A DNA stretch of 64,000 nt, taken from Anastrepha obliqua. Its lineage: Eukaryota; Arthropoda; Insecta; Diptera; Tephritidae. This document shows, piece by piece, positions 1 through 64,000 of this stretch (positions within the stretch are counted from its first letter, which is position 1; every line of letters starts with the position of its first letter). A program made the translations under genes and the position numbers. The stretch is taken from the NCBI RefSeq assembly GCF_027943255.1, contig NC_072896.1:45658501-45722500 (forward strand), given 5' to 3'. Under the pieces are notes generated by a model, which was not told the DNA's origin, searched no databases, and saw only the letters and a program-made list of their open reading frames with translations.

Positions 1-130
1 ATATTGTTATCGGTGTTAATGCTGGTTCTTAAGTAGACGAAGTCCTTTACAACCTCAAAATTACAACTGTCAACAGTGACGTGGGTGCCGATACGCGAGT
101 GCGTCGGTTGTTTGTTTGAAGACAGGAGGT
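1..130 (-). mobile_element. Non-LTR retrotransposon (EN-RT type), RT C-terminal fragment
   Basis: Read on the minus strand the stretch encodes FEVVKDFVYLRTSIN-like sequence, the segment of a reverse transcriptase just after the palm that usually reads DFVYLGTSIN. The same segment recurs at about 11380-11450 in the larger copy on the same strand. It is cut by the window edge, so how much remains upstream cannot be seen. Confidence 0.6.
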
Positions 131-795
131 ACTGAAAATTGGTTCATTAAAAAATCTACTAACTAAATATAACCTCCATACGCGTCAGGAGTGCCATCTC
201 TTTGACTTTGGACATAACTTTCAAACGACCTTGATATATTTTATGTGACCTACTGCTGCAATGATTTTTCTTAATTACATTTCTGGTCCATCCGTATCTG
301 ATTCATTTGATGGCAGTAAGCAGAGAATAAAATTGCTTCCAGTGCCTGCAATAAAAAAACTTTAGTTGTAGTTATTACATTTTTATGTACGTCTATGGAA
401 ACAATACATACGTAAATGATGTGGGATAATTATGATATTTCCTTTCACGTTTTAAGTCCATTCCTCCAATCTTACTGACTTGTGCCTGCGAGCTGCAGAC
501 AAATGTATCACTCTATGTTTGTTCGTGCTCGGGGTTTGGAACCTGTGCACTTCCGCATGGTAGTCACGCAATAACCTTACCTAATTTTTACATGCGCTTT
601 GTCTACCGATCAGAACTGCGTTGCAGCAAAGTTTGCAGCCAACGCCGCTATCTTGACACTTAGAAATTGGGTCAAATGCAAATCTTCAAAAACGTTTAAA
701 CATAATCTATGAGTGGACAGTTACTTGGCGCATAAAATAAAATGAAACAAAACGCGTTGATACTGACTTCACGTAGAATAAAATGTGATATCTTC
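131..795. other. No gene recognised
   Basis: AT-rich DNA with no convincing coding region on either strand and no clear repeat structure. Confidence 0.5.
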
Positions 796-799
796 CACT

Positions 800-1250
800 A
801 TATATATATGGAAGGCAAGCCCCGTATCGTAACATGGCTAAATATCTGGGTTCAACTCTTGACAGCAAAACTCAAATAGAGTGCTCAAGTAAAAAAAGAA
901 AGAGAAGAACTTGAGATTAAATTCATGTTTTGGCTTATGGAAAAACGATCTGCTGTATCCACTTACAATAAAATACTTCTCTACAAGCAAATACTAAAAC
1001 CAATTTGGACGTTTGGCATCCAACCATTGGGTTGCTCAAGTTCTAGCAACATATAAAGGTTCCAGAATAAAGTCTTGCGATGCGCCACTAACGCGCTCTG
1101 GGACATGAGTATGCGCATCTGCGACCTTAAACGCGATCTCGGCGTAGAACCAGTTGCCGTCGTAATTAAAAAAAACTCCCTATTTCATATGCATAAATAG
1201 CCTATCTTATCATGTCAACAGCGAAGCCTCAGCCGTCACCGACCAACACA
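800..1250 (+). mobile_element. Jockey-type non-LTR retrotransposon, RT C-terminal relic
   Basis: Conceptual translation across frameshifts gives KYLGSTLDSKTQI, then KILLYKQILKPIWTFGIQ, LGCSSSSNI and VLRCATNALWDMS. This order (thumb region, YGIQLWG-like motif, NIEIIQRFQ-like motif) is typical of the C-terminal half of Jockey ORF2. Stops and frameshifts make it non-functional, and both ends are truncated. The better-known Jockey motif recurs in the fragment at 38272-38720. Confidence 0.7.
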
Positions 1251-1289
1251 AATTTTTTGAAAGGTTGAAACGCAAAAGGCCGCTGCACC

Positions 1290-2010
1290 TCATGAGGATT
1301 AAATTAAGAATCAATTTAGTTTTTCCCGCTATGACCACCTTTTGCCTTGACTATGGCCCTGAGACGATCCAGAAACGAATCGCAAGCTGCTCGAATGTGA
1401 CTTGCAGGTATTTTGGCCCACTTGAGGACAATGGCTTTTGCTTTTTTCAGTGCCTCGAGACTGATGAATATTTTAGTTCGGACTGCGGTTACAGCGGCCC
1501 AAACCATTACCTGTTGCGTATGCTGCTTCGTGGTGGGCAATCGATGACTCAAATTCTCATATGAACGGTCCGTCAAATAAACCCTATCGTTTTGGGAGTT
1601 TACGAATTGTTCAATTTGAAGAAGTTTCTCGTCAGAAAACACAATGTTCGGGAATTCTTCCCTTTCGACCAAGCGGAGTTGCTTCGCTCTCTCAAGTCTG
1701 ACTTGTTGCTGCGTTGGTATGAGATCGTGCGCCTTTTGGTTCGTGTAAGGCTTAACTTTGAGACCATTTTTCAGTATGCGGCGGATGCTACGGTCACATA
1801 CTTTCAGTTCTTTTGCCATTTGAATGGCACTTCTTCGAGCATTTCGTTCAAGTCACTTCTCACCTTTATAAACCATTTCTCGTGACGTTGCAGTCTTTTG
1901 ATGACCACCTCCATGACGTTTCGCGATGCTACCAGTATCTGCAGTATCATTTCTTTTTTCGCGTTTACTCTCGGCAAAATGCTTCCGAGCGCTTGTAAAC
2001 AATACACAGG
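1290..2010 (-). mobile_element. maT-type (DD37D-like) mariner transposase relic
   Basis: Reading leftwards from about 2007 the frames give an HTH region (MAKELKVCDRSIRRILKNG), then FSDEKLLQIEQFVNSQNDRVYL, which carries the first catalytic Asp in SDEK, then VMVWAAVTA. The second and third catalytic regions are missing: the sequence jumps to KAIVLKWAKIPASHIRAACD and KAKGGHS. It is closely related to the copies at 8496-9475 and 50559-51789. Several frameshifts and no recognised terminal repeats make it an inactive internal-deletion copy. Confidence 0.75.
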
Positions 2011-2029
2011 ACTGTCATTTAGCCAACTA

Positions 2030-3640
2030 GGTTAGGTTAGGTTAGGTTGAAGCGGTTGTCCTGTGGGACACACTCAGGCTCATAGCCCATTGTGATGCCG
2101 CGTGGGGATTTTGTCCCTATTCCTCCCTAAACCAGTGTGTGCTTTTTAAAAATTTTAAAATATCTCTGATTTCTATAGAACTGAAATCTTCCAACTCATC
2201 AAAAAATTGTTCACCCAGAATAGTAAACCTGCGTCTGGATAGAGCAGGAGAGTGGCACAATAGGTGCGAGATTGTCTCTTCCTCGTCCTCATCTAGGCAA
2301 CTTCTGCACACCCATCCTTTGGGCATGCCTACCTATTAGGCAGTGCCTCGTTATGACTGAGATTAATGTGCTAAGACTGTGTTTATTTTGGCTTAGCAGA
2401 GATTCTGTGCGTTTAGCATTTAGAGTCGGCCACAGTTGACGGGCGATTTTGCAGGTGGCTTCATTACGCCATCTTTCGTTTGCTTTCTTTCGATTTCTTC
2501 AAGGATGAGTAGCTTACATGTTTGTAAGGGTATCCCTATGTCATTGTCTATGTATTCATCGATCAACTTGATCCCGAGTCTCGCTAGATCATCGGTTCTA
2601 CAGTTACCCTCAATATCGCGATGGCCAGGAACCCTTGTTACCTTTAGGTGAAATGACTCAGCCATGTCGTTGAGAGATGTGCGGCATTTCATGGATACCT
2701 TGGAGATTGTCGACTGTTTTGTGAGGGATTTTATCGTCGCTTGGCTATCAGTAAATGTAGATAAATGTAGTAGATGTAGAAATCATTTCCGGATATCGCA
2801 TGACACTGTATCAGTGTCGCGGCTTTTATTATTGTCATCAGTTCAGACACTACAGTAGTCGCGGAGCCGAAAACTGAAGGAAATCCCCAGATGTTCGGAA
2901 TATACACCTCCGAACACCCTGCCCTCGAGCTTTGAGACATCTGTGTATACATGGATGGACTCGCCCTGTCTTACATCGTTCCGTTCCCACTCTTCCCTTG
3001 AGGGTAGATGGGTCATAAACGATGTAATGGCAAGTATAGGCGGGAGTGCATAGTCCACTAGTCCGGGAAGCCCCAAAGTGCCAGCCAGAATTTTACCGTG
3101 ACCATAATCCGTGTTTGACCACTTATTTAGAGTGTTCAGCCTTATGCTGCGTGCGTTATGTATTGCCTGCAGATCTACCGGAAGGAAGTTTAGTGTCGCA
3201 TATAACGATTTCGAGGGTGTGGTTGACATGGCGCCGGCTATCAGAACAGATGCTAGTCTTTGAATCTTGTCAAGCTTTTTGATGTTCACACCCTTCTGAA
3301 GGGCATCCCACCATATTACAATACCATAGTAGAGAATTGGAATAACCACTGCTGTGTAGAGCCAATGTATCATTCTGGGTTCCTATCCCCATTTCTTCCC
3401 AATAAGCCTTCCGCAGGAGTACATTGCGGTCATAGCTTTGCGTGCTCTGTCTGCGACTGTGAGCCCCCAATTTAGCTTCCTATCTAGTACAAGTCCTAGA
3501 TATTTTGCCCTTTCTATTACTCTAAGTGGTTTCCCTCCTGGGAATATTTGTTGAAGAGCAGGTGTTTTGTGTTCCCTACTAAACAGTATCATATCCGTTC
3601 TTTGCGGATTTACTTCTAGTCCTCTTAGTCAACTAACAGA
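2030..3640 (-). mobile_element. LOA-type non-LTR retrotransposon, 5'-truncated, with RNase H
   Basis: From about 3640 leftwards the minus strand encodes the RT thumb (GLEVNPQRTDMILFSREHK, AKYLGLVLDRKLNW), the LYTAVVIPILYYGIVIWWDA block, then an RNase H domain (HVYTDVSKLEGRVFGG; later VTRVPGHRDIEGNCRTDDLA) and a C-terminal zinc-knuckle-like CRSCLDEDEEETISHLLC. That order matches the LOA/I-group ORF2, which carries RNase H after RT. The 3' end is a short AGGTTA repeat at about 2034-2048. Stops and frameshifts break it into at least four pieces. It resembles the better preserved plus-strand copy at 39080-40704. Confidence 0.8.
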
Positions 3641-3680
3641 CAGGTGATGCCCGTGCATCAGCTGCACGAGCGGTCTGAAG

Positions 3681-3710
3681 TTGGTTACACTTCGAGTGCC
3701 GGACGCTGTA
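3681..3710. mobile_element. Solo terminal inverted repeat of a mariner-like element
   Basis: The 30 bp ending in GCTGTA are, in reverse complement, almost the same as the left end of the maT element beginning at 8496; 21 consecutive bases are identical. The piece ends in TA, as expected at a Tc1/mariner boundary. No transposase is attached, so it looks like a stranded end. Confidence 0.5.
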
Positions 3711-3712
3711 AT

Positions 3713-4753
3713 ATGAATTTCTCTATGAAATCTCAATCTCTTAAATGATGCTACACTTTCGCTTTTCCCTGCAGGGAAATACCACTTATGAAAATGTGTA
3801 AGGATTTGCCGTTGTAATGTGTAGTTGTTGAGCCTATATCTTATTATATAATTAAGTACAAAGGTGTATGTATTTGTAGCTATTGAAATATTTCCATGTG
3901 TGCATACCTATGCATTGCATACTCATATGTTTGTTGGTATGTACATACTTACATACCTATTTTACTCATCAATTGCTTGTTATCCAATTGTCGTGCTTTC
4001 AAATTGCATAAAAGTCTAAATAAATGTAATATTTACGCATGTATGTGTATGTATGTGTATATTTGCATAAGTATTGTAATTTACAGCAAAAATTAATTAC
4101 TTCACACGTCATTATGGCAAAGCAATCAAAATAGTGGCTTATCTCCTATAAATAATTGCAAAATTCCAGCATAAGTTTTAATTTACTCTAAGCGGACAAA
4201 TACCGGCACGCACATCTACGTACATACATACGTTACATGGGTTACAATGCTATGTTTACATATTTTATTAATTTATTACGAGCAGGAGCGTACATACATA
4301 TTTATCCTTATATACATGCCTACACATCAAATCCGGCCATCAAATCCACCCATACCGAAGTGATTCGCTTCTAGTGGGTTTAGAATTGCGATTTCTTAAC
4401 GTTCCCTCGATTTTCCATTTAAACAACCGCTGAGTTTCATACCATAGTTCGGAACTGGTACAAAATTTATTATTATTATTATTAATTTTATTAGGCATAA
4501 TTAAAATAGCAATTAATATTGAGCACTATCGCATTTGTTTTACAACAATGTTTGCCAACTCCGCATATAATCGGTTCAATGTTATTTCAAAAGCGTCTGT
4601 TGTGGATTTTTAATTTCATGACAAAGCTACGATGGAGAGAATAATGGTGCTCACACTCACCGACGTAAAGGCAGGCCCCTGTCAGCTCTTACGATGAAAC
4701 TAATGAGAGCCCCATATAAATGAGAAATTACCACCCTTCCTTCCGTAGTATAG
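3713..4753. repeat. Gene-free AT-rich DNA with microsatellites
   Basis: Contains runs of alternating GTATGTAT-type repeats at about 3940-4060, TACATACATA at 4220 and 4290, and an ATT trinucleotide run at about 4469-4492. No coding region is supported. Confidence 0.6.
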
Positions 4754-5724
4754 TAAAGGGTTTTCCAATAAGAGGTGTTATTTGAGATTTTTTCCCGTGA
4801 AAGATCAATGGTTTCGTGGCTTGTGTGGCACGTAGCGCCATTCTAAAATGTTCTATAAAAGTTGTCCAGATCAATACCATCCAATTCCGGCCATAAAAAA
4901 TCGTTAATCATCTCTCGATAGCGCAATTCATTCAGCGTAACTGTTGCTGCAGCTTCATTTTCGAAAAAGTAAGATCCAATGACTCCGCCGTACCATAAAC
5001 CGCACCAAACAGTCACACATTGAGGATAGAAAGGCATTTCCACAAAAAACTCTTGGATTTTCTGAGCCCCAGATCCAACGTATTTGCTTGTTGATGAAGC
5101 CACCGAAGTGGTGATGAGGCCCATCATCACTCAAGATGATTTTTCGATGGAATTCCAGATCATTTTCATGCATTTCAACGACCCAATCAGCAAAGACACG
5201 ACGTTGTTGATGATTGGCCGACTTGAGTTCTTGTGTTAACTGGACTTTATAAGCCTTAAGACCCACATATTTATGCAAAATACGGTGTAATGACGTTTGT
5301 GGAATACCTAATTCCAAAGAACGACGAGGAATGGACAAACCTGGGTTTTCTTCAACCCTTTCGGCTACAACAGCAATATGTTCGGCTGTTCTTGAGCAAC
5401 GTGCACAGATTTTATTCGTCACATCACTAACTTTTCCCAACAGCTCGTATTTTTTCACCAATTTCTGTATTGTGGTCCGACAAGGTGCTTCACGATGACT
5501 CAAAAATGTTCGTGTTTTACGAACCGTCTCTGCCAAATTTTCTCCAATTTTATAGTGAATTTTAATAATCTCAGTGCGTTGTTTAAGCGTATTTCGTTAC
5601 ATTTTTATTAATGGCGTAGTTTCTACTTCTACTTATCAAATATCAAAAAATGACAGCTTCAAAAGAGACATCTACCGAAATAGCGGGCTATTCAATATAA
5701 CACCTAATATTGGAAAACCCTTTA
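4754..5724 (-). mobile_element. DD41D (rosa-type) mariner with both terminal repeats
   Basis: The 971-bp unit starts with TA then AAGGGTTTTCCAATAAGAGG and ends with the inverted copy (two or three mismatches over about 26 bp) next to TA. The minus strand encodes the N-terminal HTH half of a transposase (ELGIPQTSLHRILHKYVGLK, LTQELKSANHQQRRVFADWV), then ILSDDGPHHHFGGFINKQ, where the usual SDEAHF is damaged, and VTVWCGLWYGGVIGSYFFENEA. The catalytic C-terminal half with the second and third Asp is deleted. A sister copy enters the window edge at 63763. Confidence 0.85.
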
Positions 5725-5929
5725 TTTTCTGCTATCACGTGTTTTTAAGTCAATCAATAATCATCGAGAGCTTTACGATGGTTAAGGTACTGAAAAATTT
5801 AAAGAACGGAGCGCGAAACGAAGAAAAATTTTCTCAACACGATTGTCACTTCATCCAACAGAAGATGTGTTGACAGTCTGACATGTAACGCTACAAAGAG
5901 AATTTGGCCAAACTGCTTCTGTGGTATCA

Positions 5930-5994
5930 CAATGGATCGGCGACTGTGTAAGTGAGTAGGTTTAGAGACCGACTGCCACTTCTACCTCCAACAA
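5930..5994 (+). mobile_element. LOA-type retrotransposon 3' tail fragment
   Basis: GGTATCACAATGG followed by a diverged run ending in GACCGACTGCCAC matches the 3' tail of the LOA-type copy at about 40630-40700 (GGTATCACAATGG then GACCGACTACCAC). Only the tail is present. Confidence 0.5.
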
Positions 5995-6170
5995 AACGGA
6001 TGCTGATGGTCTTACAGTTATTCTTCTCAAACATTTTTCTTCTCTTGCTCTGCCCCTCAAGTGAATTTTCAATAAATCCTTAGCCTCTCGTATATTTATA
6101 GGTGAATTAAAATTAGCAATTCTGAAGAACTCGGCGTATCTAAATTATTTGAAAATATTGTCAAAGAAAA

Positions 6171-6497
6171 TACAGGGTTGGCCATATTAAACTGACCCAT
6201 GTGATTATTAAAAAAATATGGAAAAAGAAACATTTTTTTGTGTTTCATTGTGAAAAACATTTAATTTAGTTCAAGGAGATTCGTTTACATCACTTTTTGA
6301 ATATGATATCGCGCAAGTGGTCGCCCTTAGCTCGTACAGCTGAACAATTTCAGCGCGTTCTATTGGGGTGTACTGTTTCATGGTATAAATCTCCTTCGAC
6401 TGACGCTTCCAACGCGGTATGTCATTAGCTGATCTGAAATTACAGTAAAAAGTTATAGGGTTACTCAATGGGTCAGTTTAATATGGCCAACCCTGTA
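6171..6497. mobile_element. MITE with 30-bp terminal inverted repeats (MITE1)
   Basis: The 327-bp unit begins TACAGGGTTGGCCATATTAA and ends with its inverted copy; about 30 of 31 bases match. TA lies at both ends. The interior keeps a scrap of Tc1/mariner transposase N-terminus on the minus strand (MKQYTPIERAEIVQLYELR), so it is an internally deleted derivative. It sits in the RT region of the retroelement at 5995-8215. Confidence 0.85.
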
Positions 6498-6743
6498 AAT
6501 ATCTGACAGTTAAAACAGTCATACCAGCAGGGCTTTGTTCCAGTTAGATCCACAGTTCTTAATTTAGCTGTTTTCGTGGAAAACTGTATTGCAGCTTTCT
6601 CAGTAAGGCTATAAGTCGACAGAATTTATATTCACTTTGCAAAGGGATTCGATAAAGTATCACATAAAACTTTATTAGATAAACTTCTATATCTGGGTTT
6701 TTACTCAGCTGTTCTAGATAGGATGCGATCTTACTTATGTATG

Positions 6744-7030
6744 TACAGAATTGCCCATATTCGATGGACCCGACGGATTTCGATGACTCTTTGGGCCCAT
6801 TCCAAACGACGAGGCTTGTCCGCAGGCAACAATCTTTGCGTCAATTGAATCTTGTACCGGAATAAATGCAAATCAATGCGGATAATTCGTTGTAAAGTGG
6901 TCGTCCGAGCAATGCCCAAAAATCTGCTTGGACTAACGCTTCCAACGCGATATGTTATTAAGCGATATGACGTCTCTGTCAAAAGATACAGGATTGCCAG
7001 ATGGGTCCGCCGAATATTGGCAACCCTGTA
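6744..7030. mobile_element. Second MITE of related family (MITE2)
   Basis: The left end TACAGAATTGCCCATATTCG and the inverted right end (ACAGGGTTGCCAATATTCGG) agree at about 21 of 26 positions, with TA at both ends. The interior carries a minus-strand HTH remnant (IARTTTLQRIIRIDLHLFRYK, LTQRLLPADKPRRLEWAQRV) of Tc1/mariner type. The ends differ from MITE1 but share the ACAGGGTTG core. Confidence 0.7.
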
Positions 7031-7334
7031 ATAGACGTTGTATAGTTTCCGTTGATGATGCTTGGTCTGCACCTTTCTCTGCGCACTCTGATGTACTCAA
7101 GGAAGTATATTAGCCTTTTGCTTCTTGTTTTATTTATCAATGATATAAGTAGTCGTTTTTCTTTTGCCAAAATCCTTGTGTATGCAGATGATTAAAAATA
7201 TATTCCATTATTTCAAGCTCGGTAGATTTATATACGCTGATCTTAACAGTTTTAATAATTGATGTAGCTCCTCTTGAGATTATCGCTTAAAATTAAAAAG
7301 TGTTTTAAGCTCACGTTTTCAAAAATAACCAACA

Positions 7335-7630
7335 TAACCAGATAATCCTGGGACTCCACGACATTCAGTTTCCAATCTTGTAGCTGTGCTTTCCGGTCAT
7401 GGGGCGATCGGCACTCACGAAGAAAAGCCCGTAAATGTCCGGGTTTGACAGCCAGACGATTAAGGTTACTGGGTGCTCCTTTCTTCGACAGCCTGGGGCA
7501 GTGCTCCAACCTAAATATCGTCAACCTTCTCCATTACATTAACAGCTCTGATATGAAAACGGCTCTTTCGTGCCACTTGGTAGTGTCAGACTGGTACTTC
7601 AACCATTTTCCTACCTGTCTGGATTTATTA
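7335..7630 (+). mobile_element. LOA-type 3'-end fragment inside the CR1-like element
   Basis: The sequence parallels 61790-62110 and 24060-24400: a shared stretch with TTTCCAATCTTGTAGCTGTG, CGATCGGCACTCACG, AAATGTCCGGGTTTG, GACGATTAAGG and GACTGGTACTTCAACC. These are the last few hundred bases of a LOA-type ORF2 and 3' UTR. RT homology of the surrounding element resumes after it. Confidence 0.65.
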
Positions 7631-8495
7631 ACCATATAGATTTTATTCTATCTAAAGCCTACCCTATTCTGTGTTTTATAAGAAGTAACAGCTCGAACTG
7701 CAGAACCTTATACTCTCACTGCATTTGTTCGGTCTATAAGTACATTAGAAGATGTTGAGCTTATTTGGAGACCTTACCACCAATTCTCTATCGGCACAAT
7801 AGAACTAGTTCAAAAAGCTTTTCTTAGTATGCTCTATCTTCCCTGAAATTTTCTAATCCTGTCTCATTATAAAAATCCCACTTACTTCGAATTAGTCTTA
7901 AACAGCTTGAAAGTAGAAGATCGATTTTGTCGCTGTCTTTTTCGTTTAATATTATCAAGAGGGAAATTGACTGTTCCTCTCTTCTAAAAATGTTTACCTT
8001 TTCGGTTCCTAACAAGTTTTTACGTAATAAATGAGCGCGGAGATGGTTAAGACATCTCGGTCATTTACAACGGGAAGAAAAGCACATACGCTCAGTCCAA
8101 TCCAGTTCTATCTTAAGTTCCGAACTTGGTGTAGATGAGGTACTGTGATGAGTAGTACCCTCTAGACCTAAAATACCATGAAATCGAAGTACAAACCTCC
8201 AATAAATCTATCTATCTATATACGTTCCATGTGAATGTAGATATGTCTGCAATGCTCCTATTCAATTCAATTCTCGCTCCCTTCATGAACTCAATGAGAT
8301 CTCGAATTCTATTAAATTCGATTTTACTTATCTAAACTATCTTTTTCTCCTCAATTAAACTGTGTATTTTAATTTAACTTTTTGATAACGATATTTTTGT
8401 AGTCAGTAAGAAAGATTGTTTATTGACCTCGGAATAAATAAACTAATCTTCAATGCAATAAATATTTTCGACAATTGGCATATCACAGCTTAACC

Positions 8496-9475
8496 TACAG
8501 GGCTCGGCACTCGAAGTGTAACCAATTAAAAAGGACATAAATTTAGTTTGGAAAATGACTTCTATTCAATTCAAAGGATCAATTTACTTTTGCTCGATAT
8601 GACCACCTTTTACCCTACCTATGGCCTTGAGATGGTCCAGAAAAGAATCGCAAGCTGCCCAAAAGTCACTTGAAGGTATTTTGGCCCACTCGTGGGCAAT
8701 GGCTTTTTTCAGCGTCTCGAGACTGGTGAATCTTTTAGTTTGAACCTTGCTCTCCAAAATGGCTCAAAGAGAACAATCCATCGGATTCGCGTCTGGTAAA
8801 TTTGAGAGCCATTGTGTGCACGTTATGAAGTTCGGAATGTTGCTTTTTAGTCATTCTTGGTTCACTTGAGCTTTGTGTGATGGTACCGAGTCCTGTTGAA
8901 ATTTCCATGGCCGGCTTGAAATGTTTGTCTGCCCACGGCTTCAAATCAACCTCCAGAATACTTTCCAGATAATATTTCGCATTTACCTTGACGCCAGGCT
9001 CGCTGAAAACAATTGGAGAGCGGTTACAGTGTTCGAAACTATTACCTGTGGCGGGTGCTGCCTCCTGGTGGCCAATCGATAATTTGAAAAATTCTCTCGT
9101 CAGAAAACACAATGTTAAGAAATTACCCACTTTCGACCAAACGAAGAAACTCCTTTGCTCTCTCAAGTCTGTTGCTACTTTTGGATCTTGTAAGGCTTGA
9201 CTTTGAGATCATTTTTCAGTATGCGGCGGATGTTACGGTCAGATATTTTCAGATCTTTCGTCATTTGATTAGCACATCGTCCGGGATTTCACTCAAGTCG
9301 CTTCTTCACTTTTTGAACCATTTCACGTTCAGTCTTTTGATGACTACATCCACGACGTTTCGCGATGCTCTCAGTATCATTGTGATGATTAATCGCGCTG
9401 TTGGCGAGAATTTTTTGCAAAAAAATGAATTAAAAAATTTGGTCTCTCTCGCTGCCCTGGGGTTCACATTATGAC
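8496..9475 (-). mobile_element. maT-type mariner, left end intact, frameshifted transposase
   Basis: It begins with TACAGGGCTCGGCACTCG-type end. On the minus strand the frames give the C-terminal half: VKVNAKYYLESILEVDLKPWADKHF, then a region equivalent to QQDSxPSH (KFQQDSVPSHKAQVN in the shifted frame), PNFITCTQWLSNLPDANPMD-like text around 8800, and GLFSLSHFGEQGSN. Further right come KNCVF/DEKIFQIIDW-like pieces and an HTH. Multiple frameshifts are present and no right-hand terminal repeat is seen. Confidence 0.65.
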
Positions 9476-10854
9476 TTTATTTTGCGTACACGGCGCCCGA
9501 TTTTCTACGTTTCTCCCGTGTTTTCCCCCTTTTTCTTCTTTTATGGTGGAAATGCCGAATGATAGTCACGCTTAAAGCCTCAAAATCTCTTCGTAATGTC
9601 TTTAACCAGCAACTTACTGCATCAAAAGCCGTTGCTAATATGGGTATCAAAGTTTTCTAGTGCTTCAGCAGAAGCACTGATTCCAAAAATCACGGTTTTC
9701 CCGCAGCGACTGTATACGCAAGTGTCCCTGAGATTATGAGCAAATATTTTTCTCATCTCAGCAACTTGCGGTCAATGATTTTTCCAATGTTTACCAGTAT
9801 TTACTAATATGTTTGGATGTCGTAAAACTAGAGATACAAGTGTGTTTACTTTCGCGTAAGTGCTCTTTTTCATTACACTTTCGAGAGTATTTGTTTGAGC
9901 GCATCTATTGTAAATATAAATATAACAAATAAGCAGAAAAGTACTCGCAAAGAATGCGTTTTGTGGCACTTCACTTCACTGCAACTAAAAGTTATTGCTC
10001 GAAAGCAACAAAATCACCACAACAATTACAACAGCAGCCATCGAAAGAAGCGCAGACTGCTGCGGCAGAAGCAGCCAACACTTACTACATACCTAAATAC
10101 CTACATACCTATATCCTGGATCGTTTTAAGTTGAATGTAGAGTGGATGTTGGGGAAGTGTCCTTCCACGCTCGAGACGTACATCGTATATTACTTCAAAA
10201 CGTACACAAAAGTACAAATGGCAATTGTCCTAGAACAATAAACTTTAATGAAAGCGAAGTAGTAAGAAAATAACAAAAGAATACTGCCACAACGGGCAAA
10301 AAAGAAAACAAAAATCAAAACAATAATAACAGCTAGAAATGAATGAATGAACGAATGAGCGGGCAGAAGCAATAGTTTTTTAGTATCAGACAGCGTTACA
10401 AGAGACAACCCAGTTTAAAGGAGTGTGAATGAAAACGTACATACGCACGACTAGTCCCACAGTGACCAGAAATTCCATGCCTCAATTATTCGGAATTCCA
10501 TATCTTTCGGTGTTATTCAAAAGGGCCACAAAACCTCAAATTTGTGCTGTAAAATGTAACAGCGTCTGTTCGGGCATATGAAGTAGAAGCCTGGGTGAAA
10601 AGTATCCCATGAGGCTGTTCTTGTGCTATTTGAGACGACGTTTGCTGCAGCTGTGGTGACTGCAAAGAAAACGAAAGCGTTTATCACTGCACGTGCTGGC
10701 GAGGACAACAAGGCATTCAATTCATCAGATCCAGATTTCTCAGATTCATCCAGATCCATCAGATTCAGTATTCTAGCGGGTCTAGGTTCAGTGAACATCC
10801 ATGAATTTGTAAGCTTCATTTTTTTCTCGTTAATTGGCGCGATAACCGCTTAGG
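9476..10854. other. No gene recognised
   Basis: One open frame at 9954-10241 is rich in Gln, Ala and Ser (QQLQQQPSKEAQ) and shares no family motif I recognise; it lies over a CAACAG-rich tract, so it is probably fortuitous. A hexamer-like repeat of CAGATCCA/CAGATTCA lies at 10725-10770. No other feature is supported. Confidence 0.4.
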
Positions 10855-12200
10855 CGATTTTGGTCGAGTTTAACAAAGCGTGCCAGTCGTTTGTTTCTCT
10901 TGCTAACCGGCGCCAGTTGGACACCCCAAGTGAAGCCAAGTCCTTCTCCACTTGATCTTCCCAACGAAGAGGAGGCCTTCCTCTGCTACCACCAGCTGGT
11001 ACCGCATCGAACCGGAGCGTTTGTATTCATTCGGACCCAGCCAACGTAGCCCCTGGATCTTTATTCGCTGCGCTATGTCTATGCCATCATAAAGCTCATA
11101 CAGCTCATCGTTCCATCGTCTACGATATTCGCCATTGCCAACGTGCAAATGTTAAAAAATCCTGCGCTGAATCTTTCTCTCAAACACTCCAAGCGTCGCT
11201 TCATCGGATGTTGTCCTCGTCCACGCTTCTGAGCCATACGTTAGGACGGGCATGATGAGAGCCTTGTAGAATGTTAGTTTTGTTCGTCGAGAGAGGACTT
11301 TACTGCTCAGTTGCCTACTTAGTCGAAAGTAGCACTTGTTGGCAAGAGAGATTCTACGTTGGATTTCCAGGCTGACATTGTTATAGGAGTTAATGCTGGT
11401 TCCTAAATAATCGAAGTCTTTTACTACCTAAAAATCATAACGATCATGATCCGAGTCGATGTTGTGTCCTCGGATTGTACATGCATCTAAAACCCTAGAA
11501 GCGTGGCTTCCATCTATCACAACATAATCGATCTGGTCTCGCGTTTCTCGATCAAGAGACAGCCAGGTAGATTGGTGTATCTTCTTATGCTGGAATTCTG
11601 GTGCTGCAGACTAACATGTTTCGGGCCCCGGCGAAGTCGATCAGCCTCTGTCCGTTACCGGATGTTTCGTTGTGCAGGCTTAATTTTCCGGCAGTGGGAC
11701 CAAAAATTCCCTCCTTGCCCACACTGGCGTTGAAACCGCCATTCACGAGTTTTATATCGTGGTAGGAGCAACGCTCTTAGGAACGTACCAGACGCTCATA
11801 GAAGGAATCTTTGGAGATTTTAAAAAATAGGGCTTTGATGCGGATTATTGCGAGACGCTCGTCAACCGAAGTGAACGACAGTACTTGGCGACGTAGTTTC
11901 TCACCCATTACAAATCCAATACCGAATTTGCGCTTCTTGACATGGCAGCTGTAGTCGACGTCGCAAGGTCCTAAGTTTTTCTTGCCTTGCCCCGCCCATC
12001 TATGTCAGCCTTTACTCTCACGAGGACATCAACCAGCCGAGAAGAGTCACCTTTCCCATTAGGAAACTGGACATTCCTGGTGAATACCCTCAAATCGTTA
12101 TCCTTATTTCGTTTGCAAGGGTCGTCATCAGTACAGGAAGTTCTGATCCAAGGCTTTGTTTGTGTTTTCATTAGGGGGAGTTTTAAGTGGCGGCACTAAG
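10855..12200 (-). mobile_element. Non-LTR retrotransposon (endonuclease-RT), internally deleted
   Basis: From 12200 leftwards the minus strand has an AP-type endonuclease in pieces: VRVKAD (next to the usual ITALQE position), SCHVKKRKFGIGFVxGEKLRR, VLSFTSVDERLAIIRIKA, NGGFNASVGKEGIFGPT, ETSGNGQRLIDFAGA and TRDQIDYVVIDG. At about 11450 it jumps directly to VVKDFDYLGTSIN, LANKCYFRLSRQLSSKVLSR, TKLTFYKALIMPVLTYGSEAW and a C-terminal RWEDQVEKDLASLGV-like block near 10930. Most of the RT palm is therefore missing. Such proteins are often annotated in insects as craniofacial development protein 2-like. Confidence 0.8.
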
Positions 12201-13104
12201 TTCGGCACTAAACTCTGTAACACGTTAAATGAGTCCACTGAGGTCTCAATTCTAAAGAGAAAGGTTATCTGGTTTATCTGACCTAACTTAATACTGATGT
12301 TTAAAAATCATTGCTATTCTCTAATAAATCTCAGCTGATATCAGAATCTCGTGATCTATTAAATACCCATATTACCCTCAGCACGCTTTGAGAAAATTGC
12401 ACAGAAATCAACCCTTCTTGTTCAACATGAACAAGCGCTACTAATTATGAAAGAGGATATCTCCAGGATTTAGGTATCTTGCCAAAGGTAGTACCAATCT
12501 AGAGGATCCGAATTCGGTTTTACGGAGGGTTATAATTTTAAGATTTTGGTAAAATGCCAATTATGTGGAAAAATAATAATAACGAGAAAAAATTACTTAA
12601 AATGCATTTTTATTTCAACCTATGTAAAATCGATGCTTCCTTATGATCTTTGCTCATAGTTTGGACAAAGCTTTCTCGCGCACAATCACCTTAATCCATA
12701 TGAGTTTGTATGGTCGAGTGGTCTCCAGTGACACCCAGTAAAGTTGTCCCCTTAAAGTTTCTGTAGAACAATTTAACCCCTTACCTGGCCTTTCTAATGA
12801 ACTTTCTTTACACCTGTTTTCTGAAACGGTCAAAAATGTCCATTTAAGTAGGAGGAAGAGGATTAAAATGTACTACAAAAATATTTTTCATTAAATTCTA
12901 TTATTAAGTCTAAGAACAAAATTATATTGGAAGCCCTTTTTCAGATAATCATTTCCATCAACTATTCGCAGTTTCGCTCAAAAATCTTAGAACTTTAGCT
13001 CGTTGTAAAATAAAACTTGCACCTTGTGGGATAGCACTCTCTTCGGCAAAGTTGGTCCTGGAGACTTCCTCTTTTATATAATAATTATTAGTGTTTATTC
13101 GAGG
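12201..13104. other. No gene recognised
   Basis: AT-rich DNA, no supported coding region or repeat. A short homopurine tract lies at 12840-12860. Confidence 0.4.
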
Positions 13105-13795
13105 TAGTATACGAGGGTTGACTTTTCAATTTTACGCCTAATAATGAAAACACTGTAAAATAATTATGAAAATATTTTTTTAAAATATTCTCCTTCAAAG
13201 CACTTTTACTGCTGAGAAGTATATAGCTCCAAAACAAGCTTTTCAAAGAATTCAACAGTTTCTTCAGGGTTGAAAAACGTTGACCTTGAATGATGTTCGG
13301 AAACAAAAAGAATTCATTAAGTGCCAAATCAGGGCTGTAAGGCGGACGACTCATTAATTTGATCGTTGCAGTGCTCAAAAGCTGCCTTGTGCGAACCAAT
13401 ACGTGACAGCTCGCATTGTCTTTGTGGAGGATGATTCATTTTCGGCGGTTGGTTTTCTTTAATTCTGCGAAAACTTCTGGGAAACAAATTGTTTTGTGTC
13501 ACTCATAATAGATTGTTTTAAGTTTTTTGAGTGGTACAGTTGCGACATGACCAGATTTTCTGAAAACGCAGGCGACCATTTCCCTTGAGGTGCTTGCGTG
13601 CTTCTTCCACCAACAAATTTTGTTGGAACAAACTCGTCTTGTAACATCCATACTGTTGATTCGGAGCCAAAAGGGCGAAATATAGTATACGAGGATAAGG
13701 CAACCCCTTTCAAATTGTTTGACTTCGTTGCTAATGATTAACGCTGTACTCCCGAAGGTTCCAGTGAAGAATAACTGAGTTATATAGCAGTTATT
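13105..13795 (-). mobile_element. mariner transposase relic (C-terminal half)
   Basis: Minus-strand frames give KNLKQSIMSDTKQFVSQKF, a histidine/asparagine catalytic block in shifted frame, then TRQLLSTATIKLMSRPPYSPDLALNEFFLFP and QRFSTLKKLLNSLKS. PPYSPDLAPxDFFLFP is the mariner third-catalytic-residue motif; here the acidic residue is Glu preceded by Asn. The N-terminal HTH is lost and there are frameshifts. A LOA-type element abuts the right side. Confidence 0.7.
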
Positions 13796-13799
13796 GACG

Positions 13800-14815
13800 T
13801 GGTTGGAGAGTTTTCATTTACATCCATCGTAAGACAACTCTGACAAAACGAAGTTGATGCTATTCCCGAGGAAATACAAGCCTCCACCTTTTAAGCTTCC
13901 AAGACTAAACAACCAGTGTCTTATACTCTCATCGAAAGTCAAGTATCTTGGTGTAATACTTGATCCCATGCTCCACTGGAACCTGCACATAGAAAATCTA
14001 GTTAAGAAGGCCAGTATAGCCTTCTACTCTTGTAAATCTAAGTTCGGAAAAAAATGGTGGCTCAAGCCACCTGTTGTACTCTGGATGTATAAGTTAATGG
14101 TTCTGCCAGTTTTGACATATGGCTGCCTAGTTTGGTGGGTAGTTCTTCAAAAGAGCTGGTAGAAGATGTCCCACTGCTGCCCTCACCGTCATTCTCTACT
14201 TACTTCCCGTGGATCTTCAAGTTAAAACCATTGCTGCTCAGAGCGTTATTCGATTGAGGGAGATTGGCCTCTGGAGGCAACTTTCCGTAGGACATAGTAG
14301 CATCTTGAAGCAGTCGGCATGGTTATAGGTACCTCTGTTTTCACTGATGGATCCAAGATGGAATCTAGAGTGGGAGCGAGGGTTTTCTCTGAATCAGCCA
14401 ATCTTTCAGTAATAATGATTTACAAGCAGAGGTCTTCGCGATCCTGCAAGCATGCAAAATGCTTAGGGATCGCTCTTGAGAGGGAGACATTAATATTTTG
14501 TCCAATAGTCAAGCTACGATCAAGGCCCTGTCGTCGCCGTATTGCAGGTATCTTCTGGTTAACTCCTGTAAGGAGGAACTAAAACGCCTCGTACGTGCAG
14601 ACAACATTTCCCTTATGTGGATTCCTGGACACATGAATATAGAAGAAAATGAAATTGCCGATGAGCTTGCCAGGAAGGGCAGAACCGGTTTCAGTTGATC
14701 TCTTCGCAGACATCGGAGGAAATCGACTGTTAAAGGTAGTGGTAGACTTTTTTCGCAGGTAGTGGTCCACATTATGGTATCAAAAAGGCACGTAAGTGCT
14801 ACTTGAAGTGTACCT
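13800..14815 (+). mobile_element. LOA-type non-LTR retrotransposon, 5'-truncated
   Basis: Frames give the RT thumb (LMLFPRKYKPPPF, KVKYLGVILDPMLHWNLHIENLVKKA), YKLMVLPVLTYGCLVWW, then an RNase H domain (VFTDGSKMESRVGARVFSE; NSQATIKALSS; ISLMWIPGHMNIEENEIADELARKG). The 3' end is a decayed ORF end with AAGTGCTACTTGAAGTGTACC and a CTACCTACC run at about 14823. It belongs to the family seen at 24000, 7335 and 61070. Frameshifts and stops make it dead. Confidence 0.8.
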
Positions 14816-14824
14816 TGCCATCTA

Positions 14825-15412
14825 ACCTACCTACCTACCCCCACAAATAAAAGTCCAAATGTGTGATATCACATGATCTTGGTGGCCAATCCATTGGTTC
14901 GGGACGAGAGATAAATTGCCCTCCGAAACGATGACGCAGTAAATTCATTATTTCACGGGATGTATGGCAAGTAACGCCGCCTTGTTGGAACCCAATGATG
15001 GGGAGATCACGGGCTTCAATTTCTGGCATCAAAAAGTCATTTATCATAGCGCTCGTCATTCATTGTTACAATGGTACCAGCCCCGTCTTTGAAGGAGTAT
15101 GGGCCGATGATACCTCCAGACCATAGGCCGCCCCAAACGGTTGTTTTCAATCGAGAATGGGTTCGGGTTACTCTTCAGCCCAAATATCGAAATTTTCCTT
15201 ACTGACGTAGCCAAAAATATGCCAATCCGCTGAAAAAAATTGTTGGTCTGAGCGCGGAATGAACACTTTTCACACAGCGTAGATTTTCATAATTGTGCGA
15301 TTTGTAAACGTTGTTGAGGTTTAAGTTTTTTCATGATGTAATGCCCATGAATACTGAAATAAATATGTATTTAGTTTGACAATTGTCACGCTTTATCTTT
15401 GAAAACCCCCTA
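14825..15412 (-). mobile_element. DD41D mariner relic
   Basis: The minus strand encodes MTSAMINDFLMPEIEARDL, then FQQGGVTCHTS (the second catalytic Asp of QQDGATCHT is changed to Gly), NLLRHRFGGQFISRP and DWPPRSCDITHLDFYLWG. Forty-one residues separate the second and third catalytic positions, the DD41D spacing. The right end shows CCCCCTA next to TA at about 15411. The C-terminal end is lost against the neighbouring LOA-type element. Confidence 0.8.
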
Positions 15413-15860
15413 TTGGATAACGAACCTCCTATCTGATTACCCGTTATATTGTACCACTAATTTCAAGATGTGCATGAAAACAAGTTACGAATTCAAACTC
15501 ACTAATAAGCCAATAAGTTCGAAGTACAATAAAAAAAATTTTTTCTTTCCCAATGATATTAATTGCGTTAATATTTTGTTGGCGAATCAATGATCTTCAA
15601 TTGCATCCTTAAGGCTAGTACTCACAGCTGTAAAATTTCGTCAGCAACATTCATTGTCAAATGAGAATAAACGTGAAATTTATAAGCATCGCCCCAGAAG
15701 CCATCGCTGACGAACTGTCAGTTTTCGCTCAATTTTAAAAGATATGTGCCATCTTTTTAATGAGTTAGAGCGTTGGAAGTTACATCCGTAGCTGACTTCC
15801 AGTGAGGGCTTGGTGACGTTCAGCTCAGTGGAAGCGAAGTTATAGCGTCTAAAGTGTCAG
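15413..15860. other. No gene recognised
   Basis: AT-rich DNA with no supported gene. It separates a DD41D relic from a mariner. Confidence 0.4.
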
Positions 15861-15884
15861 TATGTTTGTGTCATCGGTACAAAA

Positions 15885-16780
15885 ATGAGTTTTGAACAAA
15901 GAGCTAGTATCAAATTTTGATGATTGTCTATCTCGTTCCAGAGGTCATGAGTGGTTTATACATTTCAGAGATGGTTGTCAGGACATAAATTACAATGAAC
16001 ATACGAGCCGCCCAAAATCAGTAATCACCGAAAACTCCATCGAAATGGTTCTCGATTTATCGTAAATTTATCAAAAATGCCAAAATCATCGTTGTCACTC
16101 ATAGAATTATCACATCTTAACTGATCATTTGGGCTTACGAAAGCCCTGTGCACGTTTAAACAAGTTAACTGAGGACCAAAAATTGCTCAGAATTCAACAT
16201 TCGAAAGACCTCATTAAAGAGGCGAGAAAAGACGAAAACTTCTCAGAACCTCATTTACAACGATTCGAACATGAACGTGAAACTAAGCGTCAAAGTGCCA
16301 AATGGAAGACCCCAGATGAGCCACCACACAATAAATCGAGTTTGAAGAAGTGAAAAATCTAGTTGATGCTCATTGGTTTTTACGATTCCAAGAGAATTGT
16401 CCACAAGGAGTTCGTGTCAACGGGCCAAACCGTCAATGCAATTTTCCATCTTGGCGTTTTGAAGCGTTTGTTGCATCGCATTTGTCGATTCGCCCTGGAT
16501 ACCGCGTAGGACGAAGCTGGCGCCTATTGCATGATAATGCACCATCTCATCGAGCCACTCTTGTGACTGATTTTTTGACTAGAAATCACATTTTAACCAT
16601 CAATCACTCACCGTATTCACCTTACATGGCTCGCTGTGACTTCTACCTATTCGGAAAATTGCATTTGGCCATGAAAAGAAAACATTTTGCGTCCGTAGAG
16701 GCCATCCAAAAGGCTTGTACCGACATCCTGAAGGAAATTCCGGTCAATAACCTGAAACACTCTTTGGAAAAGCTTTGAGA
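15885..16780 (+). mobile_element. mariner (DD34D) transposase relic
   Basis: Starting at MSFEQRASI (about 15885), frames run through WFIHFRDGCQDINYNEHTSRPKS, LGLRKPCARLNKLTEDQKLLR, DLIKEARKDENF, SAKWKTPDEPPHNKS, EGSWRLLHDNAPSHRATLV and INHSPYSPYMARCDFYLFGKLHLAMK to the C-terminus ELKHSLEKL-like. LHDN to CDFY is 34 residues, the mariner DD34D spacing. The conserved YSPDLAPCDF reads YSPYMARCDF, and there are frameshifts and premature stops. No clear terminal repeats were found. Confidence 0.8.
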
Positions 16781-16799
16781 TCGCGCAAAACGGTGTATC

Positions 16800-17904
16800 G
16801 ATGGCAGAGGCTCAGTCTTGTTCATTTTGGATATCACCTTATATGTGCATCTTAAATGGGTGTGAAAAAATTTTGCTGGCATGTTGCACGCTGTGTTCAT
16901 GGCGTGAAGTAATGTTCACGGTGAGATACATACGAAATTTCATGCATATTTCACCGCAATGCAATTTATATGAATTTGACAGCCATTTCACATTAAACAG
17001 AAAAACTGAATATTTACTCCCTCTAATGATTTACTATATACCCAAAAAGTTAAATAAATACTTGAAGTCAAATAAAATAGGCAAGAATAAATGGTTTCGT
17101 ATCGCTACAATCTTGTCTTTTTCAGATTGGTTCGCTTTCAGTCGGGAAATTCTAGTTCTAAACTGGTATTTTTTCTAACTAGTTTAGCGTTTCACTGCAG
17201 GGTGCACACGCACGTACATGCATGTGAATGTATGCGTGTACGACGAATCAGAGTTATCGTATTGGTGCAACAAATTTTCATTTATGGTAAGTGGTTTGGT
17301 GCTTATGCCAACTTTTAATTTATTTCTTCTATTTTTGTACTCGTCTCTCCTATTTGCTGGTATTCACCACATTTGTAAGTACCATAGCGCAGTTGTTTGG
17401 CATTTATTTCACTATTTTAATGCACTGTAATAAGCTGTAATTTGTTGTAGTTATTATAGTTATTGTTGTTGTTGTTCGTAATGGTATTTAATGCGTTCAA
17501 GTTGATGCAAAATGTGCGTGTAAAAGCAAAAGTAGGAAACTCTTGAGAAAGGACAAATGGGTGATGATATTCTGGTGTGTTCCAGGCGTAAACCTGGAAG
17601 GACGCTCCAACATGCTAGTACACCAGTTCCTATATATGAATGGGATGTATATGTGCATAGATGTATGAGCATAAAAAGTGAAAAGAAAAGATATTAAGAA
17701 ATATTTATCAATTACATTCTATTATATTTTTACTGTACGTGGATCGATAAAAATTAAGCCGCAATAAAAATTATTATACAAATTTCGTTGCCTACTCTTA
17801 CCGCTACGGAATGTTGACGTTGATGTCAAATTATGACATTATTTACTACGGTGTTAGAAACTTCTACTTCATTTTTCGCGATTTCTTGACAAACTGTGTA
17901 TATA
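16800..17904. other. No gene recognised; small TTG repeat
   Basis: AT-rich DNA. A GTT/TTG trinucleotide run lies at about 17459-17478. Short open frames here have no recognisable domain. Confidence 0.4.
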
Positions 17905-18790
17905 TACAGGGTGCAGCATCTTTCATATTGGTATGAAAATACTAAATAACTTTGAAAAAAAAACAACTGAATTGTATAAGTGAGGTATTTTTATTTGGTT
18001 TGGCTATTTAAAATTTATTAAAATTATCAGCAATATCAATCAAGTGGCCACCTTTTTTTCTGCGTTTGCCATTACCTTGTCCAGCATTTCGAGTTTTATA
18101 GCGTCGACTTCGGCACGAATGTTGAATTTAGCTGGTGAATAGTCTGCGGCTTGTTGGCATAACCCCACAAAAAGAAGTCCGGGGGGTTAGTCAAGTGAAC
18201 TGAGGGGCCAGTCGAAGTCGCCTCTTTTTGACACTAGACGTTCCGGGAATTTTCGTTGCAGAAATTCAATTGCTGCATTCGCAGTGCGGCATAGCGCACC
18301 GTTTTGTTGAAACCAGTAACCGTCTAAACCTTTATCACACATTTGCGGGCAGACATAATGAGCCAACATCCATCGATATAGGTTTCCATCGACCGTTTCG
18401 TTTTCTCGGTAAAAATATGGCCCAATGATGGTTTTGGCGCAAATGCCGGCCCAAAAAGTTACTTTTCGGTCATTCAATGCGGGAATTTTGTTTATTCACG
18501 CTGCCAGAGAGGTAAAAATGTGCCTCGTCAGTCATTAAAATTTGCTTCCAGAAATTGGGTTCAGTGCCAACCATTCGAGCGACGGTTTAGCCGTATTCCA
18601 AGCGACGTGAATAGTCTGTCGGCAATATTCTTTGTGTCAATTGCACTTTATACGGAAACAAATTTAAATCATCCTTTAAAATGCGCCGCCTTGTGGTTTC
18701 ACTGACGCCAAAATACTGATTTTCGTTGATTGTGTGTTTAAAACGGTAACGGCTTATACCGGAAGTTATTCCTGTGTAAAACTAAATAAT
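17905..18790 (-). mobile_element. DD41D mariner, divergent subfamily
   Basis: The left end reads TACAGGGTGCAGCATC. From about 18700 leftwards come VSETTRRRILKDDLNLFPYKVQ, LTQRILPTDY, then MTDEAHFYLSGSVNKQN, VTFWAGICAKTIIGPYFYRENE, WFQQNGALCRTANAAIEFLQ (catalytic Asp changed to Asn) and KRGDFDWPLSSLDLTP, after which a frameshift leads to LLFVGLCQQAADYSPAK. Spacing between the second and third catalytic positions is 41. The right terminal repeat is not visible. Confidence 0.75.
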
Positions 18791-18858
18791 TTGAAGGCCA
18801 AAAGCATTTGTTTTTAAGTTAAAAATGCACAATGTAAGTTATTACGTTAAGATGGTTA

Positions 18859-19754
18859 TAAAGGGTGGTTAAATTCTAAGGGCCGATGTTTAATGTCAAC
18901 CACACCTAAACGTTAGGTTGTTTTCTGCATTTCATTTGATATTTTTCAATTTCAGACTAATTCAATTTGAACCATGAAAAAGTACACAATCGAGCAACGC
19001 GTTAAAGTTATTCAGGCTTATTATGAAAACGGGCGTTCAAATCGAAATGCATATCACGCACTTCGTGATTTCAGTGATGAGGCACATTTTCGCCTCAGTG
19101 GATTCGTCAATAAGCAGAATTGCAGCATTTGGGCGAATGATAATCTAAGAGTTATTGTCGAAAAACCAATGCACCCACAAAGAGTGACTGCGGTTTATGG
19201 GCCGGTGGCATCATTGGGCCGTATTTTTTCTAAAATGAGGCCGGTCAGACAGTTACTGTGAATTGTGTTCGCTATAGTGATATAGTGATAACGAACTTTT
19301 TATGACCCGAATTGGAAGATGTGGATGTGGACGATATGTGGTTTCAATAGGACGGTGCCTCTTGTCACACAGCTAACAAAACAATGGCTCTTTTGCGCGA
19401 AAAATTTGATGGCCGAATAATCTCACGTCGCGGCGATGTCAATTGACCGCCAAGATCATGTGATTTGACACCGTGGAAGTTCTTTCTTTGGGGTTATTTG
19501 AAAGAAACGGTGTACGTCGGTAAGCCAGCAACAATTCAAGAGCTAAAGGATGAGATAATTCGGCACATTAACGGCATAGAACCTCAATTATGCCTCAGAG
19601 TAATCGAAAATTTGGACCATCGGATGGAGGTGTGCCGCCGAGTCATACCATTATTATCTTAATAAAGAGAAATGACAATAGAGAAATGACAATAGTAAAA
19701 AAATTGTATTTGATTTAAAATGAACACCGGCCCTTGAAACTTAACAACCCTGTA
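18859..19754 (+). mobile_element. DD41D mariner with both ends, internally deleted
   Basis: Ends are AAGGGTGGTTAAATTCTAAG and an inverted copy (TTTCAAGGGCCGGTGTT core) with TA at both sides, 896 bp overall. The plus strand begins MKKYTIEQRVKVIQAYYENGRS, then leaps from about residue 30 to FSDEAHFRLSGFVNKQN, removing most of the N-terminal DNA-binding domain. After VTAVYGPVASLGRIF frameshifts follow, but NRTVPLVTQLTK (QQDGASCHTANK in frame) and CRRVIPLLS show the original DD41D protein. Two shorter relatives lie at 20619-21198 and another at 57748-58167. Confidence 0.85.
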
Positions 19755-20618
19755 TATACCATAGATTTTACTATTCATGTGCCTATTCCATTAATTTCGT
19801 TAAACTCAATTAAACAATTACAAAAAAAGCAAAGAACCCATTTCCTATTTCATTTTTATTCCATTGTTAGCTGTTTTATATTTCTTTTATGCACATTCGG
19901 TAAATTTTTTTTTTTTTATATTTTTGGCGCCGCTGTTGCATTCTTTACTGGCCAATTTCGCGTCCTTGAAAATTTTATATTTTAATTTTTAAGAGACACA
20001 GCCAAATGTTATCTGCGCATATTTCAAGTTGTCATTGCACTCGTGCCTGTGAATATCAATAGAAAATAATTCAAGTGAAATGCTTTGCAATCGTGTCAGC
20101 GGCATACAAATTTCTCACCCAAATTATTTAAGTGAAGTATGAAGCAAATAAATACATATGCAAATAAGCTAAAATTGAGAAATGGGCGAATAACTGCGCA
20201 CGTATGTATAAATAAATACATTTGTGCAAAGTAACAACAACTTTTGGAATTGGATAGGAGGCGTATGAACCATTTTTATAAATTGTTTGCCTCAGTTTGC
20301 ATGCACTCAAGCGTGAAGACGAAAAAGTTTGACAGGCATGAATGCATCAAAGAAATGAGGCAATTGTGATATTTTCCCGACAGTCCATTAAGCAGAGTTT
20401 GTTGTTAGCATTGTCGACGGCCAACCAAAGTTGTTGCGCGGGCAACATTCCAATATAAATATAAAATATATAGCATTTCTCCAAGAATCATAGAAGTAAA
20501 ATTGCGTCCACCAGAGAGTGCGTGGCGTCACACTGGAGCATCCTTCCATTTAAAACTTAATTTAGGAGAATTTCTTTAAAAAAAGGCCGAAAAACACTTT
20601 TAGGTACATTGGAGGTTG
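19755..20618. other. No gene recognised
   Basis: AT-rich DNA with a poly-T run at about 19908-19918 and no supported gene. Confidence 0.4.
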
Positions 20619-20795
20619 TAAAGGGTGGTTAAGTTTCAAGGGCCGGTGTTGATTTTGAATAAAATGCAATTTTTTTAGGAAATTATTGCCATTTCTCTTT
20701 AGTATGATAATATTTGTATGGCTGAATTACGCATGAAACAAAATATCGGCCAAATGGCCGCCGCGGCCTCGGCGGCACACCTCCAAAGACCACCA
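20619..20795 (-). mobile_element. DD41D end fragment, first of two tandem left ends
   Basis: Begins TA then AAGGGTGGTTAAGTTTCAAG and continues for about 175 bp with the same sequence as the following copy, ending after the GGCCGCCGCGGCCTCGGCGG tract. The rest of the element is absent. Confidence 0.7.
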
Positions 20796-20815
20796 AATAC
20801 AAATAGTTCCTTATC

Positions 20816-21198
20816 TAAGGGGCGGTTAAGTTTTAAGGGCCGGTGTTGATTTTGAATAAACTATAAGTTTTTCAAAAATTAATGTCATTTCTCTTTATTA
20901 TGATAATAGAGATATAGCTCAATTACGTATAGAATAAAATATTGGCCAAATGGGCGCCGCGGCCTCGGCGGCACACCTCCATCCGATGGTCCAAATTTTC
21001 GATCACGCTGAGGCATAATTGAGGCTCTACGCCGTTAATGTGCCGAATTATCTCATCCCTTAGCTCTTGTATTGTTGCTGGCTTATCGACGTACACCTTT
21101 TTTTTCAAATAACCCCAAAGAAAGAAGTCCAACGGTGTCGTTGACGTTTAGGTGTGGTTCCCATTCAACATCGGCCCTTGAAATTTAACCACCCTTTA
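20816..21198 (-). mobile_element. DD41D short derivative, both ends present
   Basis: A 383-bp unit with TA-flanked ends (GGGCGGTTAAGTTTTAAGGG at left; inverted copy at right). The minus strand retains only the transposase C-terminus: DFFLWGYLKKKVYVDKPATIQELRDEIIRHINGVEPQL and NLDHRMEVCRR. DFFLWG carries the third catalytic Asp. It is a MITE-like internal deletion of the family at 18859-19754. Confidence 0.85.
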
Positions 21199-22070
21199 TA
21201 ACAAGATAAGGCACAAGGTTCAAAAAGATCGTTATGCTTTTTTCAGAATTATCTGTTATTTGTTTGTTTTTTTTTTTACATGAGTTCACCTCTGTGGCTT
21301 TAATTCATTAATTATTCAGTAAATTCAAATGCTTTTAAAATTTATGATAAAGTTTTAAATGTTAAGAAGAGTGGAGAGGAGAAGATCCAATATTCTTGCA
21401 TAGACTCAAAAGTAGCAAAAAATGAGATTTACTCTTTAAAGAATCAAAAGTTTTTCAAAAGCACTGAAATTTTCTCAGGACAAGCTTTAAATGCAAGAGT
21501 GGTTTTTTAGCCTGTTTTTACATTATACAAAAGCTTTTTAACTCACAGTTTGGTAACTTTAAATTAAAAATGAAGCAAAAACCAAACTCAAAAATATTCA
21601 CATTATGGGTATAAAAAAGGACTGAATTTGTTGCGGAAAGCAAAGAGTTGGCAATACTGCATAACTGCACCAGCTGTTTCTTTCAAATTCGCTGAGAACC
21701 GGTTAATGGTCTGATGGTGGCCAGACTTGTGCATCCTATAAATCGCGAAATTTTTTATTCTTATTTTGCATAAATCTGAAAAAATTAGCTGGATTTAGTT
21801 CGCTATTTTCTATTTGATGGCCCCTTTTTTTCACGAAATATGACAGCGGTATCAATAACATCCACATTAGGGCGCATCTTTGATCTCTTGTTTTGTTTTG
21901 GAAGAAGTACGAAATGATAGTATCTCTAGAACCAAATTCACGCCCATTAATGACTTTCTTTGAATTTTCTTTGACTTCTTCTTCTTATGCCGCCTTAAAC
22001 AATAAGTTCAATGTGTTCTAAGCGAAAATTCCGGCAACATTGCCAACATCACTCATATTATCAACTAGCA
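21199..22070. other. No gene recognised
   Basis: AT-rich DNA without a supported gene. Confidence 0.4.
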
Positions 22071-22242
22071 AACCCGGCCCCCTTCGCTGGGCACACTAAA
22101 ATAGAAAAGATATGGTTTAGAACAGAAAATATATGATTTTCATATTATTTATTTCTTTATTCTTTATTCAAGCGCTTTGGCATAAACAATATTTTTTGTT
22201 TTTCTATTTATTTTTGAGTAAATATAAAATATAAATTGAAAA

Positions 22243-22322
22243 TCAGGAAAAAAGAAGATTGTTTTTAAATTTCAAATCAACGCATATGAATAACTAAGAA
22301 ACAATCGTCTTTTTTCCTGATC
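22243..22322. repeat. 23-bp inverted repeat hairpin
   Basis: ATCAGGAAAAAAGAAGATTG at the left and its inverted copy ending in TTTTTTCCTGAT at the right match at 22 of 23 bases across a loop of about 35 bases. Confidence 0.7.
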
Positions 22323-22790
22323 ATCCATGAATTTTTCGTTTCAATTTATATGTTTTATTAAGCATTGGAGCTTTTTTAACCATTATCCATTTATATTTTT
22401 CAAAAAAAAAAACGAAAAAAAATTTTTTTTCCACGAACACATAATTTCATTCGGATTTCACATTAAATTCTCAAATTTCGTAAGAAATTATTCACTGTTC
22501 CAAAATCCACTCCAAAAAAATTCACAAACAATTTTTATATGTTGCACTTACGTTTTTTCCTTATGGCATCCAAATCAGAAAGAAATATTGACACATTGTA
22601 ACTCACACTGTCAATTTGACAGTTCAGTTCCGCCCCAAGCGTTAAAAAAGTAAGCGACATTATGGCTGGCTCAAAAGAACGCTGTACCCGTTGCCAGTGC
22701 TCCGAATTACAACCAAACTTTACGAAACCCATTTTCAATACTTACTTAACAATGTGTGTAAGTTTGGTTTAATTCGGTGCAAAGACACGG

Positions 22791-23200
22791 CGGGTCCACG
22801 TTTTGGCATATATTTCGAGACCCTAGTCATCAATAGGTATGAAAATTACCCCGTATTAAAGCACTTCCATTTGATACCCATATTGTACATACACAACCAA
22901 AGGTTACCCGGGTCCACGTTTTGACCTACATCTCGAGACCCCAGTCACGGAGCGGCATGAAAAATACTCTGTACTAAAGCATTCACCAACAGCTTCAATT
23001 TGATATCCACATTGTACAAACACATTCTAGGGTCCACGTTTTGGTCTCTATCTCGAGACCCTAGTCACGGAGCAGCATGAAAAATACTCTGGACTAAAGC
23101 ATTCACCAACAGCTTCCATTTGATACCCTTATTGTACATACACATCCGAAGGTTACCCGGGTCCACGTTTTGACCTATATCTCGAGCCCTATTTCCAAAA
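22791..23200 (+). repeat. Tandem array, four units of about 120 bp
   Basis: The motif GGTCCACGTTTTG starts units at about 22791, 22909, 23029 and 23158 (spacings 118, 120, 129). Each unit has TCTCGAGACCC, GTCACGGAGC, GCATGAAAAATACTCT and ATTGTACA in the same order; the last one is incomplete. Confidence 0.85.
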
Positions 23201-23345
23201 TAAAGTATAATCCATGTTACTCGCGGATGATGTAGCTTTCGAATGATGAAAGAATTTTTAAAATCGGTCTAGTAGTTTTTGAGCCTATTCATTACAACCA
23301 AACAAACAAAGTTTTCCTCTTTATATTGTAATATTAGTGCAGATA

Positions 23346-24000
23346 AAACATTGACAATCTATTGCCCATCAATTGCTCGATTTACATTGAGAAGGGGAAA
23401 AAATTGGGTGTGTAATAAATATGTAATTGTCAAGCTACTTAAATAGAAAGGGTGCAACGTTCAACGGTGCAATTCATTCTCTTTGACTCCAAACGATTAA
23501 ATTTGAGGAGTTTCTTCCTTCTTATAGTTTAAGCTGCATTTTAACTATTTCAAAGTCACTTGAAAGTAGCATAATAATCCAGCCTCTTGTGTTTGTTTAC
23601 GTATTAACTAGTGGTTTCATTGTTCTGTACTTCTCGGGCTGATTAGTTTTAATATACCCAGCAAAGCTCTTCGTGTTCGAAACCCAGTTTATCTCCATTT
23701 GCTAACAGCGAATTATATTTCACCTCTAACTAGAGCACTTTCGGAGTATAATAAAATAAAAAAAAGAAATAAATATTAATTTTTTATCCCCAAGAACTGT
23801 TAAATCTTTCATTGACGCCTTACACTGTTAGTTTCTATTGCCCTTTTATGAGAGGTGTTATTCACATTTACATCAGTTATAAGAAAAATTGTACATATAT
23901 TTCTAGTTTGTAAGATTTTGTGGTCATGTCATAGACTAAATGATTGAAAATGGAAATGAAATGTATGCTACCATTTCTTCGAGTGATATTTCGAAAACCC
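23346..24000. other. No gene recognised
   Basis: AT-rich DNA without a supported gene. Confidence 0.4.
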
Positions 24001-24420
24001 TTTGACTCTAGCACAATAGACGAAGAACTATAAAAATTCTGCGGCTTCCCGCCATGTAACGTCCAAGCTCGTAGCAGTGTTTATTGATCATTGGACGATC
24101 GGAACACACGTAGGAAAGCTAGGTTTACGATTGATTGTAGAAGTTATTCGGACCTTTCAGAAAAGGAGACTTTTGAGCGCTTTCTCTGTAAATGTCCGGG
24201 TGTGGCAGCTAGACGATTAAGGTAACTAGGTTCTTCGACAGCCAGGGGCAACGCGCCAACCTAAATTCAATCAATCTGCTCCATTATATCAACACCTCTG
24301 GCTGGCTGTAGATATCTGCCTATTGGAGGTCTCATAATGGTATCAAAACTGTGCTTTAAAGCAACTTGGGGAGTTTCAGACTGATACTTCCACCTTAAAA
24401 ATTGACATAATCAGTGCGAT
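24000..24420 (+). mobile_element. LOA-type 3'-end fragment
   Basis: Shares with 61800-62130 the blocks TTGATCATTGGACGATCGG-like, CTTTCTCTGTAAATGTCCGG, GGCAGCTAGACGATTAAGG and GGTTGGCTGTAG-type text, then a GACTGATACTTCCACC tail. It is the decayed C-terminus and 3' UTR of a LOA-type ORF2, without RT. Confidence 0.65.
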
Positions 24421-25605
24421 ATATATCCAATGAATTACTTGTAGATTGAATCTCCATTTCTTTCTTTAATTTTTGTATTTATCTTAATGAGACCCATTCT
24501 GTAAAATGGAAAAACTTGTTTATATGTATGTACATTTGGAACTTAACTTCAGCTCGCTCTTTCTCTCTCCTCTCTCTGCTAGTGTGCGTGAGTCAGAGTT
24601 GACTATTGATGACATTTTATGTTGGCATTTTATACGCCCCAATTAAGACGGCATCCAAACATTTTCACAGATAATCTACCAAAGTATGAGAACATACATA
24701 ACATAATTATAGACTTTACTCAGAAGTACTTACGCTCTGCTTGCTTGAAGCTTGATACATTTCCTATTCAGAATTTTTAAAATTTAAATGCATAACAGAT
24801 AACGGGAAGGCCGTTTTGTTGTGATGTGGTCTAGTTTTGATTTTTCTTTTCTAAATTTTGTTGATTGCTATAAATGCTAATGGCCTTGCACGCGCTTTCG
24901 CTCTCTTACGTGCCTCTTAATTTATTTGCTAGGAACATCAATTATTTTTCAATACTTCGCATTAAAGACAGTTTTATAAAAATTATAAAGCGTATTCGCA
25001 GTTATAGTTACCGCAGCGTCATATTATTGAAATGCTGCTTATCTCTAAATATTTAATTTCAATAGTTTTGTTCCAATTCGGATGAAAATGTATTGCCTTG
25101 TCTTTAATATTTAGTAGAAAAAGGCATCCATGATTTAGCGCTAAAATTAAAAAAACAAAAATGGTTTAGTGCAAAGTGCCCTTTTCAGTGTTTTTTTTTC
25201 TGACCTCAAAGTTAGAAGCTGAGCGAAGTGAGAAAGTGCAGAAATTGCTTGGCAAATTGATGCATTGCGTATTGAGCTGCAGTTCGATTTTTCCATTGCC
25301 AATTGATCAGAACCTTTTTTTTTGCTGAAGGATCATCTTCTATTTGTAATCGCATGTTGATAGTCAATCGATTTAAGATTTACATATATGCTTATCTTAG
25401 GTACTTTCTATTTATGCACGTTTATACAGTCACTTACACCTTATTTGATACAGTTACGATTTTTGTATAAATTTTTGTATATTTTTAATATTTTGCGAAA
25501 ATGGGAATATAGAGTATGCAAATATTTTACTTATTTTGTTTAGTTTCTTTTCTCAACATAAAATACAAAAAAGTGTACACTCATTTCAAAGTAATACAGA
25601 ATAAA
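24421..25605. other. No gene recognised
   Basis: AT-rich DNA with a CT-rich tract at about 24550-24580. No supported gene. Confidence 0.4.
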
Positions 25606-25609
25606 AAAA

Positions 25610-26350
25610 ATACCAGTCTAACGGTTAGACGCGATAGAAGTGAAACCTTCCGTAAAACAAACTGAGAGAGAATGAGACGAAAGCAGCATTAGACGCGGGA
25701 TAATTATAGGTTCATTATAATATTGCTATAAAGTTCATGTTTTATTTTCTTCATTTTATTATTATTCATCCTCAATGTTTTCAATGTCAACAAATGATAC
25801 GAGTGGCTTATGATAGCTAAAATATGATACAAATGCTTTGGTTTCGATGTTGTCAACATATCTTTGAAATACCGCGTCAATTGTTGTTTTTGATCGTGTT
25901 GTCGATTCAGTGCGATTGTTACACATTTTTAAATTGAATGTTGTATTGAGAAAGTCAATTGAAGGAACCGCTGTGTCCAATGCAAAATTTACGTTAAAAT
26001 CGCCACTTAAAATCATTGGAACTTTATCGTAATATTTTCTAAGTATCCGCGATACTTCTGGTGTATACTTTATTAAATTTTCGTGAATGAATTCCGTGAT
26101 GCTATTTATTGATTTTTTTTCTGTCGATATTCACGACACTTTTCTGCATTATTTTTCGGCATAATTGCGGTAAATATTTAAAAATGAAAATATTTACGAA
26201 TATAAAAATACACACGCGGTTGCTATTATGAGCGTCCCCAGCAAAACCTGCGTGACTGAAACTCTAACACAATTACATTTTTTTGAATGTTACAAACACA
26301 TATGCACGCAGGTTTTGCTGGGGCGTGACCGAAACTCTAACACAATTACA
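25610..26350 (-). mobile_element. Helentron/Helitron-like element, internally deleted
   Basis: On the minus strand an initiator frame MPKNNAEKCREYRQKKN (about 26190-26130) resembles the start of Helitron-like proteins. A +1 shift leads straight into FIHENLIKYTPEVSRILRKYY and then MILSGDFNVNFALDTAVP, IDFLNTTFNLKM, TTIDAVFQRYVD and YFSYHKPLVSFV. SGDFNV and FSYHKP are endonuclease/exonuclease/phosphatase-fold motifs, as in the C-terminal endonuclease of Helentrons. The Rep and helicase domains are missing. A 7-bp-stem hairpin (GTCTAAC/GTTAGAC) lies at 25617-25631 near the 3' end, and a 19-bp palindrome at the 5' end. No full-length relative is in the window. Confidence 0.6.
26236..26323. repeat. 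Perfect 19-bp inverted repeat plus direct repeat
   Basis: CCCCAGCAAAACCTGCGTG at 26236-26254 is repeated in inverse at 26305-26323 with no mismatch. In addition CGTGAC(T/C)GAAACTCTAACAC followed by AATTACA occurs as a direct repeat starting at 26251 and 26324. Confidence 0.9.
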
Positions 26351-26479
26351 CATATGCACTCGTATTTGTTTGAAAATCGACTTTTTTTTTGGTTCTCCGT
26401 CACCTTTGGAAAATGTGTAAACAGTAAGCAAACTTTATTCAAATATTTTTCCTCATTTTTGCATCAGTAAAATTAAACA

Positions 26480-26700
26480 AACGCCGTAGCCGAATGGGTT
26501 GGTGCGTGACTACTATTCAGAATTCACAGAGAGAACGTCAGTTCGAATCTCGGTGAAAACACCAAAATTAAGGAAAACTATTTTTCTAATAGCGCTCACC
26601 CCTCAGCAGGCAATGGCAAAACACCGAGTGTATTTCTGCCATGAAAAAAAGCTCCTCATAAACATATCTTAAAATAAAATAAAATAACTGTATAAAAAAA
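26480..26700 (+). mobile_element. tRNA-derived SINE, 3'-truncated
   Basis: A tRNA-like head holds box A TAGCCGAATGGG (26487-26498), a full match to the TRGCNNARYNGG consensus, and box B around GTTCGAATCT (26541-26550). The body continues with AACACCAAAATTAAGG, AGCAGGCAATGGCAAAACAC, TATTTCTGCCATG and AGCTCCTCATAAAC. The same body is seen at 52340-52480. The tail decays into AAATAAAATAAAAT. Confidence 0.75.
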
Positions 26701-26708
26701 ATGTTTTT

Positions 26709-26773
26709 CTTGTGATTCGAACCAAGGATTTTGGATCGGAAGCTCACATTGCTAGTCGCTCGGCTACCGCGCC
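26709..26773 (-). mobile_element. tRNA-like SINE head, opposite orientation
   Basis: Minus-strand sequence starts GGCGCGGTAGCCGAGCGAC (box A-like, last two bases off consensus) and has GGTTCGAATCAC (box B). The ends do not pair as a tRNA acceptor stem, so a functional tRNA is unlikely. Confidence 0.55.
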
Positions 26774-27274
26774 ATGCTGTCGGCGCTGGCCTAAAAGTTA
26801 TTTAGTTCGTCGCTACGTTTATATCAACATATAATATAACGCTTCGTAGCCAAGAGTGTCGCTTTTTTCGTTTCACTTTTTCTCAAATCACTCCCAACGA
26901 TTCTAAAGAAGTGGTAAAAATGCAACAACTGCTGCTGCAGAAATAAACACTGTTTACGGAGAGGATACCGTGAGTGTAAGGACTGCGTAAAAGTGGTTTT
27001 CAAAATTCCGAAGCAGTAACTGCGACGTGGAGGATGCCCCGCGCGCTGGTCGTCCTGAAGTCTTTAACTCCGACGCCTTGCTTGAACTCGTGGAAGCTGA
27101 GCCAAATTTGACAGTCGATATGATAGCTCAGAGGTTAAATTCATCGCTTGGAACAGTTCACAGGCACCTCGTACAGTTGGGAACGGTTTCAAAGCATGGA
27201 AAATGGGTTCCGCATAGACTTTCCGTCGTCAACCTTCAGCAGGGAGGGAATGTGTGTTCTCAGCTGCTGCAACG

Positions 27275-28677
27275 CACACTGTGACTTTTTATCGTTTTAG
27301 GATGCCAAAATTAAAAAAAAAAAAAAGTTCTGGGAAAATGATTTTCTTTCGGTATGTTGTGTAAAAATGACCAAGTTTTACGACAGTGTACTCAAAATTT
27401 ATCAAAACAATAGTTTTAAGAAAGATAACCGTTTACAAACACAAGCCGGTGTGTCAATTGAATAATTTTTATTTATTATCCGAACATCGCTGTGAAGTTT
27501 GTCAAAAGATATAATACGAATAAGTATCAATTTCATAAAATTGAGTATTTGCTGATTAAATTTCAACATTTTTGTACTTCAGGGCTAAGTAAGAGGATTA
27601 TAAAGTTTTTACTATCGATACAAATCCGCTCAGTAAAATATCACTAAAACAGCCATAGCTTAATGTTATTTTTGATATTTTACTGAGGAAAACTTATATT
27701 GGTCCATCGAGTTCCGTCCATTCTTTAACAGCGAAATGACCTTTAGGATTCTGTGTTTCAGATACTGGAATAAAATTTTGCTACAATTTGCTACCACAGC
27801 TTTAAAAGAAGTTTTCATGGCGATTCCTCGGAAAGAACTTTTTGAAATTTGGCTGACGAGCTCAAAAGAAACGCGTCGAGATGCGGTGTAAGAGAAAATT
27901 TTTGCGGTAATCGGAAGAGACGTGGATACTAAAAAGCTAGAAAAGCGTATAAAAAAACTGTGTTACCAATTTTCTTCAAAGTGGGAGGGGTCTTGCCGAG
28001 TTAAGGCCCGTGTTCTAGCCCGTAATTATAGTTGGTTTTCCAAGAGTGAAGACTTTGGAAAATACCGTCTTGATGTTGGGCCATCAACTTCATCCTCTAT
28101 TAGATCCAATGTAGGTAGACCACATGTGGCGTTTTCCGATTATTCTCTTCCCACAAAGAAAAGAAAAGCAAAGAGTCTTTTAGCAGTATCAAATAGCGAA
28201 CAAGTGTTAATGGCGGTAGAAATGGGACTTAGATCAAACGGTAAGAGAAATTCCGCAATATTATTTAAAGAGCTGTGTTTGTCTTCACCGTCAAGAGGTA
28301 CTGTGTTTATTGGTATTGAAACAATTTGTGATTATCTCCTTCATTGAGCAGTATAATGTAGTATAAAAAGGTACCCAGGGGCTGAATGAAATCTTTTAAA
28401 TATTAGTCATAAGCCTCTAAGCTAAAGTTAAGAAATCTAAGCAATTTGTATTTAAATTGGCACTGGAAAGGAAAATGCTTTTAAAGTAGAAAATATGATT
28501 ATGTGAAATTTTACCTTATATGTGGGCAAAGAGAAAAAGTGGGCGTATCACGCCCATTTTTATTCTCAAATCAGATTTAGGTATTTGCAACCACACTGCA
28601 AAATTTGAAATGAATTGCTCCATTGGTTTGGCTGTTATTAATTTTGGCATCCTAAAAGTGAAAAAAGTCACACTGTG
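27275..28677 (+). mobile_element. Transib-like DNA transposon, 1403 bp, nested in mariner
   Basis: Terminal inverted repeats of about 41 bp (five mismatches) begin CACACTGTGACTTTTT on the left and CACAGTGTGACTTTTTT on the right. The first seven bases of the right end are exactly CACAGTG, the RAG heptamer; the left differs by one base. The same 20 bases, TTTTAGGATGCCAAAATTAA, follow at both ends. A GC-rich 5-bp duplication CAACG flanks it (27270-27274, 28678-28682), and removing the insert plus one copy makes the surrounding mariner frame continuous. Five-base GC-rich duplications and CAC-type ends are Transib hallmarks. Confidence 0.75.
27818..28347 (+). pseudogene. Remnant N-terminal part of the Transib-like transposase
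   Basis: Starting with MAIPRKELFEIWLTSSKETR, a stop at about 27890 precedes a 141-codon open frame: KKLEKRIKKLCYQFSSKWEG, RNYSWFSKSEDFGKY, GRPHVAFSDYSLPTKKRKAK and EQVLMAVEMGLRSNGKRNSA. The basic stretch and the GRPxxxFxDxSxxTKKRK block resemble, from memory, N-terminal regions of Transib transposases; the catalytic DDE core is absent. Position inside the terminal repeats supports a transposon origin. Alternative: an unrelated captured host fragment. Confidence 0.45.
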
Positions 28678-29373
28678 CAACGGCTTGAAAATGAAAGTTT
28701 TTTTTCAACTGTGTCGTTACTGGTGATGAAAAATGGGTTCTTTACAATAATCCTGTTCGTAAACGCCAATGTTTAGATAAATATGAAACACCAGAACCGG
28801 CCCCTAGAGATGGCCTTCATCCCAAGAAGATTCTCCTGTCTATTTGGTGGGATATGGCCGGTATTGTTTATTATGAACTTCTGGAACCAAACCAGACGAT
28901 AACTTCTGATTATTATGCCCATCAGCTTTCAAACCTGAATGAGGCAATTAACAAAAATCGACCGTCTTTAGTGAATAGACGCAAAGTTTTCTTTCACCAC
29001 GACAACACAAGACCTCATACCGCAAGGCAAACATTAGGCAAGGTGAGCGAGCTCAGATGGGAGCTAATGCCGCATCGACCATACTCTCCGGATATTGCAC
29101 TTTGTGATTACCACCTTTCCGTGGACTTCAATCCCATATGAGTAACAAGAACAACTCCTCAAAAGAAGCTATAAAAAGGGATATCGAAGCGTATTTGGGC
29201 TCCAAGGACAAACAATTTTTTGAGCGGGGAATTAAAAATTTGCCTAAGCGTTGGGAAGACTTTGTAAATAATGAGGGAAAATATATTATTGACTAATAAA
29301 TACTTTAAACATCTTTTTTATTAATTTTAAAACCACCTTTAAAAAACGCGCGAACTTATGAACTGACCTGATA

Positions 29374-29869
29374 CTTTGTTGGGTATCCTTTATTATCAAT
29401 TACAGCTTAAAATCTACATGACATGGAGGTAAGCAAATTTTTTGTGTACTCTGTACTAATTTGGTTCCACTCTACAAGCATCGCCCCTGTGGAACATTGT
29501 CAGTGGCAACACCTAAGTGAAAAGTCTAGAAATGTGATACACTATCTGTGTGCCCAATTTCATTTAAATCCGTTAAGCTAATCCTGAGATCGTGTGGCTA
29601 TACAGATATGCATACAAGAATTGCTCGTTTAAAGTTATAAAATACAAAAAAAAATAGTGACGTGTACGTGAAAATCGCTGAACACGTGTATTTTTATTTT
29701 TTATCCCCTTTCCGAAAAAGTATATTTGGTTCATAGGACAGAATGTGTGTAACGCGGTGTAATGATTACCTTTATAAATCCACAATCAAATGCTTTCCAA
29801 AGAGGCTGCCTGCGTTGTATCCTGTGGTTGTCTTGATAGGAAAAATAAATATCCATTTTAAGCCCACTC
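29374..29869. other. No gene recognised
   Basis: AT-rich DNA without a supported gene. Confidence 0.4.
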
Positions 29870-30700
29870 TTCAAACCCGTAGTAAATGCCCTCTTCTTCC
29901 GAATTCGTCATTTGTTAATTGTTTTCAATATTATCGAAAGGAAAATATGTACACTCTTATCAACAGTCAAATCAAAAATCGTTCAAATTCGAATTTACCG
30001 ATGTCTCAAAAGCCAATTTCTCAACCTCTTTCGTGGTTATGCCTGAGAATCAACTACATACATATATAGTTCTGAAAAAAGGTTTGCTGCACAACCACTG
30101 CTCGACATTTACTAGTGAAATATTTGCTATACATATATCAAGCCATTCTAATAGCTTCCAAAAAGAAATGTAAATTTGACAGTCAATCTGCCATCGATGC
30201 TGTAAGAAATGTCATCAATATCAAGCAAACAAAGAAAATTAAATTGATGTGGATACCAGGTCACTGTGGAATTAAAGGAAATGAATTCGCTCATTGTGTC
30301 GCGAAAAGTGTTTATAAGGAACCGGCTCTGTATTTATACGTTATGGAAAAAACTGACTTAAAATGTCTAATAAAGCAGTACCTACATAATAAGGCCCTAC
30401 CATCATCATTACGCGACAATTAATCCCTTCAGAGTAAAGCCTATCTATCTCGCAGAATCTAAGCATGCAGACATATTGTTGTTCTCACGATTTCGTCTAG
30501 GTCACACGCAGATCGCGCACTGTTATCTGTTAAACTCTGGAGATGTATCCTACTGCATGCTAGGTCGTCTAGAACATCAAGCTCCTATAGGCATGCAACC
30601 AATTTAACAATACTAGGCGAAGGATTTTTGGCCAGCTCTCCCATTACAACTTCTACTAAAGACACCATTCTCAAATGTAAACAGTATATCTAACTTTCTT
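29870..30700 (+). mobile_element. I-type non-LTR retrotransposon, RNase H and C-terminus
   Basis: Frames give FKFEFTDVSKANFSTSFVV, LHNHCSTFTSEIFAI, FDSQSAIDAVRNVI and KIKLMWIPGHCGIKGNEFAH. TDxS, SE, DSQSA and GHxxxxGNExAD mark the RNase H active site; the final Asp position reads AH. Downstream SRFRLGHTQIAHCY-like text matches the C-terminus of I-factor ORF2. RT is missing and frameshifts occur. Confidence 0.75.
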
Positions 30701-30799
30701 GTATTATGTAACATACCTCATTTAATTTAATATAACTATTATTATATATATTTTATATTTTATACATATAGTCCCTATTTTAGATATAAGATATAGCAA

Positions 30800-31425
30800 A
30801 TATTTTAATTAATTCCAGTTTATTATAAAAACCAGCTGATGACTTTGAACTAGTGCTGTTCTTTTTCTGCTATTTTCTCTTCTTATATTTGATTTCAAAA
30901 CCGACCACAAATTTTCGATGACGTTTAAATCCGGTGATTGTGATTTGTTCACTGTTCCTTCGATAAAGGTCGAATTTCTAACCCCATTTGATGGCATACA
31001 TGCCGAAGCCATAGCGTAGCCATCGCCGTGTTTTATAACTAGTAGCTCGGAAATTTTAGGGCTTAAGCTGCGTATTGGCCTCTTTCTATGTAAAAGGTCT
31101 GCCATCTTGTCCAAATAAGTTTATTTGCCAAAAGTACAATCCCCTAAAGTGCTGGGGGATGCAGTCTCTTGCTTCTATTCTTTGCACTTACCAAAGGTTT
31201 ATTGCGGGCTATTTTACCATTTAAATTTGCTTCCCTCAGTACCTACTCTTCGAATAGTTTCGCAAGTCTTATCTAAATCCTTTTTGATCATTTCAATTAT
31301 TTTGAAGTGCCTGTTGTTGGATTTTTCTTCACTTGGCGCACTAACCACTGAACCATTTCTCTGTGAAATTTTTATTTGGGGCCTGTCGCTATTGATTTTT
31401 TGTATTACAATGAAATGAATGAACA
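30800..31425 (-). mobile_element. Tc1-like transposase relic, internally deleted
   Basis: Frames on the minus strand read VIKHGDGYAMASACMPSNGV (KHGGGNVMVWGCM in intact Tc1), NSTFIEGTVNK, then directly SQSPDLNVIENLWSVLKSNI. SPDLNPIENLW carries the third catalytic residue (Glu) of Tc1 DD34E transposases; here the Pro is Val. The piece with the second catalytic Asp is deleted. To the right, KSNNRHFKIIEMIKKDLDKT and ICETIRRVGTEGSKF look like its N-terminal region, but this is less certain. Confidence 0.65.
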
Positions 31426-31439
31426 CTTTTTTGTAGTTT

Positions 31440-31990
31440 AGGTTGAGAAATTAAATAAAACAAAATGAATAAAATATCTGCATACTCTGTTTTTTCATTT
31501 TTGCAAAATATTATAAAATATCTAACACTTGACAAGAAAATTGTATCTTTATCAAATATATGACTGTACATATAATACATATACGTATATACTAGCACTT
31601 TTGCCACTGAGATGACAACAATGACCAGTTTTTTAGTCAGCAGTGAGCAGTTTGCTAAGCCCTTTTGATAATGTAAGCATTTGTTTGATGCTTAGCTGTC
31701 TTGCAGCGATATGTTTGTTGCATTTACTATGTATTTCTCCATAACAAAAACGTGTGCACATTTGTATTTGAAGCGCAGCCGCGAATAACCATTCTAAGCG
31801 GCATTTTTTGATACCTTGTTTTTTGGGAAATTCCAGTCTCGGAGATGGGCGGTTTCGTAGATTAGCGTAAACGACCACAGTGACACGGGGTTTTGATATA
31901 TTAAGAAGATATATGTATATACATAAATATGTATACATACATATGAGGTATTTTTTGTTTTTAGCTGCTCGAGAACTAACGATATCGATA
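31440..31990. other. No gene recognised
   Basis: AT-rich DNA with ATATGTATATACATAA-type repeats at about 31905-31945. No supported gene. Confidence 0.4.
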
Positions 31991-32039
31991 ACTATGGTTT
32001 AATAGCTGAGAATGGCAAATTGTGTTGACGTTTCTGTTC

Positions 32040-32480
32040 ACTACGGTTTGGAAAGGCATAATGAGTCGCTTAACGCCAGAACCACGCTTCGAAATTGTGG
32101 AAATTTACTTTGAAAAAACAAAAAAAAATCTTTTAACGAAGTTCATAAAACACTGGCGGCATCCTCGGTCCTTATTTCATTCGGAATGAGGAAGGATTTG
32201 CGTTACAGTGAATTGCGAACGCTATCGAGCCATGTTGACTGAATTTTTGTTTCCAAAAATTAATCAACCAAACATCGACGACATTTGGTTCGAACAAAAC
32301 GACTCAACTTGCCATACAGCGCACTTAGCAAGCAATTCATTGCAATATTCGAGCCACCACTGGTGCCTTACGGTCAGATTTATTTGAAAAAGTAGTCGAA
32401 AATTGGATTGATTCAAAGGACCATGTCACTCGTAGCCGAAGTAGACATATGACGGATAACGTATTTTAAAAAAAGACCAT
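32040..32480 (+). mobile_element. DD41D mariner relic, heavily deleted
   Basis: It starts MSRLTPEPRFEIVEIYFEKTK, leaps to PYFIRNEEGFAVTVNCERYRAML, then NQPNIDDIWFEQNDSTCHTA (second catalytic Asp changed; QQDG is EQND), and after a deletion of the third Asp block ends with FEKVVENWIDSKDHVTRSRSR. The order matches the element at 37341-38271. Terminal repeats are not visible. Confidence 0.7.
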
Positions 32481-32508
32481 GAAATTATCTACTAGATTAT
32501 AATACATT

Positions 32509-33050
32509 CCAGTAAAAGTGCTATAACTCGCTTGGCTTTGCTCTGATTGACTTGAAATTTGGACACGTAAAAGCTTCAGCTTTTTCAAATATGCAAAAAT
32601 CATGAAAATCGGTTGTCAAATAACAAAACTGTCAAATATCTTTGGAAGAATTGCTGTAACTCCCTCAATTTTGTTCTGATTGGCCTGAAACTTTGACATT
32701 TTCCCTTCCAGTAAAAGTGCTATGATGCTATGCTTTGCTCTGATTGGCTTGAAAATTCAACACGTAATTGTAGAAGCTTCGGAGGCAGAATTGCTGTAAC
32801 TCCCTCAATTTTGCTCTGATTGGCCTGCATTTTTGACATTTTCCCTTCCAGTAAAAGTGCTATAACTCGCTCAGATTTGCTCTGATTGGCTTGGAAATTC
32901 GACACTTAATTGCAGAAGCTCCAGCTTTCCCAAATATTCAAAAATTATGAAAATCGGCTGTCAAATAACAAAATTGTCAAATCTCCTCGGAAGAATTGTT
33001 GTAACTCCCTTAATTTTGCTCTGATTGGCCTGAAACTTTAACGTATTATT
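32509..33050 (+). repeat. Minisatellite with 140- and 200-bp units
   Basis: CCAGTAAAAGTGCTAT starts units at 32509, 32708 and 32848. Inside them TTGCTCTGATTGGC(C/T)TG occurs about six times, together with AACTCCCTCAATTTTG and GAAAATCGG(T/C)TGTCAAAT. The middle unit lacks about 60 bp. No open frame is credible across it. Confidence 0.8.
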
Positions 33051-33059
33051 ATATTTATA

Positions 33060-33975
33060 ATAAAAAAATTCATTACAACAATATTTCTCGTTGGCATCAT
33101 TTTAAGTTCTCAAGTTCTTAAAAAAACTCACATATATCTGTTGGTTCGGTGTATCAGCACCAGATTATGGTTTATACGATGGCCAAATATCTGACAGAGT
33201 TGTGTTTTCACCAACCTGGGTCTGAAGACTGGACACTGAGTTTCTTTCGAAACGATATAACAAATGTAAATACATAAAAAAACTTTGCTAACAACCGGTT
33301 TGTTTTCAACGTCACCACAAAACGAATTAAAGTATGATTGCAAAGCAGCTTTCGCAATTGAAGCAGACTTGACACACTCATATGCCAACTACAGCTTTCT
33401 CCATCTCGGAAGTGTCATTGAAGTGTGGTGGAAGAGTATTTTTGCCAGCATGCAAATTGTCACAAATTTCTGGCGAATATGCATAATTTGGCAGATATTT
33501 AGACAACTCTTTTTATAGAAAGCAAAATATTAAAAGCACAAGCACTGACACTCCAAAATAAACTCAAATATAAGTATAGCTTCATATGTACGAGTATGTA
33601 TGCAGGTGTGCGTTAACGCTGAATGAGCATCGTTTCGAAGGCATCATCATTATACGAGTTGAGTATCTTTAAGAGCAAAACTGAAAAGCAGCGCCGCTAA
33701 AGTGAGCGGTCACGCGTGTTTTCGGCTTTTCCATATGCCCGGTTAGGTATGCAAACATACGTCAGTGTGTGCTCATATGTAAAGTGACCCAGCAGGAAAA
33801 CTCCGTACTAGTAAAAATAGTTTCTGGAATAATTCAACATCGTTGTAAAAAACTGCAAAACGGTCGTATTGTGGTTAAATAAATTACAGATTCTTCATTT
33901 TTCTCACAATTTATGAGTATTGCTTACACAGTTTCCCCTAAAGTTGGCCTAAAAATAAAAAATAATGCGCTCTAA
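33060..33975. other. No gene recognised
   Basis: AT-rich DNA with short open frames that match nothing I know. No supported gene. Confidence 0.4.
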
Positions 33976-33979
33976 CGCT

Positions 33980-34545
33980 CAAAATTGCAATCTTCCCACA
34001 TTGATAACGACACTCTTGATGATGTGGAGGACTTCGAGTATCTAGGCAGCGTTCTTACGCCAGAAGGGGTATCTCGACGGATGTAAATAACCGCCTGAGC
34101 AAGGCAAAGCGGACTTACGCTTCTTTCCGCAAGCTGGAAATCACCCATAATCAATCGTAAAAAAGCAGTGCTCCTTTACGGTAGCGAGACGTGGCACACA
34201 ACAAAGACCATTATACAAAAGATGGAATGTTTCAATCGCTGTCTATGGCGAATAATTAGAATTTTCTGGCCGAGAACAATTTCTAATCAAAGACTATGGG
34301 CAAGAAATGCGGGTGGATCGACCACACTTTAAGAAAGGATGCAAACCACATTGCGCATTCAGTTTTGGAGTAGAACAGTCGGCGATATGTCGCACGTTAA
34401 GAAGGATGCAAACTAGATTGCGGGTTCAGCTTTGGAATGGAACCCGATCGGTATTAGAAGCAGAGGACGGCCAAAAACTACGTCGAGGCGTACTGTTAAT
34501 AATGAAATATCAAAATCGTTTAGCGAAAACTCTGATTCTCTACCA
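33980..34545 (+). mobile_element. RTE-type non-LTR retrotransposon, C-terminal relic
   Basis: Frames give TLDDVEDFEYLGSVLTPEG, NNRLSKAKRTYASFRK-like text, KKAVLLYGSETWHTTK, MECFNRCLWRIIRIFWP and RTISNQRLWARNAG, the order of the RTE/BovB RT C-terminal region (VLLYGCETW, FINRCLRxIL, ISNxELW). WIDHTLRKDANHIA follows. The last segment is duplicated with a 68-base offset (34331 and 34399). It is truncated on both sides. Confidence 0.75.
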
Positions 34546-34922
34546 GTAATCGCAGCTATAAAAACATCAACAACATGGCAACTATGGTGAACAAAATTAG
34601 GGAGACCCTTAGCAACAACAAAACGCTTAAATTACTCTGGTTACCAAGCCCTCGTTACCAAAGTCAGATGAGTTACCGAAGTTTTCCACCAAAGCGCCAC
34701 TCATCACTGCTCTATTCTGCAACAGAAAATCATCAAAAGAGTTGCGAATTCGATAGTAGCGAACATCAGCACCCACAACTGGAATAATTACACTCACTTT
34801 TATAAATATGATAACCCCATTAAAGCTCCTCCTCTGTATCCAATGTTTGTAGCACGTCGAGAAGCCGTCGCCTTTACCAGATTGCGTATTGGTCATATTA
34901 GGTTAACAAACAAACGCTTATG
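34546..34922 (+). mobile_element. I-type non-LTR retrotransposon, C-terminal relic
   Basis: MVNKIRETLSNNKTLKLLWLPS marks the tail of RNase H, then shifted frames give HHCSILQQKIIKRVANSI and PLYPMFVARREAVAFTRLRIGHIRLTNKRL. FxRLRIGHxRLT is typical of the C-terminal part of I-type ORF2 just before the zinc knuckle. The 3' end is cut by the next mariner. Confidence 0.65.
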
Positions 34923-34934
34923 CCGAATCGTTGA

Positions 34935-35935
34935 AAATGTTGCATAAAGCCTATATCGAGTGTAGCTTCATCGAAAATACGGGTCTACGAGTGTTATAAG
35001 GCTTTTGCAGAGAGCCGAGAAGTCTTGAAGATTTGCCCCGTTCTGGTCGCCCATCAACGTCTTCAAGAGATGAAAACGTCGACAAAGTCAAGGAAATGGT
35101 GCTGGAAAACCATCAACCATAATTTAAGTTTGAGGGAGGTAGCTCGTGACCTTAGCGTGACTCGCGAATCAAATCGCAACATTTTCCACCATCAATTGGG
35201 CATGAGACGCCAAGACGCGTGGCTGCTTCATTCGTTTCAAGATAGTTGAATTCCTTTCAAGAAGACATGAAGGTGGCCGAGCAAGTGAATTCGGACCCAT
35301 TGTTTATCCAGTGCGTCATAAAAGGTGATGAAACGTGGGTATATGAGTTTGACATACAAACAAGTCAACTAGCGGCTGATGTGGCTGAATAATGTTTTCC
35401 ACATGAGCTGAAACCCAAAAAATTACGTCAAACTCGGTCAAAAGTGAAAGTCACTCGTTTTCTTTGATTATCTTGGTGTTGTGCACTCGGAATTCGTTCC
35501 AAATGGTTCTGCGGTAAATAAAAAATTTCATTTCGAAGTTATCCGACGTTTGAGAGAGAATTGGCTTAGAAAACGGCCGAATTTGTGGAAAGAAAACTCA
35601 TGGATTTTGCACCATGTTAACACACCGTCTCACGAGGCTCATATTATGAACACTTTTTTGACCAAAACCTCGACAAGTATCAACGAACAACCATCGTATT
35701 CACCGGATTGAGCCCCCTGTGTCTTGTTTCTTTCTCCAAAACTTAAATTGCCACCCCGCGGACGCCGTTTTAGGAGAATTGCTGAAGGAGCTGAAGAAGA
35801 TCTCTTCAAACGCGTTTAAAAGGTGCTTTGTTGACTGGACTAATAATTTGCAAATGTGTATTGCTTCGAATGGATCCCATTTTGAAGGCGACAAAATAAA
35901 TTTTGATGATTAAACAAATATTTTGCGTTTTATTG
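34935..35935 (+). mobile_element. mariner (DD34D) relic, SETMAR-like family
   Basis: Frames read LKMLHKAYIECSSSKIRVYE, VLEDLPRSGRPSTSSRDENV, FIQCVIKGDETWVYEFDI (first catalytic Asp), VHSEFVPNGSAVNKKF, RKRPNLWKENSWILHHVNTPSH (HHDNAPSH in intact copies, so the second Asp is Val), STSINEQPSYSPD and the C-terminus CIASNGSHFEGDKINFDD. Stops and frameshifts occur roughly every 80 codons. A third catalytic Asp frame (SPDxAPCxF) is damaged at about 35710. Confidence 0.8.
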
Positions 35936-35949
35936 AAAAATTATCGCTA

Positions 35950-36540
35950 CTTTTTTGACAGAATGTAGTCTTGCTTCTGAAGATACAAAACAAACTGAAC
36001 AGCTAGTAATGAGTAGATTTTCCTTCAGGGCTGGCTTGTTGTAGAAATGCATTTGTGCGAAAACGTGCACAAATTTAAGCACAAATGAGGCTGTGATGCA
36101 ACACAAATGCAAAATATCGCCATATGGAGGCTTAAGTACGTTTGCTTGGTGAGACAGCCTGGAAATCCCGTGATGATACTTTTGTAAGTACCTGCACGTA
36201 CCATAAATGCTCTTGTAACGCACTTTATTTATATGGAGCAATATTGCATTCTATAATAAAATTTTATGTCAAAAATAAAAAGAAAGTAATTAGAATTTCG
36301 CAGGTTTAAAAAACCCAAATAAATATTTTTTTTTTCGTGTATATCACTACGAGCTTTTAACGAGGCCAAAAGCCAGTTTGCTCTTATTTATTTACTGCTT
36401 TGGTCTGCTTTGATATTTTCCATTCTTGGAAAATTGATTTCATGTTAAGAATAGTAAATAGAATCATTTTAATTAGTATATAAGTATATACAGTTATACT
36501 TCATTAATCGAACTCTATACATTGTGATATATTTCGATTT
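35950..36540. other. No gene recognised
   Basis: AT-rich DNA without a supported gene. Confidence 0.4.
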
Positions 36541-36541
36541 A

Positions 36542-37240
36542 CTTAAGGGCACCTGGTGGTTTAGAATTTTCAAAAAATCGATTGTTTTTTGATATTTTGA
36601 AAGCATAGGCTTTTAAGAATACACAATTTTGGAAGGATATTCCCAGTATTTTCGATTGTAAAGTCGTTTTAGCAGGTAGAGTCAGATTTGTCACGCGGCC
36701 ATCTCATAACTTTAAACTCATTTATCTCAAAACTACTTTTTCGGCCTGGTGTTGTGAAAAAAAATAAAAACTACCTAATCGTTTGAAATTTTAATATGTT
36801 GTTCACCACATCAATGGCTATCGCCGGTACCAAAATCATATTCTTATTTCAATTATTGCGTATTTTTTTATTAAAAATCTGAAAAAAACCCCGAATTTCG
36901 AGTGTCAAATTCAAAACCGCACCATTTTGTAATTTTTTTATTTTAGTAGGGGACATAGCTACGGTCATACTGATTAATAATTTTTTTGGTTTTTGTGCTT
37001 CCGATAAATAGAAGAGCCAAAATGGACAGCACCGTCCAGGTCCAATTTTCAGGAGGGTCAACGCCATTTTTAAAATTATTAAAATTAAAAACTAAATTTT
37101 TTTTTCATTTTTGCATATAAAAGAAGTTAAATAAAAAGGCTGAAAAGTTTAAATATCGTTTTTCATTTTTTTATTGTAAAACAAAATTCCTGAAAATACT
37201 CTAAATTTTCTAGCGCTAGACCACCGGGACCACTTAAATT
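36542..37240. mobile_element. TTAA-flanked short element with imperfect terminal repeats
   Basis: The left end CTTAAGGGCACCTGGTGGTT and the inverted right end (TTAAGTGGTCCCGGTGGTC) share TTAA and a GGTGGT core, about 13 of 19 bases. TTAA at both boundaries is the piggyBac target duplication. There is no coding region; several runs of A and T fill the interior. This could be a non-autonomous piggyBac-type MITE, or chance. Confidence 0.45.
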
Positions 37241-37340
37241 TTATTTCTACGGACAGTCTATTGGTTTCTAAAGTTCAGACAAATTTCTGTTGGTTTTGCT
37301 CTCAAATGTTTTTGTTGGGTTGGTTAAAACATTTTTATGG

Positions 37341-38271
37341 TAAAGGGTGTTTTTTTAGAGGTTAGGTTTTCAAGATGAAATAAAACGTATATAATTTAAT
37401 GTTATGGCCAAGAATTTAGCTTTATTATAAAGATAAGGGTTTTCCATTATGTTTTAAAAATGATTTCGGGCAAGTGGCCGCCGCGGCTGGCTCGAATAAA
37501 TTCCAGCCGAGAGGCCCAATTTTCGACCACTTTTTGCAGCAATTGGGGCCGTATGTCAGCAATAACGCGCCGAATATTCTCTTCCAAGACGTCAATCGTC
37601 TCGGGCTTATCTGCGTAGACAAGCGACTTCACATAGCCCCACAAGAAATAGTCCAGCGGTGTTATATCGCACGATCTTGGAGGCCACGCCACAGATCCAC
37701 GGCGCGAGATAATGCGCTCACCAAAAGTTTCCTTCAATAAACCGATTGTTGCGTTGGCTGTATGGCATGTAGCGCCGTCTTGTTGGAACCAAAGGTCGTC
37801 CACATCAACATCGTCCAACTCAGTCACGAAAAAGTCATTAATCATGGCTCTATAGCGCTCTCCATTGACTGTGGCATTATGGCCGGCTTCATTTTTAAAG
37901 AAATATGGACCAATGATTCCCTCTGCCCATAGAGCACACCAAACAGTGACTTTTTGAGGATGTAACGGCGTCTCAGCAATGGCTTGTGGATTATGTTCAC
38001 TCCAAATGCGACAATTTTGCTTATTGACATACCCATTCAACCAAAAGTGAGCTTCATCGCTGAACAAAATTTTCTTCGATGCGTCGCGCGAACCGAACCA
38101 TTATTTTCGTAATAAATTTGCACGATTTGCAAACGTTGTTCAGGTGTAAGTCTATTCATTATGAAATGGCAAACCAAACTGAGCATAAATCAAGTGACAG
38201 CTGTCAAAAAGACCATCTACGAAAAAAGTAGTGCCAACTTGAAAACCTAACCTCTAAAAAAACACCCTTTA
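37341..38271 (-). mobile_element. DD41D mariner, near-perfect ends, catalytic domain open
   Basis: Terminal repeats of about 35 bp (AAGGGTGTTTTTTTAGAGG and beyond) match nearly perfectly, with TA at both sides; 931 bp in all. On the minus strand a 206-codon open frame covers the catalytic domain: FSDEAHFWLNGYVNKQNCRIW, VTVWCALWAEGIIGPYFF, FQQDGATCHTANATIG and WPPRSCDITPLDYFLWGYVK, with 41 residues between second and third Asp, to the end RGGHLPEIIFKT. The N-terminal MNRLTPEQRLQIVQIYYENN is joined out of frame directly before the catalytic part, so the DNA-binding domain is deleted. It is the youngest-looking DD41D copy here. Confidence 0.9.
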
Positions 38272-38720
38272 TAAGCACATTTGCTGATGATACTGATTTA
38301 CTAGCAAGTGACACTTTCCCGCAAGCAGCTTCTTCTAAACTACAAAAGGCACTCGACAAAATCAACCTATGGTTAAAAAAATGGAGAATAAAGTCCAATG
38401 AAACAAAATCAGTACAAGTCACATTCCCTCTTAAGCGAGACACTTGCCCAGTTCTAAAACCCGTCTAAAACCCGTGTGCACATATTGTATTCAACTTTGG
38501 GGCACTGCGGCAAACTCCAATATCGAAATTTTACAACGATTTCAGTCAAAAACATTAAGAATGATCACCAACTCACTCTACTATATTACTCGCAAATACA
38601 CCGTGACCTCCAAATGAAATTTGTAATTTAAGTAGCGACGCAATCATACTTTGGCTTCTTGGAAAAAAATGGTGAAAAATTAGATCAACGGTTTTCTAGT
38701 CAAAAACCTGCTCTAGAGTG
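38272..38720 (+). mobile_element. Jockey-type non-LTR retrotransposon RT relic
   Basis: Begins STFADDTDLLASDTFPQAAS (the YADD catalytic motif reads FADD), then KINLWLKKWRIKSNETKSVQ, TFPLKRDTCPVL, a deletion at about 38455, and CIQLWGTAANSNIEILQRFQ, KTLRMITNS in the next frame. All are typical Jockey ORF2 blocks. It begins exactly at the right end of the DD41D element, which may have inserted into it, though no matching RT part is seen at the left. Confidence 0.8.
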
Positions 38721-39055
38721 AACAGAAGTGACATCTATGATATGAGTACCGTTGCTGACATTGCGATCCCACGCTGGGTTAAAATGCTTATCAGTTTGTC
38801 AACAATGTATGAGCCACAGCCTGGATTTTCTAAATAAGAAACACTTCGATAATCACCAAATCAACAATTTGAGAGTTAGACCACATAAAAAAACGCACTG
38901 AAGACTCCACTTATAAGTGGATAATAGGCATAGTAGGCAATTACATTTTTCATAATTCTTATGACACGAATAAAATAATCTTAAAACTATTACGACAGGC
39001 CAAAAATGGAAAAATTTTACTCTGAAAATTTCATTTCACAAAAAAATTCGATGGG
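38721..39055. other. No gene recognised
   Basis: AT-rich spacer between two non-LTR relics, without a supported gene. Confidence 0.4.
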
Positions 39056-39079
39056 TTGCAGGTATCAATATCGTTTGAT

Positions 39080-40704
39080 GGTGCCTTCGTGTTTTATTTC
39101 AACGTGATAAGGGATCTGCGCTCTAACATGGCCACACTTAGAAGCTGGACTGAGAGCAGGAGACTCGATATAAGCCCCTCAAGAACTAAAATAATTCTCT
39201 TTACAAAGAAACATAGGCTCCCTATAATCTCCCCGCTAATTTTTAAGGGTGTGGAGATTACTTTGAAAGAGAATGCCAATTACCTAGGACTCATATTAGA
39301 CAGGAAACTCACGTGGAAGTCTAATATTGAGGAAATAGTAAAGAAGGCCAACGTTGCATTACATTCTTGCAAAAAAGTGATCGGTATCAAATGGGAACTA
39401 ACACCTCGTGTTACGCTCTATAGTTCTGTAGTTAGGCCAATCTTAATGTATGGAATACTTGTATGGTGGCCATCTGCTCAAAAGGCGACTTACGCTAAAA
39501 TCATGAGTAAGGTCCAAAAAACAGGTTTTTTATGCATCTCTGGCGCTTTAAGGACTACCCCAAACAGAGCGCTAGAAGTGCTAATCAATTTACCTGCCCT
39601 AAATCTGGTAGGGAAACACGTGGCTGCCGCCTCGGCGCTCAGACTCAAAAGTATGGCACTATGGAAAGACCGGTGGTTTGACCACGCTTCTATTTTGCTT
39701 TCTCTGAATAGCCACAAACAAGAAATAGACTACTCTATCCCTGGATTCACCTTTGAAAGGCTCTTCAAGACGGGTATACCGTCAAGAAGGGAGTGGCAGA
39801 CACCAAGGTCATGGAGAAGGGGGGAATTAAATGTTTATACAGATGGTTCCAAGCTAGACGATAAGCTTGCCTATGAAGTTTTCTCGAAGGAATTAGGACT
39901 GGAACTATCCGTTCGACTACCAGACTACTGCAGTGTCTATCCGGCAGAGGTTCTAACTGTAAAAGAAGTGGCTACATATCTAAATACGCACGCCGTAACA
40001 AAAACGACTATAAATATATTCTCGGATAGCCAGGCGGCCATCAAATCAATGAATGCGGCTTTACTAAGATCGAAGGTTGCACAGGAATGCCGGGCGGCCC
40101 TAAATGATATTAGTGACGCATTCAAGGCAAGCCTTATTTGAGTTCCGGGGCATAGAGATATTGAGGTAAACTGTAAAGCTGATGAGATAGCCAGAAAAGG
40201 TACTGCTCTTCAACAGCTCAGTGATAAAATTACCATTGGAATGAAGATACGTGTCTAACAGCTAAGCTACTATGACCGCAAATAAACAAGAAAAGAACAA
40301 AGGAATTGCTTAGTCTCTTAAGAGCCGATATCTCAAAGGTCATCGCTTGTTTAACCGCTCACTGGCTATTTGGCAGGCATTCCTCGAGACTAGGAGTTTT
40401 CTCCCATGAATATTGCAGAAGTGGCAGAGATGAGGAAGAGGAAGAAACAGTCGAGCACTTCCTTTGCAATTGTCCAGCCCTAGCTATAATCAGAGCATAT
40501 TGTCTAGGTAAATACTATTTTAATTCTCTTACAGAACTATTTGGCGTGGGAATTAGACCAATCCTGCGCTTCATAAGAGTCTCAAAATGGTTTCATGAAA
40601 GTAAATAAACAAGGTTCCCGTGTCGCACAGTGGTATCACAATGGACCTGTAAGGTCTAAGTGAATTGGTCGTGCAGACCGACTACCACCACGATATAACC
40701 TAAC
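39080..40704 (+). mobile_element. LOA-type non-LTR retrotransposon, longest open frame
   Basis: A frame of about 360 codons (39056-40141) is open through the RT thumb (ISPSRTKIILFTKK, ANYLGLILDRKLTWKSNI), the SVVRPILMYGILVWW block, the connection, and RNase H (NVYTDGSKLDDKLA, SDSQAAIKSM). A stop at 40141 precedes VPGHRDIEVNCKADEIARKG, the last RNase H motif. Another frame ends with a zinc-knuckle-like region. The RT palm upstream is truncated. The tail has GGTATCACAATGG, GACCGACTACCACC and TAACCTAACTTAACC. A piggyBac relic begins in the tail. Confidence 0.85.
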
Positions 40705-42114
40705 TTAACCCTAGAAAACTAAACCCCGCCTCTGAGGCGCAAAGATTGTCATTTTTACGTATTTTATTATGATTGAATGCAAGTGGCAGCACGAGCTTTC
40801 AAACCATTATAGTAGTCTCTTGTGTGAGTTTGTGGGCGAACGTTCATTGCGCAAAATTTTTTTGTTACGGAGATATATTAAATCGTGTTGCCTGAGAGGC
40901 GAGGTTTAGTATTAAAGGTATTTTTCTGACTACATATTATTTGTAAATATTTCCTTTTTTTTCGACAGTAGCTATAATGTTAATGGCTTTTTCGTTTAGA
41001 GATGTGTACTTCTGACTCCCAAATAGAAAAATGGTTGGAGGAGCTGTCGCTAAATGGAGGCGAAATAGAGGACAATTTAGAAAAGGATTCGATTCAGACG
41101 ACCATGTTCCGTTTCCATGATAAGTTAAGTCTTGTTAGCTATAAAGCAAAGCCTCATAAAACTGTTTTCTTAATATCAACTATGCACGACGAACCCACAC
41201 TTAACTCACTATCAAAAAAACCTGTAATTATTGAATCCTATAATGCAACAAAAGGTGCTGTTGACACTTTTGATCAGATGTGTTGTCATGCCAGCTGCAG
41301 CCGCAAAACCAGGCGTTGGCCATTATGTCTGTTTTACGGTATGATAAATATGGCAGTATTGAATAGTTATATTCTCTATGTTTCAAACTGTGACCATAAA
41401 CAAATAAAGCCAATGAGCAGAAAGGATTTCATGAAGGATCTTAGTAAGGATTTGTGCTGTGACTGGCTCTGAATGAGACTTCAAGAAAGACCATCTATGC
41501 AAAACCGAGTTCGTGAAGCAATAACCGACTCCATTCATAGCTCCGAAGAGCAGCAAGAAAACTCTGAACCACAAATAAAGAAAGGGAAAAGATCAATGTG
41601 CAATTACTGTCCATCAAGCAAGAAACATATGAGTGTTTATTATTGTGCAAAATGCAATAGAACATACTGCCTGGAACATAGATCCCCAAATTGCTATACA
41701 TGTGATATAAGAAAAAAGGTCTGAATTAATTTTTATGTACAAAACAAAATGTTAATAATATATTTGAAATTCTTTATTTTTATGAAACTTAGTACAAATA
41801 GCTATAAGAAAAATATGAATTTTATGTTTTTGTTTTAAAGAAAAAAAAATTATAAAATTTTTTCTAAATGATATCCTTGCAAAAAAAAAAATTAAGTGTT
41901 AATTTAGTAAGTACATAATTGGCTTATAAAAACAATTTGATGAAATATTTTTTTTATATTATAGTTAAATACTCCAATTCTCAAAAAATGAAATGTTTTT
42001 CAAAACAAAAACTTAACGAAAAGTAGAGAAGAATTTTGTTTTTATAAAAAGTAGCCTGATAGGCGAGCTTTAGTTCTAAGCGTTTAAAAAAAAGGTTTAG
42101 TTTTCTAGGGTTAA
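40705..42114 (+). mobile_element. piggyBac-like element relic with intact ends
   Basis: TTAA at 40705-40708 and 42111-42114 flank a perfect 17-bp inverted repeat, CCCTAGAAAACTAAACC. Subterminal copies of CTGAGGCG/GCCTGAGAGGCG-like motifs occur at 40730, 40889 and 42053. The interior keeps the C-terminal half of a transposase: KAKPHKTVFLISTMHDEP, KPVIIESYNATKGAVDTFDQ (the last catalytic Asp region, usually GGVD), RRWPLCLFYGMINMAVLN, then one stop and CNYCPSSKKHMSVYYCAKCN, HRSPNC, the cysteine-rich zinc finger of piggyBac. The first 300 or so residues are missing. Confidence 0.9.
41002..41724 (+). pseudogene. piggyBac-like transposase, C-terminal half with in-frame stop
   Basis: The frame reads from about 41002 (MCTSDSQIEKWLEELSLNGG) through the C-terminal catalytic region to a stop at 41470, and then continues in the same frame (MRLQERPSMQNRVREAITDS) to the cysteine-rich domain ending in DIRKKV at 41724. 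The N-terminal acidic part is joined to the late catalytic part, indicating a large internal deletion that removes the first two catalytic Asp. Cys-His residues of the C-terminal finger are retained. Confidence 0.8.
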
Positions 42115-42820
42115 GGGATGTGCAATAGTTCAAAGCAGATTAACAAACCTAAGCAATTTTTGGTAATCGCACACTTTTTGGTCGCCCGAATGTTCGATCA
42201 AATTACGGTAAATCAAGGTTTTTGCGAAGTTCAGTTTAATTCTAATAAATAAGATGGTGAATCCAAGAAAAGTTTTAATTAAATCAGCAAATTTCATCTG
42301 CCTAAAATATCACTCATCTCCAATGACCCCTGCTTCAAGCCGACTGCAGTAGTCGATTGGATTTGGTGTGAAAAATTCGAATTTTTTTTACATTTTTAGT
42401 CATGTCCTCAGCATTTACAGTCGGATCATAATATTATACATATATCGATATTCTCGCCTCGAGAATTTTTTTGTTCCAAAGTTCATTGACTTCAATTATC
42501 TCGTTGTATTACTTACCAACGAAATCATATCAGCTTCTACAGCGTGAATTAAAAAATAAATTAGAGATTATATTAAGAAGAATTCAAGATTACCTGTCGA
42601 AAATACTTCAGAATCAGAGGTGCAAGGCCAACTTTTTTTTCGGTACGGTCTAAAACGCGTGCCAATTATAATATAACAGAGAAAAAAGTAAATATTTTCT
42701 ATGGAATCTTTTTCGTATTGTTTGCTGAAAAATTCTGAATTTTCTTGGCAAAAAATTTGTTTTTCGCACTTTATGTAAGTAAAGCATCTTCAACAAAATA
42801 GAAGTGAAGTAGTTTATAGT

Positions 42821-43003
42821 GACAGCCTCGATATATACTGGCCCCACCACGTATTAATATGAAATCAAAAATTGTTTAGTATTTTACCGTAGCAGTCTTG
42901 ATATTTACCATCCCCACTTCGTATTAATATGGATTCAAAATTAGTAAAGTATTTTACAGCGGCAGTCTCTATATTTTATAGCCACACTTCGTATTATTAT
43001 CTG
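42821..43003 (+). repeat. Tandem repeat, 70-bp period
   Basis: Units start at 42821, 42891 and 42961 (the last incomplete), each with G(A/C)AGTC(T/C)(T/C)(G/C)-like start, CCCCAC(T/C)(T/A)CGTATTAATATG, TCAAAA and TATTTTAC. Confidence 0.8.
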
Positions 43004-43583
43004 GTTATTTAATAGCGCCACTTGGCACAACTTGTAAAATAACTCGAAAATTCAGTAAAATTGGAATAGGGAATACCCAGTCCGAATATTCTATGCCACT
43101 TTTCAGGCTGATTGTTGTACTGCTTGGATGGACTAGAATTTTTGTCACGACGTACAGAATACAGAGTTTGCGATTTCAGCGATTTTGAAGCAATCAGCTG
43201 ATTAGCTGGCGTAACAGGGTACTTGACGGCGGTTTGTTGCTGAACAAACTGAGATTGTGTTGGTGATATACGAAGAAAACAAAGCAACCATTTGTCATGT
43301 TACCTCGTTGCCGACTGATTGGGAGAATGTCACCCATACGTGTGAAGTGAGCGGGCAGAATTCTGCTACCGAATCCCCGATGCCATGGCAACCGAAGTTA
43401 AAAAAAATAACCCTCACCAGTCCAACTCCGGCTACGCAATCCACAGTATTTTTGCGTGGAACTCCTTTTCGCGTGGAATGGCGAAACCTGGCAATCTATC
43501 AACCTTGATTTATCGTCAATTTACACAGAACACCTTTATATTAAAATATCAACTTTTTTAGTATAAAAATTTACAAATTATAT

Positions 43584-43589
43584 TTTATT
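43584..43589 (-). terminator. Candidate polyadenylation signal of the serpin
   Basis: Reads AATAAA on the minus strand about 340 bases downstream of the stop codon. It is the first clear hexamer I noticed, but not the only possible one, and there is no transcript evidence. Confidence 0.3.
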
Positions 43590-43925
43590 ATTTGCAACTT
43601 CATAAACTTATCACGCATTTCAAAGTAAAAATCAGCAGTAATAAACTGCAATAATATGGACGTTTTAAAATTAGCGTTAGTTCTTAGAATTAAGTAAGTA
43701 GTTCCATATGGAACGAGTATAGAAAGAAATGTGTGTCTCTTCTCACTTAAATACAAACCTAAAAAAAATTCTTAAAAATAATGCTAATTATTCGATTATT
43801 AAACTTCCACGCTTGCGGCATGTCATTCACGTTTTATGGCTGGAAATGTTAATTACTGATAATTACATGAATTACACTTATATTACTACACACTTATACA
43901 CACCAAACAACATTACACTATCACC

Positions 43926-45254
43926 TTAAACCTCTGGCTGTAAAACTTTGCCGGCGAAAATTATATTTCCAGTTGCTTCCTCTTCAATGAAGAAAATGAA
44001 CGGTTGATTCACGTTGAACTCTTCGATGAGCGGTACGCCGCCGAATTTGTTATCAATCTCCACCACAGTTGAGGCAAACGCTTCGGTGCCTTTCTCATTC
44101 ACATCAATGCCGCTTTTCTGGAATATATTGGACACTTTTAATACGCCAGCTACGGCCGCACCACGCGCTAAACCTGGCAACGAGGCCTCACTCGTGAAGA
44201 TGTCATTGATGCCCAATTGTTGCAATGTTGGCTTCAAGTTTTTGTCAAAATCGAATTTAAACTTCGGCATTGTTACCTTCACCTTCACTTCCTCCATTGC
44301 CCACTGCATGCGTTTCAGCTGGTCATTGACCAGATTCTGTTGTAGTTGCTCAATATTTCCCAATGTTTTGGGCAGCAAAATGAACATTGAGAATTTTTTG
44401 CCTTTATAAGGCAAACGCAAAATCTTCGCATCCAATGCCTCATCGCTGTTGTAATAGAAGAAGTCAGTCTGCTCCATGTAGTCGGCGCGCAATTGTCTCT
44501 GCAGTGTTTGGAAGAAGACACCCTCGAAGGTGTTATTGAAAGGGTGACGCCACACTCCGTTAAAGTACAGCACATTCGCCATCAATAAGACATTATTTTG
44601 TATATTGCCCTCGTTGACCAGTTGCTTTAGGCGACCATTTGTGGCATTACTGCACCAGTTGTTAATCGCATCCGCAGAAACTTTTGCGTTCGCAAAGTCT
44701 AAACGCTCAATATCAGTCATATAGTAGCTCATCAGCATTGCAGCATACCGCTGATGCGGCTCAACGACCACATCGGTGAACAGTTTTGACTCCAAATTTA
44801 GCGTGTAAAAGGGATTCTCCTTCTTTAGCACATTGAGTGTCTTTTTATAGAAGCCACGCAAGTTTTCCGGCTGCTTGATGTCCGTCAGTGTGCTGTATAG
44901 TTCACGTTGAGTCTGTGAACCATTGCCGGCAGCCTCGGCTAATAGCGCCAACGATAACTTAACGCTGAATGGTGAGATGATAACGTTGCCGGGCTCTTCG
45001 TGCAGCACCAACTTCAGCAGAGACCACGAAAAGTGGTCCAATGTGTCACTACGGTATGGCACATAGTCGTCGAAGTCATCGAAACCACCGATCATGATGT
45101 TGGGCTGCGTGGAGAAAATGCCGCTTGGAATAGGAGGTGGCAGCGTGGCGGGCAAATGCGATGGTGTTGCGGCTGGCACAGTACCGCACGAAGCCACTGT
45201 CGCCTGGCCAAGTGCAAAGCACCCCAACAACACTACAAAGCGAACGCTTATCAT
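43926..45254 (-). CDS. Secreted serpin (serine protease inhibitor)
   Basis: A complete 442-codon frame with A at position -3 of the start codon. Residues 1-20 are a signal peptide (hydrophobic [11 protein letters not shown]). Residues 28-46 are proline-rich, followed by an acidic patch [12 protein letters not shown] (57-67). The serpin fold begins near 73: [20 protein letters not shown] (90-109) is the classic helix B block, [10 protein letters not shown] and FNGVW follow. The hinge [10 protein letters not shown] (387-396) leads to the reactive loop; counting from Gly389 as P15 places P1 at Lys403 ([10 protein letters not shown]). [11 protein letters not shown] (413-423) fits the PROSITE serpin signature. 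Sequons: Asn111, Asn203, Asn240. Length is slightly above the usual 380-400 because of the N-terminal extension. The hinge is nearly consensus, so an inhibitor is likely; P1 Lys suggests trypsin-like targets. I do not assign an ortholog. Confidence 0.95.
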
Positions 45255-46574
45255 ATTTCGAACTTCTGAGGAATCACAGAATTAAATGGTTTTTTTGTTG
45301 TTTCTCGCCTTGACGTGATCGTCACTTGAACTCGTTTTATTGTTTACTTTGATTATATTATTTTTGTAAATATTGTTATACACATTTGTATATGTATTTT
45401 ATAAAATCACCAGCGCGTTCTGTCTAGCACAAACTGTTCGCCTTGAAGTGATGGCTTAAAATGACAAAATCGTATCGCAGAGCTAAGCTTTAAAAACCAG
45501 TTTGCTGTAAAGACAGAATCAAAGCAAAGGCAAAAGCTGTTCGAGCTGAAAAAGAACATAAACGAGAAAATGAGAGTGAGGTATGCGAGAGAACAGTAAA
45601 ATCACAATCCTCGTTGCTGTTACAGGTAAGAGATTAAAGAGAGGGGGTCACGATTTTAGTTCAATGCTCTGCATATCTCTCACTACAGAAGATACTTTTG
45701 TTTAATGCTAGGAGATTCTTAGGTTGTGACTTTTTGCTGCTTCTGAAAATACCCAACAGATGAGTGCTAAATCCACAGTATACATACATACATACATACA
45801 CACATATGCATAGCAGTAAAGTTGGCCTCTTAGGAAATGCACAGTGTGAGTTAAGTTCTGTTACCTGAGGTTGACGTCAGCAAACATGTTGTGGACATCG
45901 ATTAGTCGATTGGAAATTCTGATTTTTGCGTTTTCCCAAAAAGGTGGCGTGGGAATTTTTTGGTCTCCTTAATTATTTCCACATTATGCCTTTCCCTTTC
46001 TTTGGTGTTCAAAAAGGGCTTCAGACTTCTGTGATGAAACCATATGTGCGTATGTATGCATGTGTGTATGTATATATAGTATATGAAAATATGCAGATAC
46101 GATTATGCGCACAGATGCGTATGTAGTAAGTGCATATGAATGTATGGATTTTCCCATCATAATATGCTCATTATTTCCCAAGAATTGCTTATATTTAAAG
46201 GGAAGCTGGGTGCTGTTAATTGTGAAGAATGAAATTACCTAATTAATTACATGTAATTCTTAAAACAAACAGAGAAGTAATTAGTAGATAATTTTATTCA
46301 GTCAAAATAACACAAATTGAAGCAGACAAATGTATGTATTATACAGGGTGGAGAAAAAAGAATTGCAAATATAAAACCCTAGCGTACTAATGCTATTTTT
46401 TTGTATAAATTCCAGTTCCTAGTCGATTCGCCCAACATGTGCCTAACACAGATTTTTTCGGTAACTTTTTTTGTCACCAAGCGAAAGACTATGTTCAAAT
46501 TTTAAGATTTAATGCTAACCCAATTTAACATACAAAAATTCGAATTATGAATTACCAAACGCAGCACTCTGAAG
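45255..46574. other. Serpin 5' flank and gene-free DNA
   Basis: Contains CATACATACATACATA at about 45784-45800 and TATGTATG-type repeats at 46050-46090. No coding region is supported. A TACAGGGTGGAGAAAAAAG near 46345 resembles a stranded Tc1/mariner end. Confidence 0.45.
45392..45404 (-). promoter_or_regulatory. Candidate TATA box for the serpin
   Basis: Minus-strand TTTTATAAAATAC lies about 140 bases upstream of the start codon. The region between has no long open frame. Function is inferred from sequence only; AT-rich DNA makes such matches common. Confidence 0.3.
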
Positions 46575-46769
46575 TACGAGGGTGGTTCAATAAGTACCCG
46601 TGTTAGAAATGAAGACACCATTTTTTAAACATTTTTTTTTTATTTTTCAACATTGTCTCCTTTTAGAAAAATACACTTCTCCCAACGCTCTGGCCATTTT
46701 TTTAACCCCTTTAAAAAATAGGATTTGTAGAACTCTCCAATATACACCTCTGTCTTGGCTATGACTTCT

Positions 46770-47630
46770 GATGCTTTCCATTTCAATTCAACCGGGCTAT
46801 TCGGGTCATGTTCTTCGATTTCGATGTAACTCAAATAGGTTGCTCTCTGGTCAAAATAATGAGACACGTATTTTTTTGTTCGCCCGAAAAAAATTTTTTT
46901 CAAGAGTTATCGGCAATTTTGTTTTTCGGCTCAAACTCGATTTTTTTTAATTATATAAGAAAAAAATTTTTTTAAATGCCCATAACTTAGTCAAAAATGA
47001 ACCGATTTTAATAATTCTGGGTTCAAAATGATCGTAATTACTTACACAAGCGACTTCATGTAGAAACAATTGCAAAAAAGTAGTTGAAAAGTTTTTATTT
47101 AGAAAAAAAGAAAAAAAATTGAAATTTTTTCGAAATTCAATATTTCCAAAAGTGTATTTTTTTTTTTTTATAACTTTTTCCAAATCAAAAGGACATCTCA
47201 AACTTTAATAGAGCTGAATGCCTAGTAGCTAAAATGAGTTGTTTTTGAGTAATGAATTTTTGAGTAAAAAACCTGTCTCGCACTTTTTGTTTTTTGCAAA
47301 ATAAAAAATTTTCAACTACCTTTTTGCAACTGTTTCTACATGAAATCGCTTGTGTAAGTAATGACGATCATTTTGAATCCAAAATTATTAAAATCGGTTC
47401 ATTTTTGAGTAAGTTATGAGCATTTAAAAAAAATGTTTCTTATATTATTAAAAAAAAAATCGAGTTTGAGCCGAACAACAAAATTGCCGATAACTCTTGA
47501 AAAAATTTTTTTTCGGGCGAACAAAAAAATACGTGTCTCATTATTTTGACCAGAGAGCAACATATTGCAGTTACATCGAAATCGAAGAACATGACCCGAA
47601 TAGCCCGGTTGAATTGAAATGGAAAGCATC
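46770..47630. repeat. Fold-back: about 330-bp inverted arms, 200-bp spacer
   Basis: The left arm (46770-47102) and right arm (47303-47630) are near-identical inverted copies, starting with GATGCTTTCCATTTCAATTC and containing GGGTCATGTTCTTCGATTTC, CAAGAGTTATCGGCAATTTT and CATGTAGAAACA. A peptide frame (FGRTKKYVSHYFDQRATY) therefore appears on both strands. The spacer is A/T homopolymer-rich. TTCT occurs just outside both arms, a possible target duplication. Confidence 0.9.
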
Positions 47631-48130
47631 TTCTTCGATTGAACTAAGTTTTTTTTCCGCGAGCTATTTTTTCATGTTACGGAACAAGAAAAAGTCGCAG
47701 AGAGCTAGAGTGAATAGGGGGGCGCGGCAGCAATTCCTAATGCCGTAATTTTTTGTTTTAGTGTCCACATCATACGCGTCGTCCACTGCGCCGTGTGGTA
47801 TGGCCACTAAAACGATCCCTCCTCCCCTTCTGGAGAGACACCCTTCCCGGGACTGGTTTGTATATTACTTCGGGAGGGCCCAGAACGGCATCCATAAACG
47901 GACAATTCTATTCACCCACGTCTGGGTCCACCATATTTGTAGCTAGCTTTAATGCTATAGGCTCGTCTTCTTGTGTCTCTATCTGTGCGGCTTCGCTTTG
48001 TTGCACTGTGTCGAAGTCAATCTGTTTTTTTTCTTAGTACGTTCTCGATGTATTTCTTTACCGCGTTTCAGCTGTCCTCGCGTTCGAGCATTTTGCTGAT
48101 TATGTTACTTGGCGCGATGTCGCCAATCTG
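47631..48130 (-). mobile_element. Probable R1/LOA-type ORF2 C-terminus, inside the mariner
   Basis: From about 48130 leftwards the minus strand gives REQIGDIAPSNIISKMLERED, then NAVKKYIENVLRKK, with FDTVQQSEAAQIETQEDEP and IALKLATNMVDPDVGE in a neighbouring frame. LTPxNIVxxMLxSExxWNAVxxYxExVL is, from memory, the usual C-terminal end of R1/LOA-type ORF2, followed by an acidic tail. The rest (47631-47950) is unidentified. Confidence 0.45.
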
Positions 48131-49075
48131 CTCCCTCAGAGCATTTCCGCGAGCCATTCATGCAGTTTGGCGGCGACAGCTTCGGATGAATATGCTAGTG
48201 CGTTATCGTTGTGAATTAGCACCTTCTTTTTCGCCACATGCGGCCATGTCTTCTTCAATTTTTTGTGAAAGGGGTCTAATAACTCACTCCAGTATTGTCC
48301 AGTGATCGTTCTTCCTTTTTATAAAAAATCCATGAGGATGACGCCGTTCGTATCCCAAAAAATTGTCGCCATGACTTTTCCAGCCGATGAGACTGTATTC
48401 GCCTTCTTTGGAGCAGATTCATCGGAAGATATCTATTGCTTTGATTGTTCCTTAGTTTCTTGTGTGTAATGATGAATCCAAGTTTCATAAACGGCGATAA
48501 CTCGAAGCAAAAGTTCCTTCGGATCTCGCTTGATTTGCCCAAAACTTCTTCGAAGTTAACAATCACATCCGCTTGCTGTCCACCGCGAGCAATCGGGCTG
48601 ACAATTTTTCCGTCGCCATCTTATCTTGTAAAATATTAATGGTCTTTCCGGTCGATCAGCGAGAATCATGTCGTGGACTTTTTGAATGGTTTGCTCGGTA
48701 ACCCCGTCTGTCGGGCGTCCTGGTAGCTCCTCATCAAAAACGGATTTTGCCCCACGTTTAAATTCGTTGATTCAATATCCAACTGTGGTCGTAGATGCGA
48801 AGCGTCCTCATAGACAGCATCCAACTTTGCTTTTATCTCCTCACATTTTTTCCCATCCGAAAACACAAAGCGAAGTACCGAACGATACTGCTCTTTTTCC
48901 ATCTTAGCGAACACATACCGCACTCTTATAGCTGCCAAATCCAAACTAACCTCTCAATCAGTCTGAAATTTGTTTTGCCGGCCTTTGATAGATCACAGCA
49001 CACGATGCCAATACCAACTTTCCTCAGGAACGCCTTCTGTCATCAAACACGGGCACTTATTGAACCGCCTCTGTA

Positions 49076-49634
49076 TGTTCAATGAGAAAAAAACATCATG
49101 AAAACGGGATGACAAAAAACGAAGTGGCATTAAAATCAAGTAGAGAATAAACAAAACAAGAATTTTTCTATAAAAATATGTTTTAATAATCAATTTCGCT
49201 GGAAAATTATACTCATCATGAAACCAAAACCCAAAACAAGATAGTGGGATGGAGTGGGACGGGTGAGGTCGCTGTTATCAACTTAGAATGCAGTTGCAAT
49301 TATCTTCCCCAAAAAGAAAAAAAGATTGCCCATTCTATTCATATTATAAAGAAAACATTATTGAAACACAACTGTGTGAATTCTGCGTTAAAATAAGAAG
49401 ACATAGCAAACGACAACTTGTCGCTTTGTTGAATTTAAATTCATGTGAATAAAAGTCTTGAATTATATATTGGTACGTCTACAATCTCTCTGTGCAAAGT
49501 TGAGGACGGAGGACCCAACACAAATAATTTCTCAAAATTTCAGTCAACTACAATAAGAATTTCTAAGTAGAAAATGAGCAAACAAATTTACGATAGGTAT
49601 TTCCATAACCTTGTCATGTGGTCTATTATTTATA
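49076..49634. other. No gene recognised
   Basis: AT-rich DNA without a supported gene. Confidence 0.4.
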
Positions 49635-50540
49635 TCCTTGCTCACTCCGCTCGGGAGCATAAGACCTCAACAAGACTCATCCATCGCAAACTGTTCTGGG
49701 CTGTTGTTTTTGGGCCATGTGATGCCGGCATCTGCTAGCTCGCGCAACATCGACCTTTTCCAAGCATTCTTTGGCCGACCGTGACCTCTACTCCTTTGCC
49801 GGTTCTAGTCCGGTATCATTCTCGCGATGCTATCTGGTGGTTTTCTAAACGTGTGCCCCTTTTTGCGTTTAATTTGCCATAGGATGGGCATCTCATTCGC
49901 TGACCACAGCGCGTCGTTGCTAATGGTGTTCGGCCAGAATATTCTACAGATCATGCGGAGGCATTTATTGACGAAAGATTGCAGTCTTTACATGATGATG
50001 TTGGAGACCAGCCATGTTTAATTACAGTACATCAATACAGACTTCACAATATGAGCTGAGTACTCGCAGTTCAGTGCGCCTAGAGATTTGCGAATTTGCC
50101 TTCACGGTATGCATTCGCCGGAACACCGCCCTTGTTTTTTTTTTGCTTCTAATTGACATCTTCACCTGCTCCACTATCTGTCATGCTAGTGCTGCCGATA
50201 TAGCAGGAGCTTTCGACAAATTCCACCGGGCCACCGTCAACCAATATTACCATAAAGCAAGGCATATTTTGGTTCACTAGCGTAGCCTCCGTCTTGCCTA
50301 AGTGACTAGTCTGCCCGCCTTCGCTTGCATGTCAGTGAGTTTACGAGAGAGGAGGCGGATGCCATCGACGAAGTCCAGGTCCTCAAGATGCCTGGTGAAA
50401 CTCCTTACGTGCAGGGTCAATTGACTCATAACGTCGTCTAGGACGATGGCGGCAGGGGACAACCTTGCCTTATGCCTGCGTTGGTGGTGAACTTATTCCC
50501 TCTCTATACTATCCCCTCCTTAAATACTTTCCATTCTTCT
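49635..50540 (-). mobile_element. RTE-type non-LTR retrotransposon RT relic
   Basis: Minus-strand frames give AIVLDDVMSQLTLHVRSFTRHLEDLDF at 50350-50450, then DGIRLLSRKLTDMQAKAGRLV (the catalytic ADD of LEDLDFADDI reads VDG), a rearranged central part, and GRPKNAWKRSMLRELADAGI with TWPKNNSPEQFAMD near 49700. This is the RTE/BovB-type RT palm, linker and C-terminus. It is related to the plus-strand relic at 33980-34545. Confidence 0.75.
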
Positions 50541-50558
50541 TTTAAAACCCTGTATATA

Positions 50559-51789
50559 TACAGGGTGAATGATGTGAAGTGTTACCTATTCAAAACACCA
50601 TAACTTTTTTGTGTGAAATTAGTTTTTATTGATTTCCAAGACAAACTTGTTCAAAAATGATTACAATTCATTTCATATTCACTTTAGCTCGATATGACCA
50701 CCTTTTGCCTGGACTATAGCGCATCCATACTGGCATATTTTTTAGTCCTCACCTTGCTCTCCAAAATGGACTAGATGGAATAGTCCATCGGATTTGCGTC
50801 TGGCGAATTCGAAAGCCATTGTGTAGACGAAATGAAGTGTGGAATATGATTTTTTAACCATTCTTGGTTCACACGAGCTTTATGAGACGGTGCCGAGTCC
50901 TGTTGGAACGTCCATGGTCTACGACCGAAATGCTTGCGTGTCCACAGCTCTAAAGCAGCTTCTAAAACATTTTCCCGATAATAAGTCACATTCACTTTGA
51001 CACCAGGCTCGATAAAAACAATTGGAGAGCGTCAATCAGCGGTCACTGCGGCCCAAACCATTACTTCCGATGGGAAATTGCTTCGAGTGGCCATACGTAG
51101 GCTCAAATTCTCGTATGAGCGTTCGGTCTAGTAAACACGATCGCTTTGAGCGTTTATGAACTGCTCAATTGGGAAATTTTTTTCATCAGAAAACACAATT
51201 TTAGGAAATTCGCCAAGTTCGTGCAAGCGCAACAACTCCTTTGCTCTTTCGCACCGAACTTTTTTTTTGCTGGGGTGAAAGATCGTGTGCTTTTTGAAAC
51301 TTGTAAGCCTTGACCTTGAGCTCATTTTTCAATATGCGTCAAATGGTGTCTTGCAATATTTTCAGTTCTTTGGCCATTTTTCGTCCACTTCGACGTGGAT
51401 TTTGTTCAAGTCGAGCCTTCACTTTCCGAACCATTTCTGGCGTTGTTGCGGTTTTTTTTGGTCCACCCCCATAGCGTTTTGCAATGCTACCTGTATCATT
51501 GTAACATTTTATAATGCGATACACAAACATTTTATTCACTTCGAGGTGACTGAGCTCACGAACAATGGCTGGTTGTGATTTTCCAGCCAAATATAACTCA
51601 ATCACACTATTACGTTTGAATTCCATCACAGAAAAAAAAAATTCAACAAAACTGAGACGCAAATGCTTTTGATGGCTTATAAACAATATATTGAACTGTC
51701 ATTAGAACAATTTTGACGTTGATGTCAGGAGTTGTTTTACAGATACAAGCAGTGTGAAGTTGATAACACTTCATATCGTTCACCCTGTA
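50559..51789 (-). mobile_element. maT-type (DD37D) mariner, near-complete
   Basis: A 1231-bp unit with TA-flanked ends: CAGGGTGAATGATGTGAAGT and its inverted copy, about 26 of 29 bases matching. On the minus strand: MEFKRNSVIELYLAGKSQ (start), EVNKMFVYRIIKCYNDTGSI, GGGPKKTATTPEMV, RRSGRKMAKELKI, then FSDEKNFPIEQFINAQSDRV (first Asp), VMVWAAVT-like, WTFQQDSAPSHKARVN (second Asp) and WLSNSPDANPMDYSI (third Asp). Thirty-seven residues separate the last two, the DD37D spacing. There are a few frameshifts, so it is probably dead, but all catalytic residues remain. Confidence 0.9.
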
Positions 51790-52339
51790 TATGTATTTAA
51801 TTATTGTGAAAATGATAGGTCTTATTTCCAAAAACAGAAATTGTGTTTAAGAAATGTTCAGATTTTTAGTCTTAGAGATATCGACCCGTAGTTATAGGCG
51901 TAAGTTAAGACGTCTATTCATTAAAACCAAGGCGGGTTCTATATTTTAGTCAATAAAAAATATACTAAATTCAGCTGAAATGAGGCTGGACGGATTGAAA
52001 GAAAAAATTCACAAAGCGCTGGGAAGAAATATTTTCATTTTAATAAGTTCACTCCCTGACAGCCGATTTTTCTTATATATGTTACAAGGTGGCGCAAAAT
52101 TAATCACCCTATTGGTAGATTTTATAATTTTTGCAAATGGCGTCGTTCGCCAATCATATTGGATACTTGTGAACTAGAGAGCTGCACTATGAAAACATAT
52201 AACTAACGGAGCGCGTAAAGGTCAAAATGAAGATTTCCATCGCTCAAAATAATTACTTTTATTTAGCAAAAAAGTTATTCAAAAACAAAATTTGATAATT
52301 AATTTTAAGTCACTTTGTACGTATTTAGATATGTAAAGA
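51790..52339. other. No gene recognised
   Basis: AT-rich DNA without a supported gene. Confidence 0.4.
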
Positions 52340-52480
52340 TTTATGCGTAATTGCCATTCTGTAGGTCTCGGGTTCGAAGCCTACCGAGGATATGAAACAC
52401 CAAATCATAGAAGGGGCGTTTGCTATGGCAAGCCTTTTGGTGTGTTTCCGCCAGTAAAAAAGCTTCTCATAAAACTAAAG
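52340..52480 (+). mobile_element. tRNA-derived SINE, second copy
   Basis: Box B-like GGGTTCGAAGCC at about 52369-52380 is followed by AACACCAAATCA, CTATGGCAAG, TTTGGTGTGTTTCCGCC and AAGCTTCTCATAAAAC, parallel to the body of the SINE at 26480-26700. Box A is not recognisable. Confidence 0.6.
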
Positions 52481-52559
52481 GGTGAGTTTTTACGAGCTAT
52501 AGGAAAGTATTTCAAAAAAACACACGTAAAATTCAGCAAAATGCATGAAATTTTTATTT

Positions 52560-53640
52560 AAATAGATAGTAAAGTCGATATAATTTAATGTTTGAAGATT
52601 ATTTCATGCAAATGTTGACCGCGACTGCGCTTCAAATGGTCCATCCGCTTAGTCCAATTTTTGCATACTCTTTCCAATGTTTCGGCCGGTATCTCACATA
52701 TAAATGCTTTAATGTTGTCTTCCAATGCGTTAATTGAGGCAGGCTTGTTTGAATAGACATGAGCTTTAACATAGCCCCACAAAAAATAATCTAAAGGCGT
52801 TATATCGCATGATCTGGGTGGCCAATTGACAGGTCCCGAACGTGAAATAAAATGTTCACCGAACTCGCCTCTCAACAAGTCCATTGTTACGCGTGTTGTG
52901 TGACATGTGGCACCGTCTTGCTGAAACCACATGTCATGCAAGTCAAGCTCTTGCATTTTGGCAAAAACAAGTTGGATATCAGTTCACGGTAGCGCTCACC
53001 ATTCACAGTTACCTTACGATTCGCAGCATCTTTGAAGAAGTACGGTCCAATGATACCTCCAGCCCATAAACCGCACCAAACTGTGACCTTTTCTGGATGC
53101 ATTGGAAACCTAGCAATTCTTCTGGCGGATCTTCACTCCAAAATCGACAATTCTGCTTATTTACGTACCCATTGATCCAAAAATGAGCTTCGTCGCTGAA
53201 CACAATTTTTCGATAAAAAAGTGGACCTTCGGCCAACTTTCCAAGAGCCCATTCACCAAAAATTGTGCGTTGCGGTAGGTCGTTCGGCTTCAATTCTTGG
53301 ACCAGCTGTATTTTGAGTAACAGAGGCCCAATTGCTCCGAACGGCGACGAATCGGAATCGATAATGGATGGTCATCATTAACACTGGCCGATACACCTGC
53401 GATATTTTCTTCAGTTCGCACTCTACGTAAGCGTGTTGGTGGTTTGATATCCAGTAATGTAAATATGGTTCTAAATTTAGTCACAATAGCTCAAATAGCC
53501 GCTTCAGTGGGTCGATTAAACTGACCATAAAATGGAAGAAGCGCGCGATAAACTTTGTACGCATTTTTATAATAAAATTCAATGATTTGCAAGCGTTGTT
53601 CGTTTGTAAGACGATTCATGGTTAAATTATAGACCAAACT
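52560..53640 (-). mobile_element. DD41D mariner, full-length but frameshifted
   Basis: Unlike the other DD41D copies it still carries the N-terminal half: MNRLTNEQRLQIIEFYYKNA, YRALLPFYGQFNRPTEAAI, an HTH-like RVRTEENIAGVSASVNDD, IPIRRRSEQLGL, then VFSDEAHFWINGYVNKQNCR (first Asp), VTVWCGLWAGGIIGPYFF, FQQDGATCHTTRVTMDLL (second Asp) and WPPRSCDITPLDYFLWGYVK (third Asp; spacing 41), ending RGQHLHEIIFKH. At least four frame changes. Terminal repeats are not clear. Confidence 0.85.
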
Positions 53641-54425
53641 GAAGATGTTTGACAGTGAAACAAAACACGAAACGTGGGTCAGCTGTTTAAACCAACTGTT
53701 TAAAAAGATAATAGCTAAAGAATCACACATTATTTGCCATGTAGAGTTGGCAATGAATTGTGGGTCACTCAATTTGTAGATCAGCATCAAGATGCAACCC
53801 ACAAATTCAAGAAGATGGAGCTGCAAAAAAAATATCAAAAAAAGTAAGTAAAACCAAATATTTGTGTGAATTCATTTATAGTATCGAAAGTATCCTGTTA
53901 CTACTGGTTTCGTTAATATTAAAGACAAATAATATGCATTTTTAGAAGGGTCAAAGTTTTTTTTTGTTGGATACTTCAGAAAACGTGTTGCCATCTCCTT
54001 TAAAAATTCAAATTTTGTTCAATTTACTGTAAATGTCACTTTAGAAAGCACATAGAAGAAGGAATGGCCAATAACCAGAACGCTGTGCTTAGGTAGAAAC
54101 CCCTTGGAAAACAATGCGGAATGAGCAGTCGCATTCTTTCGTTGAAGGCTTATTACTTGCACAATTCAGTTTGTGTGAATCAACTTCACGCCTCTTCTGT
54201 ATAATTTCTTAAGAATTCGTTGTTCTACTAAACAACGAAAACTCTATTGTGAACGAAGGCTATAGATGTTCTAATTTGTTTATAGAAGCGAGAAGAATTA
54301 CATTCGAAAGAGAAACTTTCAGATGGGTTTGCCAATTTGTTGATTTCAAAAGCGCCGTAAGAAAAAAGAGGCATATTTCCCTGCAAAAAGCAATTTTTTT
54401 TTCTAATATGCTTAATTGGTCTCCA
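53641..54425. other. No gene recognised
   Basis: AT-rich DNA without a supported gene. Confidence 0.4.
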
Positions 54426-54640
54426 AAATGAGAAAGCTTTTAATTCTTTGTTGTTGAACAAGACCATACAACACAGAACGATTTATCTTTTGCCTCAAAA
54501 TAGGCCTCAGTCTCAGCGATAACCTGTTCATTGAAGCGAAATTTTTTACTGGCGAGCATTTTTTTAGGTCTGCGAACAGCCAATAATCACTGGGAGCCAA
54601 ATCTGGCGACTACAGTGGAGCAATTCGTAGTTCAATTCAT
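54426..54640 (-). mobile_element. mariner transposase C-terminal fragment
   Basis: SPDLAPSDYWLFADLKK (third catalytic Asp) is followed by FRFNEQVIAETEAYFEAKD in the next frame and a decayed end. Nothing upstream of the third Asp remains. Confidence 0.7.
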
Positions 54641-54779
54641 GAAGTTTTGCCATTGTTCGGAATCAAATCCGAACTTGTAACCGGAACTCTAGGCATTTGT
54701 CCGAATATACACTGCTAAGTGCAGGGTAAATATCTTAGTTTGGAGAATAGTCAATTAATTACCATCACCAAAAGGCTTA

Positions 54780-54895
54780 TAAGACTATAAGGAACTGCAC
54801 AACATGCGGAATAAGACAGAGTGTAGACTCTGTCTGGAGGATGATGAAACCACAGAGCATATCTTGTGCCTTGACGCTACTACTACTCTATAGCT
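54780..54895 (+). mobile_element. LOA/I-type zinc-knuckle fragment
   Basis: MRNKTECRLCLEDDETTEHILCL has the C-x2-C-x8-H-x4-C pattern of the C-terminal knuckle of RNase H-bearing non-LTR elements. Only this piece is present. Confidence 0.55.
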
Positions 54896-54960
54896 GCTAT
54901 TAAAGCAGTGTTCGTTTTTGTTTTGTTAGATGCATTTCTTATGCGTTTACACTGAAAATA

Positions 54961-56208
54961 TAGGTTGTCAAAGAAGTCTTGCGGTATTTCCGCAAGCTTG
55001 TCTTTGCAAGCGCGTAGTTCTAGTTGTATTGGTCGCATCGGTTCACGCTAGAGCTTTTTGGAAAGCTCTTTTCACGTGCTAACACGTGTTTGATTAATTG
55101 TTGTTAGCTTTTAGTCGTTCGTGAGTGATAGCGTCGCAAACATGGAGCAAAATAAAGAGAAAATACGGCATATTTTACAGTACTACTACGATAAAGGCAA
55201 AAATGCATCTCATGCTGCCAATAAAATTTGTGCAGTTTATGGACCCGATACAGTTTCCATTTCCACCGCACAACGATGGTTTCAACGTTTTCGTTCTGGT
55301 GCAGAGGTGATCGAAGATGCGCCACGGTCCGGAAGGCCTGTCGTCGAAAATTGCGATAAAATTGATCGAAAGAGACCGGCATAGTAGCAGCCGTAGCATC
55401 GCCCAAGAGCTGGGCATGAGTCATCAAACCGTTATAAACCATTTGAAGAAGCTTGGATTCAAAAAGAAGCTCGATGTATGGGTGACACACGACTTAACGC
55501 AAAAAAACATTTTTTCCCGTATGGATGTATGCGAATCGTTTCTGAATCGCAACAAAATCGACCCGTTTTTGAAGCAGATGGTGACTGGCGATGAAAAGTG
55601 GGTCACTTACGACAACGTGAAGCGCAAACGGTCGTGGTCGAAAAGCGGTGAAGCTGCTTAGACGGTGGCCAAGCCTGGATTGACGGCCAGGAAAGTTCTT
55701 CTGTGTGTTTGGTGGGATTGGCAGGGAATCATCCACTATGAGCTGCTCCCCTATGGCCAACGCTCAATACTGCCAACAACTGGACCGCATGAATGCAGCA
55801 CTCATGCAGAAGAGGCCATGTTTGATCAACAGAGGCCGAATTGTCTTCCATCAGGACAACGCCAGGCCACACACATCTTTGGTGACGCGCCAGAAGCTCC
55901 GGGAGCTCGGATGGGAGGTTCTTTTGCATCCACCGTATAGTCCGGATCTCGCACCAAGTGATTACTACCTATTTCTGTCCATGGCGAACGAGCTTGGTAG
56001 TCGGAAGTTGTCCACAAGAGAGTCCTGTGAAAATTGGCTCTCCGAGTTTTTTGACAATAGGGAAGCGAGCTTCTATAAGAGGGGCATTATGAAGTTGGCA
56101 TCTCGTTGGGAACTCGTCATCGAACAAAACGGCGCATATTTGACTTAACCAATTTTATGAACAATTGAAAATTCAATAAAAATACCACAAGACTTTTTTG
56201 ACAATTAT
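54961..56208 (+). mobile_element. mariner (DD34D), near-complete
   Basis: About 1.25 kb with inverted ends (GTTGTCAAAGAAGTCTTGCGGT and a diverged inverse) next to TA. Frames: MEQNKEKIRHILQYYYDKGK, WFQRFRSGAEVIEDAPRSGR, RSIAQELGMSHQTVINHLKK, MVTGDEKWVTYDNVKRKRSW (first Asp), LLCVWWDWQGIIHYELL, VFHQDNARPHTSLVTRQKLR (second Asp) and HPPYSPDLAPSDYYLF (third Asp, spacing 34), ending VIEQNGAYLT. Only about three frame changes and one stop, so it is relatively young. Confidence 0.9.
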
Positions 56209-57747
56209 ATAAGCGAAAAATTAGGTACTGTATCTTGTAAGTATGGTTGAAAAAAAAACTTAAAATTATTTACTGTTTTTTAAAGTTCCTAAATCCTCTA
56301 ACTTTTTATGTTAAAAAAAATCCATAAATGTATGATATCTGTCTTATTATGCATATAAGTCTCTAATTTGGAATATGGCGCCATATCATATTTTGCTTAG
56401 TTACTACAAAAAATTTGGCCGTCACTTTGAAGTTTGATTTCATAAAATTAAAATCTTATTTCGAAGATACTCAAAATAATTAAGTTACCCTACTGGGAAA
56501 TGTAAAAACGGAAATTCCGGGCTTTGACTAAAAAAAAAATTAAGCACCGAAATTAAAAAAAAAAGATTAAAAAAAATGTTTAATCGAACTAAAAACAAAA
56601 ACATTTTTCAAAAATACCAATTTTTTTTTAAATATCCCTAACACTCAGTACTTCGTAAGGTAATTACACCTGAGATCAATTGAGCTCCTCCTGAGTCTGT
56701 GATGTGTGTCTCTGATGTTTTCTTACAATTTGCGGTTTTATTGAAGCTTTTTCTTTACTGAAATATACTCGGAAGTTTACCATCACCTGTACCAGAGAGT
56801 GTGCCGGCGGCGTTATTATTTTAAGAAAAGGCAGGCAAGCGAATGAAAAATTCTCTCAAAGATAGCAAACAAAAACAAAATTATAAAAAATGATTAAATA
56901 AGACTAGTTCTGTTGGAGTCATCCCAAATAAAAATCAGTTAAAAGAAACTGAAATGAATGCTTTAACAAATTCGATGGGGTTACTCATCTTTCACCACTC
57001 AGTGTAAAATTAATAAATATTTCGTTATCATTTTTAATTAACAGACAATTCAACTGTTTTGTGTTGTTAATTTCTTAATATGTTTGGGGTATTTATATTC
57101 ACATCTTTGGAGAAGGAAATATTTATAAGATTTTACATACACACATAAATAAATTTGTATTGAATAGCAGAATGTTATTAATCCCAGCTTTCGGCTGCAT
57201 TGCATCAGCGATTGTGTTACTGGCGTCTGTACGTGGCTTTACCAAAATGTGTCAGTCAATGATAACGCAATATTTTGGAGAAATATAGGGAATCCCGATA
57301 ATAACGCACAATCTTGTTATTATTCTTACCATTGCATTCTGGTTATAATTTGTACTTGTTTACACAAATATGAAGAGTTGAGTCAAGAAGCCTCATTTGA
57401 GTAGATATCTGACTTTTTGGGTTAGCACTGGCTAAATATTCATTAGTCTCCTCCTCTTTGGTACTTTTTCCTGAAATTCCGGTCATGCTGATTGGTGTAA
57501 GACACTTAGAAAATGTGTTGCTTTTAAACGAAGTGAAGTGAATGAAGAACCAAAGTTTTTTTTTTTGATGCTCAATAACTAGGACTTGCAATTTATCAAA
57601 GAGTTATGCGTATTTGAATATTTTTTTTTTAATATTTATTCATAAAGTGCGGTATTTGAAGACAACTTGAGGGCAAAAAAACTAGCTTTTATTATGAACA
57701 AGATTTTATGAAAATTCACGAATTTTTTACACAACATGAACTTATTA
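56209..57747. other. No gene recognised
   Basis: AT-rich DNA with A-rich runs at about 56520-56640. No supported gene. Confidence 0.4.
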
Positions 57748-58167
57748 TGAAGGGTGGTTCAGTTTCAAGGGCCGGTGTTGATTTTGAATAAAATACAATT
57801 TTTTTAGGAAATAATTGTCATTTCTCTTTATTATGATAATATTGGTTTGGCTCAATTACATGAAACAAAATATCGGCCTCGCTGGCACACCTCCATCCGA
57901 TGATCCAAATTTTCGATAATGCTGAGGCATAATTGAGGACCTATGCCGTTAATGTGCGGAATTGTCTCATCCCTTAGCTCTTCAATTATTGCTGGCTTAT
58001 CGACGTACACCTTTTCTTTCAAATAACCCCAAAGAAAAAAGTTCAACAGTGTCAAATCACATGATCTTAACGGCCAATTGACATCGCCGCGACGTGAGAT
58101 TATTCGGCCATCAAATTTTTCACATTCTCACATTCAACATCGGCCCTTGAAATTGAACCACCCTTTA
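57748..58167 (-). mobile_element. DD41D short derivative
   Basis: Ends AAGGGTGGTTCAGTTTCAAG and its inverted copy at 58137-58167. Only the transposase C-terminus is left: NFFLWGYLKEKVYVDKPAII (third Asp changed to Asn), GIGPQLCLSIIENLDHRMEV. Same family as 20816-21198. Confidence 0.85.
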
Positions 58168-58809
58168 TATCTATAAAATCATTCAAAAACATTTTCATTT
58201 TCTCTTCGATAAGGATACGCAAACGATTGTGTGCCCGAATAAATGCTTTTTATTCATTTGGACCATAATAGTATTGATTGTAGTCTTCAGAGCAGAAATG
58301 GTGTTATGAGGATGCTTATTGGTTTCATGCTCAACTACGCCCTATAAGTAGTAATCCAGACGATTAAGGTCTGGGGAGTTAAGCGGCCATAAATAAGTTA
58401 AGTATTATGTGGTCATGGAAATTTTCAGTTATCCAATCCTGTGTCACCATCGCTTTGAGAGAAGGAGCAGAGACATACTGAAAGATTTATCAATCCAGGG
58501 TTTCACTAATGTCTCTAGAACCTCGACAAATGCAGCAGAATTTACTCGAAATTCTTCAAGCACGACATGATCATTGTTACTCACAACATCTAAAACCATA
58601 ACAGTAGCTGAAAACTTCATTTGTATGCTAACAGGAACCTTTGTAGGATTTGTCATTCTAGTCATTCCTGCGGCTAGTCTTTTGGTCTCGGTAAATATTT
58701 TTTCATCAGACATAACATAACATCTCAGACGCTTAAGGTGTTTAATTTTGTTTAGAAGGCATTTCGATCGGATAACTCGTTGCCCTCGTATTCGCCCCGA
58801 TATATGACA

Positions 58810-60434
58810 TTAACTCATTCGATCCCATTGTACTCGCTTGAGTTCAGAAAAAGCATCTTTTTCGAAACGACGTCAAAAGCCAACGCTTACAAATTTTTAA
58901 ATGTACTCGCCACTTTATAATACAGAGAATTGTCGAAAAGGAATACGCATGTTTCTCCTTCTTTTTTTTGAGTCCCGTTATCCGTTATTCACTTGTCTTT
59001 GCGTGCACCTTTGCTATTTTTCTTCTTTTCATGGTTTAGTTTGCAATAAGCTCTCTGTTTGACAAAATCTAAGTTATCACGGAAAAAGTTCAGTGTTGTA
59101 ATATTCATAATGTGGAAAAGTGAATTTCAGTAGGTTTAAATTCTAGTGTACTCGCATGGGTACAGTGGGAACATTCATATATATTTTGTGTGCATATTTC
59201 ATGTAGATTTGGTAATGGATGTACAAAAATTTTACGGAAAGAGGTTTCATAACCTTTCTGCGGCCACCGACTATATTGAATCAAGCGACCGTAGTCACTT
59301 CGACTTCGCTATTATACCGCCAAATACCCACTGTGACACAGATGAGGAGGACATTGAAGAGGATAATATATTGCGAGATGATATTCCAACCTTGGAATCG
59401 TATTTTTCGATTCTTCTTTACGTCATATGATCTTCTTAGAATTTTAAAAGAACAAGGATTTAAGGCTACTGGGACTGTTCGTGAACGGCGGACCAATAAA
59501 TGTCCTCTGAAAACGAACGAAGAACTACAAAAGAAGCAACGGTCTCCCCGTTTGATTTTATGTAAGTTTATCATAATGATTTATTTGAATAGTTGTTTTG
59601 TATCAAATTTTGTAGGTTTTCTGACTCAGGAATACTTTTTGTGACGTGGAATGACAATAGCGTTGCGACAGGGGGAACAAACTTTGATAGAATTGAACCT
59701 TTACATACCGTCAAACGATGGTCAAGACAAAAGAGGCGCAAGGTGAATGCCCATCAGCCGAAGTTGATAGCGGAATACAATTCAGGAATGGGAGATGTTG
59801 ACCTCCACGACCAAGCTTTGAATACTTACAATATAAAGTTTAGAGGAAAGAAATGGTGGTGGCCTCTTTTCACTACAATGATAAGCTCGTGCGTAGTAAA
59901 CGCATGGAAGCTTTATAAAATGGCAAGTAAGAGTAAATGCGACTTGTTGCAATACCAACATGAAATTGTGCGATTTTATTTACGCAATTATAATATCCGG
60001 GACATATCTTCAAAACGATCGACAACGGCATCAATAGCTGGTTCCTCATATAACCATTTTCCCAAAAGGATATCGAATCAGCTGAGGTGCAGGGAGTGTC
60101 ACCAAAGAATTCGATGGATTTGCGAGTTATGCAATGTAGCCCTTTGCGTAGAGAGAGAATGTTTCAAAAACTTCCATACTGTTAACCGAACTAATAACCA
60201 AGGAAGTCTTTGAAAGTGTCTTTTTATTTAATACTCCATATTTTCATATACAGGCAATGTATATACGTACATATTATCCCATTGTACTCGATTGGGTACA
60301 GCCCAAAAAATGCATTTCTTTGATTTTTTTTCGTGTTTTTTTTTTTAGGAGCTTAATTACACTATTTCAATGAACGTTTTATAAACGCATTTAAAAAAAA
60401 TTGTTTTATATAAGGTTGGGATTTAATGGGTTAA
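58810..60434 (+). mobile_element. piggyBac-like element relic, second family
   Basis: TTAA at both ends (58810-58813, 60431-60434) with inverted ends CTCATTCGATCCCA and CCCATTAAATCCCA. Motif CCCATTGTACTCG/TTGGGTACAG occurs at 58824, 59145 (inverted) and 60277. Coding pieces: MDVQKFYGKRF, then DFAIIPPNTHCDTDEEDIEE (acidic N-terminus), a deletion, FFTSYDLLRILKEQGFKATG and RERRTNKCPL, an intron (59562-59615), GILFVTWNDNSVATGG, SGMGDVDLHDQALNTYNIKF (last catalytic Asp region), RGKKWWWPLFTTMISSCVVN and the cysteine-rich end RCRECHQRIRWICELCNVALC. Confidence 0.85.
59562..59615 (+). other. 54-nt spliceosomal intron in the piggyBac transposase
   Basis: Starts GTAAGTTT and ends TTTTGTAG. Joining TTTGATTTTAT to GTTTTCTGACTC across it gives FDFMFSDSGILFVTW in one frame, matching the expected region FDYRxxxxxGILxVxW. 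The length is typical for a fly intron. One further frame change lies just upstream. Confidence 0.7.
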
Positions 60435-61069
60435 ACAGCCTGAAGCGTCTGAGATGTTATGTTATGTCTGATAAAAAAAATGTTTACCAAAGCCAAAAGA
60501 TCAGCCGCACAAACGACCAGAATGGCAGATGACTATGTTTTTGCATATAACGTAGAATTTACTGCGGAGATCTTCATGGACAACTCGACAGATAAGCGGC
60601 TCAGACACCTTAAGCTCTCTCGCAAGGACTCTCATTGATTTTGAAGGGTCCTTGTCTATGATCGCTTGCACTTTTGTTGAACAAATTTTTCAGATCGCAC
60701 AGTATCGAAATGTGCCTCGTGTGTTTTGCACTTTGCAAAAGATTTGGCATCACCGCTTGAGTCTTCCAATTCACGACGAACCTTATGAACGCTTCTAAAT
60801 CAGTGTGATGTGCATTTGAAACGATGATAACTGCAGGTCTCTTTATATCTTGAGTTAAGTTGTGATTCTCCATGTCTTATCTGAAAAAGAATAAAAAGGA
60901 AAAAATGGTTACAGGAAGTTATAGCCACATATTTGCATGCCCTCAACTATTGTATGCACCCTGTATATATTAATCGCCTTCTATATTGGTTGTTCCTATA
61001 TACAAGTACTTCACACAATCCTGGATTGATTTTTTGTTTCTTTAAGATTTAGCAATAAATTGCTTCAGT

Positions 61070-62135
61070 TGGTTGACTCAAACAGTTTCTTCGTCTGTAG
61101 ATGAGCCCATATCTCACGATCTATGGCCAAGCAAGTTGCGTGTTACTGCGTGGCAAAATGTGGGTAAAGTTCGAAATATTCGGACAGATCTCTCCTGCTG
61201 TTTGAGGGTCGTGCTAGCGCAATCTTTTCAAATAGGCAGGATTGGATCGCGGGGAAAATCTGCACCGAAGCTTGCACCTCTGTCTTCACGGACGGTTCCA
61301 AGATGGACTCGGGAGTCAGAGCGGGGTTCTCTCTAAATGAGCCAATTTATCTATCTCCTCTATCTCCCTCATGCATGCAAAATGTTTAGGGAACGTGGGA
61401 GATACTAACATTTTCTCCAATAATCAAGCCGCGATTAAGGCTCTGACGACGCCATGATGTAGAACGAAAGTAGTAAACTCCTGTAAGGAGGAGATCAAAT
61501 CTCTTGGGGCTGAAGGTAACATTTCTCTGATCTGGGTTTCAGGACATAGGATAATAGAGCGAAATGAAATTGCAGATGAGCTTGGCAGGAAGGAGACTGA
61601 TTTGGTCTCAGAGACCTCCTACCCGGTCATCAGCATCCCCCTGACAGTTGTTAAAGGGGAACGGTACAAATTATTTCTCACGAAAGCGCAGAAAAGATGG
61701 AGCCCCATTTCTTCAAGTGCTATTTCAAACACCCTTTGTCCCCAGTAAAATATATGGAGGACTCAGAAAGTTCTTTAGACTCCTCGCCATTCAATTTCCA
61801 AACTTGTAGCTGTGTTTACCGGTCACTGGACGATTGGCACACACGCGGAAAAGCTGCGTTTACCATTTGACCCCCATTGCAGAAGCTGTGGAGACTGTTG
61901 AGCACTTTCTCTGTAAATGTCCGGGTTTGGCAGCTAGACTATTAAGATAACTGGGTGATTCTTTCTTCGACAGCCTGGGTCAGTGCGCCAACCTAAGTTC
62001 CCTTAATCTTCTCCGTTACATCAACAGCTCTGGTTGGCTGTAGGTCTCTCAATGGTATCAAAACGGCGCTTGAGTGCTACTTGAGGAGTGCCAGTGTGGT
62101 ACTTCAGCCATTCCACCTACCCACCTAATGTCCAC
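61070..62135 (+). mobile_element. LOA-type non-LTR retrotransposon, 3' part
   Basis: Frames give VFTDGSKMDSGVRAGFS (RNase H start; ESGV region), NIFSNNQAAIKAL, SLIWVSGHRIIERNEIADEL and the C-terminal VCVYRSLDDWHTRGKAAFTI, ALSVNVRVWQLDY. The 3' end GAGTGCCAGTGTGGTACTTC and CCACCTACCCACC is shared with 7335, 13800 and 24000. RT is mostly lost. Confidence 0.75.
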
Positions 62136-62139
62136 TTTG

Positions 62140-63762
62140 CAGAGGCCCACATCTCTTTACATTATTAACTCTTGGTTTTTTAGATTTTTTCATCAATCTC
62201 AAGCTATTAACGCTTAAAGCAGCTTTTGAAATTTATGGAGTATATATTCACTTCCTATTGCTACATCAAATCAAATGATGCCACTTATTCTGCTGTTCAA
62301 ATATCGACGGAGAAACCTTGTGACCACTGTAACTGGCCACTTTAAAATGCAATTTCCATTCAACATTTGGCTATTATCCCATACATATACACCTTTCCAT
62401 TCTACTCAGCCATTTCCCCAATAGCATTCTTTTTTCACCAGAACTTCTTTTACATTCAGCTGATTGCTGATTTTTCTGCTTGCTCACAAACCATTAGTTT
62501 TTATGCATTCACGAATCTGTCTTTAGTTTTTTCCATTTTCCAGTTTCAAGAGAAAAAGAAGTTACAACACTGGGCGCATCAGCACAGACATACCGTAAGT
62601 ACCTACAGCCCGAGTGAATGTCGACCAATTGAAAAAAGGCGCCGTTACAAACCGCAGCGCGGCTAGTAACTACTTCGAATAGAGCAAAACCAAAAAAAAA
62701 AAAAAAACAAACAAAAAACGACAACACATCAAGATTATGGTAATTTAATGGAAAAAGCATGCAATGTTTGTCATCAATTTTGTTCGAAATGCATATCTCG
62801 CCACTAACAATATCCGCTTTTTTCTAATATTGTATTTCACTCTCTTTGAGTTCTACCTTTTCCGCCAACGATTTGCAAAGCATCAAAGCTTTTTCCTCTA
62901 ACCATGTAAACGGACTCGAAGGACTTCATTCAAATTCAACGGTAAATATAAATGGAAGAGAAGTATAAAATGAAATAAGATATGAAGACAAAAAGTAAAT
63001 TGTGTGCAGTCTGCTGAAGCGTTTGGTTAGCTCGGCGAAGAGCTGAGTGTTCGATTGGTTTGTAATGGCAGCGAGTTGTGGCATGAAAAAGTCATTAGTT
63101 GCGTGAAAAATTCGCTTCCGCACTATATTTTATCGCCGTCAACATCCAACATTGTCATGTTGGCGACTGTGGGAAAAATTATAGCAAAGAAAAATCAAGT
63201 GAAAAACAAAACGAATGAGCTTTCCACACTGAAAATGGTTAAAAGAAAGTTATAAGTATTGCATGCTTAAGTGGAGAAGTTAGAATAAAACGTATAAGCA
63301 GCACTAAACTTATATAAATTCATGAGATTTTCTTCATAAAGTAAACCAAAGTTGACTAACTCTAATTATTTCCACACCTATGAGAACTTAAGCTCCTCTT
63401 TTTTGAAGAATTTTTCTGCATGCGAAAAAAGTTTTATACCGAAACCGCAAGCCACCAATTTTAAAATGAAACTGTGAAAATTATCTGCACTGAAAGTTGC
63501 ACTAAAAACGAGCTCACCGCAAGTGTTACTCACAATATATTATGTAGAGGGTGCGTTCCAAAGTCAACAGAACCACATAAAAATGAGAACAAAAAGTAAC
63601 TTTTTGTGGCAAAATGAAATTATTTTATGTGACTTAGTCCGTTTCCAACTATGTAAATGTTGAATGGATGCTTTAATAGGTTAGGTTGAGGCTGTTTACG
63701 TTTCTGCCAGCACAAATACCACTACGATTCTTACGATAGCGGGATGCTCGGAATGTAGTTAC
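62140..63762. other. No gene recognised
   Basis: AT-rich DNA without a supported gene. A-rich run at about 62690-62720. Confidence 0.4.
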
Positions 63763-64000
63763 TACAGGGTTTTCCAAAAGGAGGTGTTATTTTGATAAAA
63801 TATCAATGGTTTCGTTGCTTGTGTGGCACGTAGCGCCGTCTTGTTGAAAATAAACGTTGTCCAGATCAATACCATACAATTTCGGCCATACAAAATCGTT
63901 AATCATCTCTCGATAGCGCAATCCATTCACCGTAACTGTTGCTCCAGCTTCATTTTCGAAAACGTAAGGTCCAATGACTCTGCCAGACCATAAACCACAC
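63763..64000 (-). mobile_element. DD41D mariner, cut by the window edge
   Basis: Starts TA then CAGGGTTTTCCAAAAGGAGG and continues on the minus strand as FSTRRRYVPHK-type decayed text, then MINDFVWPKLYGIDLDNVYF and VTVNGLRYREMI, GVIGPYVFENEAGAT. Sister of 4754-5724; the part with the catalytic Asp residues is to the right of the window or deleted. Confidence 0.8.

What the first reader, a model, noticed from the sequence alone, without database searches (positions are those of the whole stretch)
27270..28682. Transib-like element with a RAG-type heptamer nested in a mariner
The insert has ~41-bp inverted ends starting CACACTG and CACAGTG; the second equals the RAG recombination-signal heptamer. 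A 5-bp GC-rich duplication CAACG flanks it, and removal of the insert plus one copy rejoins the mariner frame as LLQRLENE. Those three traits together (CAC ends, 5-bp GC-rich duplication, clean excision model) fit the Transib superfamily, the relatives of RAG1. The internal frame is an N-terminal-like relic.
Basis: partly seen in the sequence, partly recalled or inferred. Interest (0 to 1): 0.8.

Follow-up and report, generated by a model that had tools for sequence, protein, structure and literature searches.

The report
Dead Transib transposon inside a mariner

Summary
The observation and the interpretation both hold. The insert is 27275-28677 (1403 bp), with inverted ends matching at 35 of the first 41 positions, flanked by CAACG. 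It is an internally deleted, non-autonomous copy of a Transib family with many copies in the host genome. Near-full-length siblings (about 2.95 kb) carry a broken transposase gene; two pieces match the solved HzTransib structure (E=1.5e-38, 2.2e-20). Of 29 complete copies read, 25 have a perfect 5-bp duplication (consensus CRNYG) and none a longer one. All 40 scored mariner paralogs (of 842 candidates) match across the insertion point. The internal frame is residues 1-164 of the transposase, upstream of the catalytic core. It includes the GRP region equivalent to the RAG1 nonamer-binding domain, an equivalence already in print. Five of six short copies share one deletion junction at different sites, so the deleted form itself moved, presumably in trans. 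The right end equals the RSS heptamer CACAGTG and the left is CACACTG; both are family-wide. A nonamer is not supported above chance. No copy read has an unbroken transposase, and the retained frame looks nearly neutral. An ordinary member of a known superfamily; whether the family already has a name could not be checked.

The parts
27270..27274 (.). left copy of 5-bp target site duplication CAACG
   Evidence: empty site with one copy in mariner paralogs
28678..28682 (.). right copy of 5-bp target site duplication CAACG
27275..28677 (+). non-autonomous Transib element, 1403 bp
27275..27315 (+). left terminal inverted repeat; first 7 bp CACACTG
   Evidence: heptamer in 27 of 29 copies
28637..28677 (-). 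right terminal inverted repeat; on the - strand it begins CACAGTG, the RSS heptamer
   Evidence: heptamer in 25 of 29 copies
27817..28347 (+). remnant transposase frame; 27817-28308 corresponds to residues 1-164 of the sibling transposase; in-frame stop at 27889-27891; the tail after the junction is read-through of another part of the element
   Evidence: (tblastn 92.7%)
28114..28302 (+). part of the remnant equivalent to the RAG1 nonamer-binding domain (GRP at 28114-28122)
   Evidence: each weak alone; published equivalence PMC9435367 (passages)
28308..28314 (+). internal deletion junction (about 7 bp of filler); about 1.55 kb of the full element is missing here
26913..29296 (+). host mariner relic, broken by the insert and by its own frameshifts and stops (boundaries approximate)
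   Evidence: Pfam Transposase_1 E=5.2e-27 in the piece 28713-29138; paralogs; left limit inferred

Best explanation
The insert is a non-autonomous Transib transposon. A full-length element of about 2.95 kb lost about 1.55 kb from its middle, including all of the catalytic region. The shortened element kept both ends and was copied to several sites, presumably by transposase made by longer siblings. One copy was inserted into an old mariner by cut-and-paste transposition, with a 5-bp staggered cut at CAACG. Shown: element, ends, duplication, empty site, family, shared deletion junction, Transib transposase in siblings. Inferred: mobilisation in trans, and the RAG-like hairpin mechanism, which is taken from published work on HzTransib. 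The copy encodes no working enzyme.
For: Sibling piece L046:1048-2373 (442 aa) matches HzTransib 6pqn at E=1.5e-38, and the C-terminal piece L046:2473-2988, with the SEEAQESRNKD motif, at E=2.2e-20. The window's remnant is 92.7% identical to residues 1-164 of the L046 protein. 25 of 29 complete copies have a perfect 5-bp duplication, none longer; C at position 1 in 24 of 25, G at position 5 in 21 of 25. Five of the six 1.34-1.40-kb copies have the same junction at different sites. 40 of 40 scored mariner matches, of 842 candidates, run across the joined flanks; 12 of 12 that were aligned show one copy of the target, 11 of them CAACG and one TAACG. A distant Transib in the same genome (L064, 688-aa open frame, 6pqn E=1.2e-113, RAG1L E=4.7e-9) is also flanked by CAACG, and the remnant matches its N-terminus (28% over 114 aa, E=3e-13 for that single comparison).
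Against: The window copy has no catalytic part, so its class rests on siblings about 96-97% identical to it in DNA. Direct searches with the remnant alone found nothing significant in the large protein set, Pfam, NCBIfam or PDB. Movement in trans was not observed. No own-family copy with an unbroken transposase was seen among those read. Four of 29 copies (L003, L034, L036, L042) lack a perfect 5-bp duplication.
Confidence: 0.97

Rival explanations
1. A hAT element with an 8-bp duplication whose copies have drifted. The flanks share 7 bp (TGCAACG) directly and 8 bp with one mismatch.
For: CTGCAACG and GTGCAACG differ at one base if the right end of the insert is moved inward (sequence).
Against: In 29 copies no duplication exceeds 5 bp. 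The two ends line up base for base only if the duplication is 5 bp. The siblings' transposase matches HzTransib.
Confidence: 0.01
2. A RAG-like (RAGL) transposon with RAG1L and RAG2L, not a Transib.
For: CAC ends and 5-bp duplications are shared with RAGL elements; the relative L064 hits RAG1L weakly.
Against: For L064 the best match by far is HzTransib (E=1.2e-113 against 4.7e-9 for RAG1L), and for L046 HzTransib is the only match. In seven copies of about 2.95 kb the frames of 120 aa or more are transposase pieces or antisense frames overlapping them, 244 aa at most; the two longest antisense frames hit no RAG2 family in Pfam. The ends do not fit the printed protostome RAGL consensus CACTWMCAAACKTYKBB.
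Confidence: 0.01
3. The remnant was kept because a truncated, DNA-binding N-terminal protein represses transposition.
For: The retained part includes the nonamer-binding-like domain; it is free of stops in three of the six short copies (L003, L005, L006).
Against: Changes against the family consensus are 41 non-synonymous to 16 synonymous in the six short copies and 134 to 53 in the other 23, against 3.3 to 1 expected for random change: close to neutral. The window copy and L004 have stops, and the usual start context was not found in L002.
Confidence: 0.03

Closest known systems
HzTransib (Helicoverpa zea Transib; PDB 6pqn and five more entries)
   Same: Sibling transposase aligns with two parts of the HzTransib chain, residues 8-253 and 345-480; TIRs and a 5-bp GC-rich duplication (GCTCG for HzTransib, PMC1852546, passages).
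   Different: The 497-residue chain aligns only from about residue 176 of the sibling protein, so the window's remnant (1-164) has no counterpart in it. The window copy lacks all that the chain covers.
L064, a distant Transib in the same genome
   Same: 688-aa open frame, N-terminal GRP region, CAC ends, duplication CAACG.
   Different: 34% identical to L046 in protein; ends CACATAC/CACATAG.
RAG1 nonamer-binding domain and RSS
   Same: One end is exactly CACAGTG. The predicted N-terminal piece of L064 aligns with RAG1 391-460 in the GRP register.
Non-autonomous Transib elements (Transib N1-N3 of Anopheles gambiae, named in a figure legend of PMC8355894, passages)
   Same: Transib family members of the same genus of element; that the N names mark copies without transposase is my recall of the naming custom.
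   Different: Sequences were not at hand for comparison.

Membership tests
Transib superfamily | 5-bp target site duplication | tested here: met
   25 of 29 complete copies perfect, none longer
Transib superfamily | terminal inverted repeats that begin CAC and resemble the RSS heptamer | tested here: met
   CACACTG 27 of 29 left ends, CACAGTG 25 of 29 right ends
Transib superfamily | GC-biased target | tested here: met
   consensus CRNYG over 25 duplications; GC bias of Transib targets stated in PMC8289069 (passages)
Transib superfamily | transposase homologous to Transib/RAG1 | tested here: met
   met by siblings; the window copy itself keeps only an N-terminal piece that matches L064
Transib superfamily | DDE catalytic residues | tested here: inconclusive
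   motifs WGCDG, MID and SEEAQESRNKD of L046 align with HzTransib; they are deleted from the window copy; no activity test
RAGL transposon | RAG2-like gene | tested here: not met
   seven copies of about 2.95 kb show no further frame of 120 aa or more except antisense ones overlapping the transposase; the two longest of these hit no RAG2 family. A search of the genome with the RAG2 family did not complete
RAGL transposon | protostome RAGL end consensus CACTWMCAAACKTYKBB | tested here: not met
   consensus ends CACACTGTGACTTTTTA and CACAGTGTGACTTTTTT against the consensus quoted
V(D)J-type RSS | heptamer CACAGTG | tested here: met
   right end only
V(D)J-type RSS | nonamer ACAAAAACC at 12 or 23 bp | tested here: not met
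   5 of 9 at spacers 22 and 23 on both ends, but 6612 of 20,000 shuffles of the left end do as well
hAT | 8-bp duplication | tested here: not met
   0 of 29 copies

The most novel reading that the evidence does not exclude
The two ends of this family differ in a fixed way at heptamer position 5 (CACACTG left, CACAGTG right) and at positions 17-20, while the other 35 of 40 consensus positions agree. If the transposase reads this difference, the family would show end discrimination carried by the heptamer and not by a 12/23 spacer. The first nine bases of the two ends are reverse complements of each other.
Probability: 0.07. Interest if true: 0.4.

Novelty: new member of a known kind. Interest (0 to 1): 0.2.

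Why it matters
It adds a multi-copy Transib family, its deletion derivative, and empty sites that prove the insertion. It also shows a natural Transib end identical to the vertebrate RSS heptamer, without a nonamer above chance. This fits the printed view that Transib ends share the heptamer and mostly not the nonamer. It is a clean textbook case and not a surprise.

Tried and rejected
Searches with the remnant alone (Pfam, NCBIfam, PDB, two large protein searches) gave nothing significant; the remnant covers only the N-terminal part of the protein. The whole insert had no match among phages. The nonamer was tested and dropped. An 8-bp hAT reading was dropped. A mariner-in-Transib nesting in L030 was considered: the 1116-bp insertion there matches window 25611-26912, which is not the mariner, so it was dropped. 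A repressor role for the remnant was dropped. I found no paper in the held library on this family; searches: 'Transib' with 'Tephritidae' (1 paper, listing only, on hAT elements) and with 'Anastrepha' (1 paper, passages; a different element). Repbase and Dfam could not be searched. Kapitonov and Jurka 2005 is not held; what I say of it comes from papers that cite it. The Pfam label PF26100 is attached by the database to many of the 120 listed relatives, but my own scan of L064 found no family; not explained. A genome search for RAG2 (PF03089) did not complete.

In the 29-copy count the rows left out were: loci that showed only one end or a broken alignment, loci that repeat a copy already fetched, and L018, whose flanks equal those of L017/L038 although it lies elsewhere (a duplicated locus). 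L031 and L036 share flanks too and were both kept, so there are at most 28 independent sites. The copies came from one search that scored 40 of 131 candidates.

Full report
What is there. The window region 27270-28682 holds a 1403-bp insert (27275-28677) between two copies of CAACG. The first 41 bases of its two ends match at 35 positions. The left end begins CACACTG; the right end, read on the minus strand, begins CACAGTG. The insert splits a mariner: the part to the right matches Pfam Transposase_1 at E=5.2e-27, and joining the flanks with one CAACG restores the local reading LLQRLENES. The mariner is broken elsewhere as well, by a frame change a few codons after the joint.

The insertion is proved by empty sites. 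A 233-base query made of the joined flanks was sought in the window's own genome (836 Mb, 204 contigs, unnamed). All 40 matches that were scored, out of 842 candidates of the first look, run across the joint, at 91-96% identity. In the 12 that were fetched and aligned the joint is intact, with one CAACG in 11 and TAACG in one.

The family. The insert has relatives throughout the genome (102 matching pieces, 40 of 131 candidates scored). The left 16-mer occurs exactly 74 times, against 5 for the reversed control. I read 29 distinct complete copies, 1341 to 4073 bp long. Twenty-five have a perfect 5-bp duplication and none a longer one. The duplications follow CRNYG: C first in 24 of 25, A or G second in 24, C or T fourth in 22, G last in 21. 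The four exceptions are L003, L034, L036 and L042; L036 shares its flanks with L031 except for one base of the duplication. The left heptamer is CACACTG in 27 of 29 copies and the right heptamer CACAGTG in 25 of 29.

The transposase. Copies of about 2.95 kb carry a long, broken gene. The longest open piece seen in them gives a 443-aa protein from its ATG (L046:1045-2373). Searched from the second codon (442 aa), it matches the solved HzTransib transposase at E=1.5e-38 over query residues 176-425. The C-terminal piece L046:2473-2988 matches it at E=2.2e-20. The remnant frame in the window, 27817-28308, is 92.7% identical to residues 1-164 of the same protein. So the insert keeps only the part upstream of what the HzTransib chain covers, and it has one in-frame stop at 27889-27891. 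Against L046 it lacks about 1.55 kb, the junction lying between 28307 and 28315.

A deleted form that moved. Six copies (L001-L006, 1341-1403 bp) lack the same middle part. Five of them, the window's included, have the same junction and filler, L004 with one base changed; L005 has a wider deletion that removes it. They sit at different sites with different flanks and differ from one another by 1.6-3.2%. The simplest reading is that the deletion arose once and the short form was then copied, with enzyme made elsewhere. This step is inferred. No own-family copy that I read has an unbroken transposase gene; L063 has a 586-residue open frame but matches L046 only from base 833 on, and its second acidic motif reads MIGGKVC. 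The genome also holds more distant Transibs, 35-40% identical in protein, with open frames of up to 688 residues (95 of 1187 candidates scored). One, L064, was read: CAC ends, duplication CAACG, HzTransib E=1.2e-113, RAG1L E=4.7e-9. Whether its enzyme can act on the ends of the window's family is not known.

RSS likeness. The heptamer is real and family-wide at the right end. The nonamer is not supported: both ends have CCAAAATTA after 23 bp, 5 of 9 matches, but a third of shuffled sequences (6612 of 20,000, left end) do as well at one of the allowed spacers. PMC8289069 (passages) says of most Transibs with symmetric ends: clear likeness to the heptamer, little or none to the nonamer. PMC8355894 (passages) stresses that a few Transibs do have 12/23 spacing; this family is not shown to be one of them. 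The ends are also near-palindromic over nine bases, which makes CACACTG and CACAGTG mirror forms of one motif.

How it works. By the mechanism reported for HzTransib (as cited in PMC6941560, passages), the transposase cuts blunt at the element ends and leaves hairpins on the flanks; insertion makes a 5-bp duplication. For the window copy this is inferred from its ends, its duplication and its relatives. The copy can supply ends only. Its frame shows little sign of selection: 41 non-synonymous to 16 synonymous changes in the six short copies and 134 to 53 in the other 23, where 3.3 to 1 is expected without selection. The counts include shared changes more than once.

Verdict. The insert is an ordinary non-autonomous Transib. 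The family may be unnamed, but Repbase and Dfam could not be searched.

Noticed in passing
L064 (G000 C6:67127600-67130900): A distant Transib with a 688-aa open frame, CAC ends and the same duplication CAACG; similar open frames are listed, so such elements may still be active.
   Followed up: partly
window 25611-26912; L030: Sequence that abuts the host mariner's left part matches, at 93-99%, a 1116-bp insertion inside another Transib copy (between its bases 45 and 46), so a further mobile element seems to lie next to the mariner. Not classified.
   Followed up: partly
46770-47115 and 47284-47630: Large inverted repeat pair, 87-92% complementary (I2 and I4), around a short centre: fold-back structure.
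   Followed up: no
18855-18913 and 21144-21202, with related arms near 19399-19642, 20615-20926 and 57743-58174: Inverted repeats (GTTATAAAGGGTGGTTAA...) and several related arms in the window: perhaps another DNA transposon family, perhaps nested.
   Followed up: no
58698-58738 and 60439-60479: 41-nt inverted repeats, 95% complementary, 1.7 kb apart: candidate DNA transposon.
   Followed up: no
22792-23149 and 32507-33068: Arrays of direct repeats: three copies of 120 nt, and several interleaved copies of 75-132 nt.
   Followed up: no
L017/L018 and L031/L036: Pairs of Transib copies with the same flanks at different places, so the host DNA around them was probably duplicated.
   Followed up: no
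PF26100 is attached to many Transib relatives in the protein database, but a fresh Pfam scan of L064 gives no family.
   Followed up: no
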